DNA from: Shewanella violacea DSS12
GTDB lineage: Bacteria > Pseudomonadota > Gammaproteobacteria > Enterobacterales > Shewanellaceae
DNA: 64,000 bases
Reading direction: 5' to 3'
Assembly: GCF_000091325.1 (NCBI RefSeq)
Contig: NC_014012.1
Span: 372,001-436,000, forward strand
Below, piece by piece: positions 1 to 64,000 of this stretch; position 1 is the stretch's first letter, and each line of letters begins with the position of its first letter. The notes beneath the pieces are model-generated. The model ran no database searches, was not told where the DNA came from, and saw only the letters and a program-made list of their open reading frames with translations. Both the position numbers and the translations under genes were made by a program.

Positions 1-2985
1 GACTCACTATTACCTCTCTTACCCTTAGTACCTGGAATGGAATTAGCCGGTCTTAACCACTGGCAGAAGCTAGACCCCAAAGGTGAAATCGAGTCAATTA
101 AACTGACTAAACTGAAGGACCTGGCTCCTCAGCTCTCTTTATCCTTTGATGATCTGGCTTGGTCACAAGATGGCGCAATACCGGCAAGCGAGTCCATAGA
201 TTTTCAACTCGGTTGGATGAATGAGTCTCTCTACCTTTCGGCGCCGAAACAAGATTACCGCTTAGATTTTGCTAGTGGATTCGAGGAACCCTTGTCTTTC
301 TTGGGGGAAGCCTTCGAGGTTAAATATGATCTCGCCGCTGAGGCGATACTTGTTCCACAGCTGAAGCTGAGTAATCAAGATATTAGTATCGACACATCTG
401 TGAGGCTAGGTCTTGGGGATCAAGTTCATCTGAATTTACTGTCAAAATTGAAGATCTATGATGTCGCCAATGTGGGTAATTACTTGCCTCTGGACGGCAT
501 GAGTCAAGGTCTGGTGGATTACCTCAACGCTGGACTTGTAGCAGGCCATATTCAAGATGGTGTCGTGGTGTGGAATGGTGCCTTGAGTGATTATCCATAT
601 GAAGATCATTCTGGAGTGTTTCAGGCCAGTTTCACCTTAGAAGATGCAGAGTTTAAGTTTCAGCCCGATTGGCCAGCAGTGGCCGACTTGCAACTGATGG
701 CGAATTTTGACAATCAGGCTATGGCACTCACCATAAAGCGAGGTCATTTATTCGATGTGGTTGTAGATGGCGCACAGGTGAATATTCCTCAGATCGGAGC
801 GAGATCGCTCCTAGAAGTTAAGGCTGAATTGAAGACCCAGGGCAAAGCTGCAACCCGAGTCATACAAGCCTCTCCACTGGCGGATTCAGTGGGTGAAACA
901 TTAGCCGTGGTACAGATTAATGGCAAGGTGTCGGCCTCATTGGAACTCGCCATTCCTCTGTATGAAGCCGAGGCGGGAGAGCTGGTTAAAGAAGATCTTC
1001 GTGGTGTAGTCACCTTCAATAAGACGCCTGTGTATATCAGCAAACCTGGGATATTACTCGACCAGGTGACAGGTCAGGTGAGTTTTAGCAATGACATAGT
1101 GACAGGAGATAATATCTCCGCCTTACTGTACCAGCAGCCCATCTCTTTGACGTTCGATACTGGGAGTCTTGGCAGAAATTACGGCCTCAATCTGGATATG
1201 AAGGGGGCGTGGTCACTTGCTGACTTACCAGCAGAGTTAGACAACCCATTACAAGATTTTTATTCCGGTGACGTTAACTGGAATGGCGCCATGACCTTAA
1301 TCTTCGACCCATCAGGATATCGCATACAGGCTCAGGTCGAGACAGATTTGGTCGGTGCAGAACTGGCTCTGCCTGCGCCATTGACTAAAGCAAAAGATGA
1401 ATCTAGAAAGCTTACGGCCGAGTTGATTGGCGACAATAAACAATCATCCCTAAGCATTAAGCTAGGTAAGCAGATGGAATTTTGGGGAGGATTCGGTCAA
1501 GAGTCGGGTAATCGTCTGGCTCATTATGATCTACTCTTGGGTCGCTTGTTTAAGCCTGGAGATCGGCTGAAAAAAGATCAGGGTCATCTGCAGTTAGATA
1601 TAGACCACACTGAATTAGCCCCTTGGCTGCCCCTAATAAATAAGTTTGTCGTCGGGGCTAAGGTGAGTGACGGCGAGCAAGGCTCGAAAGCTAGAGTCGA
1701 TATTCCCGGTGCGGCAGCTAAAGAGCTAGGTACACAGGAATCGTTTTTCCCGTCCTTGATAAGCTTAGATGCAAATATTGCTGACTTTAGTTTGATGGGG
1801 CAAAGCTTAACTGAATTGAAGATGACTGCCTATCCTACTCCCGACAGTTGGCGCTTCGAGGCCAGCTCTAATGAGTTTGACGGCAGAGTCGACTTTTATC
1901 CAGATTGGGCGAGCCAGGGGCTCAAATTGGTCGCTTCTAAGCTACATCTGGCGCCAAAAGTTAAGGCACCAAAAGATGCTGACTTTAGAGTCGATACCGT
2001 GTTGGACAACTTGCCTCCTATAGCCGTGGATGTAGATGACTTTTCTTTCTATGGCAGCTCTCTCGGACACTTGGTCTTTCAAGGTTCTCCGAAGGGCGAC
2101 AGCTATCTAATTCAAACCTTGTCCTTAACCACTCCTGAGATAAAGTTGAGAGGTAAGGGGATTTGGTTGAATGATAATAACGAAAACCAAACTCAATTAG
2201 ATATGAAATTAACAGCGAAAAAATTTGATGACATATCGGCAATAATTGGCCTAGATCCAGGTTTAAAGAATGCTCCTGTCGAAGTCAATGCCAAGATCTC
2301 CTGGCAAGGCGCGCCATATCAGTTTTCATTACCAAGCCTAAATGGCCAGCTGGAGTTCGAGTTAGGCAAGGGACATCTCTCCGAGGTCAGCGATAAAGGA
2401 GCCAGAATCTTCTCCCTATTTAGCCTGGATTCGTTACTGAGAAAGCTGACTCTGGATTTTTCAGATGTATTTGGCAAAGGCTTATATTTTGACTCTTTCA
2501 CCGGCACCTTAGATATCGATAATGGTGTGGTTAAGACCCATGATACCGAGATGGATGCGGTTGCGGGTAAGGTGAAGGTTAGAGGCTATACCAACTTGAT
2601 GTCGGAGAGCCTGAACTACGATATTCGATTCGTGCCTCAATTGGCATCGAGTGTGCCCACGGTTGTACTCTTGACCACAGGTGGTTGGACATTCGGCTTG
2701 GGAGCGTTAGCCCTGACTAAGGTGTTAGAGCCTGTGATTGAAGTGATTTCTGAGATACGCTTCCAGCTAACCGGTACCATGGCGGATCCTAAGCTGGAAG
2801 AGATAGGGCGCAAGAGTAAAGAGATAGAGATCCCCGAATCTGTGCTGCCTAGCGTTAAGGAGCCTCACCTTAATCAAGAGCCTCAGAAGAAACTGCAACT
2901 AGAGCAGCAACAACCAGATTCAGGCGTAGAAATACCCCTAACAAACGTGATACAGATGCCTATTTTAACAATAAGTGCGCCATAG
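1..2985 (+). CDS. yhdP: YhdP family AsmA-like envelope protein (5' end outside window)
   Basis: The frame is open from base 1 with no convincing start, and the first ATG (position 37) has no ribosome binding site, so the gene begins upstream; about 994 residues are visible, while YhdP homologues have about 1250–1400. The sequence is a long run of beta-rich AsmA/DUF3971-like repeats. Near the C-terminus are the family's typical hydrophobic stretch (around VVLLTTGGWTFGLGALALTK) and a TGTMADPK-type segment, then a charged, Gln-rich tail. AsmA-like proteins of this family are inner-membrane-anchored bridges thought to move phospholipid to the outer membrane. It lies 15 bases before the amidase gene and probably shares its transcript, the conserved order in Shewanella-type genomes. 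Confidence 0.88.
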   Translation, partial: DSLLPLLPLVPGMELAGLNHWQKLDPKGEIESIKLTKLKDLAPQLSLSFDDLAWSQDGAIPASESIDFQLGWMNESLYLSAPKQDYRLDFASGFEEPLSFLGEAFEVKYDLAAEAILVPQLKLSNQDISIDTSVRLGLGDQVHLNLLSKLKIYDVANVGNYLPLDGMSQGLVDYLNAGLVAGHIQDGVVVWNGALSDYPYEDHSGVFQASFTLEDAEFKFQPDWPAVADLQLMANFDNQAMALTIKRGHLFDVVVDGAQVNIPQIGARSLLEVKAELKTQGKAATRVIQASPLADSVGETLAVVQINGKVSASLELAIPLYEAEAGELVKEDLRGVVTFNKTPVYISKPGILLDQVTGQVSFSNDIVTGDNISALLYQQPISLTFDTGSLGRNYGLNLDMKGAWSLADLPAELDNPLQDFYSGDVNWNGAMTLIFDPSGYRIQAQVETDLVGAELALPAPLTKAKDESRKLTAELIGDNKQSSLSIKLGKQMEFWGGFGQESGNRLAHYDLLLGRLFKPGDRLKKDQGHLQLDIDHTELAPWLPLINKFVVGAKVSDGEQGSKARVDIPGAAAKELGTQESFFPSLISLDANIADFSLMGQSLTELKMTAYPTPDSWRFEASSNEFDGRVDFYPDWASQGLKLVASKLHLAPKVKAPKDADFRVDTVLDNLPPIAVDVDDFSFYGSSLGHLVFQGSPKGDSYLIQTLSLTTPEIKLRGKGIWLNDNNENQTQLDMKLTAKKFDDISAIIGLDPGLKNAPVEVNAKISWQGAPYQFSLPSLNGQLEFELGKGHLSEVSDKGARIFSLFSLDSLLRKLTLDFSDVFGKGLYFDSFTGTLDIDNGVVKTHDTEMDAVAGKVKVRGYTNLMSESLNYDIRFVPQLASSVPTVVLLTTGGWTFGLGALALTKVLEPVIEVISEIRFQLTGTMADPKLEEIGRKSKEIEIPESVLPSVKEPHLNQEPQKKLQLEQQQPDSGVEIPLTNVIQMPILTISAP

Positions 2986-3000
2986 ATAAGGAGCCAGAAG

Positions 3001-3849
3001 ATGCAGATTAATCTACTTCAGTGCCAGAGCAGTCAAGATGTATCCAAGAATCTTGAGTATATCGAGTCGCAGCTTAGTCTACTTCCCAGAGTGGAAGGTG
3101 AGGCTCAGCTAGTGGTTCTGCCTGAGTGTTGCCTGCTATTCGGTGGTCATGAAAGCCAGCAACTCGAGTATGCCGGCGATAGCCAGTCGAATCCTTTTAA
3201 AACCGCACTTGCGGATCTAGCGCGTCGCTATGATATCTATCTTGTGGCGGGGAGCATTCCTGTCGCCGCCGGAGAGGGACGGGTCTATAACCGTACATAT
3301 CTGTTTGATAACCAAGGCCAGGTATTGGGTGAATATGATAAAATTCACCTGTTCGATGTCGATGTTTCCGATGGTACTAAGGAGTATCGTGAGAGCGATA
3401 CCTTCTGCGCCGGAGATAAAATTAGTGTAATCGACACTCCCTTTGGTAAGTTAGGGTTAGCAATATGTTACGATCTGCGTTTCCCAGATCTATTCAGAGC
3501 CATGAGATTGGCCGGAGCCGAGCTGATTGCACTCCCAGCAGCTTTCACTAAGGTGACAGGAGAAGCCCATTGGCAAACCTTGATCCAGGCCAGAGCGATA
3601 GAGAATCAGTGTTTCATTCTCGCTGCGGCTCAATGGGGACAGCATAATCAGGGAGGCCGAGAAACCTGGGGTCAGAGTATGGTTGTCGACCCATGGGGAC
3701 GAATTAATGCCCAGAAGATGACAGGTTGTGGTTGGGTCCAGTCGAAGCTGGATAGAGATGAAATGCTAAAGATTAGGCAGCAGATGCCAATAGCCAGTAA
3801 TAACCGATTTTCTGAGCCAAAGTTACAACACAAAGATGCTAATCCATAA
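3001..3849 (+). CDS. Carbon-nitrogen hydrolase (Nit-type amidase)
   Basis: A 282-residue nitrilase-superfamily hydrolase. The catalytic triad is visible: Glu42 in LPECC, Lys114 in EYDKIHLFDVDV and Cys156 in AICYDLRFPDLFR. The HLFDVDV and DLRFPDLFR contexts are typical of the Nit1/YbeM branch, whose known role is hydrolysis of deaminated glutathione (metabolite repair), so that is the likeliest activity, though the substrate is not proven by sequence. Length is normal and no signal peptide is seen, so it is cytosolic. The ATG is preceded by a clear AAGGAG-type site just after the yhdP stop. It sits between yhdP and tldD in the same direction. Confidence 0.9.
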   Translation: MQINLLQCQSSQDVSKNLEYIESQLSLLPRVEGEAQLVVLPECCLLFGGHESQQLEYAGDSQSNPFKTALADLARRYDIYLVAGSIPVAAGEGRVYNRTYLFDNQGQVLGEYDKIHLFDVDVSDGTKEYRESDTFCAGDKISVIDTPFGKLGLAICYDLRFPDLFRAMRLAGAELIALPAAFTKVTGEAHWQTLIQARAIENQCFILAAAQWGQHNQGGRETWGQSMVVDPWGRINAQKMTGCGWVQSKLDRDEMLKIRQQMPIASNNRFSEPKLQHKDANP

Positions 3850-3900
3850 AAATCAGATGTCAGTGTCTTATAAAAATTACGTACAAAGAGAGAGTAATTA

Positions 3901-5352
3901 ATGCCATTTTTAACCCAAGTTGAGCAGAGCCTTTTACAAGGTGGACTTTCACTAGATGACCTGCAGGGTTATCTCAAGCTAATCCATCAGTATGAGGTCG
4001 ACTTTTCTGATCTCTATTTTCAGGGCAGCCGTCACGAGTCTTGGGTATTAGAAGATGGCATAGTGAAAGAGGGCAGTTTTCATATCGAGAGAGGCGTCGG
4101 TGTCCGGGCTATCACAGGTGAGAAAACTGGTTTCGCCTATGCCGATGAGATCACTCCTGCAGCACTCACCGCATCGGCCGAGGCTGCGCGGAGTATCGCA
4201 GTCCATGGTGGCAAGAGTACTAAGGTGCAAGCCTGGAAGCGCAGAGAGATGAAGGCCCTGTACCAGAGTGCCGATCCTATTGCGGCGATGGAAGAGATCA
4301 AGAAGATTGAACTGCTTAAGCAGGCCGATGCTTATATTCGTAGTCTAGATAGTCGTATCATCCAGGTAGTCATCAGCCTTTCAGGCGTCCACGAAGAGAT
4401 ACTTATTGTGGCGAGCGATGGCACTTTGGCGGCAGATATTCGTCCATTGGTTCGTTTCAACTGTAGCGTGATCTTAGAAGACAATGGTAAACGCGAACAC
4501 GGTGCTAGTGGTGGCGGTGGACGTCACGATTATCAGGTCTTGATGGAGACTGATGATAAGGGGCTACCAGTTTGTTTTTCTTTCGCTCGAGAAGCGGTAA
4601 GACAAGCCTCGGTTAACTTGACCGCCATAGATGCGCCTGCTGGTGAAATGCCGGTGATCTTAGGTCCAGGCTGGCCAGGTGTGTTACTTCATGAAGCGGT
4701 TGGTCATGGATTGGAAGGCGATTTTAATCGCAAGGGCAGCAGTGCATTCAGTGGCAAGGTTGGCCAACAGGTCGCCTCTAAGCTAGTGACTGTGGTCGAT
4801 GACGGCACCATGGTAAACCGACGCGGCTCTTTGAGTATCGATGATGAAGGTGTTCAAACTCAGAAAACCGTATTGATCCAAGATGGGATCTTGAAAGGCT
4901 ATATGCAGGATAAATTAAATGCGCGCCTCATGGGTGAGCAGTCTACGGGTAACGGCCGTCGCGAATCTTATGCGCACTTGCCTATGCCTAGAATGACCAA
5001 TACTTATATGGAAGCGGGCGAGTCGGATCCGGCTGAGATGATCAAGTCAGTAAAGAAAGGCATCTACGCGCCTAATTTCGGTGGTGGTCAGGTCGACATT
5101 ACTTCCGGTAAGTTTGTGTTCTCGGCTTCGGAAGCCTACTTGATTGAAAATGGCGAAGTGACTCAGGCGATTAAGGGAGCCACCCTGATCGGCAACGGGC
5201 CAGAAGCCATGTGTCAGATCTCTATGGTGGGTAACGATCTGGCATTAGACCAAGGTGTCGGCGTCTGTGGTAAGGATGGCCAGAGTGTTCCCGTTGGCGT
5301 AGGTCAGCCAACACTTAAGATAGATAAAATAACCGTTGGTGGCACCGCTTAA
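3901..5352 (+). CDS. tldD: Metalloprotease TldD
   Basis: A 483-residue TldD subunit of the TldD–TldE (PmbA) heterodimeric metallopeptidase. The zinc-binding HExxxH motif is present as HEAVGH (His264, Glu265, His269), followed by the Gly-rich [10 protein letters not shown] region and the C-terminal [19 protein letters not shown] block typical of TldD. In E. coli the complex matures microcin B17 and degrades CcdA; in other hosts it trims modified peptides. No RiPP precursor gene was seen nearby. The start has an AGAGAG site 5–10 bases upstream. The partner pmbA is about 8.8 kb downstream on the same strand, beyond an exporter operon and two minus-strand genes. Confidence 0.96.
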
Positions 5353-5355
5353 GAA

Positions 5356-5396
5356 AGGTCTTAGAGTCCAGGTCTCGTGTCTAAGGCCTGGCAACT
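5356..5396 (+). terminator. Probable terminator after tldD
   Basis: A 10-bp stem (5356–5365 with 5380–5389, one G·U pair) follows the tldD stop by three bases and is trailed by a T-containing stretch (CAACTTTTA). The loop is 14 bases. The U-run is weak, so efficiency is uncertain. Confidence 0.5.
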
Positions 5397-5483
5397 TTTA
5401 TTTAACTTCAATGAATGCTAAGATTGACCAAGGAATTAGAGTAAAAGCTCTAGGTTGTGCACGCTAAGGTGCAGGGGAAAGGA

Positions 5484-6899
5484 ATGAAGTTTTCAAAGTT
5501 AGTCTTAGTGTCATTTTTGGCATTAGGCTCGTGTACTGTACAGGCGTCGAACCTAGGTTTCGAGCAAGCCTGGAAACAGCTGCTGACCGTTAGCGACAAG
5601 TTACAGGCCAGCGCCCAAGAAGTACGGCGCGCTGAGGCCAAGCATGAAGCGGGGAAAGATCTCAACCTTCCTTCTATCAGCCTCAATGGTAGCTACACCA
5701 GATTAGAGCAGCCTATCGAGATGGATCTGAGGGATCTTAATCCTTTGGCATCTATGGATCCCGCTTCGCTTCCCCCGGCAATCGGTGGGGCTTTGGCAGC
5801 GATCCCTGGCTCAATGTTTATCACTCCATTCACCGAACAAGATATCTTTCGCTCCAGCCTTCAGGCTATGTGGCCCATCTATACCGGTGGTAAAATTAGT
5901 GCGGCTCAAGGTATTCATGCGGCTATGGTGGCTGAGAAAGAGCAGCAGCTTCAGCTGACTACACGAGACCTGTTCACTCAATTGGTGGATCGCTATTATG
6001 GCGTTGCGGTGAGCCAAGCTATGGCCCGAACCCGAGGTGAGCTAGTTGCCTCTCTTGAGGAGCATGCAGAACATGCTATTAAGCTGGAAGAGCAAGGTCA
6101 GATAGCTAAAGTAGAGCGACTTAATGCTCAAGTGGCACTAGAAAATGCCAAAATCAACTTTGCCAGCGCCAAGCGTCAGGCTGAAATGGCAGAAATTGCC
6201 CTGTCACGCATGTTACATGAGCGACAGGTGAACCCAAGCTCTCAGCTGTTTATCCTCAATGATGTTCCATCACTCCCCAGATTAAATAAGCTTACCCTGA
6301 CACAACATCCGGCATTGAAGCTACTCGAGGCAAAAGAGGCACAGGCACAAGGTCTGGTTGATGTGGAAAAAGGTCAATATTTACCGACGGTTTTTCTCTA
6401 CGGTAACTACACACTATATGAAGATGACAGTCTGTTTTCCAAGATGGAGCCGGATTGGATGTTAGGTGTAGGCGTAAAGATCCCCTTACTGAGCAGAGAT
6501 GGACGTAGCGGTAAGGTCAAGGCAGCTAAGAGCGCACTGCTGCAGGCTCGTTATACCAAGGCGCAGACTAAGCAAGATCTCAGTCTGCTACTCGATCAAA
6601 GTTACCGTCAGCTACTACAGGCTCAAGAGGAGGTAGAGTCTTTAGACTTGTCTCTGAGTCTGGCCACAGAGAATAAACGTCTACGGGATCTGGCCTTTAG
6701 TCAGGGATTATCCACTTCCATCGAGAAGGTAGATGCAGAGCTTAAGCTCACTGGAGTTGAAATGCAGCAACTGGGAGCCAAGTACCGTTATGTTCAGGCT
6801 TATGCCCGCTTGATGGCGGTGAGTGGTCAACTTGAAGAATTTTTAGGTCGCAGCAGTATCGAGACTAGTGCGATGCAGGAGAGTAAGAATGCAGGCTAA
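5484..6899 (+). CDS. TolC-family outer membrane efflux protein
   Basis: A 471-residue outer-membrane factor giving the exit duct of a tripartite exporter. The ATG at 5484 is chosen over a GTG at 5457 because AGGGGAAAGG lies just upstream and a signal sequence begins there (MKFSKLVLVSFLALGSC). The LALGSC could be a lipobox, as in OprM-type factors, or cleavage could follow TVQA. Two long helical repeats with OEP character follow (e.g. AKVERLNAQVALENAK and its C-terminal counterpart VEKVDAELKLTGVEMQ). It is the first gene of a four-gene operon; the next gene starts inside its last codons. Confidence 0.88.
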   Translation: MKFSKLVLVSFLALGSCTVQASNLGFEQAWKQLLTVSDKLQASAQEVRRAEAKHEAGKDLNLPSISLNGSYTRLEQPIEMDLRDLNPLASMDPASLPPAIGGALAAIPGSMFITPFTEQDIFRSSLQAMWPIYTGGKISAAQGIHAAMVAEKEQQLQLTTRDLFTQLVDRYYGVAVSQAMARTRGELVASLEEHAEHAIKLEEQGQIAKVERLNAQVALENAKINFASAKRQAEMAEIALSRMLHERQVNPSSQLFILNDVPSLPRLNKLTLTQHPALKLLEAKEAQAQGLVDVEKGQYLPTVFLYGNYTLYEDDSLFSKMEPDWMLGVGVKIPLLSRDGRSGKVKAAKSALLQARYTKAQTKQDLSLLLDQSYRQLLQAQEEVESLDLSLSLATENKRLRDLAFSQGLSTSIEKVDAELKLTGVEMQQLGAKYRYVQAYARLMAVSGQLEEFLGRSSIETSAMQESKNAG

Positions 6900-7860
6900 T
6901 CGTATAATATCAGTTGTGGCCCTAGTGGGTTTAGTTGTGGCATTGGGCTATGGACTTAAACTGGCCTACACCCCGAAAGCCGTATATATGCAGGGGCAGA
7001 TTGAGGCTAGAGAATACAATATTTCCTCCAAGGTTCCTGGGCGTGTCGAGCAGGTGCTGGTGAGACGTGGTGATAAGGTAGAGGTTGGTGATCTGTTATT
7101 TGCCATCGACAGCCCTGAACTTAACGCCAAATTGATGCAGGCGGAAGGTGGCAGAGATGCAGCCCATGCGATGCAACTCGAAGCTAACACCGGCGCTCGT
7201 AAGCAGCAGGTTATGGCTTCTCGTGAGCAGTGGTTGAAGGCGAAGGCGGGTGCCACATTCGCCAAGACTACTTACGACCGGATAGAGAACCTATTCGTAG
7301 AAGGTGTACTCGCCAGACAAAAGCGTGATGAAGCCTTTACTCAGTATCAGGCAGCTAAATACACAGAGCAGGCAGCCTTGGCCATGTATCAGATGTCTCA
7401 GGAGGGGGCGAGGGTAGAGACTAAGGCCGCCGCCGCAGGTAATGCTCGTATGGCCGAAGGTGCCGTTCATGAAGTGAATGCTATCTTGGCCGATAGTCAG
7501 ATGCGGGCACCTAAGTCCGGCGAGATTAGTGAAGTGTTATTACAACCCGGTGAGCTTGCTCCTAGCGGCTTCCCTGTGGTCAGCCTGATTGATATGCAAG
7601 ATGCCTGGGCGGTATTTCAAGTCAGAGAAGATCAGCTCAAGCAGTTCTCTAAAGGACAGAAGTTGATGCTGACTCTACCGGCTCTCGAGCGTGAAGTTGA
7701 ATTTACTGTGTCTCATATTAGTGTGATGGGTGACTTTGCAACCTGGCGTTCGACCGAGAGTGGCCATGATTTCGACATGCGTACCTTCGAGGTGGAACTG
7801 CGCCCTAATTCAGAAATTAAAGATTTAAGGGTCGGCATGTCGGCGATCTTAACTCGCTAA
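6889..7860 (+). CDS. HlyD-family periplasmic adaptor
   Basis: A 323-residue membrane-fusion protein. The ATG at 6889 follows a GGAG site and overlaps the end of the TolC-like gene by 11 bases, implying coupled translation; an earlier GTG at 6868 has no better support. One N-terminal membrane anchor (about residues 7–26) is followed by a biotinyl-lipoyl-like half (SSKVPGRVEQVLVRRGDKVEVGD), an alpha-helical hairpin, and the second lipoyl half (MRAPKSGEISEVLLQPGELA). It would join the inner-membrane permeases to the TolC-like duct. The arrangement resembles YbhG/YhiI adaptors of ABC-2 exporters. Confidence 0.88.
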   Translation: MQANRIISVVALVGLVVALGYGLKLAYTPKAVYMQGQIEAREYNISSKVPGRVEQVLVRRGDKVEVGDLLFAIDSPELNAKLMQAEGGRDAAHAMQLEANTGARKQQVMASREQWLKAKAGATFAKTTYDRIENLFVEGVLARQKRDEAFTQYQAAKYTEQAALAMYQMSQEGARVETKAAAAGNARMAEGAVHEVNAILADSQMRAPKSGEISEVLLQPGELAPSGFPVVSLIDMQDAWAVFQVREDQLKQFSKGQKLMLTLPALEREVEFTVSHISVMGDFATWRSTESGHDFDMRTFEVELRPNSEIKDLRVGMSAILTR

Positions 7861-7877
7861 CCTGAGATTCGATTATC

Positions 7878-9077
7878 ATGAACAGCTTAGTGGCCCTTAT
7901 TCGTCGAGAGCTCCACGCATTGTGGCATTCGCCATGGCAGCTTGCCCTGATTAGCTATATTCCTATCTTGAGCATACTTTGCTTATGGTGGCTGTTCAGT
8001 GCGGGATTGCCAAGGCAGTTACCTGTGGCCGTGGTCGATTCTGACCATAGCCAATTGAGCCGTATGTTAACCCGTAATCTGCAGGCTAATCCTGTGGTTG
8101 CACCGCAGAATTTTGTGGACTTAGCCTCGGCTGTGACCGCCATGAGACAGGCCGAAGTGTATGGAATCGTTGTACTCCCCTACGGGCTGCAACGGGATCT
8201 TATTACTGGGCATAGCCCGGTCATAGATGTCCGCTATAACAGTCAGTTCTTGTTAGTGGGTAAACTTTTATCCAGTCAGATTCAACTCACATTGGGTTCT
8301 GGGCTACTCGAGTTAGCAGGTGTTAAGCAACTGCTTCAAGGTGTGCCTAAGTCTCAGCTAAAGTTACATTTGAGCCCTGTGACCAGTCAGACCACCGCCT
8401 TGTTTAATCGCAATAATAACTATGTGGGTTTTCTCGTGCCGCCAGTGCTCGTTGCCCTATGGCAATTACTGGCCATGTTAACCTTCTCCAACAGCTTGAG
8501 CCGGGAGTTAAACTCACAAGGAAGCTTCGCTGCCGATAGCGGCATTTGGCCAAGAGTTTGGGCCAAGATTGCGGTGTTTACTCCTATTATGTTATTGCAT
8601 GGTGGCTTCATTCTAGCATTGCTATATCAGTATTTAGCCCTGCCTGTGGCGGGAAGTTTAGGCTTATTAATCTTGGCGCAACTGGTGATGTTACTGGCGG
8701 TGTGGTTGTTGGTATTATTGGTGTTTTTCATCATGCGAGACAGCGCCCGTATGGCAAGTTTTGGTACCGCATTATTCGCGCCTGCATTTGCATTTATGGG
8801 GATAACTTTTCCCGTCCATGAGATGCCCTTACTGGCACAGTGGTGGCGCTTAATTATGCCGTCCAGTCACTATGTGGACTCACATGTAGGCATTGTCAGT
8901 TATGGTGTAGGTTGGGAGACTATAGCCATACAGCTTACTAGCTATTGGGGCTTCTTATTCATCATTCCTGTGTTATTGCTGTTGTCACGCCGTATTGAAA
9001 ATGCCGCGAAAACCGAGTCATATGAGCAGGTGTCAGAGCCGCATTTGGCATCTAAAAACTCAGGGGCAGATCTGTGA
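7878..9077 (+). CDS. ABC-2 type permease, first of a pair
   Basis: A 399-residue inner-membrane protein with one N-terminal membrane segment (about residues 20–43), a large periplasmic part opening with the family signature LPVAVVDSDHSQLSRML, and about five membrane segments in the C-terminal half. This is the YhhJ/YbhS architecture of ABC-2 exporters. It is homologous to the following gene (QLVVVDLDHSSLSRRL at the same place), so the two probably form a heterodimer. The start is 17 bases after the adaptor's stop. No ATP-binding protein is encoded in this operon. Confidence 0.87.
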   Translation: MNSLVALIRRELHALWHSPWQLALISYIPILSILCLWWLFSAGLPRQLPVAVVDSDHSQLSRMLTRNLQANPVVAPQNFVDLASAVTAMRQAEVYGIVVLPYGLQRDLITGHSPVIDVRYNSQFLLVGKLLSSQIQLTLGSGLLELAGVKQLLQGVPKSQLKLHLSPVTSQTTALFNRNNNYVGFLVPPVLVALWQLLAMLTFSNSLSRELNSQGSFAADSGIWPRVWAKIAVFTPIMLLHGGFILALLYQYLALPVAGSLGLLILAQLVMLLAVWLLVLLVFFIMRDSARMASFGTALFAPAFAFMGITFPVHEMPLLAQWWRLIMPSSHYVDSHVGIVSYGVGWETIAIQLTSYWGFLFIIPVLLLLSRRIENAAKTESYEQVSEPHLASKNSGADL

Positions 9078-10240
9078 TAAGTAATAGTATGATGAGTTTT
9101 CTGCAGCTGGTATTAGCCGAGCTAAAAGCTATCGTGGCCGATAAAGCCATCGCCGTGACCCTGTTTGGTGGCGTGCTGTTTTATTCGGTTTTATACCCAC
9201 TACCTTATCTGCACCAGGTTCCCACAGAGCAACAGCTGGTGGTGGTGGATCTCGATCACTCCTCATTGAGTCGGCGTCTGATCCGTCATGCAGATGCCAG
9301 TGCGAAAATCAGTGTCATAGGTCAGGTGACCAGCATAAGTCAGGCTCAGAAGTGGATCGAATCTGGCCGTGCCCATGGTCTCTTGGTTATTCCCCAAGGT
9401 TTCAGGCGAGATCTACTCTTGGGCAAGGGTGTCACCTTAAGCTATGGCGGTGATGCTAGCTATTTCCTTATCTACTCCGCGGTCGCTGAGGGCCTAGTTA
9501 CGGCAGGAATGGATGCAGGCAAACATGTACAGCTCCTCGGCATGCTCGCGAAAGGGCAAGCGCCTAAGCAGGCGAATCTAAGCCTTAACTCGGTGAAAAT
9601 TAACAGTGTGCCAGCGTTTAATCCCAGCCTAGGGTATACCTCCTATGTGGTGCCTGGACTCTTCTTATTGATCTTGCATCAAACCTTACTCATAGGCACA
9701 GGGATCTTAGGGGCTGGCCAATGGCGGAGAAAGGGCTATTGGCGAGATGTTTCACCCCTGCAGCTCGTCTGCGGTCGCATCTCGGCATTTATGCTGATCT
9801 ATCTGTTTTTCAGTAGTTTTTACGTTGGATTTTGTTTCTATTGGTATCAGGTCAGTGTACAGGCTAGCCTTAGTCTGGTTGCCCTGTGGATGTTACCGTT
9901 TCTCCTATCGACCAGTGCCGCCGGGATTGCCCTAAGCTGCTTATTTGTTCGCCGGGATCTTCCTACTCAGGTTTTATTACTGGTCTCCATGCCTATCATG
10001 TTTGTCTCAGGTTTCGTTTGGCCCCTGGCGCTTATCCCAGAACCCCTGATTTGGCTATCTCAGGTCATCCCAGCAGTCCCAGCTATTATGGGTATGCTAG
10101 AGCTTAATCAGATGGGTGCGTCTTGGTCTAGTGTGATGCCGAAATGGCTACAACTTTGGGCCTTGTTCGCCCTGTTCTTTATGCTGGCTTGGTATGGCGT
10201 CACGAGAAGACTAAAATCAGCAGTTGATGAGACTAGCTAG
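9074..10240 (+). CDS. ABC-2 type permease, second of a pair
   Basis: A 388-residue permease of the same layout as its neighbour: N-terminal membrane segment, periplasmic domain starting with VVVDLDHSSLS, then five C-terminal membrane segments. The GTG start overlaps the previous stop in a GTGA junction, typical of translational coupling; an ATG at 9089 is possible. The protein ends …RRLKSAVDETS. Directly behind the stop lie several decayed copies of this gene's own 3' end. The encoded tail differs from those copies at several bases, so gene and array have diverged. Confidence 0.87.
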   Translation: MISNSMMSFLQLVLAELKAIVADKAIAVTLFGGVLFYSVLYPLPYLHQVPTEQQLVVVDLDHSSLSRRLIRHADASAKISVIGQVTSISQAQKWIESGRAHGLLVIPQGFRRDLLLGKGVTLSYGGDASYFLIYSAVAEGLVTAGMDAGKHVQLLGMLAKGQAPKQANLSLNSVKINSVPAFNPSLGYTSYVVPGLFLLILHQTLLIGTGILGAGQWRRKGYWRDVSPLQLVCGRISAFMLIYLFFSSFYVGFCFYWYQVSVQASLSLVALWMLPFLLSTSAAGIALSCLFVRRDLPTQVLLLVSMPIMFVSGFVWPLALIPEPLIWLSQVIPAVPAIMGMLELNQMGASWSSVMPKWLQLWALFALFFMLAWYGVTRRLKSAVDETS

Positions 10241-10783
10241 CTCTTAATCAGATGGTCGAAGCCTACAGGTCTAATGTGATGCCTTGGTATGGTGTAACGA
10301 GAAGACTCAAACCAGCAGTTGATGAGACGAGCTAGCTCTTAATCAGATGGTCGAAATTAACTAATTTTTAATCAGATGGTCGAAGCCTACAGGTCTAGTG
10401 TGATGCCGAAATGGCTACAGTTATGGGGCCTTGTTCGCAATCTTCTTTATGCTGGCAGTGTATGGTGTCACGAGAAGACTCAAACCAGCAGTTGATGAGA
10501 CGAGCTAGCTCTTAATCAGATGGTCGAAATTAACTAATTCTTGAATCAGATGGTCGATGCATACAGGTCTAGTGTGATGCCGAAATGGCTACAGCTATGG
10601 GGCCTGTTCGCAATCTTCTTTATGCTGGCAGTGTATGGTGTCACGAGAAGACTAAAACCAGCAGCTAATGAGACGAGCTAGTTCTTAATCAGATGGTCGA
10701 AGCCTACAGGTCTAGTGTGATGCCGAAATAGCTACAACTTTGGGCCTTGTTCGCAATCTTCTTTACGCTGGTTTGGTAAGGCT
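10239..10783 (+). repeat. Tandem decayed copies of the permease 3' end
   Basis: The last ~140 bases of the permease gene recur about four times, in the same orientation, starting in its stop codon region: a shortened copy (about 10239–10334), two nearly full copies (about 10369–10510 and 10543–10683) and a partial copy (about 10684–10783). Each begins with TTAATCAGATGGTCGA and most end with GATGAGACGAGCTAG. Short fragments with AATCAGATGGTCGAAATTAA separate the copies. Copies share changes that the gene lacks (an insertion giving TCGAAGCCTACAGG, an extra G in TATGGGGCC that breaks the frame), so they expanded from one diverged tail. They are non-coding. Confidence 0.9.
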
Positions 10784-10801
10784 AAAAGGCTGGTATAAGT
10801 A

Positions 10802-10835
10802 AAAGCCCATTCAGACTCAGGTCTGAATGGGCTTT
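10802..10835. terminator. Bidirectional terminator between convergent genes
   Basis: A perfect 15-bp stem (10802–10816 with 10821–10835) with a TCAG loop, flanked by A-rich and T-rich tracts. It lies between the plus-strand exporter operon and the minus-strand lipoprotein gene and can serve both. Confidence 0.85.
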
Positions 10836-10866
10836 ATTATTTAACTCGTTTACTTAGCCGCTGGGG

Positions 10867-13398
10867 CTAAGTTCCGCTTAACTCTATGGTGAGGCTCAGG
10901 CTGGATTTGATGTTTTTAGGTGTAGTTACATCGATTCCTATATTGCTTATCTTTGCCTGCTCGCCAGTACTGAGAGGATCTATATCACTAGTGATACTGA
11001 AACTTGTCAGGCTACCTCCGCTCTGAGTGGTGTTAAGCACGGTATAGGGATCGAAATCCAGCTGACCTGTGCTGACAGAGATTGTTAGGCTTGTGTCTGC
11101 TGGCATTATCTGCCCAGCATCATCGAAGAAGCGTATCTCAAAGTTAGATTGCTCTCCAGCTGGAATAGCTGTCAGATTGAGGTCTGTGCCATCGGTGGAG
11201 TCGAATACCTTGAGTCCATCTTGCTCTATGATGAATTCTGCATGAGATCCTGACATGGTTAAGGTTAATGCCTTACGTATATATGTCTTATTAGCCTGAC
11301 CAGTTCCACATAGGCTGCCTTCACACTGAGGACCATTGAACTTGCCGTCGGCTGCCTGATAACTCGTGCTAGCGCCGGTGTTGAAGAACTTTTCACCGAC
11401 ATCATAGGTAAAGTTCTCATTATCATCGCGAAAAGCATCGGGAAGGTCACTGAAACCGTTAGGCCTGTAAGCTTCACGATCACTGCCACTGCCACTACAG
11501 ACCAGTGGGGCTCCAGATGAATCTAAACATGCGGTGACCGAACCTCCGTCTGCATCATCGAAGATGTTATTACCGTTAGTATCGAAGAAGGTCTCATGGC
11601 CCAGAGCATAGGCCAGCACTGTGATCCTATGGTCGGCTACTTTAGGGCTGGTAGACGTCCACTCGACGCTACAGTTACCATCGACCGTTACGCAGTTAGA
11701 AACTATCTGTCCACCTTCGCTGGTGAAGTTGATTGTGGTGTCATCGGGAGCCGGGTTACCGAAGCTATCCGAGGCATAAACTGTAATTGTGGATTTCTCA
11801 CCACTGAATTGATCGGCTTCTAGGTTGAATGTTGAAGCCGACAGGCTGAAACCAAGCTGTTGAGGTAGGCCTGTATTTACGGTTAATTGCTCCGATTGAC
11901 TGGTAATTGTTTCACCTGTATCTGCATCGGTTGCCGAGGCGACCACACGTACAGGTGTAGGCACAGTACCGGATTGAACTCGAACGCTGACCATACCTTG
12001 CGAATTTGTGATGCTTTGAGCTGTGGGAAGTCCATTGGAGAAGCTTAAGCCGCCAACAAGAGTATCTAGGACAAAACTAACTTCTTGTTGAGCACTAGCT
12101 TGTCCATTCGAACCTGTGATCTTAAATGAGACCAGTGAGGACTCGGTGCTGCCAGTACCGCCTGCACCCTTGATTCGAATATTTGTTGGTTCTGCCGAGA
12201 CGAAGCTTAGACTCGCCAGTGTCTGACGCGCCAGGGTAAAGGGTAGGTTGGCAGTCAGTGTTTGATTGCCAACGAGTGTAGAGGCAATCACCTGATCGTC
12301 TCGTTCACTGTTACCGCTGCAGCTGGTGTCCTGGAAGGTAGAGCTAGCACTGCCAGAAAGTGTGGTGACTGGCGTATCTAGGCTGGCATGATTACTGGTG
12401 ACACAATCAGAACTAAAGCTGATAGAAGAGGGGGTCTGTATTCGGGTAATCGTGCCGTCATCCGCTTGGCTGATCAATGTTGCCGTGATACCGAAGCTAC
12501 CGCCGGCGCTGATGATGTACTTGTCATCGACAGGAGTAAGAGTCGTCGATAGGCTGCCTTCGATGAACTGATTATTACTGTCAAAATGTCCTAACTTAAG
12601 TACGCCTTCACTACCTATAGCATCGACGGATAGGACTTCATACAAGCTATTCGTCTGGTAATTTTGTTCTTGATAGTCCAAGGATGCATTGAGATTTGCC
12701 GCCCCTAGATCACTGATACCTGGAGTGTAATTAACCTGAGCTATGCCTTGAGTGTTAGTCAGTGCGGTACTCGGGGTTAAGCTTACGCTGCCCGCGGTAA
12801 AGGTGACCAGCTGATTGGCTATGCCTTGACTCGATGGATCTAAGAACTGAGCCTGTAGCTGTACCGTCTCATCAACCTTAAACTGAGTCACTATTGCTGC
12901 GCCGTTTACTATGCTGGCACTGATCTTTGGCGTTTCTTCACCAAGAGCAGTACTGGTGCGAATAAATTCGAAGTTCTTGGTTGTCGAAAGGATACTGGTC
13001 TCGGTAGCCCCTGTATCGAATTGAGCCGTCAAGATTCCCGCCCCTAAGGCCGCGCCAGGGTTACTGAGTATGACTTGAGCCATACCACTTGAGTCCGTCA
13101 ATTTAGTAGCGGGAGTCAAGGTGCCTAATGTGGCATTGAAACTGATGAATCCACCACTGCTACTCCTGCCACCTTGAGTCAGCTTAGCCACTGCACATAT
13201 GCTGGCATTGCTGGAAAAACTCAAGTTGCTGGTTGCTTCGGCGCATTGGCCGTCGACAAAGGTTTTATAACTCAGGGAGAGAGCGAAATCTCCGGTGTTA
13301 CCACTGTTATCGTCACTGTCATCGGATGGTCCATTACAACCTCCGATAAACAACAAGGCTAGCAGGGGGAATAGCGCAGCAGATTTTATCAGTCGCAT
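10867..13398 (-). CDS. Large Ig-like-repeat lipoprotein
   Basis: An 843-residue surface or periplasmic lipoprotein. Start chosen at the fourth codon of the longest frame, because AAGGA lies 8 bases before it but directly abuts the first ATG. The signal peptide ends in a lipobox (LLFIGGC) at about residue 21. Repeated bacterial Ig-like (Big_1/invasin-type) modules follow, each with the pattern 'VSFTATLGTLTP…LTDSSGMAQVIL'. Between about residues 600 and 680 are two acidic loops resembling calcium sites, DTNGNNIFDDAD and DDNENFTYDVGE, and several Cys. Such proteins are usually adhesin-like; no dedicated secretion partner is adjacent. It stands alone with its own terminator. Confidence 0.8.
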   Translation of the reverse strand: MRLIKSAALFPLLALLFIGGCNGPSDDSDDNSGNTGDFALSLSYKTFVDGQCAEATSNLSFSSNASICAVAKLTQGGRSSSGGFISFNATLGTLTPATKLTDSSGMAQVILSNPGAALGAGILTAQFDTGATETSILSTTKNFEFIRTSTALGEETPKISASIVNGAAIVTQFKVDETVQLQAQFLDPSSQGIANQLVTFTAGSVSLTPSTALTNTQGIAQVNYTPGISDLGAANLNASLDYQEQNYQTNSLYEVLSVDAIGSEGVLKLGHFDSNNQFIEGSLSTTLTPVDDKYIISAGGSFGITATLISQADDGTITRIQTPSSISFSSDCVTSNHASLDTPVTTLSGSASSTFQDTSCSGNSERDDQVIASTLVGNQTLTANLPFTLARQTLASLSFVSAEPTNIRIKGAGGTGSTESSLVSFKITGSNGQASAQQEVSFVLDTLVGGLSFSNGLPTAQSITNSQGMVSVRVQSGTVPTPVRVVASATDADTGETITSQSEQLTVNTGLPQQLGFSLSASTFNLEADQFSGEKSTITVYASDSFGNPAPDDTTINFTSEGGQIVSNCVTVDGNCSVEWTSTSPKVADHRITVLAYALGHETFFDTNGNNIFDDADGGSVTACLDSSGAPLVCSGSGSDREAYRPNGFSDLPDAFRDDNENFTYDVGEKFFNTGASTSYQAADGKFNGPQCEGSLCGTGQANKTYIRKALTLTMSGSHAEFIIEQDGLKVFDSTDGTDLNLTAIPAGEQSNFEIRFFDDAGQIMPADTSLTISVSTGQLDFDPYTVLNTTQSGGSLTSFSITSDIDPLSTGEQAKISNIGIDVTTPKNIKSSLSLTIELSGT

Positions 13399-13486
13399 CA
13401 GCAACATCCTTGTAAAACTAAAGTAGTTGGGAATTAAAATTTATTAAGGCGAATATCTTTATAGATATTTTTACGCCATGTCATTG

Positions 13487-14026
13487 TTATTCAGTAAGTT
13501 CGTTGCGTATATATTTAACTAACTCTATGGAAGACTTAGATGCCTCATCGGGCTTTTTCGTTAGTTCTTTTTTAGACTGACGTGTAAGCTGGCGCAGCTT
13601 CTGTCTTTCCAAATCTGGATATTTTTCGATGAGGGCCTGTACGGCACTGTCACCTTCGCTCAGGAGCTGGTCTTTTAATTTTTCAGCGACATTTTGCTTA
13701 GCACTTTCGTTGCTGTTCTGATTCAACATGTTTTTCATCTTGAGTTGCAGCTCTTCGATATCGACAAAACGCATTAATTTGCCAATAAACTGCAGCTGAC
13801 GGCGGTAAGCCTCAGTATTAATTTTTATGATCTTAGTTTTTAATATGTTGTCATATAGCAGCTCATCAAGTTCTAATCTCTCGATCTGGCTTTTGCTTAG
13901 CACAACAAGCTTCTTGCCAAGCTCTTGATATATTGCAATTTCACGTTTGGTATCTGCTCTACTGACATAATCTTCATCATGGTCGAAGGGTTGTTTAAAA
14001 TGTTCTGAATCACCGACTACTTTCAT
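13487..14026 (-). CDS. darP: Ribosome-associated DarP (YjgA, DUF615)
   Basis: A 179-residue basic and acidic helical protein of the DUF615/YjgA family, a late 50S subunit assembly factor. The start is placed at codon 16 of the longest frame (MKVVGDSEHFKQ), close to the 183 residues of E. coli YjgA and behind an AAAGAGAT site. Family features are SRADTKREIAIYQELGKKLVVLS near the N-terminus, LRQLTRQSKKE in the C-terminal part and YIRNEL at the end. It is divergent from pmbA, as in many gammaproteobacteria, which supports the assignment. Confidence 0.92.
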   Translation of the reverse strand: MKVVGDSEHFKQPFDHDEDYVSRADTKREIAIYQELGKKLVVLSKSQIERLELDELLYDNILKTKIIKINTEAYRRQLQFIGKLMRFVDIEELQLKMKNMLNQNSNESAKQNVAEKLKDQLLSEGDSAVQALIEKYPDLERQKLRQLTRQSKKELTKKPDEASKSSIELVKYIRNELTE

Positions 14027-14166
14027 ATATAAAAATCTCTTTGTTAAACTGAGGTAATAATAACATTCCACAAGAAAATCACCTATCGGCGAGGCAAGTT
14101 ATTTAATGTACTTGGGTATTGGGTTTGTTATGCTATTAAGATCCCCGATAACAAAAGAGCAGATTT

Positions 14167-15507
14167 GTGACGACACCTAGCATTGACACCGAATTAGATT
14201 CATTAAAAGACGCTGTATCTATGGCACTCGAGTATGCCAAGCAACTTGGTACATCGGGTGCGGAAGTTGCTATCAGTAAACAACAAGGCTTATCCGTATC
14301 GACTCGAATGAAAGAAGTTGAAACGGTTGAGTTTAATAAAGATGGCGCGTTAGGCATCACATTATTTCGCGACGGTTGCAAAGGCAGTTCATCAACCTCA
14401 GATTTGAGCCCTGAAGCCATAAGAGAAGCAGTCAAGGCTGCCGATGGTATTGCAAGGTTTACCTCATCGGATCCATACAATGGTCTAGCCGAAGCCGAAC
14501 TCATGGCAAAAGATTTTCCCGATCTAGGCTTGTATCATCCTCAGGAAGTGACTCCAGCTGAGCTGATAGAGTTAGCAGTGCGCTCCGAAGAAGCCGCACT
14601 GGATGTCGATAGCCGGATTTCTAATTCCGATGGTGCCAGCGCTAACGCTCATACAGGTATCAAGGTCTATGGTAACAGTCACGGATTTTTAAATGGCTAC
14701 TGCAGCTCTCGTTATAGCCTAAGTTGCGTGGTTATCGGTGAGACCGATGGCAATATGCAACGTGATTATGATTACACAATCTCTAGAAAATTTAATGACC
14801 TGCTTTCACCTGAAGAGGTAGGACGCAAGGCATCAGAGAATACCTTAGGCCGTCTTGGCGGGCGTAAAATCGCGACCACTGAGCTACCGGTTTTGTTAGC
14901 TCCAGAAATTGCCACCGGTCTTATGGGGCATTTAGTGGGCGCCATCAGCGGCAGTAGCTTATATCGCAAATCGAGTTTCCTACTCGACTCTATCGATACC
15001 AAGATATTTCCTGATTGGTTTAGCATCGAAGAGCAGCCACATATGGTAGGCGGCTTAGCGAGTGCTAACTATGACAGCGAAGGTGTTGCGACTCAAGAAC
15101 GCTCAATTATTCAAGATGGCGTGCTCTGCACCTATCTGCTAACCAGTTATTCGGCCCGTAAACTGGGCATGAAGAATACCGGGCATGCGGGTGGTATATA
15201 CAACTGGACACTCGCTCACACAGGGCAAACATTCGATGAGTTAGTGAAAGAGATGGGCACTGGGCTTATCGTGACTGAAGTAATGGGTCAAGGTGTTAAC
15301 GGCGTGACTGGAGACTATTCTCGCGGTGCTGCAGGTTTCTATGTCGAAAACGGTGTGATTCTCTATCCGGTGGAAGAGATCACCATAGCGGGCAACCTTA
15401 AAGATATGTATCAGAATATCGTAGCGGTCAGCAAAGATCGCGATCTTAGATCTTCGATCCGTACCGGTGGCATCTTACTTAGCAGTATGAAGATCGCTGG
15501 GAATTAG
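14167..15507 (+). CDS. pmbA: Metalloprotease PmbA (TldE)
   Basis: A 446-residue TldE/PmbA subunit, the partner of TldD encoded at 3901–5352. It lacks the HExxxH zinc motif, as expected, and shows family blocks such as [18 protein letters not shown] and the C-terminal [21 protein letters not shown]. The GTG start at 14167 gives a length matching E. coli PmbA (450); the next in-frame ATG (14221) would remove conserved N-terminal sequence. It is divergent from darP with a short shared promoter region. Confidence 0.95.
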
Positions 15508-15520
15508 ATTTTTGAACGTT

Positions 15521-15561
15521 CCTGGTTTCTAGAATCTAGAATCTAAAATCTAGAAATCAGG
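15521..15561 (+). repeat. Hairpin built from degenerate heptamers after pmbA
   Basis: Contains heptamers of the type CTAGAAT/CTAAAAT/CTAGAAA in tandem and folds into a 13-bp stem (15521–15533 with 15549–15561, one G·U pair), followed by GTTTTCC. It may end pmbA transcription. The heptamer composition links it to other 7-bp repeats in the window. Confidence 0.5.
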
Positions 15562-15599
15562 GTTTTCCGAATGCTCGAATGCTCTAGCTAGCGCTAAGA

Positions 15600-15870
15600 A
15601 AGCCATAAAGTAGAAGTGCTAGTAAACATATGTCATTCCGCCATGGCTTTGGCCGGAATCTAGCTTCATTGCATAAAAGACTCTTAGCGTTAAGCATGAG
15701 TCGCCATACAGCCTTATGGCTTCTCTACCGCTTATCCCTTGGCTTAAACACTCGCTGTCCAGAGCTAAGACTCATCAAGAAGACATCATCATAGGTGCCT
15801 AATCGCTCCCGCGACACCATGAACTACTTAGATCCCAAGGATAACCGACGCACTTCTTATTCCAAAATGC
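15600..15870. other. Gene-free stretch with small inverted repeats
   Basis: Part of a 527-base gap between pmbA and arsR. No credible reading frame is seen. It holds several small inverted repeats (CCGCCATGGC near 15640, GACTC…GAGTC around 15670–15700, GCCATA…TATGGC near 15703–15720). It looks like a decayed intergenic repeat element, but no terminal repeats or target duplication could be defined. Confidence 0.3.
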
Positions 15871-15906
15871 CCAGAACCTTTATTTTTTAGAATAACTTGC
15901 CTGTTG

Positions 15907-15960
15907 AATATATGGGTAAACACATATATGATTTGTCATATATTCGTTTTGGCATATATT
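15907..15960 (+). promoter_or_regulatory. Putative ArsR operator cluster
   Basis: Four AT-rich heptamer/octamer sites, ATATATG at about 15908 and CATATAT(G/T) at 15923, 15937 and 15953, lie 75–130 bases before arsR. The last three are spaced 14 and 16 bases apart. Dyads of the ATAT-rich type are common ArsR/SmtB targets, and the place fits autoregulation of the arsenic cluster. Confidence 0.5.
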
Positions 15961-16034
15961 TATATTTTAACTGAGTGTCCCAAGCGCTATAAAGCTGACG
16001 CTATATGTCGAAAACAAGCTTGTAGGGAGTAAAA

Positions 16035-16382
16035 ATGACCACTTTAGATTTTTTCAAACTCTTATCCGATGAGACCAGACTAATCAGTTTGTTGCTGATC
16101 ATTGAAGAGAAGGAGTTGTGTGTCTGTGAGTTAATGCAGGCGCTAGATGAGAGTCAGCCTAAGGTCTCAAGACACTTGGCGCAAATGAGAAAGGCGGGCT
16201 TACTTCTAGATAAGCGCCAGGGACAGTGGGTGTTTTATAGAGTAAATCCTGAGTTACCAGATTGGATCCATAAGACGCTTGCAGAGGTAAGTGCAAATAA
16301 TAAGGCACTTATTTCAAGTAATATCACTAGTTTACATCAAATGGGCGAACGTCCTGAGCGTGTACGTGCTTGTTGTAATTAA
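16035..16382 (+). CDS. arsR: ArsR-family arsenic-responsive repressor
   Basis: A 115-residue winged-helix ArsR/SmtB repressor that would leave its operator on binding As(III). Helix-turn-helix sequence ESQPKVSRHLAQMRKAGLL is visible. The metal site in helix alpha-3 has ELCVCELMQAL, giving Cys29 and Cys31; the third Cys of the E. coli-type site is Met34. A vicinal pair Cys113–Cys114 sits at the very C-terminus (RVRACCN). AGGGAG precedes the ATG. It heads a cluster with acr3, gap and arsJ. Confidence 0.93.
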   Translation: MTTLDFFKLLSDETRLISLLLIIEEKELCVCELMQALDESQPKVSRHLAQMRKAGLLLDKRQGQWVFYRVNPELPDWIHKTLAEVSANNKALISSNITSLHQMGERPERVRACCN

Positions 16383-16407
16383 GCAGGTATAAATAGAGGA
16401 GATAAAG

Positions 16408-17460
16408 ATGGGAATATTTGAACGTTATCTCAGTGTCTGGGTAGGCCTGGCAATCTTGGCCGGCTTAGTTCTGGGTAATCTAATGCCGGATGTGTTTACC
16501 TTGGTGGCTTCACTAGAGTATGCCCATGTCAATTTAGTGATAGCAGTGCTTATCTGGGTGATGATCTACCCCATGATGGTGCAGATAGACTTTTCATCGA
16601 TTAAAGATGTTAAAAAGAGCCCACAAGGTTTGATTCTTACAGTCGTCATAAACTGGTTGGTTAAGCCTTTTACCATGGCACTCTTGGCTTGGTTATTTTT
16701 CAAGGTGTTGTTTGTTGATTGGGTCGATCCTCAAAGCGCGACCGAATATATCGCCGGCATGATTTTACTCGGCGTGGCTCCGTGTACGGCCATGGTGTTT
16801 GTTTGGAGTCAGCTCACCAAGGGCGATCCAAACTATACCTTAGTTCAGGTATCGGTAAACGACCTCATCATGGTGGTGGCTTTCGCCCCTATCTGTGCAT
16901 TACTTCTGGGTGTGAATGATATCCAGGTACCTTGGGAAACCTTAATCTCTTCGGTATTCCTCTATGTGGTTTTACCTCTGGTTGCCGGTGCGCTAACCCG
17001 TAAAAAGCTAGAAGCAGATGGTGACAGCGAATCTTTAAATCGATTTGTTGGCAAGCTTAAGCCTTGGTCTATGCTTGGCCTACTCGGCACTGTAGTGTTG
17101 TTATTTGGCTTCCAGGCACAGACGATTATGGATGAACCGATGAACATCTTATTCATCGCCATTCCTCTGATGATCCAGACCTATGGCATCTTCTTCATTA
17201 CTTACTATATCGCCAAGAAGATGAAACTGTCCCATAAGATAGCGGCTCCGGCCTGCATGATAGCGACCTCTAACTTTTTTGAGCTGGCCGTAGCCGTGGC
17301 TATCTCGCTATTTGGCCTGCACTCGGGGGCGGCGCTGGCCACTGTGGTTGGTGTCTTGGTCGAAGTCCCTGTGATGCTGACTCTGGTTGCTTTCGTTAAT
17401 AGTCGACGAAGTAAATTTGAAGCCGATACTGGTACAGGCACTCAAGCAGTAGAAACATAA
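16408..17460 (+). CDS. acr3: Arsenite efflux permease Acr3
   Basis: A 350-residue inner-membrane protein with about ten membrane segments, of the Acr3 (bile acid:sodium-symporter-like) type, not the ArsB type. The key Cys126 in [20 protein letters not shown] and Glu319 in [13 protein letters not shown] match the two residues conserved across Acr3. It exports As(III), using the proton gradient. An AGGAG site precedes the ATG. It lies 25 bases behind arsR and so shares its control. Confidence 0.94.
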
Positions 17461-17470
17461 TTATCCACAA

Positions 17471-17530
17471 CAGGCTCTAGGATGTAGAACCTAGGTCCTA
17501 GAAGCTAGATTTGGGATGTAGAAATAGGCT
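17471..17530. repeat. Degenerate 7-bp repeat tract
   Basis: Between acr3 and gap, poorly conserved heptamers (CTAGGAT, GTAGAAC, CTAGGTC, CTAGAAG, CTAGATT …) follow one another. They resemble the tract after pmbA. No promoter was identified with confidence in this 117-base gap. Confidence 0.4.
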
Positions 17531-17577
17531 AGTTAGTAATAGCTGAATCGTAATAGACGTAATCAAGGAGCTGAATC

Positions 17578-18600
17578 ATGAGTATTAAAATAGGTATCAA
17601 TGGATTTGGCCGCATGGGCCGCCTGGCATTAAGAGCCGCCTGGGATTGGGATGATGTCGAGTTTGTACATATTAACGATCCCGCCGGAGATGCTCATACT
17701 TTGGCTCACTTGTTAACGTTTGATTCGGTCCATGGACGCTGGCAACATGAAGCGACAGCAGATGGATCTGGTGATAGAAATTATATTGTGATTGGTGATA
17801 AGCGCATTCCGACAACAGGTAATAGTGCCATTGCAGATACCGATTGGTCAGCTTGTGATCTGGTCATAGAGGCTTCGGGTGTGATGAAGTCTAAGGCTAA
17901 GCTGCAAGCCTATTTAGACCAAGGGGTGAAGCGTGTAGTTGTGACAGCGCCGGTGAAAGAGGAGGGCGTTCTCAATGTAGTGATGGGAGTCAATCAAGAT
18001 CTATATGATAAAGAGATTCATCGAATAGTCACAGCAGCATCCTGTACCACCAACTGTTTAGCGCCTGTGGTGAAAGTCATACACGAGAACATAGGTATCA
18101 AGCATGGTTCCATGACCACGATACACGATATTACTAATACCCAGACCATACTCGATGCGCCCCATAAAGATCTGCGCCGCGCCCGAGCCTGTGGCTTAAG
18201 CCTTATTCCGACCACAACAGGTTCTGCTACAGCTATTACCCATATATTCCCCGAGCTTAAAGGCAAGCTTAACGGCCATGCTGTGCGGGTTCCCTTGGCC
18301 AATGCTTCGCTGACCGACTGTGTATTCGAGCTTGAGCGCAGCACTACAGAAGATGAGATCAACGCCCTACTCAAGGAGGCTGCGGCGGGAGAGCTTAAAG
18401 ATATTTTAGGCTTCGAAGAACGTCCTCTGGTTTCCGTAGATTATAAGACAGATCCACGTTCCTGCATCATAGATGCGCCATCGACCATGGTTGTTAACGG
18501 CACTCAGGTGAAGCTCTATGTCTGGTATGACAATGAGTGGGGATATGCCAATAGAACAGCAGAGCTAGCGCGTTTAGTTGGAAGTATGGATAAGGGCTAA
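17578..18600 (+). CDS. gap: ArsJ-associated glyceraldehyde-3-phosphate dehydrogenase
   Basis: A 340-residue GAPDH. The NAD-binding [15 protein letters not shown] begins at residue 5 and the catalytic Cys156 is in [11 protein letters not shown]. Its position between acr3 and arsJ marks it as the arsenic-specific paralogue rather than the glycolytic enzyme: with arsenate it makes 1-arseno-3-phosphoglycerate, which ArsJ exports. CAAGGAG stands before the ATG. Directly after the stop is a second, diverged copy of the last 27 codons in the same frame. Confidence 0.93.
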
Positions 18601-18681
18601 TTTGACAATGAGTGGTCTGGTATTAGGACTAACGGCACAGCTGAACTAGCGCGAATGCTTGGTCTTCAAGATAAAGGTTAA
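18601..18681 (+). pseudogene. Second, diverged 3' end of gap
   Basis: Starting with the base after the gap stop codon and in the same reading frame, 26 codons and a stop encode FDNEWSGIRTNGTAELARML and LGLQDKG-like residues. These align with the true C-terminus ([24 protein letters not shown]). It has no start codon or catalytic part. It is a remnant tail of another GAPDH allele or paralogue. Confidence 0.85.
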
Positions 18682-18762
18682 AAAGCTACGAGTTACGAGA
18701 TAAGGCTAAGAAAGTAGCAAGAATAGACTCGTTTTTTGCAACTTGTATGGTTTAATTTTCTG

Positions 18763-18790
18763 CTCGAAACTCGAAACTCGAAACTCGAAA
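18763..18790 (+). repeat. Four perfect CTCGAAA heptamers before arsJ
   Basis: Four exact tandem copies of CTCGAAA (18763–18790) and a partial fifth end 11 bases before the arsJ ATG. A change in copy number would move promoter elements relative to the start. It falls inside the 22-codon in-frame extension upstream of the chosen arsJ start, which is a further reason to reject that extension. Confidence 0.85.
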
Positions 18791-18801
18791 CTAGGGAACT
18801 T

Positions 18802-20061
18802 ATGTTATCCAGTATTAAAGGCCTGCCTGAGCAGGTTAAACAATATCTGCTCATCACAGGTAACTATTGGGCATTTACCTTGACCGATGGTGCCCTGCGC
18901 ATGCTGGTGGTACTGCATTTTCATCAACTAGGTTATAGCCCACTGGCCATCGCCATGCTATTTCTCTTCTACGAGATTTTCGGAGTGATTACTAACTTAG
19001 TTGGTGGTTACTTAGGAGCGCGTATCGGGCTTAATAAGATCATGAATATTGGTCTGGGTTTGCAGGTCGCGGCACTTGCCATGCTGCTGGTGCCAAGCTC
19101 CATGCTCACCTTAGTCTGGGTTATGATCGCGCAAGGTATCTCCGGCATCGCTAAAGATCTCAATAAGATGAGTGCTAAGAGCTCAATCAAGATGCTGCTG
19201 GTGAGTGAGAAGGCAGGCGGTCAGGACGAGGCTAGAGCTGCTGATGATGCCTATGCTAAGCAGCAAAAACTCTATGGTTGGATTGCCAAACTTACCGGTT
19301 CTAAAAACGCCCTCAAGGGAGCGGGATTCTTTCTCGGTGGAGCCCTGCTGAGCCTGTTTGGCTTCACGCTTGCCATCGCCATCATGGCAATAGCGCTAAC
19401 CTTAGTCTGGGTCTTGAGTTTGTGTACTCTTAAGCGAGACTTAGGCAAAGCCAAGAACAAACCAAAATTTAGTCAGATATTTTCTAAGAGCCGCAGCATC
19501 AACATCTTATCGGCGGCGCGCATGTTCCTGTTTGCTGCCCGGGACGTCTGGTTTGTGGTGGCACTGCCACTCTATCTCGGCAGCCAATTTGGCTGGGATC
19601 ACTATTACGTGGGAGGATTCCTGGCCCTATGGGTGATAGCTTATGGCTTGGTGCAGACTCAAGCTCCTAGATTTACCTCAAAATCTGATGGCTCAGCGCC
19701 AGGAGGAAGGCAAGCCCTGCTCTGGGTGTGTGCACTCACTGCTATTCCAGGGCTGATAGCGTTAGCCTTGAGCCTTAATATCAGCCCCCAGCTGAGCTTA
19801 TTAGCCGGCTTGATGCTCTTCGGTGCAGTATTTGCGGTTAACTCTTCACTACATAGTTTTTTGATCGTCAACTATGCCAGTGACGACTGTGTCTCTTTGG
19901 ATGTGGGCTTTTACTACATGGCCAACGCCATGGGACGCTTAATGGGCACTGTGCTTTCCGGCTATGTGTATCAGGTAGCAGGATTAGAAGCTTGTTTGTG
20001 GATCTCATCAGCTATGTTGGGAATGACGGCAGTTATAAGCATTTATCTACCAAAAGATTAG
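18802..20061 (+). CDS. arsJ: Organoarsenical exporter ArsJ (MFS)
   Basis: A 419-residue major-facilitator protein with about twelve membrane segments. It matches ArsJ, which exports 1-arseno-3-phosphoglycerate outside, where it breaks down to arsenate. The LTDGALRMLVVLHFHQLGYSPL start and FYEIFGVITNLVGGYLGARIGL segment are family-typical. The ATG at 18802 follows AGGG; the longer frame from 18736 would add 22 residues encoded by heptamer repeats and is unlikely. With the GAPDH gene upstream it forms the known arsenate-detoxification pair. Confidence 0.93.
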   Translation: MLSSIKGLPEQVKQYLLITGNYWAFTLTDGALRMLVVLHFHQLGYSPLAIAMLFLFYEIFGVITNLVGGYLGARIGLNKIMNIGLGLQVAALAMLLVPSSMLTLVWVMIAQGISGIAKDLNKMSAKSSIKMLLVSEKAGGQDEARAADDAYAKQQKLYGWIAKLTGSKNALKGAGFFLGGALLSLFGFTLAIAIMAIALTLVWVLSLCTLKRDLGKAKNKPKFSQIFSKSRSINILSAARMFLFAARDVWFVVALPLYLGSQFGWDHYYVGGFLALWVIAYGLVQTQAPRFTSKSDGSAPGGRQALLWVCALTAIPGLIALALSLNISPQLSLLAGLMLFGAVFAVNSSLHSFLIVNYASDDCVSLDVGFYYMANAMGRLMGTVLSGYVYQVAGLEACLWISSAMLGMTAVISIYLPKD

Positions 20062-20076
20062 CGCCTTGGAATGAAG

Positions 20077-20177
20077 GTTGGGCTACATTTTTATTTAGCT
20101 TTCGGCTGGGTGGGTATTTGATAGCTTGTTGAAGATCGGGCTTTCATTAAGCCCATCAATACACTATCCAGCCCAAC
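20077..20177. other. Paired region in the arsJ–symporter gap
   Basis: This is the only structure seen in the 374-base gene-free stretch 20062–20435. An outer 8-bp pairing (20077–20084 with 20170–20177) encloses a small hairpin (20138–20143 with 20149–20154). It could end arsJ transcription or be a small structured element; there is no U-run. Glycine-riboswitch core sequences were looked for and not found. Confidence 0.3.
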
Positions 20178-20435
20178 GAACCCAAAAAGATATTTGAATC
20201 AAACTTGTTATCTGACATGTTCCTCGTCCTCAATATTAGAGATAAGATTAATTTTCTCAGCCAAATTAGAATAGTTACCCTATTTTGAAGTGTAAAACTA
20301 TTCACCATTAGTTTCCCTATCCACCCTTTCCAAACCTCGACTATTCGTTGTACTCTGGGGCGCAATAAAACATATTAGCCATAGATCTAAGCGTAAAAAA
20401 TATAAAAATAATCAGCAAGAATTGAAGAGGTTTGA

Positions 20436-21806
20436 ATGGAAGGAATAACTGAATTTGTCAGTATGATCAATGGCTTTGTATGGGGTGTCCCCATGCTAGT
20501 CATGATCTTAGGTGTTGGTCTGTTTCTCTCCGTGGGTTTGAAACTGATGCCAATTTTAAAATTGGGTACAGGCTTTAAACTGCTCTGGTCTGGTCGGATA
20601 CCAGATAAAGATAAGTCGATGAAAGGGGAGATAAGCCCTTTCAATGCGTTAATGACTTCGCTTTCAGCCACTATAGGTACGGGTAATATTGCCGGTGTCG
20701 CTACCGCTATCTTTATTGGTGGTCCGGGCGCGCTATTCTGGATGTGGTGTACCGCGCTGGTGGGCATGGCGACTAAGTTTGCCGAGGCAGTACTGGCGGT
20801 AAAATATCGTGAAATAGATGCCAACGGCAACCACATTGGTGGCCCTATGTACTACATCAAGAATGGACTCAGTAGCAAGTGGGCCTGGCTAGGTACCGCA
20901 TTTGCTCTGTTCGGTTCTTTTGCCGGTTTCGGTATCGGTAATACGGTACAGTCAAACTCGGTGGCCGATGCGCTAAGCAGTAACTTCGGTGTGCCGACTT
21001 GGATAACTGGCCTGGTATTGATGGTGTTAGTCGGTGCTGTACTGATGGGCGGGATTAAGCGTATCGCCGATGTGGCGGGTAAGCTAGTGCCCCTTATGAC
21101 ATTGTTCTATATTGCCGCGGGTCTTGCGGTATTAGCCGTTAATGCTGCCGAGATCCCGGATGCCATAGCCTTAATTATTCACAGTGCATTTAACCCTGTA
21201 GCGGCTCAAGGTGGTTTCGCCGGTGCAGCCGTATGGGCAGCGATTCGTTTCGGTGTGGCTCGAGGCATCTTCTCCAATGAGGCAGGCTTAGGTAGTGCAC
21301 CTATCGCTCACGCTTCAGCTCAGACTAATAACCCAGTCGCTCAGGGTCTGGTTGCCATGTTGGGTACCTTTATCGATACCTTAATCGTCTGTTCTATCAC
21401 AGGATTGGCAATCATAGTATCGGGTGCTTGGACATCGGGTGAGAATGGCGCGGCAATGACGTCCTTGGCATTCTCAACTGCGCTGCCTATGGGTAACTAT
21501 ATTGTGGCAATAGCCCTGTCTGTGTTCGCCTTCACCACTATCTTAGGTTGGAGTGTGTATAGCGAGAAGTGTGTCCAGTATCTATTTGGCGTGAAGGCGG
21601 TGAAGCCTTTTCGAGTTCTATGGATTCTGGTAGTGCCATTAGGTGCAGTTAGTTCACTGGATTTCATCTGGTTGCTGGCCGATACGCTCAATGCCATGAT
21701 GGCGATTCCAAACCTTATCGCTCTGGCGCTACTCAGTCCGGTAGTGTTTAAATTGACTCGGGAATACTTTATTAACAAGCGCGAAGAAGAGGCTGCTAAA
21801 GTTTAA
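20436..21806 (+). CDS. Alanine/glycine:cation symporter (AGCS family)
   Basis: A 456-residue inner-membrane symporter for small neutral amino acids driven by sodium or protons. AGCS features are LSATIGTGNIAGVATAIFIGG near residue 70, KFAEAVLAVKYRE, GGPMYYIKNGL and GVARGIFSNEAGLGSAPIAHA. About eleven membrane segments are seen and length is normal. A GAAGAGG site precedes the ATG. It is monocistronic with a strong terminator behind it. Whether alanine or glycine is preferred cannot be read from sequence. Confidence 0.93.
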   Translation: MEGITEFVSMINGFVWGVPMLVMILGVGLFLSVGLKLMPILKLGTGFKLLWSGRIPDKDKSMKGEISPFNALMTSLSATIGTGNIAGVATAIFIGGPGALFWMWCTALVGMATKFAEAVLAVKYREIDANGNHIGGPMYYIKNGLSSKWAWLGTAFALFGSFAGFGIGNTVQSNSVADALSSNFGVPTWITGLVLMVLVGAVLMGGIKRIADVAGKLVPLMTLFYIAAGLAVLAVNAAEIPDAIALIIHSAFNPVAAQGGFAGAAVWAAIRFGVARGIFSNEAGLGSAPIAHASAQTNNPVAQGLVAMLGTFIDTLIVCSITGLAIIVSGAWTSGENGAAMTSLAFSTALPMGNYIVAIALSVFAFTTILGWSVYSEKCVQYLFGVKAVKPFRVLWILVVPLGAVSSLDFIWLLADTLNAMMAIPNLIALALLSPVVFKLTREYFINKREEEAAKV

Positions 21807-21858
21807 TCTAAGCCATTACCGAGCAGAATATTTTTCAACTGGATAAATAATAGAAACT

Positions 21859-21882
21859 AAAAAGCGCCGAGAGGCGCTTTTT
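21859..21882 (+). terminator. Terminator after the AGCS symporter gene
   Basis: A GC-rich stem (AAAAGCGCC with GGCGCTTTT) and GAGA loop followed by a T-run. The A-tract on the other side makes it usable also for the small minus-strand gene at 21914. Confidence 0.85.
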
Positions 21883-21913
21883 TATTGATCATTCAGTGAG
21901 ATGTTATTTACCT

Positions 21914-22087
21914 TTAGTAAAAGTCGCCACTCATGGCGCGTTGAAGTTCTGCTTGGGCAAGCAGTTCTTCTAAACGTTTTTTAATTTCTCGTCTGTGTTG
22001 CAGTTCATCTGCCGCTTGAGGATTTTTGGGTGCGATAAACGCTTCCATCTCTACATCGTTGGGCACAAGTTCAATAATCTGAGCCAT
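21914..22087 (-). CDS. Small conserved-type hypothetical protein (57 aa)
   Basis: A 57-residue reading frame with a strong AGGAGTTAGTT site before its ATG. It begins MAQIIELVPNDVEMEAF and its C-terminal half is a charged helix (HRREIKKRLEELLAQAELQ) ending MSGDFY. The layout recalls the small PA3496/DUF3545-type proteins, but no family is assigned. No signal peptide is seen. It stands alone, transcribed towards the symporter terminator. Confidence 0.7.
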   Translation of the reverse strand: MAQIIELVPNDVEMEAFIAPKNPQAADELQHRREIKKRLEELLAQAELQRAMSGDFY

Positions 22088-22488
22088 AACTAACTCCTAT
22101 GATTGTTACCATTCCTATGGCCAGTGAATATCTGTACCAGAGAAAAATGAGACACACAAGGTGTCAGTATTTTGTGTAAAAAGCGCTTCAACTCAGGATG
22201 TTAATTCTGCTGAACTAGAAATATCCGACTTCACATTAGTAAGCGCTGATAAGCAAGATATCAGGCTATTAACAGGCAAAGTGAGATCTGCGTAACATTA
22301 TTTACAGATGATAAAAATTAATGCTTTGGGGAGTTTTTCTTAGGCGGATGATTATTAAATTTCATTATAACCATGTAGTTACTATTTTTTTAAAGCTAGG
22401 TTATCGCCGAGGAAGCGATAACCTAGTGGGTTTTGGATCACAGTTTTAGCAAACTCTAACTTAAGTTAGCATCAGGCGTGAGATTTTG
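22088..22488. other. Gene-free stretch with one strong hairpin
   Basis: No credible gene is seen in these 401 bases. A perfect 12-bp stem (22396–22407 with 22415–22426, 7-base loop) lies 63 bases downstream of the minus-strand porin gene and probably ends its transcript, although no U-run follows on that strand. The left part should hold the promoter of the 57-residue gene; no clear −35/−10 pair was found. Confidence 0.4.
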
Positions 22489-23181
22489 TTAAAGCTCGAA
22501 GCTGTAGCTGTAACCTAAGGTGATTTTGGGATCGTCGTCATTAAGGTCGGTATCGCTCAAGCTGAAAGAGATAGAGCCAAAATCTGTGTCTTTATTGAGT
22601 GAGACCGAGTAATCGGCATAATTGCTGGTGCCGAACCAAGAGGTGACAATATCACCGCTGGAGTAGCCATAGTGTGCCGATATGGATAGGGTCTCAGATA
22701 GGGGATAGCTGACTCCGGCATCTATATAGCTCATATCTGTGTTGTCCAGGGACTCGCTGGCCACATCGCTGCCAGCATTAACAAGATATGAGTAACTAAG
22801 GCTGAACCATTTCCAGCTAATTGCGCCGGTGAGTTCACCAAAATCGACATTGGAGTCACTGTCTGGATAGGCGTAATAGAGATAACTGACATCATAGCCA
22901 AAGTCTTCACCTAATGACCCTGCATAGCCGGCATAAAAATCGAGTTCGTAGCTAGTGTCGTCACCGAAATCGACATTCGATGCCCAGGTGCCAAGATAGA
23001 AGCCGCTATCATGCTGGTAATCTAGCCCTCCCTGGACAGCCACAGCATCTTGGGTCTGAGTCACCCCTCGCCATAGGTAGTTTGAGGTCGCCCCTATATT
23101 TCCTGAAACGTCAGCGCTTACTGAGAAGCTGAGCAGGATGGCTGAAGCTAAGATAGATACAGATACTATTGCTTGTTTCAT
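22489..23181 (-). CDS. TorF-family putative porin
   Basis: A 230-residue outer-membrane beta-barrel of the TorF/TIGR02001 type. The signal peptide (MKQAIVSVSILASAILLSFSVSA) is followed by the family hallmark GNIGATSNYLWRGVTQT and alternating beta strands, ending in SYSFEL with a terminal hydrophobic residue. The second ATG of the frame (23181) is preferred because AAAGGA lies 7 bases before it, against 1 base for the first. These proteins are presumed channels; the substrate is unknown. It is a single-gene unit. Confidence 0.85.
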   Translation of the reverse strand: MKQAIVSVSILASAILLSFSVSADVSGNIGATSNYLWRGVTQTQDAVAVQGGLDYQHDSGFYLGTWASNVDFGDDTSYELDFYAGYAGSLGEDFGYDVSYLYYAYPDSDSNVDFGELTGAISWKWFSLSYSYLVNAGSDVASESLDNTDMSYIDAGVSYPLSETLSISAHYGYSSGDIVTSWFGTSNYADYSVSLNKDTDFGSISFSLSDTDLNDDDPKITLGYSYSFEL

Positions 23182-23395
23182 GTTCATTTCCTTTGATGGT
23201 TAGCATGCTTATCCCTGCAGTTGAATTGGTATATATTTATTAAGCAGTGGATGAGAATAAAGGAAGCGATTATTATGCCAATAGTTAACTTGTTGAATTA
23301 AAGTGTTATTTTATAGGTGTTCTAGATGAATGAAGCTGACTTGGATTATTTTAGAGCTGAAGTGCACTTTAATTGTGCAGGGGGAAATTCAGGCA

Positions 23396-23421
23396 TAAAA
23401 AAACCTCCATTTAGGAGGTTT
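23396..23421 (-). terminator. Terminator after the HU gene
   Basis: Read on the minus strand, an 8-bp stem (AAACCTCC with GGAGGTTT) is followed by a run of T, 18 bases past the HU stop. Confidence 0.85.
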
Positions 23422-23438
23422 CTTTACACTGGGAGAGG

Positions 23439-23714
23439 TTACTGATTAACGCTATCTTTCAGTGTCTTGCCTGCTTTGAATTTAGGTACAGTAGCAGCTG
23501 GAATTTGGATCTCTTGGCCCGTCTGTGGGTTACGACCAGTACGTGCAGCTCGATTAGTAGTTTCAAAAGAACCAAAGCCAACGATAGAGATCTTATCACC
23601 GCTCTTCAGCGTTTCTGTAATAGTCTCTTCAAAAGATTTTAGTGCGCGTGCAGCTTCTGCTTTAGTCAGGTCCGCATTTTCAGCTATTTTTGCAACAAGT
23701 TCAGTCTTATTCAT
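23439..23714 (-). CDS. DNA-binding protein HU
   Basis: A 91-residue histone-like HU protein. It begins [21 protein letters not shown] and carries the DNA-binding arm signature [21 protein letters not shown] and [15 protein letters not shown] bends and compacts DNA and helps replication and regulation. It stands alone rather than next to lon, so it is probably the HupA-like copy, but the paralogue cannot be fixed from sequence alone. An AAGAGACG site precedes the ATG. Confidence 0.95.
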
Positions 23715-23953
23715 TTGAATCGTCTCTTCTTTTTATATTTAATTAAGCTAACCACATTAGGTACTTAGTAATTGCTTTAGGTAACATGCCACAAGATTAG
23801 CCATTTTTAAAGGGCTTTAGGGTCCTGAAATGGCGTTTTAGATCAATTTTTGAGTAAATAATAGTCAATAAGTGCTTATGAGGCGAATCATTGAGTATTT
23901 ACCCTATGCTGGATTCGTTATTCGGTTTATTTTTTGCTGATAATCCTGAGCTT

Positions 23954-24751
23954 TTATCCATCGAGCAGTTGATAAAGAAGCTGCTTAACCAATTGTGGTT
24001 CGAAGGGTTTATCACACAAGGCATTAACCCCAGCATGAGACACGTTACTCAGATGTGCTTCGTTGGCTTCCGATGACACCATTAAAATAGGCACATGTGA
24101 TTGTTGGCTATCATTGCGTATAAATTGAGTAAGGGCGAGTCCGTCGACGCTTGGCATATTGTAATCTGTGATCACCAGATCAAACATGTTCGACTTCATT
24201 AGTTCAATGGCCTGGGCACCATCACTGGCTTCGGTGATCAATCTAAGGCCTAAATTGCTTATGGTGCGCTTAATGATATTTCTGGCCATCATGCTGTCGT
24301 CCACAAGCAGTACTCTTAGGTTGTGGACATCGAAATGATTGAGATCGAGTTCGTCATTACTGAGCAGATCTATGGTGGCGTTAAGGGCTTTACCTAAGTG
24401 CACAGAAGAGAAAGGCTTTGGCAATATCGATACCACACCAGATTGGCGATAAACCTCTAGATGTTCACGACGACATTCGCTGGAGACCAACAAAAACTGT
24501 ATATCTTGGTATTTGTCATTGCTTTTTAAATGCTTGAGTAGATTTAATGCAGTCCCATCTTCAAAGTGCATGGCACAGGCAACAAGATCCGGTTGATGTC
24601 TGTCTATGATGGTGAGGGCTTCATCTAAGCTCTTGGCATTTTGAATATTAATAATGCCTTCTTCGCTCAAGCGGTTACTGATAATTTTTCTTTGAGTATC
24701 AGAGGGTTCTACTAGAAGTATTGAAAGTTCACTCGGTAGTAGCATGCTCAT
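23954..24751 (-). CDS. Two-receiver response regulator, first receiver degenerate
   Basis: A 265-residue protein made only of two receiver (REC) domains, about residues 8–125 and 144–262. The second keeps all residues: acidic pair in LLVDDS, phospho-acceptor Asp in LVITDYNMP, Lys in CDKPF. The first has LLVEPSD and keeps the Lys (LPKPF), but DLVACAMHFEDG has Ala where the Asp should be, so it cannot be phosphorylated there. No output domain is present. Start set at codon 3 (8 bases from GAGAGGG). No kinase is adjacent. Confidence 0.85.
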   Translation of the reverse strand: MSMLLPSELSILLVEPSDTQRKIISNRLSEEGIINIQNAKSLDEALTIIDRHQPDLVACAMHFEDGTALNLLKHLKSNDKYQDIQFLLVSSECRREHLEVYRQSGVVSILPKPFSSVHLGKALNATIDLLSNDELDLNHFDVHNLRVLLVDDSMMARNIIKRTISNLGLRLITEASDGAQAIELMKSNMFDLVITDYNMPSVDGLALTQFIRNDSQQSHVPILMVSSEANEAHLSNVSHAGVNALCDKPFEPQLVKQLLYQLLDG

Positions 24752-24834
24752 TGTCACGACCCTCTCGGCTTGTTGTTATTATGTAGCGGCCAAGTTACAT
24801 CAAAGGTCTTGTGTGAGCAAGCTGTACCAATTTA

Positions 24835-25248
24835 CTATTCCTGCCCTTTAGGTGCTTCTGCTTGCAGGTAGGTCTTAGTGGATTTGGCTAGGGCCAGGTA
24901 GATCTGGAATGATAAGAGTACTAGGGCGACAATTGCGATGAGCGGCACGGGAATATCATGGCCGTCAAGGATGACTTTGACATCTTGGGGGGAAATTTGA
25001 TAGGCGATAATGGCTGTGCCGCCAAATGCCGATAGCCCTAAGGTCTGTATGCCTAAGTAAACTTTAAAGACAATGTTAGCCCAGTTAGTTCTTAGGACCA
25101 AACCTATGAGTACAGGGATAACCCCAAGAGAGAATAGATCCACGGCTTGAGTGTTGATGGCTCGGAATAGGGCGATTATGGCCAAGATGAAATAGAGGAG
25201 CATGAGGAAAGATAAGCCTAAGGGTGGTTTTTTCATTGAATATTTCAT
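24835..25248 (-). CDS. Hypothetical membrane protein, four segments
   Basis: A 137-residue inner-membrane protein of unknown function. The start is set at MKYSMKKPPLG, behind TTAGG, dropping 25 polar residues of the longer frame. Four hydrophobic segments are visible (LSFLMLLYFILAIIALF; LFSLGVIPVLIGLVL; VYLGIQTLGLSAFGGTAIIAY; PLIAIVALVLLSFQIYLAL) with a short charged tail. No family recognised; it stands alone. Confidence 0.7.
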   Translation of the reverse strand: MKYSMKKPPLGLSFLMLLYFILAIIALFRAINTQAVDLFSLGVIPVLIGLVLRTNWANIVFKVYLGIQTLGLSAFGGTAIIAYQISPQDVKVILDGHDIPVPLIAIVALVLLSFQIYLALAKSTKTYLQAEAPKGQE

Positions 25249-25477
25249 AGAACCTAAGTGATAGTTTTTATATTGATGGTAGGAGTCATTGGCGAGTGTA
25301 AAAAACTCCGTTGACGCTGTCAAAGGTAAGCTTTTTTTAAATGTTTATCTTTAGTGGCAAGCTAGTTTGTCTCTTCATGCTAAAAGCCTATCGATTAACA
25401 AGAGAATTTGTACTGATTAGAGCCGGTATATTGGTTAGAATAGCCAAAAGCAGTAGATAAGAGTGAAGATAAGCAAG

Positions 25478-25987
25478 ATGACCGAAATAGAATTCTGGCA
25501 ACTGGTAACACGAGAGACACCCGCTCAAGACCAGGTAAGCCTTGCCGATAACCTAAAGAGTAAATTAGCGTCCTTGTCTGATCAGGAACTGCTCGAATTT
25601 GATAAAATATTCGGACAGCAGATGCGCAGAGCCTATTTTTGGTCTGTTTGGGGCGCGGCTTATATTATTACAGGCTGTGATTCAGAATATGCCTTTGCCG
25701 AGTATCGATGTTTTCTAATTTCATTGGGTAAAGACTGGTACGACAAAGTGATTGCCAATCCCGATGATATTGGTCAGCTAGCCCAGTGGCCAGAGAAAGA
25801 TGGCTATGCTTACCCGTTTGTCGATGAATATGATTTGATAGCCGGTCAACTCTTCGAAGATAGAACCGGGGAAGAACTCCCTTTTGTGCCTTCGGGAAAA
25901 GCGACGCCACAAGGTAAAAAGTTTACCACTAAGAAAAAGCAGCTCAAACTTGCTTACCCGCAATTGAGCCAAAAATTCCCCTTCTAA
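25478..25987 (+). CDS. DUF4240 domain protein
   Basis: A 169-residue cytosolic protein. MTEIEFWQLVTRE, the central FDKIFGQQMRRAYFWSVWGAAYIITGGC-like segment (actual: ITGCDSEY) and FRCFLISLGKDWYDKVIANPD-type sequence match the DUF4240 family, whose function is unknown. The ATG at 25478 is preferred since the family usually starts a few residues before the FW pair; a GTG at 25463 is possible. The C-terminus is basic (TTKKKQLKLAYPQLSQKFPF). Single gene. Confidence 0.75.
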   Translation: MTEIEFWQLVTRETPAQDQVSLADNLKSKLASLSDQELLEFDKIFGQQMRRAYFWSVWGAAYIITGCDSEYAFAEYRCFLISLGKDWYDKVIANPDDIGQLAQWPEKDGYAYPFVDEYDLIAGQLFEDRTGEELPFVPSGKATPQGKKFTTKKKQLKLAYPQLSQKFPF

Positions 25988-26020
25988 TTGCTTGCATCTT
26001 TTCGTTATTATAAATATAAC

Positions 26021-26042
26021 AGGCGAGGCATATATCTCGCCT
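26021..26042. terminator. Hairpin between convergent genes
   Basis: A 7-bp GC-rich stem (AGGCGAG with CTCGCCT) lies between the DUF4240 gene and the minus-strand small secreted protein. No clear T-run follows. Confidence 0.45.
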
Positions 26043-26083
26043 CGCTCAGATAATTTCTGCTGCAATCAGACTAGTATACTGGA

Positions 26084-26377
26084 CTAGATATTCGGTCCTT
26101 GTTCGATACAGCTCTCTTCAGACCTATTGGTGTCGATAGCATCTGGGCTACAAAGTGACTGTAGCAGTTCGATATTTTCTTGGTCGAGTTGCTTATCTAT
26201 CTCCTCGAGCTGGGCCTCTGCACTCATGTCTTCGGTGAGGGCCTGATACTGGCTAAGCACTTCGTCCGCAGTGGTCTGAGTATCATCTATCTCTAAGCTA
26301 GTTAGCTCGCTGGCACTCACTAAAGAAGATGTGGCGAGAAGAGAAATCATTAATATATTTTTTAGTGATGAGATCAT
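26084..26377 (-). CDS. Small secreted acidic hypothetical protein
   Basis: A 97-residue protein with a signal peptide (MISSLKNILMISLLATSSLVSA) and an acidic helical mature part (LTEDMSAEAQLEEIDKQLDQ). It has two cysteines near the C-terminus (LCSPDAID…ESCIEQG) that could form a disulfide in the periplasm. The ATG at 26377 is preferred over a TTG four codons earlier. No family recognised. Confidence 0.65.
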   Translation of the reverse strand: MISSLKNILMISLLATSSLVSASELTSLEIDDTQTTADEVLSQYQALTEDMSAEAQLEEIDKQLDQENIELLQSLCSPDAIDTNRSEESCIEQGPNI

Positions 26378-26746
26378 AATTATACTCAAAGTTTTTAGAT
26401 AGAGATTTTATTGTATATTAACATCGTCAATTTAAATGTCTGCGAAACAGATAGCGATTTCAATAATTTTTCAAGGGAGTGCTTACTCGATTTTCATGGT
26501 TTCACATTGAAAACCTCCGAACTGAAGTCGAAGCGCTAGCTTGGTCTGCATTCTCAAGGCTGGTATAAAATCTAATTTGTGATAGCCTTTTATCGAATTA
26601 TTATGTAATTAAATCTAGTGTGTTACGGTCTAATATAGATAGTGCGCGATAGGAGTGAATCGTCATTAATTGCTTTGCATTAAGCTCATGTTCAGCTTGA
26701 TTTTTGTACGCTAAATACTATATAAATGTAGGCTTAGGAGGCTGGT
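26378..26746. other. Divergent promoter region, nothing else seen
   Basis: This 369-base stretch separates a minus-strand small gene from the DUF3016 gene and should hold both promoters. A GGCTGGTATAA sequence near 26565 resembles the right end of the MITE at 32521. No other structure was recognised. Confidence 0.3.
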
Positions 26747-27283
26747 ATGAAGTTAACTCATTTATTTCTAACGGGAATTGTGGTTTCAGGTGCTATGCTT
26801 TCTGGTTTCGCGGTTGCCGATGTGGTGACTGAAAATCCAGTGACAGAGCGAGGTGTGGTCAAGGTAACTTGGCAAGACCCTAAAAGCTTCCGAGATATCA
26901 AAGCGGTGGGCGGTATTCAGTCCCGTTATGAGACTCGTACGTTTGAAGCATTAACTAAGAGTCTGGATAAAGAGGCGAGCAAAATTCTCAAGCCAGAACA
27001 AAAGCTGGAATTGATCGTGACCGACTTAGATCTTGCCGGTGATGTCAGACCGACATTTGGCGCGACCATGAACGACATTCGCTTGATCACAGATATCTAT
27101 CCGCCTCGTATCACCTTCAGTTATTCGGTATTAGAGGGCGATAAGGTGGTCGTGGTAGGTAACGAAAAACTGACCGATATGGGCTTTATGCATACCACAG
27201 GTCGTATGAACGATAGGCCATTAAGATACGAGAGCAAGTTACTTGCCGATTGGATGAAGAAAACCTTAGAGCCTAAAATCTAA
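26747..27283 (+). CDS. DUF3016 family periplasmic protein
   Basis: A 178-residue exported protein with a signal peptide (MKLTHLFLTGIVVSGAMLSGFAVA). The mature part has the DUF3016 pattern: VKVTWQDPKSFRDIK, ELIVTDLDLAGDVRPTFG, and a conserved end (DRPLRYESKLLADWMKKTL). The function of the family is unknown. A strong AGGAGG site precedes the ATG. It is a single-gene unit with a strong terminator. Confidence 0.85.
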   Translation: MKLTHLFLTGIVVSGAMLSGFAVADVVTENPVTERGVVKVTWQDPKSFRDIKAVGGIQSRYETRTFEALTKSLDKEASKILKPEQKLELIVTDLDLAGDVRPTFGATMNDIRLITDIYPPRITFSYSVLEGDKVVVVGNEKLTDMGFMHTTGRMNDRPLRYESKLLADWMKKTLEPKI

Positions 27284-27313
27284 GTTCTACAACCGTTATT
27301 ATGTGTTAAATAG

Positions 27314-27353
27314 AAAAAGGCTAAATGAGCGAATCGCTTATTTAGCCTTTTTT
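27314..27353. terminator. Terminator between DUF3016 and the 103-aa gene
   Basis: A long stem (AAAAAGGCTAAAT with ATTTAGCCTTTTT, extended by a GAGCG/CGCTT part) ends in a T-run on both strands and serves the convergent genes. Confidence 0.85.
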
Positions 27354-27385
27354 GTTTTTCTTTTTCAGCGATCACAGGGTAGAGA

Positions 27386-27697
27386 TTATTTTGATTTCTC
27401 TTTAAATGCCTGTAATGTCTGAATTAACACGCCTAACTTGCGTACAAAGCGCTCTAATGCTGCTGGCATCTTTTCGCTATCAGTTGGCAGCTCTTCCAGT
27501 TCATCGGCAAGCTCTTGAACATAAGGCTTAAAACGATTACTGCTGGTGGTGAAGCCTTCATCAGCAGAGAAGATCCTATTGAACTTCACATGACCCGCTT
27601 TTTTTAACTCATCGAGCTTGCCATCTGCATCTATGGATTTACGATAGGCTGACTGTAAGTTTTGTTTCAATTGTTCAATAACACGTGTGTGTGGCAT
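27386..27697 (-). CDS. Hypothetical helical protein (103 aa)
   Basis: A 103-residue soluble, charged, mostly helical protein beginning MPHTRVIEQLKQNLQ. No motif or family was recognised. A GAGG site lies 6 bases before the ATG, so it is probably translated. It is divergent from the TraB/GumN gene. Confidence 0.65.
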   Translation of the reverse strand: MPHTRVIEQLKQNLQSAYRKSIDADGKLDELKKAGHVKFNRIFSADEGFTTSSNRFKPYVQELADELEELPTDSEKMPAALERFVRKLGVLIQTLQAFKEKSK

Positions 27698-27753
27698 AGC
27701 TGCCTCTCATTACATAAACTTTTAAATTATCGAGATTATAAGGGGCTAATCAG

Positions 27754-28635
27754 ATGGCAACAAGTCGGCATAGGTTATTACTTTGTCTTGTATGGTTCAC
27801 TTTTTCTGGTTTTATCCCATCGGCCTTGGCTGGAGTAGAGGATCGGCCGCCCTTTTTTCAGATCGATTATCAGGGAAAGACAGCCTATCTACTGGGCTCT
27901 ATTCATGTGGGGCAAGCTGATTTCTATCCCATGGCGCCGCTGATTGAATCTAAATTTGAGTCGGCAGGATCTTTGGTTGTCGAGGCCGATGCGGCCAGTG
28001 CAGATATAGTGGCCTTGATAAGAAAATATGGCTTGAACACACTTCCCATAGACCTTGAAACTAAGACGGAGCTCGATGCCTATTGTAAGCCAAGAGCTAG
28101 TGCGTGTGCTGCACTGAGTGGATTTGCGCCCTGGTTACAGTCGATACAAGTGGGTATGAATCGGTTCGAGGAGTTAGGTTACAGTGCTAGTTATGGTGTG
28201 GATCAGAGGTTTATTACTATGAATCGAGACCGTCCCTTGTTAGAGCTAGAGAGTACTGAGTTTCAGTTCAATTTACTTGCTTCCTTCGATGAGAAGTCCC
28301 AATGGGCCATGGTGAGAGAAGCCATAGAGTCCCCCGACGAAGATATGCATGGCCTGATCACTGCTTGGAGAACGGGAGATACGGCACATATCGCCGAGCT
28401 CATGGAGGGGCAGATGTTAGAAGAGGGTGATACGTTAATGTTGGACAAGCTACTCTGGCGACGCAATATCGATATGGCAGCGAGAATACGTTACTTAATG
28501 CAAGAGCCTGATACTCAGCACCCGCTATTTATCATTATTGGTGCCGGACACCTGGTCGGCGATAAAAGCATTCCCATGGAGATGACTCAGCACGGTGCTA
28601 AGATAGCAAGCTGCTGGCAGCAGGGGTGTGACTGA
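27754..28635 (+). CDS. TraB/GumN family protein
   Basis: A 293-residue exported protein. After a signal peptide (ending SALA) comes FFQIDYQGKTAYLLGSIHVG, the first family motif, then VVEAD. The second motif, IIGAGHLVGDKSIP, is near the C-terminus. The two Gly-x-x-His motifs are those of TraB/GumN/Tiki proteins, putative metal-dependent proteases; no substrate is known here. AAGGGG precedes the ATG. Confidence 0.87.
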   Translation: MATSRHRLLLCLVWFTFSGFIPSALAGVEDRPPFFQIDYQGKTAYLLGSIHVGQADFYPMAPLIESKFESAGSLVVEADAASADIVALIRKYGLNTLPIDLETKTELDAYCKPRASACAALSGFAPWLQSIQVGMNRFEELGYSASYGVDQRFITMNRDRPLLELESTEFQFNLLASFDEKSQWAMVREAIESPDEDMHGLITAWRTGDTAHIAELMEGQMLEEGDTLMLDKLLWRRNIDMAARIRYLMQEPDTQHPLFIIIGAGHLVGDKSIPMEMTQHGAKIASCWQQGCD

Positions 28636-28732
28636 TACCTGTTAGTCCTAAGCCCAGATTAAACCAGGGTTAAATAATGACTAAGTATTAGGCCTAGCTT
28701 GCATTTGCCTGACTATACTTTGGGCTCAGATT

Positions 28733-28777
28733 CCGACTTGAAAATGGTACTCGCATTTTAGAACGAGTTTGAGTCGG
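28733..28777 (+). other. Possible structured cheD leader
   Basis: CCGACT (28733–28738) pairs with AGTCGG (28772–28777). Inside, AAAATG…CATTTT and CTCG…CGAG are alternative stems. The structure ends 24 bases before the cheD start, just upstream of its AGGAGG. Confidence 0.3.
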
Positions 28778-28801
28778 CTAAATTAGCAGCAAGGAGGCTG
28801 A

Positions 28802-29428
28802 ATGCAAACTGTGGTAATTCCTCCCCCAAGAGCGGGTTTCGAGCAGATCCCCAGAAGCTGGGACAATAAGCATAACAAGGTCATAGCCAGAGTCGATCCC
28901 GGCGTTTTCTATATATCCTCCCATGACGAATATATTTTCACCCGTTTGGGTTCATGCGTTGCCGCCTGTATCTGGGATCCTTTACTGGGGATCGGCGGCT
29001 TGAATCACTTCCTCTTGCCTGAGAAGGAACTCCATGAAGACTGGCACCAACTGACAAGCTATTCATGTCGCTATGGAAACTTGGCCATGGAGCAATTGAT
29101 CAATGGAATCTTAATCTCAGGAGGTCAACGACAGAGATTAAAGGCGAAAATATTTGGTGGGGCTCAGATGACCAAAACATCAGTGCTCAACGTCGGTCAA
29201 TCCAACATTGAGTTTGTGAAGGAGTATCTGAAAATCGAGGGGATCGATACTGTGTCGGATGACTTGGGTGGCCCCTGGCCACGTAAAGTATTATTTCATC
29301 CGAATAGTGGCAAGGTGTTGTTGAAACGTATGTCACCTGCACGCATAGGTCAGATGATGACGGAAGAGAAGGCCTATCTGAATAACATAGTCAAAAAGCC
29401 AGAAGATAATCAGATTGAGCTATTTTGA
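28802..29428 (+). CDS. cheD: Chemoreceptor glutamine deamidase CheD
   Basis: A 208-residue CheD, which deamidates specific glutamines of chemoreceptors and helps adaptation. Catalytic Cys52 in LGSCVAACIWD and His69 in GGLNHFLLP keep the 17-residue spacing of characterised CheD; the KIFGGAQM block follows. Strong AAGGAGG precedes the ATG. The gene stands alone, away from the main chemotaxis operon, which is not in the window. Tail ends DNQIELF. Confidence 0.93.
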   Translation: MQTVVIPPPRAGFEQIPRSWDNKHNKVIARVDPGVFYISSHDEYIFTRLGSCVAACIWDPLLGIGGLNHFLLPEKELHEDWHQLTSYSCRYGNLAMEQLINGILISGGQRQRLKAKIFGGAQMTKTSVLNVGQSNIEFVKEYLKIEGIDTVSDDLGGPWPRKVLFHPNSGKVLLKRMSPARIGQMMTEEKAYLNNIVKKPEDNQIELF

Positions 29429-29671
29429 AACTTGGTTTACTTAGGCAATATGGTAATAGTTTAAGTGTCATCATCAGGATAAATTTGGCTCAAAACCTTC
29501 TGGTATCTGTTTTACACTTTCTTCTTCAATATCGAATGTTCTTTTGTAGTCACCTGGCCTCTTGTGTACGCTCAAAACCTATTTAAACAGATTAATTCTG
29601 TTTGAATTTAGCGCATCTGGCTTACTTTAAGGTATACTCGCCGGCTTGAAATCTGTTTGGTGAGATGAAAA

Positions 29672-30556
29672 TTGAAAGGTTCGGTTAACGTGGAAAATGA
29701 TTATTCTATTCAATTGAAGGGACTGCCTTCTCTATTTTCCCTCTATCGTAAGATCTTCTTCGGGCGCAAGCCTGGGTGGGATGAGCAGCCTTTGCCAAAG
29801 ATCTATGTCTCGACGTCTAATGTGAGCTTGTTTCAAGATAAGGTCGCCCAGTATTCATCGGTATGTGGCTTCGACTTCGACGGTAAGACACTGCCTATGA
29901 CCTACATGTATGTGATGGCATTTCGTCTACATGCGGTTATCTTTACTCATGATGGCATCACGTTTCCACTGCTGGGAATGATTCACCTTAAGAACAGTAT
30001 TTCTCAGTACCGAACGTTAAATGTCGATGAAAATTTCGATATCGAATGTGCCTTAACAGGCAGTACAGTGACGGATTCAGGATTAGAATTCGATTTAGTC
30101 TCTAAAGCCTTCGTCGATGGTAAATTGGTTTGGGAATCATCGTCGACTTACCTTTATCGTATTGAGAATGGTAAGCGCCGTATTCGTCCACCTAAGGCCA
30201 ATGCCATGGCTTGGGAATCTCCAGAGTCATGGAGCTTAGCCGATGACTTAGGTCGTCGTTATGCTAAAGCTTCGGGAGATTATAATCTTATTCATCTTCA
30301 CCCAGTACTCTCGAAGCGTTTTGGTTTCGATCGTGTGTTAGCTCATGGTATGTGGTCTAAGGCTCGCTGCATCGCTCAGATGATGCCGAAAATTGGCGCA
30401 CGCCCTTGTACGGTAGATGTCGAATTCAAATTGCCGCTATTAATGCCTGCGGATGTCAGTTTCGATTCGGAGATGGATGAAGACGATTTAGTCTTTGAAC
30501 TAAGAGACAAGAGGGGCCGTCGGCCGCATCTTTCTGGGAAAATTAGTTTCATCTAA
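29672..30556 (+). CDS. MaoC-like hotdog dehydratase family protein
   Basis: A protein of up to 294 residues. The C-terminal half has the MaoC/hydratase-2 motif YAKASGDYNLIHLHP near residue 200, with Asp and His in place, followed by FDRVLAHGMWSKA; the N-terminal half looks like a second, degenerate hotdog. This suggests an enoyl-CoA or acyl-carrier hydratase. No ATG fits; a TTG at 29672 (after GGTGAG) or a GTG at 29690 is the start. A seven-residue upstream frame ends one base before that GTG. Confidence 0.78.
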   Translation: MKGSVNVENDYSIQLKGLPSLFSLYRKIFFGRKPGWDEQPLPKIYVSTSNVSLFQDKVAQYSSVCGFDFDGKTLPMTYMYVMAFRLHAVIFTHDGITFPLLGMIHLKNSISQYRTLNVDENFDIECALTGSTVTDSGLEFDLVSKAFVDGKLVWESSSTYLYRIENGKRRIRPPKANAMAWESPESWSLADDLGRRYAKASGDYNLIHLHPVLSKRFGFDRVLAHGMWSKARCIAQMMPKIGARPCTVDVEFKLPLLMPADVSFDSEMDEDDLVFELRDKRGRRPHLSGKISFI

Positions 30557-30584
30557 TGTGAATGACGAGTCCACTTTAGATCTT

Positions 30585-30598
30585 ATACCTATTGGTAT
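30585..30598. repeat. ATACC-GGTAT palindrome, copy 1
   Basis: ATACC–4 bases–GGTAT, 29 bases after the MaoC-like stop. Related palindromes stand at 32841 and 45071, also just behind gene ends. Confidence 0.6.
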
Positions 30599-30599
30599 G

Positions 30600-30623
30600 A
30601 AAGGCGCTTTTAGCGCCTTTTTT
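30600..30623 (+). terminator. Terminator after the MaoC-like gene
   Basis: An 8-bp stem (AAGGCGCT with AGCGCCTT), 3-base loop and T-run, directly behind the first ATACC palindrome. Confidence 0.85.
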
Positions 30624-30810
30624 GATCTCTAGCCCAGTGACTTTATTCTACTAAATTACTATTTATTGATTTAGATTCAAAAAAGCTCAAATATCTTACT
30701 CTGGCCATTTAGCCAAGGCCATAGATCACCTATATTCTCGCCTGTCATCCTACACAAAATTATACCCTTAGGTATTAATAAATTTATCTCTTAAAAAGAG
30801 GAGCCAAAGA

Positions 30811-32523
30811 ATGCTGTCAGATATAGAGATCTCTCGTCAAACAAAGTCTAGCCCCATCAGCGAGATCGCTAACAAGCTAGGGATTGAGCCCAGTGAACTA
30901 TCGCTATTTGGTGATACTAAGGCCAAGATCCGTTTATCAGTCTTAGATCGTCTACAAGGAAATTTGGAGGGTAAACTGGTGATTGTAACGGCCGTGACTC
31001 CGACTCCGTTTGGCGAAGGTAAGACAGTCACTAGCATAGGTCTGACTCAAGGGCTAAATGCTATAGGCAAGCGTGCTACTGCTTGTATTCGTCAGCCCAG
31101 TATGGGGCCTGTATTTGGCATAAAGGGCGGGGCAGCGGGTGGTGGATATGCTCAAGTGGTGCCCATGGAGGAGCTTAACTTGCACCTCACCGGCGATATA
31201 CATGCGGTGAGCAGCGCTCATAACTTAGCTACAGCGGCTATTGATGCATGTCTGTTTCATGAGTCCAGGTTATCTAGAGAGGAATATATTGCGCAATCTG
31301 GTTCAGAGCCGCTCAATATCGATCCTAAGCAGATCCTATGGCGCAGGGTTGTGGATCATAATGAGCGCAGCTTGAGAAATATCAGCGTGGGAATTGGGGG
31401 GAATAACGGACCTGTGCACGATTCTGGCTTCGACATCACGGCGGCATCTGAGCTGATGGCGATACTCGCCTTGAGTCGGGATCTGCAGGATATGCGTCGA
31501 CGTATAGGTCGGTTAATATTGGCATTAGATACACAAGGAAAGCCGATCACGGCAGAAGATGTGGGCGTTGCCGGTGCTATGACTGTCATCATGAGGGATG
31601 CAATCGAGCCGACCCTGATGCAGACGTTAACCGGGGATCCCTGTCTCATTCACGCCGGGCCTTTTGCCAATATTGCCCATGGGAACTCATCGATTATCGC
31701 CGATAGAATAGCACTCAAGCTGTCGGATTTTGTGGTCACAGAAGCTGGTTTTGGCTCAGATATGGGCTTCGAGAAATTCTGTAATATTAAGGTTAGAGAA
31801 TCAGGTCGAGCGCCCGATGCAGCTGTTGTCGTGGTGACCCTGAAAGCACTTAAGGCCAATTCAGGTCAAGAGTCTGCAAAGGATATCAATGATCAGGATA
31901 TGCCGCGTTTACAATCGGGTTTTGCTAACCTCAAGTGGCATATAGACAATGTGAGCCAATATGGCGTTCCTGTGGTAGTGGCAATTAACCGCTTCCCAAC
32001 TGATACCCAAGAAGAGCTCCAATGGCTTAAAGGAGCTGTGGCCGAGACGTCTGCCTTTGGCTGTGAAATAAGTGATGCCTTCTGTGAAGGGGCTAGTGGC
32101 GCTGAAGCTCTAGCAAGAGCCGTGGTGAGTGCCACGGAGCAAGCATCTGAGTTTAAATTTCTGTATCCGCTAGATGTGAGTTTAGAAGCAAAACTAATGA
32201 CGATTGCCGAAGCTGGCTATGGAGCAAAAGGGATAGCATTAACCCCCGAAGCAAGGCAGCAGCTCAATCAAATAAAAGCCATGGGGTTAGATGGGTTAGG
32301 GATTTGTGTGGCTAAAACACCTCTGTCTATTTGTCATGATCCTAAGGTGAAAGGCATACCAACAGACTTCGAGCTGCCTATTACCCAGTTTAAAATTAAC
32401 GCTGGGGCAGGCTTTATCACAGCCTTAGTGGGCAAGGTGATGACTATGCCAGGCTTAAGTGTGAGGCCTGGGTACCGAAATATAGATATTAACCAGCAAG
32501 ATGAGATAGTCGGATTGGCTTAA
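30811..32523 (+). CDS. fhs: Formate–tetrahydrofolate ligase
   Basis: A 570-residue Fhs, which makes 10-formyl-tetrahydrofolate from formate, THF and ATP for one-carbon metabolism. The P-loop-like [20 protein letters not shown] (near residue 70) and [21 protein letters not shown] are diagnostic. Length is typical. AAAGAGGAG precedes the ATG. It is monocistronic; its stop codon coincides with the left end of a MITE. Confidence 0.96.
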
Positions 32524-32790
32524 TACCAACCCTATCAAATATGTGATCTTTCAGCGGGAGTTCAAAGCGCTGTAGGCAAGGCGGATGTTTGAAGCTAATA
32601 GTTATTCTATATCAAGAACATATAACGCAGCATAAAGGGCTTTGAAACCCGCACTACGTGAGCCTCTCAGGCGTTCCACTTCTGTGTTGCACTGATTTAA
32701 AAGGGAATAACCATTTCTACATCAATGCGTCTTGAATTGAAAAGCCTGAGTGGCTCTGAACTGAGCAGATATTTAATGAGGTTGGTATAA
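32521..32790. mobile_element. MITE-like element behind fhs
   Basis: About 270 non-coding bases bounded by imperfect terminal inverted repeats: the left end reads TAATACCAACCCTATCAAAT and the reverse complement of the right end reads TTATACCAACCTCATTAAAT; about 22 of the first 28 bases match. Internal inverted sequences (AATAGTTATTC and GAATAACCATT) make the whole foldable. No transposase is encoded. The first bases are the fhs stop codon TAA. Confidence 0.7.
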
Positions 32791-32795
32791 TGCAG

Positions 32796-32825
32796 AAGCT
32801 CCTAGGATTTTAATCCTAGGAGCTT
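32796..32825. terminator. Bidirectional terminator fhs / mscS-like
   Basis: A perfect 14-bp stem (AAGCTCCTAGGATT with AATCCTAGGAGCTT, 2-base centre) followed by TTATT, between convergent genes. Confidence 0.8.
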
Positions 32826-32840
32826 TTATTCTGTGCAGCT

Positions 32841-32854
32841 ATACCGATTGGTGT
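32841..32854. repeat. ATACC-GGTGT palindrome, copy 2
   Basis: ATACC–GATT–GGTGT, ten bases past the mscS-like stop. Confidence 0.5.
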
Positions 32855-32863
32855 TAGCGCTTG

Positions 32864-34468
32864 TTAGTTTTGATAAACATGTACATCGCGTTGTGGAAAC
32901 GGAATGCTGATGTTCTCTCTGTCGAAGCGCATCTTCACTTCGCGAGTAATATCCCAGTAAACATCCCAGTAGTCTTCAGGCTTGGCCCATGGGCGTACAA
33001 TGAAGTCTACCGAAGACTCGCCCAAGACATGCAGCTTGATCATAGGAGCTGGACTCTTAAGTACTTTAGGATGTGAGGTGACTATGTCCTTAAGCACACG
33101 CTCCGCCTTCTCAATATCATCACCGTAACCAATACCGAAAGTCATATCGACACGTCTCTGATGCTCAACTGTGATGTTATTGATGGTATCACCCCAAATC
33201 TTGTTATTGGGGATGATGAGTCTCTGGTTATCTAAGGTCTTGATCGTAGTGGATACCAGGTTCATGTGGCTCACCTTACCTGTCACTCCGGCTGCATTGA
33301 TGAGGTCGCCGACATCGTAGGGACGGTAGACCAAGATCATCATGCCTGAGGCAAAATTAGATAAGGTGTCTTGGAGGGCAAAACCGATAATCACACCAGC
33401 GACTCCGAAGCCAGCCAATAAGGGGCCTAGCTCGAAACCGAGTTGAGATAGCGCTATAAGTACACCGATAGTGAATACAGCTTTACCGGACAGAGAAGTG
33501 AAAAACTCTTGCAGCAGCTTGCTGAAATTGAGTTTAGAGTTGCTCACCGCTTTCCTTACTAGCTTCTCAACGCCTTTGCCGATCATGTTGGCAATCATTA
33601 AGATAAGTAGGAAGATGAATACCTTGAAAACCACGCTAGGGCCATTATCTATGGCCTGATGTTTTGCTGTCGCGAGCCATTGCTCGAGTAGGCTGCTGGC
33701 AACGTCCAGGTTGAGTACACCCTGAGTAATGTTACCTGATGTACTAAATAAGGTTTGTTTTAACTCAGAGGTGTCTTGGTCTAAATCGTCTAGGAGTTGA
33801 ACTGCGACTCTCAAGCTGGAACTGCTGTGGGAGAGTCTCTCATTAAGTTGAGTGACCTTAGCCGTTTGCTCGCTTGAGACATCTTTACCCGCCAGACTGG
33901 CATCATCCACTGCCACTTTTAATCTGCTTTGAGTGTAATGCACCAGACTATCTAAGTTATCGGCTCGCTCGAGCAGGCTAGAGGTAAATTTTTGTTTCAC
34001 ATTGGCTGTATTGATAGACAGCTGCTCTGCCCAGTTCAAAGCTACCGATTTGGCTTGTAGCATACCATCACGTTCTAACTCACGATTGGTTAGCTGCATC
34101 ATGATATCGGCGTCATTATCTTTACCTAACATCAATTTAAGGGCGGTAATGCTCTGCAGATAATGAGCGTCGATCTCCTCAATCAATTTTAGATGTTCTG
34201 TAACGTAAGGGGCTAGTTGCTCGACGTCCAAGGGGGCAACATTCATTAACTTTTTGAGTCTTTGATGCAATTGAGCCGATTTTTGCTGAATACGGTATTC
34301 GGTGAATTGAGATAATTCTCCTTGCTCCAGTCGCAACTGGACCACATCGCGATCTATTGATTGATGCAAAGAGCTGAGCTCGGAAGCTATGTCTACTTCT
34401 TTGGCTTGTACTTGAGTCCCGATAAGCGTCATGACAGTGAGCATGATCAGGGAGATGGTGCGGTACAT
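32864..34468 (-). CDS. MscS-family mechanosensitive channel with long N-terminus
   Basis: A 534-residue protein: signal peptide (ending TQVQA), a helical and probably coiled-coil periplasmic part of about 250 residues, membrane segments from about residue 275, and a C-terminal MscS core with GVAGVIIGFALQDTLSNFASG pore helix and VYRPYDVGDLINAAGVTGKV. MscS channels open on membrane tension and release solutes in hypo-osmotic shock. It is longer than E. coli MscS (286) and nearer the YbdG/MscK-like forms with periplasmic extensions. Monocistronic. Confidence 0.9.
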   Translation of the reverse strand: MYRTISLIMLTVMTLIGTQVQAKEVDIASELSSLHQSIDRDVVQLRLEQGELSQFTEYRIQQKSAQLHQRLKKLMNVAPLDVEQLAPYVTEHLKLIEEIDAHYLQSITALKLMLGKDNDADIMMQLTNRELERDGMLQAKSVALNWAEQLSINTANVKQKFTSSLLERADNLDSLVHYTQSRLKVAVDDASLAGKDVSSEQTAKVTQLNERLSHSSSSLRVAVQLLDDLDQDTSELKQTLFSTSGNITQGVLNLDVASSLLEQWLATAKHQAIDNGPSVVFKVFIFLLILMIANMIGKGVEKLVRKAVSNSKLNFSKLLQEFFTSLSGKAVFTIGVLIALSQLGFELGPLLAGFGVAGVIIGFALQDTLSNFASGMMILVYRPYDVGDLINAAGVTGKVSHMNLVSTTIKTLDNQRLIIPNNKIWGDTINNITVEHQRRVDMTFGIGYGDDIEKAERVLKDIVTSHPKVLKSPAPMIKLHVLGESSVDFIVRPWAKPEDYWDVYWDITREVKMRFDRENISIPFPQRDVHVYQN

Positions 34469-34566
34469 AGGTAAGATCCTGTTACTTTTTTAGCTGGGTA
34501 TAGTATTACTTTGATCGGGGGGGTGTAAATTACCCTTAGCTAATTATCGTTATTAGCCGATTAAAT

Positions 34567-34759
34567 TAATGCTTAATAACTAGATGGTAATTCAGGGCGG
34601 GAAGTGAGGGATTTTAATGCTTAATAACTAGATGGTAATTCAGGGCGGGTAAGGGAGGGATTTTAATGCTTAATAACTAGATGGTAATTCAGGGCGGGAA
34701 GGGAGGGATATTAATGCTTAATAATTAGATGGTACTTCAGGGCGGGAAGGGAGGGATAT
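34567..34759. repeat. Four-copy 48-bp tandem repeat
   Basis: Copies start at 34567, 34615, 34664 and 34712 (48, 49, 48 bases). Each contains TAATGCTTAATAACTAGATG and then GGTAATTCAGGGCGGG with a purine-rich GGGAGGGAT end. Differences between copies are few, so expansion is recent. It lies in the 376-base gap upstream of both the mscS-like gene and the 111-residue gene, so copy number could influence either promoter. Confidence 0.92.
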
Positions 34760-34844
34760 TGAGACTGAACAACGAGCATTTTTTTAACTCATATTCTGTT
34801 AAACTCTGTCCCCCATTTTTTGTTAAACGAAAGAGAGCCAGCCT

Positions 34845-35180
34845 GTGTTATGTACTCATTGTAGTAAGACTTTTGGGGTCAATGCGGTCCAGAACCAGCG
34901 TGGTAAAGGTTTAAACGCGCAGATCCAGTGTCCCCATTGTGATGCCTGGTTAGGTAAAAATCCTATTCTCACTCGTTTAAAAATCGTTGCTTTTTATGCT
35001 GGATTCGCCGCCTTAGTTTACGGCTATTTCGAGCCTGAAATGCGTAATCTAACCACGCCTCTCGCCATCGTGGCCGTGATTGTCTTGCTTATCAGTCATA
35101 TGATGGACCATCTAAAGGTGACCCAAGCGCCTGAGATTAAAGAGGTAGACGATAGCGAGCATAGACAGAAGTATCGCTAA
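34845..35180 (+). CDS. Zinc-ribbon membrane protein, hypothetical
   Basis: A 111-residue protein. Two Cys pairs, CTHC at residues 3–6 and CPHC near residue 29, form a zinc ribbon, followed by two membrane segments (VAFYAGFAALVYGYF and TPLAIVAVIVLLISHMM) and a charged tail. The GTG start at 34845 keeps the first Cys pair; AAGAGAG is upstream. The function is not known. It is read away from the 48-bp repeats. Confidence 0.75.
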   Translation: MLCTHCSKTFGVNAVQNQRGKGLNAQIQCPHCDAWLGKNPILTRLKIVAFYAGFAALVYGYFEPEMRNLTTPLAIVAVIVLLISHMMDHLKVTQAPEIKEVDDSEHRQKYR

Positions 35181-35304
35181 TCTTAGTAGAATAAAATTAG
35201 ACTCGGTCATAGCGTTATCACGGGGACGTTAATCGAAAAATTAATGTTGAGATGTTTGGCTGGGCATAATTGCAGCAATGCTCAAAATTTCTGAGACCAA
35301 AAAT

Positions 35305-35430
35305 CTAATTAACCTCAATAACCTGTGCTTCCAATGCGGCATCCACATAGTATATCCCACCACCTATGGCGATGAAGAAAAAGCTGGTCCAGAAGATCAT
35401 TTTACCGTTTTCACGTAGGAACTCTAACAT
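35305..35430 (-). CDS. 41-residue single-span membrane protein
   Basis: A short frame with a very strong GAGGAGGAAACAAG site before its ATG. It encodes MLEFLRENGKMIF, one membrane segment (WTSFFFIAIGGGIYYV) and an acidic tail ending VIEVN. Ribosome binding site and clean membrane topology support a real small protein. No family recognised. Confidence 0.7.
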   Translation of the reverse strand: MLEFLRENGKMIFWTSFFFIAIGGGIYYVDAALEAQVIEVN

Positions 35431-35769
35431 CTTGTTTCCTCCTCAGATGGTTTTGAGCTTTGCTCAATAGGGCCAAGGTTTTGGCTTATCTGCTGTGATT
35501 TTAGACTCCGGAGCTTAAATCAGTATTAATTTCGCTCTCAAATAGTGTGATGCCAGCCTAATATTTATCGATGTTTTTTCTATAAATAATTGGATTTATC
35601 GGTATTCACTTTGACACTTACTCATCTCCGCTTACATTTGTTTTACTAGGTTTACCTATTTTATTAAACTTGTAACTTGACTTAACTTTCTGTTTGCATA
35701 AGATTGAACGCGATTTTACCTCGTATTGAATCTAGGTAGAGTGTTAATAGTGTCGTCAAGGGTGGTTTA
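35431..35769. other. Gene-free stretch before the zinc module
   Basis: A 339-base AT-rich region holding the divergent promoters of the 41-residue gene and the putative zinc operon. A Zur box was looked for but no convincing palindrome was found. Confidence 0.3.
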
Positions 35770-36054
35770 ATGGTCAGTAACAGTGTGAGACGAGGAATTG
35801 CTTTATGGCTATCAGCCATATTGATCTGCCTGTCGTTTGCCGCTTCTGTCCATAGTGTTGAACATATAGATCATGGTGATAAGGGTCACTGTACCCTGAG
35901 TATCCATAAACATCAGCTCAACAAACTCTTACCTAGTGTTCCATTTATCCTTCCTGTTTCAATTCAAACATTTGAACTTACCTCCTATCGGGTATGTGAG
36001 CGCCGAGCGCCACATGTCAGTGTTTTTCGTAGTCGCGCTCCTCCTGTCGCATAA
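35770..36054 (+). CDS. Small secreted His-rich protein of the zinc module
   Basis: A 94-residue exported protein. A hydrophobic leader (IALWLSAILICLSFAASVHS) is followed by VEHIDHGDKGHCTLSIHKHQ, a cluster of His, Asp and Cys suited to metal binding. It ends FRSRAPPVA; an R-x-PP end also occurs in the secreted protein at 56510. The layout fits small DUF2607/CopL-like metal-responsive proteins, an uncertain match. Its place before the His-rich outer-membrane protein and ZnuA-like gene supports a zinc role. Confidence 0.7.
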   Translation: MVSNSVRRGIALWLSAILICLSFAASVHSVEHIDHGDKGHCTLSIHKHQLNKLLPSVPFILPVSIQTFELTSYRVCERRAPHVSVFRSRAPPVA

Positions 36055-36328
36055 ATCAAATCAATCTCAGTTAACTAAATTTCAATCGCGAGCTCATTTT
36101 TTGGGACGGCATGACTGTACTTCTTGTATCTGTCTGACGCCCCATAAAGCTGTTAGGACTAAGCCTAGCCTGAGTTAAAGCTAATAGGGCTAATAGACCC
36201 TTGGCTTGAGTATGCGTCTGTTTAGTTAACTCCTGTAATACGATTTTTTTTGATTTAGTCCACCTAGCACCTAATTACTAATTTTTATAGAAATGTTAGG
36301 GGACTTATGCTGTATTTTGGAGAAACAA

Positions 36329-37555
36329 ATGACCGTTTTAAATCACCGCATATCATGTGTGGCCGCTGCATGCGCCTTATTTACGACTTCAGCGTTTGCT
36401 GAAAACCCTAGCCTGACCAACCCGGCGATAAGTGCCGTGCTCGATGGCTACTATCAAAACACCGAGCGTCCGATGGCCGAACGTGATGAAGGTTTCGGCT
36501 TAGGTCACACCGAGATAGCCATGAGTGCCAATATCGATGATATGTTTTACGGAAAATTAACCGCCGTGATTGAGATGCACCATGGTGAAACTGAGTTGGG
36601 GCTTGAAGAAGGCTTCATTCAGACCTTAGCGATGCCGGGGGGATTCTCAATCCGTGCGGGTCGTTTCTTATCCGACGTGGGTTACTTGAACAATCAACAT
36701 GTTCATACAGATGCCTTCTCTGACCGACCTGGTGCATACCGTGCTTTCCTTGGTAGCCATTACTTCGACGATGGTGTGCGCTTAAGCTATGTGGCACCTA
36801 CAGATCTTTACTGGACCATGGGTATGGAAGGTTTTAAGGGAGACAGCATGCGCGCCGCAGGTGGTGAGCATGAAGAGCATGAGGATCATGAAGGTCATAG
36901 TGACCACGCCGAGCGAGAGTATAAAAATATCGGTGTCTACACCGCCTATACCAAGATAGGTGGGGATATAGGTAATGGTTCATGGCAAACCGGTCTAAGT
37001 TACATGCGTAACGAGAATGGCCGCATGGTCGAAGCTGAGCACGAAGATCACGCTAGCGAAGACGAAGGTCATGACCACAGTCACAGCGCTAGCTTTACCG
37101 GTGAGAACACCTATATTGCCGACTTCGTCTATAAGTGGGCGCCGAATGGCAACTATAAATATCAACACCTCACGATCAGTGGTGAGTACTTCAGAGTGAC
37201 TGACTTTGCTCCTCTGGAAGATGGTCACGACCACGACCATGATCATCATTCGGAAGCTAGTGTCGATGATATGCAAGCTTGGTACTTGAGTAGTGTGTAT
37301 CAGTTTACTCCAAACTGGTCCGCCGGTGTTCGTTATGGTGAGACCGACGTTCAGGAGCTTCATGGGGATCACTTCCATGCCCAGAAGCTAAAAGAAACTG
37401 AGGTCAGCTTGGCTTGGCATCAAAGCCATTTCTCTACGGTTCGAGTGCAGTACACCAATCAGAAAGGGACTAACTTCTTCGGTATCGAAGACGATAATGT
37501 TCTAACTCTTCAATATGTAATGACTCTGGGGGCTCACGGTGCGCATCAATTCTAA
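36329..37555 (+). CDS. His-rich outer-membrane protein, putative zinc channel
   Basis: A 408-residue beta-barrel protein. The ATG at 36329 follows GGAGA; the longer frame has no site. A signal peptide (ending SAFA) precedes a barrel. Inserted are His/Asp/Glu-rich loops: GEHEEHEDHEGHSDHAERE near residue 185, EHEDHASEDEGHDHSHS near 235 and DGHDHDHDHHSE near 300. These look like surface or periplasmic-mouth metal traps. The next gene, a ZnuA-like binding protein, overlaps its last 17 bases, so outer-membrane zinc passage to that protein is a reasonable inference. Confidence 0.8.
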   Translation: MTVLNHRISCVAAACALFTTSAFAENPSLTNPAISAVLDGYYQNTERPMAERDEGFGLGHTEIAMSANIDDMFYGKLTAVIEMHHGETELGLEEGFIQTLAMPGGFSIRAGRFLSDVGYLNNQHVHTDAFSDRPGAYRAFLGSHYFDDGVRLSYVAPTDLYWTMGMEGFKGDSMRAAGGEHEEHEDHEGHSDHAEREYKNIGVYTAYTKIGGDIGNGSWQTGLSYMRNENGRMVEAEHEDHASEDEGHDHSHSASFTGENTYIADFVYKWAPNGNYKYQHLTISGEYFRVTDFAPLEDGHDHDHDHHSEASVDDMQAWYLSSVYQFTPNWSAGVRYGETDVQELHGDHFHAQKLKETEVSLAWHQSHFSTVRVQYTNQKGTNFFGIEDDNVLTLQYVMTLGAHGAHQF

Positions 37556-38453
37556 GTTAGTAAAGTCGGCGATAGCCGCAATAGTAGTGAGTTATTCGAG
37601 CCTGGCATCTGCGGAGCTCAATATCTTTGCCTGTGAACCCGAGTATGCGTCTTTGGCGAAAGAGTTGGCACCCAATGCCAGGATCTATTCGGCGACGACT
37701 GCGATGCAAGACCCACATCAGGTGCAAGCCAGACCGAGTCTGATTGCTAAGATGCGTCAAGCGGATATCGCTGTCTGTGCCGGTGCCGATCTTGAGGTTG
37801 GTTGGCTGCCTATGCTGCAGATGAAGTCATCTAACGCTAAGGTTCGCTCGACGGATCAGGGTCTCTTCTATGCCGCCGAGCAGGTTGAAACCATAGACCA
37901 GCTTAAATCTGTGGATCGCAGCATGGGAGATGTTCATGCTAAGGGTAATCCTCATCTTCACTTCTCACCTGAGCGGATGTTGAAGGTGGCGCAGGCTCTT
38001 ACGGCTAAGCTCATAGCCGTGGACCCAGCCAGTAAAGCAGAATATGAATCGGCCTTGGCTGACTTTAGCCTGAGATGGACTGCGGCTATTCCTGTTTGGA
38101 AGAAGAAAGCTGCGCCCCTGAACGGTAAGAAGGTCATCGCCTATCACTCCAGCTTCAAATATCTGTTCACTTGGGTGGGGATAGAGCAAGTTGCTGATTT
38201 AGAGCCTAAGCCTGGATTGCCACCTAGTAGTAGTCACCTTGCAAGTCTGCTGACACGTACGGAGGCGGGGGATGTGATGGCGATTATCGTGGCTTCTTAT
38301 CAAGATGAACGTGGCGCTAATTGGTTGGGAGATCGTGCCAACTTACCGGTTCAGGTGCTACCTATGTCGGTCGGCGGCAACGATCAGAGCCAAGATCTCT
38401 TTAGCCTCTACGACAGTGTGTTAGATCTCTTACTTAGCGTAAAAGCTAGCTAG
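37539..38453 (+). CDS. ZnuA-like zinc/manganese-binding protein
   Basis: A 304-residue periplasmic solute-binding protein of the metal-ABC cluster A-I family. A signal peptide (ending LASA) precedes LNIFACEPEYASLAKEL. Likely metal ligands are in AMQDPHQ, GNPHLHFSPERM and AYHSSFKYL, and in VASYQDERG (Gln/Asp). It lacks the long His-rich loop of E. coli ZnuA; the outer-membrane protein has such loops instead. The GTG start has GGGGG 5–9 bases upstream and overlaps the previous gene. Zinc is the likeliest metal; manganese is not excluded. Confidence 0.85.
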   Translation: MRINSKLVKSAIAAIVVSYSSLASAELNIFACEPEYASLAKELAPNARIYSATTAMQDPHQVQARPSLIAKMRQADIAVCAGADLEVGWLPMLQMKSSNAKVRSTDQGLFYAAEQVETIDQLKSVDRSMGDVHAKGNPHLHFSPERMLKVAQALTAKLIAVDPASKAEYESALADFSLRWTAAIPVWKKKAAPLNGKKVIAYHSSFKYLFTWVGIEQVADLEPKPGLPPSSSHLASLLTRTEAGDVMAIIVASYQDERGANWLGDRANLPVQVLPMSVGGNDQSQDLFSLYDSVLDLLLSVKAS

Positions 38454-38461
38454 AGCAATTC

Positions 38462-38494
38462 GATAGGGGCGGTGGTCTATCCACTGTCCCTATC
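38462..38494 (+). other. Intra-operon hairpin before the permease start
   Basis: A 14-base stem (38462–38475 with 38481–38494, two G·U pairs) with a 5-base loop starts 8 bases after the znuA-like stop. No T-run follows. It may limit read-through to the permease or protect the upstream message. Confidence 0.5.
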
Positions 38495-38531
38495 TTCTAT
38501 TCGATTACGCTTAAAAAGCGAGTATTCGCCT

Positions 38532-39329
38532 ATGTTTGATATTAACTTAATCTCCATTCTCCTGCCGGCACTAGCCGCGGGTGTGCTGGTGTTGTCGACC
38601 CATGTATTACTCGGCCAGCAGGTGCTGAAGCGGGGAATTATTTTCATCGATCTAGCGATTGCCCAAGTGGCTGCATTAGGCGCTATTGTCGCCCACCTCA
38701 ATCATGATATCGAGCATCTGCCCTTCTCTAATGTGTGGATGCCTGCCCTGTTTGCTCTTGGGGGAGCTGGGTTTATTGCCTGGTTGTCTAAGCGTATGGC
38801 CGATGAACTCGAGGCCATCATAGGTTGTTTCTATGTCTTGTCTGCCGTTGCTGCCATGTTGTTGCTGTCAAACGATCCCCATGGTGCAGAGATGCTTAAA
38901 CAGCTTCTATCGGGGCAAATACTCTGGGTTAATTGGTCGCAACTCATCTGGCCTGCTTGTGTCTCGGCTCTGGTATTAGCCGTGGTTTTCTTAAGGCCTA
39001 GCCTGCTCGAGGGCAGTGGTTTTTATATCCTGTTTGCCATAGTCATCACTTTATCGGTCGAGCTTGTCGGTGTTTACCTGGTGTTCAGTACCTTGATACT
39101 GCCCGCGCTTGCGGTCAATAAGTTTGGGTCTAGATATAGGCTAGGGGCCGCTTATCTGGTGGGGTTAACGGGCTATATCTTAGGTTTGCTTGTTTCTGCA
39201 ACTCTGGATCTGCCTAGTGGCGCAGCCATAGTGGCCACACTTGCGGTCAGTGCTATCTTATTTAGGCTGGCACTTAGCTTGTCCCTTAAGACCGGACAGG
39301 AAGTTGCTATACCAGCTAAAGTTAGCTAA
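38532..39329 (+). CDS. ZnuB-like metal ABC permease
   Basis: A 265-residue inner-membrane permease of the ABC-3 family with about eight membrane segments. Typical sequence is HVLLGQQVLKRGIIFIDLAIAQVAALGAIVAH and SVELVGVYLVFSTLILPALAVNKF. The ATG at 38532 matches the family's start; a GTG at 38472 with AGGGG before it would add 20 residues and overlaps the hairpin. No znuC-type ATPase follows; the next gene is a PlsC-type acyltransferase. Confidence 0.87.
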   Translation: MFDINLISILLPALAAGVLVLSTHVLLGQQVLKRGIIFIDLAIAQVAALGAIVAHLNHDIEHLPFSNVWMPALFALGGAGFIAWLSKRMADELEAIIGCFYVLSAVAAMLLLSNDPHGAEMLKQLLSGQILWVNWSQLIWPACVSALVLAVVFLRPSLLEGSGFYILFAIVITLSVELVGVYLVFSTLILPALAVNKFGSRYRLGAAYLVGLTGYILGLLVSATLDLPSGAAIVATLAVSAILFRLALSLSLKTGQEVAIPAKVS

Positions 39330-39454
39330 AGCATGGTTTTAGTCTATTTACTCTAATTGTTTGGGACCTGTCTCGGGCTACAAACGTAAACAAAATATTG
39401 AGTCATGCACGCTTGCTGGCTATAATGTCGCGATTAGAATCAAGGGAGTATATT

Positions 39455-40180
39455 GTGCTGTTAATTCTCAGATCGTTGATATTAGCTGTGATGTTATTGC
39501 TAGCATTTGTTTTTGGTGGCCTTTTTTGTCTGTTCAGACCTCGCCATAGAGACAATGTACACATGTTCGCTAAAATATTTTCCTATGCTGCGCCGGTATT
39601 AGGCATCAAGGTTATAGTTCGTAAACCAACTTCTGGCTTAAAAGATGAACCTTGTATTTATCTTGCCAATCATCAAAATAATTTCGATATGTTCACTCAT
39701 ACCGCTGCGGTTCCTAAGGGGACAGTGAGTCTGGGTAAGAAAAGCTTAGCCTGGGTTCCATTTTTTGGTCAAATTTACTGGTTATCGGGTAATATCTTGA
39801 TCGATAGAAAGAATCGTAATAAAGCCTTCGAAACCATGGCACAAACAGCCAAAAAGATTAAAGAGAAGTGTCTGTCTATTTGGATCTTCCCCGAAGGTAC
39901 ACGCTCACATGGTAAGGGCTTATTGCCGTTCAAATCAGGCGCCTTCCATACTGCCATCGCGGCGGGTGTCTCTATGGTGCCTGTATTAGCCTCCAATCAG
40001 GGGCATATCAAGCTTAATCGTTGGAACAATGGCATTGTCATCATAGAGATGATGGAACCTATTGAAACTAAGGGGCTGGCTAAGCACCAGGTCAAGGAGC
40101 TTTCATCGCGTATCCACGTGTTAATGTCAGCCAAGTTGACTCAGCTTAACCTGGAAGCATCGGCGTTAATGGCCAAGTAA
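39455..40180 (+). CDS. plsC: 1-acyl-sn-glycerol-3-phosphate acyltransferase
   Basis: A 241-residue membrane acyltransferase that makes phosphatidic acid. NHQNNFD carries the catalytic His and Asp (HX4D), IDRKNRNKA is the second block, and FPEGTRSHGKGLLPFKSG binds the phosphate. The GTG at 39455 is preferred: AAGGGAG is 6 bases before it and the length then matches E. coli PlsC (245). The longer frame from 39398 has no site. N-terminal membrane segment LILRSLILAVMLLLAFVFGG. Confidence 0.92.
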   Translation: MLLILRSLILAVMLLLAFVFGGLFCLFRPRHRDNVHMFAKIFSYAAPVLGIKVIVRKPTSGLKDEPCIYLANHQNNFDMFTHTAAVPKGTVSLGKKSLAWVPFFGQIYWLSGNILIDRKNRNKAFETMAQTAKKIKEKCLSIWIFPEGTRSHGKGLLPFKSGAFHTAIAAGVSMVPVLASNQGHIKLNRWNNGIVIIEMMEPIETKGLAKHQVKELSSRIHVLMSAKLTQLNLEASALMAK

Positions 40181-40205
40181 TCCCCAAGAGAGATATTCGC
40201 TAATC

Positions 40206-40231
40206 AAGCCTCCATTGTCGGAGGCTTTTTT
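40206..40231 (+). terminator. Terminator after plsC
   Basis: An 8-bp stem (AAGCCTCC with GGAGGCTT) with a 6-base loop and T-run. Confidence 0.88.
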
Positions 40232-40241
40232 GTGTCTGGAT

Positions 40242-40317
40242 TAATACCATTCCACGGGTGTCGATTTATACCAATGCTATTAAATTTATCATCACTTACT
40301 TAATGGAACTGGTATTA
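40242..40317. repeat. Short TAATACC-bounded inverted-repeat element
   Basis: About 76 bases bounded by TAATACCATTCCA and, in reverse complement, TAATACCAGTTCCATT, with an inner ATACCAATG. Probably a short relative of the MITE behind fhs. It lies between plsC and rraB. Confidence 0.5.
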
Positions 40318-40361
40318 GCTATGGTATATAATTTGCCGAGATTTTTTATTGGGAGTCATCC

Positions 40362-40835
40362 ATGTCAATTGAGCGTTTACTTAAGGCACAGAAACAAGAA
40401 AACCAAGAGATAGTCGATGCTATTCTTGGTGACGGTTCACATCCCGATGTCGACTACACAATTGAGCATCATTTTTCATCGACAAACTTCGACCGTCTAG
40501 AGAAAGCGGCTGTAGATGCGTTTAAATCAGGTTTTGAAGTCAATGATGCCGAAGAGATGGAGCTGGAAGATGGCTCTGTTATCTACTGTTTCGATGCTGT
40601 CGCAAGCCATAAGCTTGAAGTTGAGCTGCTGGATCAGGCTTGTGAAGCCCTATTAACCTTAGCGGCTAAGCAGAAAGTCGACTATGACGGTTGGGGTACG
40701 TATTTCATCGATGAAAACGGTGATGAGGTACGTGATGACGACGAAGACTTTGAAGATGACGACGAAGATTTTGAAGACTTTGAAGAAGAAGACGACGAAG
40801 ATAAAGATAAAGACGACAAAGACACTGTTCACTAA
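40362..40835 (+). CDS. rraB: Regulator of RNase E activity RraB
   Basis: A 157-residue RraB, which binds RNase E and changes which RNAs it cuts. It begins [21 protein letters not shown] and has the conserved [10 protein letters not shown] segment followed by a very acidic tail (repeated D and E from about residue 125), longer than in E. coli (138 residues). GGGAG precedes the ATG. Single gene with a strong terminator. Confidence 0.93.
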
Positions 40836-40864
40836 GCTGTCTGAAACTATTCGGTTAAGCTTAA

Positions 40865-40890
40865 AAAAGGCCCATTATGGGCCTTTTCTG
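40865..40890. terminator. Terminator between rraB and the diguanylate cyclase
   Basis: A perfect 10-bp stem (AAAAGGCCCA with TGGGCCTTTT) with a 3-base loop; usable on both strands by the convergent genes. Confidence 0.88.
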
Positions 40891-40920
40891 TTTTTACCGT
40901 TCTGGTTTTGTATAAGCTAG

Positions 40921-41886
40921 TTATGCCTTAGACTTATAGATCAAACACTTGTTTCGCCCAGCCTCTTTAGCTTTATAGAGTGCTTGATCGGCAAATGATA
41001 ACCATTGGCCACTGTTGCCGACTCGATCTTGTAGATCGCTGATCCCCATGCTGACGGTGACCTTGATAGGCTTGCCTTCATAAACCAGTTCTGTGGTTTC
41101 AATTTTATTACGTAAGCGTTCGGCGAACTTAAGCGCATCTTCTGCACTGGTTTTTACCAGGACCACAGCAAACTCTTCGCCACCATATCGACCCGCACAA
41201 TCTGTCTCACGTAGAGACTGGCTAAGAAGATGAGAGATATGCTGGATCACCTTATCGCCTGCCATATGGCCATAGGTATCGTTAACCTTCTTGAAGTGAT
41301 CAATATCGAACATGACCAGACTCGTTTCGTCGCCATAACGAGCGTGGCGATCGAACTCTTTCTGCATGCATATTTGCCAGTATCTGCGGTTATGAAGTTG
41401 AGTTAACCCATCGGTCTGGCTTAAATGCTCTAAGCGTTCATTGACGGATTTTAATTGCAACTTGTTGATGGCTACATCGGTCACATCGTAAACGATCATG
41501 CTGATGTGAGTGATCTGTCCCGTGAGAGAGGATAGAGGCAGCAGAGTGACATTCTGGTACATAAAATCTGCTCGTCCGGTAATGGGACGATAGTTCTTAA
41601 ATTTAAATACATAAGGTCTCTGCTCCCAGCTGATGAATGCCCGGTTCTTGAGTAAGAAAACCGATTCCATCTTCTGCTTCAGCCAGTCAGCGGGAAGGTA
41701 GTCGAACTGTTCAAACAGATTAGACCCCTTGATTGAGTTAGGGGACACTCCGCTATGGTTCTCCATGAAGCCATTCCAAAGCTGGATATCAAAGTTCTTA
41801 TCTAAAACTACCAAGCCAACTTCTATGGTTTGAACCATATCGATTAACCAGTGTAGTTCGTTCATTGCGCTTCGGTCGTATGACAT
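40921..41886 (-). CDS. PAS–GGDEF diguanylate cyclase
   Basis: A 321-residue cytosolic protein: a PAS domain (about residues 10–125, with VGLVVLDKNFDIQLWN) and a C-terminal GGDEF domain with active-site GGEEF, so c-di-GMP synthesis is expected. The inhibitory RxxD site (RETD) is present five residues before it, so product feedback is likely. The start is set at MSYDRSAMNEL; a TTG four codons earlier is possible. It follows the REC–CheC gene by 14 bases and is co-transcribed with it. Confidence 0.9.
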   Translation of the reverse strand: MSYDRSAMNELHWLIDMVQTIEVGLVVLDKNFDIQLWNGFMENHSGVSPNSIKGSNLFEQFDYLPADWLKQKMESVFLLKNRAFISWEQRPYVFKFKNYRPITGRADFMYQNVTLLPLSSLTGQITHISMIVYDVTDVAINKLQLKSVNERLEHLSQTDGLTQLHNRRYWQICMQKEFDRHARYGDETSLVMFDIDHFKKVNDTYGHMAGDKVIQHISHLLSQSLRETDCAGRYGGEEFAVVLVKTSAEDALKFAERLRNKIETTELVYEGKPIKVTVSMGISDLQDRVGNSGQWLSFADQALYKAKEAGRNKCLIYKSKA

Positions 41887-41900
41887 AGATAGGTCCAAAC

Positions 41901-42896
41901 TTAATCTAACAAATAGGCGAGCTTATAATTGAGCGTCGGTAATGAGTCTTCGGTAAACAGCAAGAGTAGATCGCATTGGATATCATGATCTTCGATGCGA
42001 TAGTTTATCTCCATGGCCAAGGTACGAGACCATTTTTCCGAATTATCATGAATAAGGTCGTTTACGGTACAGTGGCGGCCGAGCACTACAGGGTGGCTTT
42101 GACTGAATTTCATATGCAGTTGTTCGGAGATGCCATTGAGAAAGGCGCCAATCAATACGTTACCCGTATCTATCATTACCTCTATTTCGGTATTTTTATC
42201 TTCTGGATTCTCGAGTCCCATTAATTTTGCCATGTCTTTAAAGGACGAGTCATGGAACAGGAGCAAAGCCTCCCCGGCGATACCTGCACCGATAAAACCT
42301 TGGCATAGTGCAGAGACCTTACTGTGTTCTTCGGTGGCTTTCAGGGTCATAGTCAGTTCGCTGACCTCAAGCACATTCACGTTGGGGATGGGTAATAACA
42401 CGAATACGTCGAGTAATTTAGCCAGTAGATCCGCTGCGCGTCCCATGGCTACATTGGCTATTTCCTGGCAGGCGTCACGTAGGTCGACTTCTATCATAGG
42501 GCTGTCGGCAACTTCATCGCCTATTGCTATGGTGAGAATGCCATATTCTTGTAATATGTTACTGATAGCATCTGCGCTAACTGGCTTCTGGATAAAGTCC
42601 AGGGCACCCAACGCCTTGACACGTTCATGGGCTTTTATCTGAATATCACCGGAAACGACTATGACTAAAGCGGGGAGATCTTCTTGCTGTATGGTCTGCA
42701 GAACTTCATAGCCATCCATAACAGGCATGTTTAGATCGAGAAAAACAACCTCACCTTTGCCCGCTCGAATGGCCTCAATACCTTCGGCACCATTATTTGC
42801 AAAAGTGATGTCGACATCCCACTCTTTGGGGAGCGTTCTCGCCATCTGTTTTCTCGCGAGTGCGGAATCATCACATATCAGTACTGGGATCGACAT
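41901..42896 (-). CDS. Response regulator with CheC-like phosphatase domain
   Basis: A 331-residue protein: an N-terminal receiver (about residues 1–120) with acidic pair in LICDDS, phospho-acceptor Asp in VVFLDLNMPVMDG and Lys in IQKPV, and a C-terminal CheC/CheX-like domain (about 140–331) with EIEVMIDTGNVLIGAFLNGIS. CheC-family domains dephosphorylate CheY-like receivers, so it may act on other receivers or regulate itself. It is directly followed by the PAS–GGDEF gene, linking phosphorelay and c-di-GMP. Confidence 0.88.
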   Translation of the reverse strand: MSIPVLICDDSALARKQMARTLPKEWDVDITFANNGAEGIEAIRAGKGEVVFLDLNMPVMDGYEVLQTIQQEDLPALVIVVSGDIQIKAHERVKALGALDFIQKPVSADAISNILQEYGILTIAIGDEVADSPMIEVDLRDACQEIANVAMGRAADLLAKLLDVFVLLPIPNVNVLEVSELTMTLKATEEHSKVSALCQGFIGAGIAGEALLLFHDSSFKDMAKLMGLENPEDKNTEIEVMIDTGNVLIGAFLNGISEQLHMKFSQSHPVVLGRHCTVNDLIHDNSEKWSRTLAMEINYRIEDHDIQCDLLLLFTEDSLPTLNYKLAYLLD

Positions 42897-43185
42897 TATC
42901 GTTTCAACATCCTAATCTGCCCATATATTCAAGATAACACTTATTATTGAATTCAGTTGTTCAAATGGTAAGTTTTGATCGTTATTTGTTGGAGTTTTGG
43001 GCTTTACGTTGCAATAAGCAGGTATTTATCAATTTCTGTTTATCGGAATGGGTCCAAAAATGGAAATACTATGTCACTTTTTTGACCATGGTCAATTGTT
43101 ATTTATATATTATCTCTAATTAGTTAAATAATCCAAATATGTTAATCTTTAGCCTGGACTGACCAGTTTAAAGGCAGAGGGTAAT

Positions 43186-43992
43186 ATGGCAAGGAAGTTC
43201 GTTCAGCTAATCATTGATAAACAGGTGGCCCAGGTCATCTTAAATCGGCCAGAAAAATACAACGCACTTAATTTCGAGATGTTTCGAGAACTGGATGAGG
43301 TGATAGGTGAATTAAAGCGTGACCGTAAGGTTCATGTGGTAATTCTTTCTGGGAGCCAAGGAAATTTTAGTTCAGGTTTAGATGTTAAGAGTGTATCTAA
43401 GTCTCCCATACAGGCGGTGAAGCTGTTGTTTAAGTGGCTTCCTGGCAATGCTAACTTGGCTCAGAGAGTCTCAATTGGCTGGCGAAGATTACCTATGCCT
43501 GTTATCGCCGTGCTTGAGGGTGTGTGTTTTGGTGGGGGTATGCAGATAGCGCTAGGCGCCGATTTTCGCATTTCGGCCGGTGATGCCAAGTTGTCGATTA
43601 TGGAAGCTAAGTGGGGACTGGTCCCAGATATGGCGGGCCTGGTGTCTTTAAGGGAAGTGGTTTCTAAGGATCAGGCGCTACTGCTGACGATGACGGCTGG
43701 TGTGCTGAGTGCACAAGATGCCTTGTCTAAAGGCTTAGTGACCGAAGTTGTCGATGAGCCTATGGTGCGAGCACTCGAGTTAGCTGCAATCTTAGCTAAG
43801 ACCTCGCCAGATGCCAACGCGGCAATCAAGATGAGCATAAATCACAGTTGGAACTCGAGCATCCGCAGCCTGTTATCCCGAGAGTCCTTCAGTCAAATTA
43901 GGTTACTCCTAGGTAAAAATAGACTGATAGCGGCTAAGCGGCAAACAAGTGAACCTGACAAGGTCTACAAAGACAGGCAAGCCAGATGGTAA
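43186..43992 (+). CDS. Enoyl-CoA hydratase/isomerase (crotonase) family
   Basis: A 268-residue crotonase-fold enzyme. VAQVILNRPEKYNALN opens the domain; the oxyanion-hole parts are SGSQGNFSSGLDVKSV and LEGVCFGGGMQIALGADFRI. One usual catalytic Glu position lies in MEAKWGLVPDMAG, where Asp follows, a pattern of isomerases as well as hydratases, so the reaction is left open. AGAGGG precedes the ATG. It stands alone, so no pathway can be inferred from context. Confidence 0.87.
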   Translation: MARKFVQLIIDKQVAQVILNRPEKYNALNFEMFRELDEVIGELKRDRKVHVVILSGSQGNFSSGLDVKSVSKSPIQAVKLLFKWLPGNANLAQRVSIGWRRLPMPVIAVLEGVCFGGGMQIALGADFRISAGDAKLSIMEAKWGLVPDMAGLVSLREVVSKDQALLLTMTAGVLSAQDALSKGLVTEVVDEPMVRALELAAILAKTSPDANAAIKMSINHSWNSSIRSLLSRESFSQIRLLLGKNRLIAAKRQTSEPDKVYKDRQARW

Positions 43993-44009
43993 ATCGGCAT
44001 CAATCGTTT

Positions 44010-44936
44010 TTAGGGCTCTGCTCTGTTGGTTATTCTTAACGCAAAGCCCTCGATGAGCTTCAATGCAGTCTCCCAAGACATGGGGTTATTGAGGTTGAGT
44101 ACCAATGTCTGCTGACTGTATCGATAAGGGGCATTTTGCGGGGATAGCTCGGCTCTCAAGCGAGCCGTCTTATAGGAAGCTCTATGACCATCGGCAGATT
44201 GGATATCAAGGACAGGTATGTCTAACTCTGCCAGCTGCTTAGCTAGCCCTAGGTTCTCATCCTTCATCTTCATATAAGGGTTGATTATTACCAGTATATC
44301 GGGCTTGGCCAGCAGGTTATTACTGAGCATAGTTATGACTAATCCGGCACCTTGACCGCTGGTGATCAGTAAACGTTTACCCGGATAGGGAGCGCCTATT
44401 GCGTCGAGCTGGTCTATGGCCTGACTGAGGAACTGACTCTGTTTTTCACGAATTTTTTTCCAAACATCATCAGCATATTGCTCAGTCATTTCGGTGGATT
44501 TTTGAGCTTGCTTCATCTCGCCGGCCTTGGCTATCTCCTCTGGGGAGGTGGCAAAGTTAGGTGTCAGTACTTTATTCGGTGGGGTTAACGAGATAGTTGC
44601 CCAGCCGGCAGGGTTTAATTGTCGTCTCAAATAGGCTTGAAATCCTGCGCCATCGGCGCCCATTCCCAGGTTAGCAAGTAAGATGGCACTGCCCAATTTT
44701 TTCTTACCACTCCAGGGCCTGACTAAGACCTCCGTCTTGCGTTCACCTAAGGTAATTTCGATTATCTCCTCCTTGGGCAGGTAATCGTATTTTCCGGGGA
44801 ATACGGCCTTATCTTGGGTCATGTTCTCTTGGGTTATCGTTTCTGTAGGCGAGGCATCTTGGGGATCGGCTGCAATAGCTGCTGGAGCGGTAAGAAGGAA
44901 GAAGAGAGAGATAACAAGAGCTGGGTTGAAATGCAT
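44010..44936 (-). CDS. DUF3530 family exported protein
   Basis: A 308-residue exported protein of the DUF3530 family, which resembles alpha/beta hydrolases. A signal peptide (ending AAIA) is followed by YLPKEEIIEITLGERKTEVLVRPW, SAILLANLGMGADG and LLITSGQGAGLVITML, the latter like a degenerate nucleophile elbow (GQG instead of GxSxG), so catalysis is doubtful. Two start codons are close together; the ATG is chosen. Convergent with the crotonase gene, separated by 17 bases. Confidence 0.82.
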   Translation of the reverse strand: MHFNPALVISLFFLLTAPAAIAADPQDASPTETITQENMTQDKAVFPGKYDYLPKEEIIEITLGERKTEVLVRPWSGKKKLGSAILLANLGMGADGAGFQAYLRRQLNPAGWATISLTPPNKVLTPNFATSPEEIAKAGEMKQAQKSTEMTEQYADDVWKKIREKQSQFLSQAIDQLDAIGAPYPGKRLLITSGQGAGLVITMLSNNLLAKPDILVIINPYMKMKDENLGLAKQLAELDIPVLDIQSADGHRASYKTARLRAELSPQNAPYRYSQQTLVLNLNNPMSWETALKLIEGFALRITNRAEP

Positions 44937-45027
44937 AAACACGTAATGCTTGGGCAGAGAATAAGATAGACAAAGTATAACAGGATAAATTGGCTGGGTG
45001 ATTGAAAAAAGCCTAGCTAATATGAGG

Positions 45028-45055
45028 AGACCCTAGGTTCGAGAACCTAGGGTCT
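45028..45055 (-). terminator. Hairpin terminator after rapA
   Basis: A perfect 12-bp stem (AGACCCTAGGTT with AACCTAGGGTCT) and CGAG loop 28 bases past the rapA stop. On the minus strand a T-run appears about 17 bases later. Confidence 0.65.
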
Positions 45056-45070
45056 ATAGTCGCTTATCTT

Positions 45071-45085
45071 GTACCGATTGGTATT
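45071..45085. repeat. TACC-GGTATT palindrome touching the rapA stop
   Basis: GTACC–GATT–GGTAT is followed at once by the rapA stop codon (minus-strand TAA at 45084–45086). Third member of the ATACC/GGTAT family. Confidence 0.5.
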
Positions 45086-47990
45086 AAGCGTGACTCACTA
45101 GCACCAAGCGCACAGCATCGAGTTGCAGCAGGCTATCATCCAAATAACCATTGAGTTCGGTCATTTGATTCTTCAGGTGAGTGATCTCTTCGTCACGAAT
45201 GTTAGGGTTCACAGCCTTGAGTGCTTCGAGACGCTCGAGTTCAACCGTGAGTTGAGAGGTCATTTTCGCTCTAGCACTCTCGGCCAGCAGTTTAAGCTCA
45301 GTCTGCGCAAACTCTTCTCCCTTAGCAAATAATGGGTGAAGAACTGTCTGATAAGCATTGACTAGTTTACTGGCAATGTGTCGATTGACCGCACTGAGTT
45401 GCTTATTGAAACCTTCGTAGGTGACGTTGTCAGACAAGTTGTTACCATTCTTGTCCAGTAAGATACGCACAGGTGTAGGCGGCAGGTATCTATATAGCTG
45501 GCTAGCTTTAGGTGCCGAAGCATCTGCCATATAGATCAGCTCGAGGAAGATGGTACCCGCAGGGAGCGCCTTATTCTTCAATACGGCTACGCTGGTGGAA
45601 CCTGTCTCAGATGAGGTGATCAGGTCTAAAGCTGTCTGAACCAGAGGATGTTCCTGAGTGATAAGGGCTATATCATCACGGGATAGGGCCACGTCTCTAT
45701 CGAAGGTGATAGTCATGCCGTCTTCAGTTAACCCCGGGTAGGTCGGGAACATCATATGTTCACTGGTCTTGAGCACTATGGTGTTTTCACCACAATCTTC
45801 CTGTTCGACACCTATGATGTCCCATAAGCGGATAACCGAGCCGATAAGTTGTGTATCTTGATCTCGCTCTGCCAGACGTTGTACCAACTTAGCAGCGCGA
45901 TCGCCACCATGGGAGTTGATCTCAAGCAGCTTATCCCGGCCTTGTTCCATGGCGGTTTTTAGCTCTTGATAACGAGTCTGAGTATCGCTTAGCAACTCCT
46001 CCATTGCCGTCTCATCTTGAGTGATCAACTGTGAAAGCAGAGACTCAGAGAATTCGTTGAAGAGTATGTGTCCACTGGGACAGGTTTGCTCGAACGCATT
46101 GAGTCCCTGGTGATACCACTGCATCAGGCACTCTTGGGCCGTGCCTGCCAAGTAAGGCAAGTGTATCTCGACATCGTTATTTTGACCGATACGATCTAAA
46201 CGGCCTATGCGCTGTTCCAGTAGATCCGGATTCAGAGGTAGATCAAACAAGACTAGTTGGCTGGCAAACTGGAAGTTTCGGCCCTCAGAGCCAATTTCAC
46301 TGCAGATGAGTGCCTGAGCACCACCAGTTTCCTGTGCAAAGTAGGCGCCGGCCTTATCACGTTCGATAATCGACATGCCTTCATGGAATACGGTTGCCTG
46401 GATGCCTTCGCGAGTACGCAGAGCTTCTTCCAGACTCAGGGCTGTTTCCGCCTGGCTGGCAATAATCAGCACCTTCTTGCTGCGGTTGGTTTTTAAAAAC
46501 TCGATGAGCCAATCGACTCTTGGATCGAATTTCCACCAACTGGCACTGCTGCTCTCGAAGTCTTGGTAGATCTTCTCAGGGCTCAGGGCTTGCTTGACCT
46601 TAGCGGCAGTATCCAAATGGCCATTCATCATGGCACCGACTCGCGCCGCGGTCACATATTGGCTCGGTATTGCTTGTGGATGTGCATGTAGAATACGTGT
46701 CGGGAAGCCTTTAACCGATGCTCTGCTGTTACGGTAGAGCACGCGGCCCGTGCCATGTCTATCCAGCAAATCTTGTAAAAGCTCATCTCGGGCGGCTTGT
46801 TGCTTGTCGACATCGGCGTCGCTTGCCTGAATTAACTCCAGAGTCGCGCCAATATCTTTTTCGCTAAGTAGGCTAGTTAGCTGAGCAATAGCGTCGGTCG
46901 AGAGTGCATCACCGCCGGCGAGCGCTTCGGCGGCACTAGCAACATCCTTGTAGCTTTTTTCCTCTTCGAGGAAGACGTCATAATCGTAGAAACGATCCGG
47001 ATCCAGTAGGCGTAATCTGGCAAAGTGACTCTGATGACCCAGCTGATCCGGCGTAGCGGTTAGCAATAATACGCCAGGTACGGCTTGACTCAGGGCCTCA
47101 ACGATACGGTAGGCGCGGCTAGGTGCCTCTTCGGTCCACTCTAGGTGATGTGCTTCATCGACAATCATAAGATCCCAATCGGCATCTATGGCTTGTTCCA
47201 GACGTTTCTTCTTGCGCAATAGCTCCAGAGAGCAGATCACTAGCTGTTCGGTATAGAATGGATTTTCGTTGTCGGCGTAGGCTTCGATACATCTGTCTTC
47301 ATCGAATACAGAGAACTTAAGGTTGAAGCGGCGCAGCATCTCGACCAGCCACTGATGGCGTAGAGTATCGGGAACTATCACTAAAATTCGCTCGGCGCGA
47401 CCTGTGAGCAGTTGCTGATGAATGATCAGTCCCGCTTCGATTGTCTTACCTAGACCCACTTCATCTGCGAGTAATACTCTAGGGGCAAAACGGCGACCCA
47501 CTTCATGGGCGATCCACTGCTGATGTGGGATCAGGCCGACTCTCGGTCCCTGAAGTCCCAGAAGATCCGATGTGGCTAGCTTATTTCTCAATAATTGGCT
47601 TTGGTATCGAACACCGAATCTGTCTAAGCGATCGATCTGACCGGCAAATAGCCTGTCTTGAGGCTTGTTGAATCTAACATTGTGGTTGAGTAAGGTCTCT
47701 CTAAGAGAGACTTGCTCACCAGTTTCGGTGTGAATTCCGTGGTAGATAATGAGCTCATTCTTCTCTTCGAGCTCATTGACGGTAAGACTCCAGCCTTCAT
47801 GGCTTTCAATTTTATCGCCAGGATTATAAATAACTCGAGTCAGGGGAGCCTCGGTGCGTGAGAACAGCCTGTTCTCATCGGTTGCTGGAAACATCAGCGT
47901 GACCATACGGCCTTCTAATCCTACGACTGTACCTAAACCAAGTTCTGATTCGGTATCACTTATCCAGCGTTGACCTAAGGAAAAGGGCAT
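45084..47990 (-). CDS. rapA: RNA polymerase-associated ATPase RapA
   Basis: A 968-residue SWI2/SNF2-type ATPase (HepA) that recycles stalled RNA polymerase. The N-terminal domain begins [18 protein letters not shown]; the helicase part has [17 protein letters not shown] (Walker A) and [10 protein letters not shown] (DEAH-type box); motif VI is [11 protein letters not shown] near residue 600. Length equals E. coli RapA (968). The upstream region has only a weak ribosome binding site. It is divergent from the PIN–PhoH gene. Confidence 0.97.
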
Positions 47991-48384
47991 TAACTATTTC
48001 TCATCTACGGGTGAACCACGAAAGGGCGCGTATTTTACCTCAACGCCCTCAAAGTGCAAGGCTCTGAGCCTTTTTCAACGGCCTAAATCGACCTCAATTT
48101 TGTGTCTAAGCTAGCTTAATTATTAAAAGTGCTGATTACAAATTATACTAGTAGTTTATTTATCTGTGATTTGTCATATCAGTGTAATCTAACTAAGTAA
48201 CTCTCCATTATAGAAAGTTCTAAGCAAGTGATTGAAGCGGCACTTTAATAGTGTCAGTATGAAATCAAGGTGATAGCTGATTTTTATTATTGGTACTCAC
48301 CGATATTTCTTACTCGACATGATTTTAAAGCACAGGGAGCCGTGAAAATATAACATCATATAGATAGAAATAATTGGAGGCGCC
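47991..48384. other. Divergent promoter region rapA / phoH-like
   Basis: An AT-rich 394-base region with promoters for both genes expected. No clear operator, repeat or small gene was recognised. Confidence 0.3.
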
Positions 48385-49779
48385 ATGGAACAAGACGACA
48401 GAAAGTTGTTTGTACTGGATACCAATGTATTACTACACGAACCTTTAGCCATCTATTCATTTAAGGAGCACGATGTAGTAATTCCCATGACAGTTCTGGA
48501 AGAGCTGGATCAGATAAAAGATAGGAAACGAGACGTTAGCCGAGACGCGCGAGTCGCCATCAGGGCACTGGAAGACATACTCGGCGGTAAAACAACTCCT
48601 GAGCAGATACTTCAAGGAGTCAAGCTACCACGGCGGGAAGATCACGGCGATGCCTGTGGCACCCTATCTATTTTCCCCGATCATCAACTCGAAATGACTC
48701 ACGCCTCCCTACCGGACAATAATAACGATAACCGCATCATCAACACTGCACTGCACCTACAAAAAATCCATAAACCCCGTAACGTCGTTCTCGTCACTAA
48801 AGATATCAATATGCGCCTCAAGGCCAAAGGTGCTGGTATTAAACTGGTGGAGGATTATCGCACCGATCAACTCATCGATGATATTCGCTTCCTGACTACC
48901 GGTTTTCATCAATTCAAGGGTGATTTTTGGGAGCGTAAAGAGCATGTTTCTACCGAGTCCCATGGGCGCCATACAGTGCATACCATTCCTGTGAAGGAGG
49001 TAGGAGATGAGAATTTTTATATCAACCAATACTTGATAGACGAAGACTCCAACTTCTGTGCTCGAGTGCTGGAGAAGACCAGTGACGACCTTAAACTGTT
49101 AGATCTCGGTAAAGACAGGTTACTCAACATAGATGCTTGGGGGATTCGTCCGAAGAATATTTATCAGGGTATGGCGATGCAGGCTCTGCTGGATCCGGAG
49201 ATAGATTTAGTGATCCTCACCGGCCCAGCAGGTTGCGGTAAGACCCTATTGGCCATGGCGGCGGCCCTGGAAATGGTAGTCGAGAGAGGGCTTTACGATA
49301 AAATTATCGTAACCCGTAATACACCCGAAATCGCCGAATCCATAGGTTTCCTCCCTGGTACTGAAGAGGAGAAGATGACGCCTTGGCTCGCGGCGATTAC
49401 TGATACCTTAGAGGTGTTGCATAAGAATGATGTGAATCCCAGTGGTAGCATGAACTACATCATGGACAAGGCTAATGTCCAGTTCAAATCTATCAACTTT
49501 ATGCGTGGTCGTTCGATACAAAACTCTGTGGTGATCCTCGATGAGTGCCAGAATCTGACGGCTTCTCAGATAAAGACCATGATCACCCGGATGGGCGAGG
49601 GAACTAAGCTTATCTGTAGTGGTAATCTGTCACAGATAGATTCTAACTATCTCACCGCAGTGACATCGGGATTGACCTATATCGTCGAGCGTTTCAAAGA
49701 CTTCGAAGGCAGTGCCAACATCTATCTCAATGGTGTTGTACGTTCGCGTCTGGCCGAATTCGCCGAGGAGAACCTGTAA
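48385..49779 (+). CDS. PIN–PhoH family ATPase (PhoH2-type)
   Basis: A 464-residue fusion of an N-terminal PIN nuclease domain (LFVLDTNVLLHEP with catalytic Asp, and later acidic residues in VTKDINMRLKAKGAG) and a C-terminal PhoH ATPase (Walker A GPAGCGKTLLAMAAALE near residue 280; VVILDECQNLTASQ Walker B). PhoH2-type proteins couple ATP hydrolysis to RNA unwinding and cleavage. GGAGG precedes the ATG. It is monocistronic with a good terminator. Confidence 0.93.
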   Translation: MEQDDRKLFVLDTNVLLHEPLAIYSFKEHDVVIPMTVLEELDQIKDRKRDVSRDARVAIRALEDILGGKTTPEQILQGVKLPRREDHGDACGTLSIFPDHQLEMTHASLPDNNNDNRIINTALHLQKIHKPRNVVLVTKDINMRLKAKGAGIKLVEDYRTDQLIDDIRFLTTGFHQFKGDFWERKEHVSTESHGRHTVHTIPVKEVGDENFYINQYLIDEDSNFCARVLEKTSDDLKLLDLGKDRLLNIDAWGIRPKNIYQGMAMQALLDPEIDLVILTGPAGCGKTLLAMAAALEMVVERGLYDKIIVTRNTPEIAESIGFLPGTEEEKMTPWLAAITDTLEVLHKNDVNPSGSMNYIMDKANVQFKSINFMRGRSIQNSVVILDECQNLTASQIKTMITRMGEGTKLICSGNLSQIDSNYLTAVTSGLTYIVERFKDFEGSANIYLNGVVRSRLAEFAEENL

Positions 49780-49803
49780 ATTATCTGAGATGTTCGCTGT
49801 TTA

Positions 49804-49835
49804 AATAAGACCTCTATATTCATGGAGGTCTTATT
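49804..49835 (+). terminator. Terminator after the PIN–PhoH gene
   Basis: An 11-bp stem (AATAAGACCTC with GAGGTCTTATT) 25 bases past the stop, with a T-rich end. Confidence 0.8.
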
Positions 49836-50049
49836 ATTTCACCTATAGTGAAATATGTAGCGTAGTGGTAAAATTTTAATCAGCTCTGTATCTATCTGTA
49901 AGCTAGGTGTTTATCTGGCATATTAATCTGACTTTAGTTAACTTATTAGACAAATATAGTGTATTCAATTCATCTGTCTTCCTGATACTATACGGTTAAT
50001 GAAATCCAAAGTCTGTGCAGGGAATTGCAGGCTTATTCAAGGGCCATGA

Positions 50050-53000
50050 ATGAAATCGACTGAGCCAGATCTTCAACTGAAGTCGCCGATACAGAAAAAC
50101 TATAACCGTGCTGTTTTTTATACCTATATTGGCGTGATTATCATGGCGCTGATCACTGCCTGGTTCTTCTTCGATGGCCAGAAATCTCAGCTTATGGAGA
50201 AAAGAGAGGAGCAGGTCGAGCGCCGTGTTCTGCAGATAGATCTATTGCTGGAGTCGAGTATCCGAGCGGTAAAGAGTCTGAGAAATGTCGCAGTCGATCA
50301 TCTCAGGCTTGGTGAGTTGGTGCGTAAAGAGCGTTTGCCTCAGTATGAAAAATTCGATGAGAGTGGCCAGTATTTTACCTTAGAGCCAAGCTATGCCGAG
50401 AGTGGTGAACCTTTTACCAATATGGGGCGTATCACAGGTGCAGGCTCCCTCAATGGCCGCAGCGAGAAGTTTTATCAAGAACTGGAGATGTTGTTCGAAT
50501 TATCTCTCTCTTTCCCCGTGGCAATCGAAGCGGCTCCTAAAGCCTCATCTATCTATTACATCTCTAAGCATAGGATCATGTCCTATTTCCCCTGGCCATC
50601 GGATGAGCAAAGATTCAGAGATGAATTGCTTAATAAGAACCAGTTCCAGTTAGCCACGCCAGCCATGAACCCTCAGCGCAGCGTATTCTGGAGCCCAGCT
50701 TATGTGGACCCGGGCGGCAAAGGCTTGCTGACCACCTTAGGTGTGCCTATTTATTTGGAAGACGAATTTATCGGCTCGATCAATCTGGATATGACCTTGT
50801 CCTCGCTGGCGAAACAAATGCATCTCTATTTTAAGATGCCGGGTACGGTTATTCTGCTGGATCAGAATAATAATATTCTTTCCCACAGTGATGATGACAA
50901 GTCTGAGATCAGTCGTGTGTTCCATATCAGTCAGAAGATCCCCTCTGAATTGCACTCCATTCCTGAGTCGGAACTGTTCGATGCCCACGAAGGGATCATC
51001 AGAAATGGTTACTACATCCACTCGGTAGCCTTGCAGAATGCTCCCTGGCGCCTGCTCTATTTGCAGGATAGAGATGAGTTATTCAAGGATTCCTGGGATA
51101 AGCTCGAGCTGACATTTATCTTAGTGGTATTGGCCCTGTCGGTATTGGTGACCATAGTACACTGGCAGACCCGCCGCTCATTCGTGAACCCAGCTTCCCG
51201 TCTGTTGACCCATCTGGAATCTTGTTCTTTGGAGCCTCGCAAGCCCCCGGAGCAGATATCTCAGGGTTGGGAACCTTGGTTCCAACTGGTGAGTCGAATC
51301 TTCGAAGAAAACCTGCAATATACCAAGCATCTAGCCGAGCAAAATCGAAGGCTAGATAAGCTGGTGGCACGCCGTACAGCAAGATTGAAAGAGACTACAG
51401 AGCGGCGAGAGCGGGAATATGCCTTGCTAAGATCTCTGCTGGACTCCATCCCTGAGGCGATTGTCTTCAAGGATAAAGAGGGTAAGTATTTAGGCTGTAA
51501 CAAGGCAGCCGAGCGTATGTTGGGCTATACCGAGAGTGAACTCATAGGTCAGGAGTCGATAAAACTCACTACACAAGAGCAGTCGGTGCGTATTAAAGCT
51601 GAGGATGAACGCGTACTGGCAGAGCGAACTCCCCTGCGCTATCAGGAGAAGGTGGAATTTGCCGGTAAGCCTGTGTTACTCGATACCCTTAAACTGCCCT
51701 TCTATAATCGGCGCGGTGAGCTGTTAGGTTTGATTGCTGTTTGGCGTGATGTGACTCGAGAGTATGAGTCGGCCGAGCAGTTAAGATTGTCCGAGGAGCG
51801 TTATCACTTAGCCATGGATGCGGTAGAAGATGGCTTGTGGGATTGGTATCTGGACTCGAAACAGATCATCTGTAATCCAGCTTACTATTCTATGCTTGGC
51901 TACAAGAGCAATGAGTTTCCGGCATTGGTTTCTACCTTAGACGACTTGATTCATCCCGATGACAGGATTCGGGTGCAAGAGTATCGCGAGCAGTATCTTG
52001 GCGATCCTATCGGTGCCTTCGATGTCGAATTCAGGATGCGCGGCAAGAGTGGCCAGTATCACTGGTTACTCTCCCGTGGTCGCGTGGTGGAATACACTGT
52101 CGATAATCAGCCAAAACGTATGGTGGGTACTCATAAAGATATTACTCGGCATAAGAGTAACGAAGTTGCTCTGCTTGAGGCTAAACAAGATGCCGAGTCT
52201 GCTAACTTATCTAAGAGTGAATTTCTGGCCAATATGAGCCATGAGATCCGCACGCCCATGAATGCCATTATCGGCATGTTGCAGCTGGCTCAGCGTACAG
52301 AACTCACGGCTAAGCAGGAAGATTATTTAGATAAGGCCGGCTTCTCGGCTCAGTCTCTGCTGAGGATCATCAATGATATTCTCGATTTCTCTAAAATTGA
52401 GGCGGGTAAATTAGAGCTGGAGAAGGTGGCATTTCCGCTGGATAAGGTGCTGGATCATGCCCTAGACCTTAATGCTCTCAAGTCGCAACAGAAGGGAGTC
52501 GAGCTGCTCCTCTACGCCCCAGTCACAGCAGGATTAATCCTCGAGGGTGATCCCCTGCGCTTAGGTCAGGTGCTGATCAACATGCTCTCTAATGCGGTCA
52601 AGTTTACTCAGACTGGTGAGATAGAGTTGGGTTGTGAAGATGTGGGTGAGCGTGATCATCGCATCACCCTTAAGTTCTGGGTCCGTGACACCGGCATAGG
52701 GATCAGTAAGGAGCAACAGGCTAGTTTGTTCGATGCTTTCGCTCAAGCCGATGGCTCTACCACTCGTAAGTATGGTGGCACAGGTCTTGGTCTCTCTATC
52801 AGTAAGCATCTAGTGTCCATGATGGGCGGTCAGATGCAGGTTCAGAGTGAGATGGGGGTAGGTAGTACCTTCAGTTTCACCATCAGCTTCGAGATTGCCG
52901 AAGAGGCCGAAGTTAAACCTATGATAGTGCCTGAGCGTTTAGGCAGTCTTAAGACTCTAGTGGTCGATGATAACCCGACGGCACTGCAGATCTATGCCAC

Positions 53001-53757
53001 AGTGATGCGTGATTTCCACTTCGAAGTGGATACTGCTGCTAATGGTTCAGAGGCACTTTATAAGCTGGAGAAGTCATCGGTAGATCTTCTACTGCTCGAT
53101 TGGATGATGCCTGAGATGGATGGCATTCAGGTGATCGAAGAGCTAGATCGCATGGTGGCCGATGGTCGATTAGATAAGCGTCCCATCGTCATCATGATGA
53201 CAGGCTATGCCGCAGAACCCTTAAAAGAAGATGCGGATCGCTCAAATATTTACGCCATGCTACAGAAGCCGTTTAAAGCATCAGCCCTGTTCGATGAGAT
53301 CATCAGCGCTTTCACCGAAGAGCCTAAGGTCAATTCTGTGATAGAAGTAGAAGCTGAAGAAGTGGTCGATACACATGTGGGCATGGTCTTGCTGGTAGAG
53401 GATAACTTCATCAACCAGCAGGTTGCCACCGAACTCCTTAAGAGTGCGGGCTATGAGGTGGATGTTGCCGATAACGGTCAAATAGCCATAGATATGATCG
53501 CCGAGAAGGATTTCGATGCGGTACTCATGGATATTCAGATGCCGGTGATGGACGGGTTAACCGCAACAAAAGAGATCAGAAAGCACTTTAGTCTGCAGGA
53601 GCTGCCTATCATAGCCATGACGGCTCACGCCATGTCTGGTGATAGAGAGAAGAGTCTATCGGCGGGGATGAATGCTCATATTACTAAACCAATCGTCCTC
53701 AATGAGCTGTTCGATACCTTAAGTTACTGGATTAAGCAGAAAGATGAGGTGAGTTAA
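50050..53757 (+). CDS. Hybrid sensor histidine kinase, two receivers
   Basis: A 1235-residue membrane sensor. Order: membrane segment (about 22–42), periplasmic Cache-like domain, second membrane segment (about 352–372), linker, PAS near 460–570 (SIPEAIVFKDKEGKYLGCN), PAS near 585–700 (LWDWYLDSKQIICNPAYYSMLGY), HisKA with His in NMSHEIRTPMNAI (about 731), HATPase with NMLSNAVKFTQ and DTGIG/GTGLGLSI boxes, then two receivers with LLLLDWMMPEMDG and AVLMDIQMPVMDG, both with Asp. No Hpt domain, so an external Hpt protein is expected. The ligand is unknown. No regulator is adjacent. Confidence 0.93.
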   Translation: MKSTEPDLQLKSPIQKNYNRAVFYTYIGVIIMALITAWFFFDGQKSQLMEKREEQVERRVLQIDLLLESSIRAVKSLRNVAVDHLRLGELVRKERLPQYEKFDESGQYFTLEPSYAESGEPFTNMGRITGAGSLNGRSEKFYQELEMLFELSLSFPVAIEAAPKASSIYYISKHRIMSYFPWPSDEQRFRDELLNKNQFQLATPAMNPQRSVFWSPAYVDPGGKGLLTTLGVPIYLEDEFIGSINLDMTLSSLAKQMHLYFKMPGTVILLDQNNNILSHSDDDKSEISRVFHISQKIPSELHSIPESELFDAHEGIIRNGYYIHSVALQNAPWRLLYLQDRDELFKDSWDKLELTFILVVLALSVLVTIVHWQTRRSFVNPASRLLTHLESCSLEPRKPPEQISQGWEPWFQLVSRIFEENLQYTKHLAEQNRRLDKLVARRTARLKETTERREREYALLRSLLDSIPEAIVFKDKEGKYLGCNKAAERMLGYTESELIGQESIKLTTQEQSVRIKAEDERVLAERTPLRYQEKVEFAGKPVLLDTLKLPFYNRRGELLGLIAVWRDVTREYESAEQLRLSEERYHLAMDAVEDGLWDWYLDSKQIICNPAYYSMLGYKSNEFPALVSTLDDLIHPDDRIRVQEYREQYLGDPIGAFDVEFRMRGKSGQYHWLLSRGRVVEYTVDNQPKRMVGTHKDITRHKSNEVALLEAKQDAESANLSKSEFLANMSHEIRTPMNAIIGMLQLAQRTELTAKQEDYLDKAGFSAQSLLRIINDILDFSKIEAGKLELEKVAFPLDKVLDHALDLNALKSQQKGVELLLYAPVTAGLILEGDPLRLGQVLINMLSNAVKFTQTGEIELGCEDVGERDHRITLKFWVRDTGIGISKEQQASLFDAFAQADGSTTRKYGGTGLGLSISKHLVSMMGGQMQVQSEMGVGSTFSFTISFEIAEEAEVKPMIVPERLGSLKTLVVDDNPTALQIYATVMRDFHFEVDTAANGSEALYKLEKSSVDLLLLDWMMPEMDGIQVIEELDRMVADGRLDKRPIVIMMTGYAAEPLKEDADRSNIYAMLQKPFKASALFDEIISAFTEEPKVNSVIEVEAEEVVDTHVGMVLLVEDNFINQQVATELLKSAGYEVDVADNGQIAIDMIAEKDFDAVLMDIQMPVMDGLTATKEIRKHFSLQELPIIAMTAHAMSGDREKSLSAGMNAHITKPIVLNELFDTLSYWIKQKDEVS

Positions 53758-53968
53758 TCCGTTAAAGATTGATAAAGGCGTTATTAATTTCCAAGCCTAC
53801 TCCTAAGATAAATCTCTAAGAGTAGGTTAATTGAATGATTTGCACTTGAGAGTAAACATATTACTGTTAAGCTAATGCAAAATTAGAACAGAATCTCAAC
53901 ATAAAACAAAAACAAAAATTAAGTTGTTGAGATCTGCAGGTGTTAATAGCCTCATTCAAGGAGAGCAA

Positions 53969-56374
53969 ATGAAGTCTTATAATCTCGCTTTGGCGATAGC
54001 ACTTATCTGTGTGCCCGTCGTCGATGTCGTCGCAGCCTCAAGCAATACCGCCAGCATCATCAAGAAAAGCCAGTCTACAACAGGCTTTCTCAACTTGTTT
54101 TACGCTAAAGCCGATGGTGAACTTTACCTAGAAGCGAATAAGTTAGATCAACCTTTCCTATTACTTACCAGCTTGCCCCATGGCGTAGGTTCCAATGATA
54201 TTGGCCTAGATCGTGGTCAACTTGGTTATACCCGCATGGTGCAATTTGAGCGTCATGGTCCTTACTTGATCCTCAAACAGCTCAATACTCAATATCGTGC
54301 CAGTACCGATAACGCCGCCGAGCTCAGAGCCGTTAAAGAGGCCTTTGCCGAGTCAGTGCTCTGGCGAGGCAAGATCATCGATGGCAAACGGGATCTGGTG
54401 TCGATCAATGATCTGGTTATTAACGATCTCCACGGCATATCTTCGGTGCTAGAGGATACTAAGCAAGGGAGCTATCGGCTAGATAAAAGCCGTTCGCTCA
54501 TCTTGCCTCAGGGAGTCAAATCCTTCGAGCGTAACAGCGATGTGGATGTACTGTTGACCTTCAACAGTACCAAGGCGGGTAACTATGTGGCCCAAGTGAC
54601 ACCGGATGCTAATCATATGTCGGTGCGTCTGCGTTACTCCTTCATTCAGCTGCCGGAAGAGGGCTATGTGGCTCGAGATTACCATCCTATGAGTGGTTAT
54701 CTGGCCGAGGAGTACCTGGATTATGGTACTCAGGTTGATCAGGATATTCGTCAGCGTCATCTGCTGCGCCATCGTTTGCAGAAAGTGAACCCGGGAACTG
54801 AGCCAAGTGAAGTAATAAAACCTATCACTTATTATCTGGATCCCGGTGTACCTGAGCCAATTCGCAGCGCACTCTTAGAGGGAGCTGGCTGGTGGGAAGA
54901 AGCATTCGAACAGGCTGGATTCATAGATGGCTTCAAGGTCGAGTTATTGCCCGAAGATGCCGATCCTCAAGATATTCGCTACAACGTCATCCAATGGGTA
55001 CATAGGGCGACACGGGGCTGGTCATACGGCTCGGCAGTTGCCGATCCCAGAACCGGAGAGATCATCAAGGGCCATGTGACCTTAGGCAGCCAAAGGGTTC
55101 GCCAAGATCATATGATTGCCCGCGGCCTCACCGCAGGTTGGGAGGACAGACAGGCCGCAGAAGATGCGTCTATGGCGCTTTCTTTGGCTCGAATTCGTCA
55201 GCTGGCAGCCCACGAGGTTGGTCATACCTTAGGATTCGATCATAACTTCGCCGCCTCGAGTAATGATAATGCCTCAGTGATGGATTACCCCCATCCACTG
55301 GCGACACTCAAAGGCGACAAGATAGACATTTCGGCGCCCTACGGCGTGGGTGTCGGTGCCTGGGATAAGTATATTGTTGAATATGGTTATAGGGAATATG
55401 CCGATTCTGGCGAGGAGTCGGCTCAGTTATCTGAGCTAATGGCTCAGGTGCAGCGCCAGGGACTGCGCTACATAGGTGAAGCGGATTCTCGCTCCAAGGG
55501 AGCCAGCAATGCTTATGCCAGCCTCTGGGATAATGGCAGCGATCCAGTTGCCGAGCTTATCCGTATCGATAAGGTGCGAGCCAAGGCAATAAATGATTTT
55601 TCTCCCTCGGCTTTATTGGCGGGACAACCTAGGGGGGAGCTAAGTGATATCTTCGTGCCCATCTATCTACTCAATCGTTATCAGATCACCGCGGCAGCTA
55701 AATTCATTGGCGGTACAGATTACAGCTATAGCGAAGATGTCGACGGTAAGTCATGGCACTATATTGCGCCTCAGCTGCAAAAAAGTGCCCTGGATGCCTT
55801 ACTCGATACCTTGTCTCCCAAGGCGTTAGTCATCTCTCAGGCCTTGCAGGAATCTTTAGTACCCAAGGCGGCAAATTACAGCAAGACTCGTGAGAGTTTC
55901 GATTCGGGTCTTGGAGTCATCATAGATCCGCTGGGTATGGCCGAAGTATTGAGTCGTCATACGGCGCAGCAGCTGCTCGCGCCGCAGCGACTCAACCGGG
56001 TGAATCAGGGCTATATCGGCGACAGGGAACAGCTATCCGTTCCGGCATTAGTCGATAAGCTATTGGGTAGCACTCTGTATGAGGATATGCCCAACGGCGC
56101 CGAGCAAGGGGTCTGGATGCGGGTTAACAGCGTGATACTCGATGAGTTGTTAGCGAGTTACCACGCTAAGGAGACACGACCCGAGGTAAAGGCACAGCTG
56201 GCAGGGCGTTTGCGTTATACACTCAAGCAGCTTAAACGTAAGGTTAAGCGAGTCAGCGCCTACGAGGCGGCTCATTTTGCCTGGCTTGCAGATGGCGTTG
56301 AGAGAGGCATGAAAGATGCTAAGGTCAAACTGATAGCCGAGCCGCTTAAGATACCACCTGGTTCGCCGATTTAA
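53969..56374 (+). CDS. Zinc-dependent metalloprotease (metzincin-like, DUF5117/DUF4953)
   Basis: An 801-residue exported protein. The ATG at 53969 (after AAGGAGAG) starts a signal peptide MKSYNLALAIALICVPVVDVVA; the longer frame is rejected. The catalytic motif HEVGHTLGFDHNFAAS (HExxHxxGxxH) is at about residue 414, followed by SVMDYPHP, a Met-turn. The N-terminal GFLNLFYAKADGELYLEANKLDQPFLLLTSL is typical of the DUF5117/DUF4953 family. Substrate unknown; location periplasmic or outer-membrane side. Single gene with terminator. Confidence 0.9.
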   Translation: MKSYNLALAIALICVPVVDVVAASSNTASIIKKSQSTTGFLNLFYAKADGELYLEANKLDQPFLLLTSLPHGVGSNDIGLDRGQLGYTRMVQFERHGPYLILKQLNTQYRASTDNAAELRAVKEAFAESVLWRGKIIDGKRDLVSINDLVINDLHGISSVLEDTKQGSYRLDKSRSLILPQGVKSFERNSDVDVLLTFNSTKAGNYVAQVTPDANHMSVRLRYSFIQLPEEGYVARDYHPMSGYLAEEYLDYGTQVDQDIRQRHLLRHRLQKVNPGTEPSEVIKPITYYLDPGVPEPIRSALLEGAGWWEEAFEQAGFIDGFKVELLPEDADPQDIRYNVIQWVHRATRGWSYGSAVADPRTGEIIKGHVTLGSQRVRQDHMIARGLTAGWEDRQAAEDASMALSLARIRQLAAHEVGHTLGFDHNFAASSNDNASVMDYPHPLATLKGDKIDISAPYGVGVGAWDKYIVEYGYREYADSGEESAQLSELMAQVQRQGLRYIGEADSRSKGASNAYASLWDNGSDPVAELIRIDKVRAKAINDFSPSALLAGQPRGELSDIFVPIYLLNRYQITAAAKFIGGTDYSYSEDVDGKSWHYIAPQLQKSALDALLDTLSPKALVISQALQESLVPKAANYSKTRESFDSGLGVIIDPLGMAEVLSRHTAQQLLAPQRLNRVNQGYIGDREQLSVPALVDKLLGSTLYEDMPNGAEQGVWMRVNSVILDELLASYHAKETRPEVKAQLAGRLRYTLKQLKRKVKRVSAYEAAHFAWLADGVERGMKDAKVKLIAEPLKIPPGSPI

Positions 56375-56396
56375 GCGAGTCGATAGAAGCTGGTAA

Positions 56397-56423
56397 TGAA
56401 GGTTCTAGGGCTAAGAACCTTCA
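56397..56423 (+). terminator. Terminator after the metalloprotease gene
   Basis: A perfect 10-bp stem (TGAAGGTTCT with AGAACCTTCA), 7-base loop, then TCGTTTTGAAC. Confidence 0.75.
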
Positions 56424-56509
56424 TCGTTTTGAACTATTTTATTGGGCTAGAGTCTATCCTTGTGTAACTCATTGCTTGTCGCATTTTTTAAGGCTAAATA
56501 ATTTAACTT

Positions 56510-56890
56510 ATGGCAAAACAGATCATACATCTGCTGTTGTTTATCGCGTTAGTTGGACAAAACCTCTTGTCCCCGGCGATGGCTATGCCTGAATTATTGC
56601 ACTCCATGAGTCATGAATCAGCTTGGTTACAAAAGGATTCAGTCTCTTCCCCTATTTCTGAGCCTAAAGCCCCAAGAGGCCAAAATTTCTCTCAAGGTCT
56701 AGTCGAGTGTGACCAAGCTTGTATCATACTAGCCAGTGGCCATTGTGTGACTCATTGCGCTTCCATGATGGGTATTATCCAATCTTGCTCATATATTCTG
56801 CCAGCTACATCCAGTGAACAGATACCTAATCGACTCTGGTCAATACAGACTGCCGATGCCGCGCAAGTTTATCGCCCACCAATGAGTTAA
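56510..56890 (+). CDS. Small secreted Cys/His/Met-rich protein
   Basis: A 126-residue exported protein with a leader (IIHLLLFIALVGQNLLSPAMA), a His/Met segment (MPELLHSMSHES), and a Cys/His stretch CDQACIILASGHCVTHC and later SCSY. It ends VYRPPMS. Leader, metal-ligand content and R-PP end recall CopL/DUF2946-like proteins associated with copper or other metals, but the assignment is uncertain and no metal genes are next to it. No good ribosome binding site is visible (only weak AAGG-type sequence upstream). Confidence 0.6.
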   Translation: MAKQIIHLLLFIALVGQNLLSPAMAMPELLHSMSHESAWLQKDSVSSPISEPKAPRGQNFSQGLVECDQACIILASGHCVTHCASMMGIIQSCSYILPATSSEQIPNRLWSIQTADAAQVYRPPMS

Positions 56891-57124
56891 CTCCAACTCT
56901 CTAGTGGTTTGTCTATTGTTACTGGCTATTTCTGCTGATTTCACCCAGGTGCAGTCTAGCTGTAGCCCAGTAGTTAAATAGCAGTTCCACTCCCCAAAAT
57001 TTTCTTTCGGCAACTTGATTATAAACGAATTAATTTGCACGACATGTGATTATTTTGTTCACAGATTGTTAAAAATAGCTTAATGTTATTGCAATCTGTG
57101 GTCAAAAAAAGATTGGAGTTCTAT

Positions 57125-57427
57125 ATGAAATTATTAACCAGCGTGGCCTTATCTGCAGTATTTGTGTTCTCATCAGCAAGTGTTGTTGCCGATATACCTG
57201 ATTTTTCTAAAACAGCGGCAGCTAAATCTAGCTATGATTTTTCGAAGAATCAGCCAGCGAAGGGAAATCTGTTGCAACTGGATTCGACTCACCATGATTT
57301 TTCTAAAACTGTTGCGGCAGGCAAGCATTATCAGTTTTCTAAAAATGAAGTATCTAGCAAAGAGAAGAGTTCTGACTCCTCGACTCAACATGATTTTTCT
57401 ACCACATCGGCGATGAAGCGAATCTAA
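57125..57427 (+). CDS. Secreted protein of 32-residue DFSK repeats
   Basis: A 100-residue protein starting at 57125 behind TTGGAG. After a signal peptide (MKLLTSVALSAVFVFSSASVVA) the whole mature part is repetitive: DFSKT at about residue 26, YDFSKN, HDFSKT, YQFSKN and HDFSTT. These form two 32-residue units (HDFSKT-x-AA-x-K-x-Y-x-FSKN …) plus a third, short unit. Spacers are Lys/Ser-rich and polar, suggesting an unfolded or beta-repeat periplasmic protein. No known family recognised. A terminator follows. Confidence 0.75.
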   Translation: MKLLTSVALSAVFVFSSASVVADIPDFSKTAAAKSSYDFSKNQPAKGNLLQLDSTHHDFSKTVAAGKHYQFSKNEVSSKEKSSDSSTQHDFSTTSAMKRI

Positions 57428-57477
57428 GAGTTAGCTGTTACAACGAGTAATAACTAAATAGTTAAATCGTTTGAACT

Positions 57478-57514
57478 AAAGGCCCGAACTCACTGTATTG
57501 TTCTGGGCCTTTAT
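57478..57514 (+). terminator. Terminator after the DFSK-repeat gene
   Basis: A stem AAAGGCCC/GGGCCTTT extended by GAAC/GTTC, then TATTTTTAC. 11 bases later the 7-bp repeat begins. Confidence 0.75.
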
Positions 57515-57525
57515 TTTTACTAGTG

Positions 57526-57595
57526 GCTTACCGCTTACCGCTTACCGCTTACCGCTTACCGCTTACCGCTTACCGCTTACCGCTTACCGCTTACC
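57526..57595. repeat. Ten perfect GCTTACC heptamers
   Basis: Ten exact tandem copies of a 7-bp unit without a single mismatch. The right end enters the 3' end of the minus-strand gene at 57584 and provides its last codons and stop (read GGTAAGCGGTAA on that strand). Perfect identity suggests recent or ongoing slippage. Confidence 0.95.
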
Positions 57596-57949
57596 GGATT
57601 TATCTAGGCTCTTATCTAAAGCACGCCCTTGTCGATAGGCATCGATAACCCCAACCAGCCAGCTAATGATAAATACCCAAGTAGCAATAGATATGTAGAG
57701 GGCCGCAGAGCCACTCGGTTGTTCGGTGATCATTGGATAGATCAGATTAAAATCCAGAGGAATGGCACCGGATAAGATCTGATCTGAGATATCCCTCGCA
57801 CGCTCCACCGCTTGATAGAGGAGGTAGACTAATCCACTCAGGCTGACGGCAGAGATAAGGGTGCCGATCTTATATTTTTTTAAGTAAAAGTGCCCGGTCC
57901 CGGGACAGACTAATGCTGAGATCAGTGCGGCTGTGATTGCCTTGCTCAT
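57584..57949 (-). CDS. Small membrane protein, TM2-like
   Basis: A 121-residue inner-membrane protein. The start at MSKAITAALISALVCPGTGHFY has GAAGAAA upstream. The PGTGHFYLKKYKIGTLI pattern resembles TM2-type domains (PG-G-FY motif, then a membrane segment). Three membrane segments are seen (AITAALISALV, LISAVSLSGLVYLLY, AALYISIATWVFIISWLVGV) before a basic tail whose last residues come from the heptamer repeat. Function unknown. It follows the next listed gene by 35 bases and is probably co-transcribed. Confidence 0.72.
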   Translation of the reverse strand: MSKAITAALISALVCPGTGHFYLKKYKIGTLISAVSLSGLVYLLYQAVERARDISDQILSGAIPLDFNLIYPMITEQPSGSAALYISIATWVFIISWLVGVIDAYRQGRALDKSLDKSGKR

Positions 57950-57984
57950 ATGAGTTTCTTCATTACTTGATGTGCATCTTGTCA

Positions 57985-58356
57985 TCATTCTAAATCAATT
58001 CGACCAATGGCCTCATGTAAAAATGTCACTTTATCGATGAATTTTAGTTTAGTTTCAGACTCAGCCTCATTTGCATGGCTTGCATCTAGCTGACTCTGGA
58101 CCCCAAGCAGTTCCTGTACTAACCAGCCGCGGATCATCACGTAATAACGTGAGTCGGTGCCATATCGGCTTATGGTGTCGAGAGAGTCTGGATCTTTGGG
58201 CTTAGCCAGTGCAGCCGAAATGGCTTGGATCATAATGCCTATTTGGTAGGTCTGGGAAGATTGCTCATCATAGAATTGATTTTCTTGAGCCATAACCGGA
58301 ATAGAGCTCAATAGGCTGGTGGCCAAGGTAAAGGATATGAGATTGGCATATTTCAT
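57985..58356 (-). CDS. Small exported protein next to the GATC array
   Basis: A 123-residue exported protein: leader MKYANLISFTLATSLLSSIPVMA, then a polar helical part (TYQIGIMIQAISAALAK, YYVMIRGWLVQELLGVQSQL) with no Cys. No family recognised. The ATG at 58356 has AGG 8 bases upstream; an ATG five codons earlier lies inside the repeat array. The array reaches to within a few bases of this start, so its promoter must be inside or replaced by repeat sequence. Confidence 0.65.
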   Translation of the reverse strand: MKYANLISFTLATSLLSSIPVMAQENQFYDEQSSQTYQIGIMIQAISAALAKPKDPDSLDTISRYGTDSRYYVMIRGWLVQELLGVQSQLDASHANEAESETKLKFIDKVTFLHEAIGRIDLE

Positions 58357-58360
58357 TGGG

Positions 58361-59330
58361 GCGACCTGCATGGGGGATCAGTTTCATTACAGTATCAAGC
58401 AATTGCAGGATCTAAAAGTAAAGCCGATCCGCAATGGGATCCAACCGACTTGGCTCCGAGTGACCAGCTCTGGGAACGGAGCGATCTGCATAGGGCGATC
58501 TACATAGGATGATCTACATAGGATGATCTGAATTTGAGAGTCAGTTCCAATACAGTATCAAGATATAGCAGGATCTAAAAGTAAAGCCGATCCGCTATGG
58601 GATCCAACTGATTTAGATCCGAGTGACCTGTTCTGGGATCGGAGCGTTCTGCATGGGGCGATCTGTATAGGATGATCTGAATTTGAGAGTCAGTTCCAAT
58701 ACAGTATCAAGATATAGCTGGATCTAAACGTAAACCTGATCTGCAATGGGATCCAACCGACTTAGATCCGAGTGACCTGCTCTGGGAGCGGAGCGTTCTG
58801 CGTGGGGCGATCTACATAGGAGGATCTGAATAGGGGGTCAGTTCCATTAAAGTATCAAGCAATTGCAGGATCTAAACGTAAACCCGATCCGCAATGGGAT
58901 CCAACCGACTTGGATCCAAGTGACTTGCTCTGGGAACGATCTGCCTAGGGAATCGCATAGCAGAGTCAGTTTCATTAGAGTATCAAGCAATTGCAGGATC
59001 TAAACGTAAACCCGATCCGCAATGGGATCCAACCGACTTAGATCCGAGCAACCTGCTCTGGGATCGAAGTGTTCTGCGTGGGGCGATCTGCATAGGATGA
59101 TCTGAATTTGAGAGTCGGTACCATTAGAGTATCAAGATATTACAGGGTCTAAACGTAAACGCGATCAGCAATGGGATCCAACCGGCCAGGATCCGAGTGA
59201 CCTGCTCTGGGATCGGAGCGTTCTGCATGGGGCGATCTGTATAGGGGAGTCGGTTCCATTAAAGTATCAAGCTATTGTAGCGTCTAAAAGTAAGCCCGAT
59301 CCGCAATGGGATCGGGATTGCCGGGAAGCA
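58361..59330. repeat. GATC-dense tandem array, seven ~150-bp units
   Basis: A noncoding array of seven related units. The anchor GATCCGCAATGGGATC recurs, with small changes, at 58426, 58589, 58738, 58886, 59014, 59163 and 59298 (spacing 163, 149, 148, 128, 149, 135). Other repeated parts are GTATCAAGCAATTGCAGGAT, CTAAACGTAAACCC and GAGTGACCTGCTCTGGGATC. By direct count there are about 40 GATC sites in 970 bases, roughly ten times random expectation. No long reading frame runs through it. It separates the small minus-strand operon from the RND operon. Confidence 0.92.
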
Positions 59331-59428
59331 GTTACTTGTAAATCTCTGAGTGGTGAGCTTTCTCCTTGTTCATTCCTATTACTACTTTATTTTTGAATCT
59401 TTTTTTCCTGCTGCTTGCTTATGCCTAC

Positions 59429-62400
59429 TTAGTTTTTCGCCTGTTTAGGGTAAGGAATACGAAATGCTAAGGTATAAGTCACCGGCAAGACGATGAGTGT
59501 CAGCACTGAGGCGAAGCCCAGGCCGAAGATGATGGTGATAGCCATAGAGCCGAAGAAGGCATCTGACAGTAGTGGCACCATTCCCAGCATAGTCGTTATA
59601 GCTGCCATCAACACGGGTCTTACCCGGCTCACGGACGAGTCGATCACAGCTTGATAGGCCTCCTTACCTTCACTCAGTTCCAGATTGATCTGATCGACCA
59701 GTACTATGCCATTTTTGATGATCATGCCAGTCAGGCTGAGTAAGCCAAGCAGCGCCATGAAACTGAAGGGCGCATCGAATATCAATAGGCCGGATACCAC
59801 ACCGATTAAGGCTAACGGTACGGTAAACCAGATAACCAGAGGCTGACGTATGGAGTTAAACAGCAGCACTGTGATGAGGAACATGGCCATATAGCCCATA
59901 GGAATTGAGCTAAATACTGATACTTGGGCCTCGCCTGCCGTCTCGTATTCGCCTCCCCATTCGAACTCATAGCCATTTGGAAGCGGGATGGCTTCTATGT
60001 CGGCTCTGATTTTCTTGAAGACAGAATCGGCAGTCTCATCGGTGCCGTTGATAGGATCGGCATAAACGGCCAGCATACGTTTCCTGTCACGGCGCATGAT
60101 AAGCGGGTTTTCCCACTCGGTGCTAAATTCTGACACCACTTGAGTTGCGGGCACGAAGACGTTGTTTTCCGAGCTCCAGACCTGGAGTTTCCACAGACTG
60201 TCGGCATCGAGGCGTTCCTCGGCTGGCGCCCTGGCTATGATAGGCATCAGGTGAGTGTTCTCACGATAGATACCAACTTGCTTACCACTGAAATTAACCA
60301 GCAGTGAATTATCGAGATCTTGCTTGCTGATCCCGGTTTCACGGGCCTGAGCGAGTGCCAGTTGAGGACGGATCAGGGTTACCTGGTTACGCCAGCTATG
60401 TCTTACACCAACAGCTGTCGGCTCTGCATCTAAAATAGCCTTGGCTTGGGTGGCAAGCTGACGCAGTACCACAGGGTCTTCACCGTAGAAGCGCGCCTCT
60501 ATCTTAGCCGCTGGGCTGGGACCATTTTCCATATACTTGAAACGATATTCGGCTTCTGGGTACTTGAGGCTTAACTCCTTCTCCAGTGTGCGCATGTATT
60601 TATCTAAGCTGACAAGATCTGTCATCTCGATCAGTAGTTGTCCGTATGAGTTGTAGCCCTTCTCCGGGACATAGGAGAGCACGAATCTCTGGGCACCCTG
60701 ACCGACAACGCTGGTGAGATTAACTAATCCTATATCTTGGGTCGCTTGCTGGGCAAGCAGGTCTTTCTCTATGCGACCTAGCAGGTGTTCTGTGGCCTTG
60801 ATATCTGTGCCTTCCGGCATCCACACATCCACGAAAAACATAGGCGTGTTTGAGGCAGGAAAGAAGACATTTTTAACGTAGCCAAAACCCATTACCGAAG
60901 TGAACAGCGCAGCGATAACCATGAGTAAAGTGACGGCGCGAAAACGCATGGCCAGATTTAAGCTGCTACGGTATAGCTGGAATATCCAGCCCTTGTAAGG
61001 GTCATCATTGTCATCACCACTGACTTCGCCATCTTTAAACATCAGGTGGCAGAAGAAGGGGGTCAAGGTCATGGCGGTGATCCAACTGATAAATAGCGAG
61101 ATCAGTAACACCTGGAATAGGGATACGCAGAACTCACCTGTGGCTGTGTCTGACAAGCCAATCGGAGCGAAGGCGAGAATGGCGATGATTGTGGCGCCAA
61201 GTAGCGGCCATTGAGTCTGTGACACCACTTGTTTAGATGTCTCTAGTCGGCTTTGGCCACGCTTGATGCCTATGAGTATGCCTTCGGTCACCACTATGGC
61301 GTTATCGACCAGCATACCCAGAGCTATGATTAGGGCACCAAGGGAGATGATTTGCAGCTCGATATTGAGCACCTTCATCATGATGAAGGTGCCTAATATG
61401 GTCAATAGCAGTACCAGTCCCATCAGCAGACCGGCACGCACGCCCATGAATACCAAGAGCACGAAGATCACTATGGCAATAGATTCAGCCAGATTGATTA
61501 AGAAACCTGTGATGGTCTCATCGACCATCTTACTCTGGTCGTAGACAGTGTTGAGCTCTATACCTATGGGGCGCTCATTTTCGAGCTCGAGCAGTCTTTC
61601 ATTGATGGCTACGCCGATATCGACCACGTTGACGCCACTGGAAAATGAGATACCGATAGACAAGGCTGATTCGCCATTGCCGTGGTAGATATTTGTTGGA
61701 GTCTCATCGTTATCTTTATACACCTGGGCGATATCGCCAAGGTAGACCAATTTCGTGCTGCCAGGGGCGCTAATTAACAGACGCTCCATCTGCTCTACTC
61801 GATTAAATTCACCGGTAGGATGGATACGAATTCGGTTATCGCCAACGCGGATACTGCCGGCATTGGAGACCACGTTCTGGCTATTGATCAGGCTATAGAT
61901 ATAGTCTTGATCTAGACCCAGAGCATTGAGTTTCTGCTGGGAAATCTCCACCACTACTTGTTCGGTAATTTTGCCGGCTATGGTGACTTTTTTTACACCA
62001 TCGACAAGCACAAGTTCACGCCTGAGGAAATCGGCATAATTTTGCAACTCACGGCTAGTGTAGCCATCTCCTGAGATGTTGAGCAAAATACCATACACAT
62101 CGCCGAAATCATCGATAACAGCAGGAGTCACAACCCCAGGTGGCAGTTCACCTAGCTTGTCGTTGACCTTACGGCGAACCTCATCCCACACCTGAGGCAG
62201 TTCGTCTGCGCCGTAATGCTCGTGGACCTCTATCTCTATCTGCGACAGACCAGCACTGCTGATCGAGGTGATATGCTTGATAGCATCGAGTTGCTGCAGG
62301 GCATCTTCCAGGGGAAGGGTTACTTCCTCCTCGACCTGTTCCGGTGAAGCACCAGGATAGGCGGTGACAACCAGTGCCTGCTTGAGGGTGAACTCGGGGA

Positions 62401-62509
62401 ATTCGAGCTGACCTAGCCCAAGAAATGAGATGCTGCCCCCCACGAGTAGCAATAGGGCAAACATCCAGCTCACCACTTTATGTTCTATAGAGTATTGTGC
62501 GAAATTCAC
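59429..62509 (-). CDS. RND efflux pump inner-membrane transporter
   Basis: A 1026-residue RND (AcrB-like) proton-driven exporter. It begins MNFAQYSIEHKVVSWMFALLL, with the twelve-segment, two-periplasmic-loop plan. TM4 has GALIIALGMLVDNAIVVTEG with the essential acidic residue for proton relay, and the C-terminal half has LLGLLSLTGMIIKNGIVLVDQINL. It resembles the VexH/MexB-like drug-export branch rather than the heavy-metal CusA branch. It follows the adaptor gene by 61 bases in one operon. No TolC-type gene is in this operon. Confidence 0.94.
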   Translation of the reverse strand: MNFAQYSIEHKVVSWMFALLLLVGGSISFLGLGQLEFPEFTLKQALVVTAYPGASPEQVEEEVTLPLEDALQQLDAIKHITSISSAGLSQIEIEVHEHYGADELPQVWDEVRRKVNDKLGELPPGVVTPAVIDDFGDVYGILLNISGDGYTSRELQNYADFLRRELVLVDGVKKVTIAGKITEQVVVEISQQKLNALGLDQDYIYSLINSQNVVSNAGSIRVGDNRIRIHPTGEFNRVEQMERLLISAPGSTKLVYLGDIAQVYKDNDETPTNIYHGNGESALSIGISFSSGVNVVDIGVAINERLLELENERPIGIELNTVYDQSKMVDETITGFLINLAESIAIVIFVLLVFMGVRAGLLMGLVLLLTILGTFIMMKVLNIELQIISLGALIIALGMLVDNAIVVTEGILIGIKRGQSRLETSKQVVSQTQWPLLGATIIAILAFAPIGLSDTATGEFCVSLFQVLLISLFISWITAMTLTPFFCHLMFKDGEVSGDDNDDPYKGWIFQLYRSSLNLAMRFRAVTLLMVIAALFTSVMGFGYVKNVFFPASNTPMFFVDVWMPEGTDIKATEHLLGRIEKDLLAQQATQDIGLVNLTSVVGQGAQRFVLSYVPEKGYNSYGQLLIEMTDLVSLDKYMRTLEKELSLKYPEAEYRFKYMENGPSPAAKIEARFYGEDPVVLRQLATQAKAILDAEPTAVGVRHSWRNQVTLIRPQLALAQARETGISKQDLDNSLLVNFSGKQVGIYRENTHLMPIIARAPAEERLDADSLWKLQVWSSENNVFVPATQVVSEFSTEWENPLIMRRDRKRMLAVYADPINGTDETADSVFKKIRADIEAIPLPNGYEFEWGGEYETAGEAQVSVFSSIPMGYMAMFLITVLLFNSIRQPLVIWFTVPLALIGVVSGLLIFDAPFSFMALLGLLSLTGMIIKNGIVLVDQINLELSEGKEAYQAVIDSSVSRVRPVLMAAITTMLGMVPLLSDAFFGSMAITIIFGLGFASVLTLIVLPVTYTLAFRIPYPKQAKN

Positions 62510-62570
62510 GGCGTAAAATCCTTGCAGGCGAAAGAGTAAAATGAGGGCTTAGGTAATACTGAGTAAGGGG

Positions 62571-63650
62571 TTACACCCCGCGTTGCCAATGAAGAGGTTT
62601 AACTTTTTGTTCTGCTGACAAGTACTGCACACCGGCTACCACTAGCAGATCGCCCATGTTCAAGCCGGTTAAAATTTCTATGCCATCTGTAGTTACTCGA
62701 CCTAAGGTGACTATTTGCGCTGTCACCTTGCCTGTGTCTGCATGATAGAGCCAGATGATATTTTCGCCATCTTGATCACGCTTCATCACTGCACTGGCAG
62801 GGATTACGGTTTTATCTAGCTGGGAGTCCATAGAGAGATCTAAGCTTAATTCGGCGCTCATACCCGGAAGAATATTGATTTGAGTGGGTCTGGCGAGTGT
62901 GAAGACAACTTCGTAACTTTGAGTGCCTGGAGTCACTTGAGTCGCATGTTCTTTCAGTTTTACCGGATAGGCTTGCTCCGGATGAGCGCTGAAACGCACC
63001 TGAGGTTGAAACTTAGCATGGGGATTAAATGTGATCGCCTGAATGGCCATAGACTCAGGTACCTGGATCACTACGTCAATATTACGATCCTTCTGTATCA
63101 GCAGAACCATCTGGTTTGCCTGAATCATCTGATAATTGTCTATGGAGATCTTAGCGACTGTGCCGTCATATGGTGCGAGTAAATGGGTGTAGCTCAATTG
63201 ATCCCGGGCGTTAGCCAGAGCGGCGGCGGCTGATTTCAGTTGAGCCTTAGCGAGGTCGTAATCGGCCGTTGAGATCAACTGGCGACGTAACAGCTCACCC
63301 TTACGCTTGTAGTCGGCGGTGGCCAGCTCATTATCGGCCTCGCGGTTGAGTAAGGTGTTACGGGCATCTCTGTCATCCAGCTTGGCCAAGATAGTGCCTT
63401 TTTTTACCTGTTGACCTTCTACCAGAGTAAAATCGATCACTTGACCTGACACTCTAAAGCCTAAATCAGCCTGTTTGGTGGCGGCTATTTTTGCCGGGAA
63501 AACACGAATAGAAGCGGCATTAACATCCGTGACTTCCAATAACTTCACCGGTCTTATGGTTTGTGAGGCAACTTCGATGGACTCTGCGTTGCAGCCCGCT
63601 AATATGCCGGTGATCATTATGGCTGCGAATGTTTTTGCTAGGTACTTCAT
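62571..63650 (-). CDS. RND periplasmic adaptor lipoprotein
   Basis: A 359-residue membrane-fusion protein. The leader ends in lipobox ILAGC, so it is anchored by lipid. Lipoyl halves (FRVSGQVIDFTLVEGQQVKKG and LLAPYDGTVAKISIDNYQ) flank a helical hairpin (ADYKRKGELLRRQLIS), followed by beta-barrel parts (VIPASAVMKRDQDGENIIW). It links the RND transporter to an outer-membrane factor encoded elsewhere; the TolC-like gene at 5484 is not specifically linked to it. Confidence 0.93.
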   Translation of the reverse strand: MKYLAKTFAAIMITGILAGCNAESIEVASQTIRPVKLLEVTDVNAASIRVFPAKIAATKQADLGFRVSGQVIDFTLVEGQQVKKGTILAKLDDRDARNTLLNREADNELATADYKRKGELLRRQLISTADYDLAKAQLKSAAAALANARDQLSYTHLLAPYDGTVAKISIDNYQMIQANQMVLLIQKDRNIDVVIQVPESMAIQAITFNPHAKFQPQVRFSAHPEQAYPVKLKEHATQVTPGTQSYEVVFTLARPTQINILPGMSAELSLDLSMDSQLDKTVIPASAVMKRDQDGENIIWLYHADTGKVTAQIVTLGRVTTDGIEILTGLNMGDLLVVAGVQYLSAEQKVKPLHWQRGV

Positions 63651-63865
63651 AAACAGGTTTCCCTATGTGCGACTAGATGTATTAATGTTGGCTAAGATAG
63701 CAGTAACTAATATTGAACAAAACGGGAACATGTGGAACCATAGGTTCCAGATAATGAGACTATTTAGACTTGATTGTTAAAACTAAGCGTGAGCATGATC
63801 GATTTAGTTACCGGTTTGAATGTGAAAATCATCGAGAGACTGTGAGAGATAAGTGAGAGTGAGTG

Positions 63866-64000
63866 ATGAAAACTGAAGATATTTCCCTGTTCCATCGCAT
63901 CGTAGAGACGGGGAGTTTAGTTGAAGCTGCGGATCTGTTGAACCTGCCTAAGTCGACCGTGAGCCGGCGTCTGCAGGCATTAGAAGATGAACTTAAGGTC
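63866..64000 (+). CDS. LysR-family regulator (3' end outside window)
   Basis: The first 45 residues of a LysR-type regulator. MKTEDISLFHRIVETGSLVEAADLLNLPKSTVSRRLQALE is the N-terminal winged helix-turn-helix. The ATG follows GAGAGTGAG. It is divergent from the RND operon with a 215-base shared region, so it most likely controls that pump, as LysR regulators commonly do with divergent neighbours. Confidence 0.9.
   Translation, partial: MKTEDISLFHRIVETGSLVEAADLLNLPKSTVSRRLQALEDELKV

Follow-up and report, generated by a model that had tools for sequence, protein, structure and literature searches.

In Shewanella violacea DSS12, a tandem array dense in GATC sites occupies the intergenic region that separates an RND efflux gene from a small two-gene operon. 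Both neighbors are on the minus strand. The genome is a single contig (C1) of 4,962,103 bp, and the whole stretch of DNA that was analyzed, called the window, covers 64 kb of it (C1:372001-436000). The features of the locus are listed in Table 1, with positions counted from the first base of the window. Two other features are found on the far side of the operon. Its 3' end (57526-57596) has ten perfect copies of the heptamer GCTTACC, and the stop codon of the second gene falls within them; a diverged version, GCTTATT/GCTTATC, is found at the orthologous place in the related genome G003 (locus L002, about 630-660). The stretch 57125-57424 encodes a small protein, predicted to be secreted, that has repeated (H/Y)DFSK-type motifs and no Pfam match to E 0.1; a protein of this type was also recognized by eye in G003.

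Table 1. Features of the GATC-dense array and its neighbors in the S. violacea window.
Feature	Position	Strand	Remarks
Small operon, gene 2	57584..57952	-	122 aa; weak similarity to DUF6677/DUF5683/TM2, below cut-off
Small operon, gene 1	57985..58356	-	123 aa; no Pfam match to E 0.1, no NCBIfam match to E 0.01
Small operon leader	58357..58390	-	the GACCTGCAT 14-mer and GAGTC..TATCAAG parts of the unit have matches in the S. benthica counterpart
GATC-dense tandem array	58376..59330	.	about 6.5 units; 40 GATC
Unit 1	58391..58553	.	163 bp; 7 GATC; extra 14-bp copies of CGATCTACATAGGA
Unit 2	58554..58702	.	149 bp; 7 GATC
Unit 3	58703..58850	.	148 bp; 6 GATC
Unit 4	58851..58978	.	128 bp; 5 GATC; deletions
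Unit 5	58979..59127	.	149 bp; 7 GATC
Unit 6	59128..59262	.	135 bp; 5 GATC
Partial unit 7	59263..59330	.	2 GATC; ends with the complete hairpin known from relatives
Terminator-like hairpin	59295..59316	-	CCCGATCC-6-GGATCGGG; 3' of the RND gene; shape kept in the genus
Conserved 10-mer	59320..59329	-	GCTTCCCGGC; directly upstream of the hairpin
RND efflux transporter gene	59429..62509	-	ACR_tran, 529 bits

The array is noncoding and consists of six full units and a partial one. Unit boundaries were set by cutting at AGTATCAAG. The preliminary description of this DNA had seven units of 128–163 bp; the size range stands, but the copy next to the RND gene is incomplete (67 bp), so there are about 6.5 units instead of seven. 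Pairwise identity among the full units is 0.805-0.899, and they differ from their own consensus by 8% on average. Tandem Repeats Finder detects 14- and 15-bp periods nested within the period of about 149 bp, and these short repeats bear GATC. The unit consensus has seven GATC positions. Five of them are present in five or six of the six full units, one is present in four, and one in three, and the spacings 17, 12, 15, 21, 23, and 14 repeat through the array, as had been noticed from the sequence at the outset. The longest stop-free run is 76 codons and each of the six frames has 9-18 stops, which bears out the noncoding status and leads to rejection of a coding repeat.

The number of GATC sites is about ten times that expected from the genome. 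A direct count gives exactly 40 within 58361-59330 (41/kb), in line with the first estimate of about 40 where random sequence would have about four. The density in a 400-kb sample of the genome is 3.875/kb, corresponding to about 3.8 sites per 970 bp. When the 970 bases of the array are shuffled with dinucleotides preserved (1000 shuffles), the mean is 9.9, with a standard deviation of 2.7 and a maximum of 18. The comparison of 970-bp stretches covers the window and the genome sample: the richest other stretch of the window has 14 GATC (scan step 10), and the other 19 sampled 20-kb stretches have 12 or fewer per 970 bp.

Tandem arrays are common in this genome, but arrays rich in GATC are not. 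The sample and window together (464 kb) contain 12 other arrays with a period of at least 30 and a length of at least 100, counted whether intergenic or not, and their densities range from 0 to 22 GATC/kb. Seven have no GATC, while the rest have 4-22/kb and at most three sites each. Within the window, tandem arrays with 48-bp and 173-bp units are found at 34565-34760 and 10287-10701, both with zero GATC. Two further arrays (L073 9171-9337 and L088 19329-19462) have similar units of about 51 bp on opposite strands, far apart in the genome, and by eye these units carry a CGATCGGGGATAAGTA-like sequence. Outside the genus, 15-bp GATC-bearing tandem repeats (GATCACTCCAAAATG) are found at two places among the matches listed for G041, which belongs to another family of the order, suggesting that such clusters can arise through repeat growth. 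The two places are C1:7-85 and C4:117303-117381 of that genome, one of them near a contig end.

The conserved feature of the locus is the hairpin at the RND end of the array, not GATC. Placed at a gene's 3' end, this hairpin combines an 8-pair G+C-rich stem with a T-rich tail and is a putative intrinsic terminator. A model made of the hairpin and GCTTCCCGGC finds matches, many of them weak, in 60 of 126 same-genus genomes (E 0.01). Thirty loci were inspected; the RND gene adjoins the hairpin in 29, and in all 30 a hairpin of at least 8 pairs is predicted within 3 or fewer bases after GCTTCCCGGC. Since the model that retrieved the loci holds both motif and hairpin, the presence of the two is partly a matter of selection, which does not apply to the changes in stem sequence. 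The stems are diverse (for example CCCGATCC, CCCTGATTAAG, and TTCAGGCCCAACACA), and in 20 of the 30 loci the hairpin has no GATC. In an alignment of 11 mostly close copies, a double change is seen in only one of 13 hairpin pairs. The combination of GCTTCCCGGC with a hairpin of variable stem (loci L092-L121) could be a 3'-UTR element or the end of a small RNA. Membership of the hairpin in a dispersed repeat family was also weighed and rejected: S. violacea has one further copy beyond the array. This second element, of about 110 bp, is at C1:3641063 (L004 1441-1560; also L003 in the genome G010), between genes that by eye encode an AraC-type regulator and an RND adaptor.

The repeated hairpins could act at the RNA level, either by shielding the operon from transcription that reads through from the RND gene or by regulating a long leader transcript. 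Three terminator-like sites are found on the minus strand (shuffle mean 0.9), the last of them being the hairpin that is kept beside the RND gene in 29 of the 30 loci. The minus-strand RNA has a fold z-score of -2.2, and none of 20 shuffles is equally stable. However, the two sites within full units have shorter stems (5 pairs) than the terminal hairpin (8 pairs), and no terminator-like match came from the remaining four full units. The plus strand has a z-score of -1.4; of the 26 pairs predicted in the unit, a double change is seen in just one, and covariation scores unfavorably. With such z-scores and so little covariation among units, a structured RNA unit is a weak candidate, and an RNA-level device is improbable. 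A known RNA family was also rejected, with no Rfam match in 57400-59500 to E 1.

Related genomes have a single-copy counterpart of the unit and no array. The 30 loci gave 23 genomes with both flanks readable, S. violacea included. Seven loci were left out: L094 has no RND gene, L095 has a partial small-gene hit, and L100, L103, L104, L105, and L119 have no small-operon hits. For L099, L101, L102, and L116 the second small gene served as the end point of the gap, the first being undetected. The array is absent from the gap between the RND gene and the operon in all 22 other genomes, which belong to the same genus, and these gaps contain 0-7 GATC each (0-16.6 GATC/kb). The sole repeat found in the 22 gaps, in L112, is a 10-mer repeated over 29 bp. 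Longer gaps in L106, L109, L110, and L111 were considered as other expansions, but repeat finding detected no repeats in these four; the extra length in L106 and L110 resembles an additional short gene. When 60 genomes were queried with the whole array, three matched, S. violacea included, and no related array was found: beyond the array itself, only a 45-60-base piece of the hairpin was matched. Around the hairpin, G071 (L092) is identical to S. benthica (L029) and G122 (L098) to Shewanella sp. UCD-KL12 (L030), so these are not independent genomes.

The unit can be traced in part to the hairpin and operon leader of the closest relatives. The gap in relatives is about 220 bp long. In S. benthica, G003, and G010 (L005) it has one hairpin and one leader, and the only GATC sites of these leaders are the two within the hairpin. 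Aligned in pieces with the S. benthica leader, the unit is identical at 29 of 30 bases in the hairpin part, at 33 of 44 over GACC..ATTG, and at 12 of 13 over CGACCTGCATAGG, where the unit has GATC and the relative has GACC. No counterpart of some 50 bp of the unit was found in the leaders of these relatives. The fourfold sites of the RND gene are 0.28 different from those of S. benthica; with units 8% from their consensus, the array is by this rough dating not necessarily very recent. Derivation from a mobile element or phage was rejected on the absence of matches in plasmids (E 1e-5), in phages (E 0.1), and, for one 22-base pattern of the unit, in viral contigs.

The absence of the sites from close relatives makes a conserved Dam-dependent switch of the operon unlikely. 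Such a switch, one of the options first proposed, would set the small operon ON or OFF through methylation of GATC in the array upstream. The array directly precedes the operon start, with one GATC (58376) lying 20 bases away from the start codon (58356). However, the operon lies beside the RND gene in the 22 other genomes with gaps that have no array, and apart from the two hairpin sites the upstream GATC are not kept even in the three closest relatives. A scan of 57900-59500 for one promoter type gave a single promoter-like site, inside gene 1, compared to a shuffle mean of 2.5; within this scope, no regulator site combined with GATC was identified. Altogether the switch is very unlikely.

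Binding by an architectural protein is less likely still. The array could be a set of IHF-type bending sites in which GATC is secondary. Its units match WATCAANNNNTTR, the IHF consensus; five of the eight matches in the window are in the array, in five units, and one match is present in each of the leaders of S. benthica, G003, and G010, where the leader is single-copy. Units 2 and 3, two of the seven copies, have no match, however, and the five matches are copies of one site, consensus matches of this kind being weak evidence. An IHF array is thus highly improbable.

S. violacea encodes the proteins that would act on a dense GATC cluster. It has a Dam-family enzyme (TIGR00571, 297 bits compared to a cut-off of 115; 399.8 bits with the PRK10904 equivalog model, under its cut-off of 441), SeqA (NF008389, 244 bits compared to a cut-off of 185), and MutH. 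Dam and SeqA are what a methylation switch or a chromosome-organizing site would require, and the lack of either gene, named at the outset as grounds for refutation, does not apply. Newly replicated, the array should rank among the most strongly SeqA-bound places of the chromosome and should stay hemimethylated longer. On these physical grounds, binding of SeqA to the array is likely.

By several counts the array is denser in GATC than the replication origin. The region C1:1-450 resembles oriC, with four DnaA boxes and a MioC-type gene recognized by eye. It is about 430 kb from the array. The densest 970-bp stretch at oriC has 26 GATC compared to 40 in the array, and there are 26 pairs of GATC within 34 bp at oriC compared to 43. 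The window has four matches to TTWTNCACA, the DnaA box motif, and none falls in the array, so that an origin-like element is rejected. A genome scan for three GATC with gaps of 8-14 found 38 places: 12 fall inside the 970 bp of the array, and the origin region has one, at C1:375. The control pattern read backwards (CTAG) with the same gaps is found at 40 places, so the genome total is unremarkable and what stands out is the clustering in the array. Narrower triplets (gaps 8-11) are found at 12 places in this genome, where the control has 23, and at 0-15 in 15 relatives.

The density of the array makes it possible that it is a chromosome-organizing site selected for SeqA binding. Hemimethylated GATC would load SeqA, which would delay remethylation and prolong sister cohesion, as at the snap loci and oriC of E. 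coli. Passages of PMC3749930 describe GATC-dense E. coli loci that bind more SeqA and separate later. The excess of sites and close pairs over oriC, the array's share of the tight triplets, and the Dam and SeqA genes are consistent with such a role. On the other hand, the array is missing from 22 syntenic genomes, the narrower triplets show no excess over relatives, and helical phasing of the GATC pairs, tested at 10.5 bp, is absent (mean cosine -0.19 in the array and 0.05 at oriC). Passages of PMC5145175 describe efficient SeqA binding in vitro as requiring two sites phased by helical turns, but they describe the sites of E. coli oriC as likewise unphased.

Selection on GATC within the array would leave the sites better conserved than their surroundings, and GATC columns are less variable than others only weakly. 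Consensus GATC are retained in 0.87 of units, compared to 0.71 for non-overlapping consensus tetramers, and 5 of 28 GATC columns are variable compared to 44 of 118 others. A column-block permutation gives P 0.03, but P is 0.135 without the hairpin core, and since the units are related by descent even 0.03 is generous. The consensus unit has seven GATC compared to two in the relatives' leader, and neutral growth accounts for this rise less well than for anything else. Overall, a selected SeqA/Dam site is unlikely, with a small but appreciable probability. A specific form of it, about equally unlikely, is a compact SeqA-loading centre that evolved recently on the chromosome arm, surpasses oriC in GATC, and arose through amplification of a repeat in a single spot instead of from scattered sites. 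Such a centre would hold newly replicated sisters together or set the methylation of its neighborhood.

The array is best explained as a lineage-specific nested minisatellite in which GATC hitch-hiked, a reading to which we give a probability of about two in three. Single-copy founders in relatives, the 12 other arrays with little GATC, and the nested 14-15-bp repeats that bear GATC all fit neutral spread, which had been the last of the options proposed and is the one that fits best. The founder would have been a gap of about 220 bp, as in relatives, with one terminator-like hairpin that has two GATC in its stem, and then the operon leader. GATC-bearing duplications of 14-15 bp in the S. violacea lineage may have contributed to a unit of about 149 bp with seven GATC, together with the leader 14-mer, in which GATC corresponds to GACC in S. 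benthica. This unit would then have been amplified in tandem to about 6.5 copies that later diverged. The GATC density would thus be mainly inherited by copying rather than gained site by site, and SeqA binding would be a consequence of the array and not its reason. The array is probably a strong but passive candidate target of SeqA. Some evidence is against neutral growth. The array is the densest GATC cluster found here, above oriC, which would be a striking accident, and the weak conservation of GATC columns, the rise from two to seven sites, and the unmatched 50 bp or so of the unit point the same way.

Comparison with known systems places the array closest to intergenic minisatellites. 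In bacteria these are tandem repeats of single lineages. A minisatellite has head-to-tail copies of a unit longer than 10 bases, and the array has about 6.5 such copies of a unit of about 149 bp. Like intergenic minisatellites, it is noncoding, its units are 80-90% alike with nested shorter periods, and it is absent from the relatives examined; it is restricted to one lineage and, apart from the unmatched part of the unit, has a single-copy origin. Unlike them, it has an unusually high GATC content, and it is known from one S. violacea genome. It shares with oriC and the SeqA-bound snap loci of E. coli a high GATC density in a genome with Dam and SeqA, and over equal lengths it exceeds the oriC of its own genome. 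Unlike those loci, it has no counterpart found in relatives, it is far from oriC, and it has neither DnaA boxes nor phased sites. Passages of PMC493266 propose a network of GATC clusters in E. coli that are intragenic and largely shared with Salmonella. The array resembles the clusters described there in having at least four close GATC in a short stretch, but it is intergenic and seen in one species. The terminal hairpin, for its part, resembles an intrinsic (Rho-independent) terminator in its position after the RND gene, its T-rich tail, and its genus-wide shape; unlike a simple terminator, it has its full stem only in the last unit, and the other copies are shortened. Among the titles and abstract openings listed on S. 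violacea repeats, SeqA and GATC clusters, and Shewanella minisatellites, mostly from outside subscription journals, none describes the array.

The array is of interest whether or not it has a function. If it binds SeqA, it would be a natural test piece: a GATC cluster of origin strength that has no DnaA boxes and is absent from the relatives examined. The influence of GATC density could then be told apart from all other features of oriC. Should the array have no role, repeat growth alone is seen to be enough for a GATC density like that of an origin, which is a caution against inferring function from GATC clusters.
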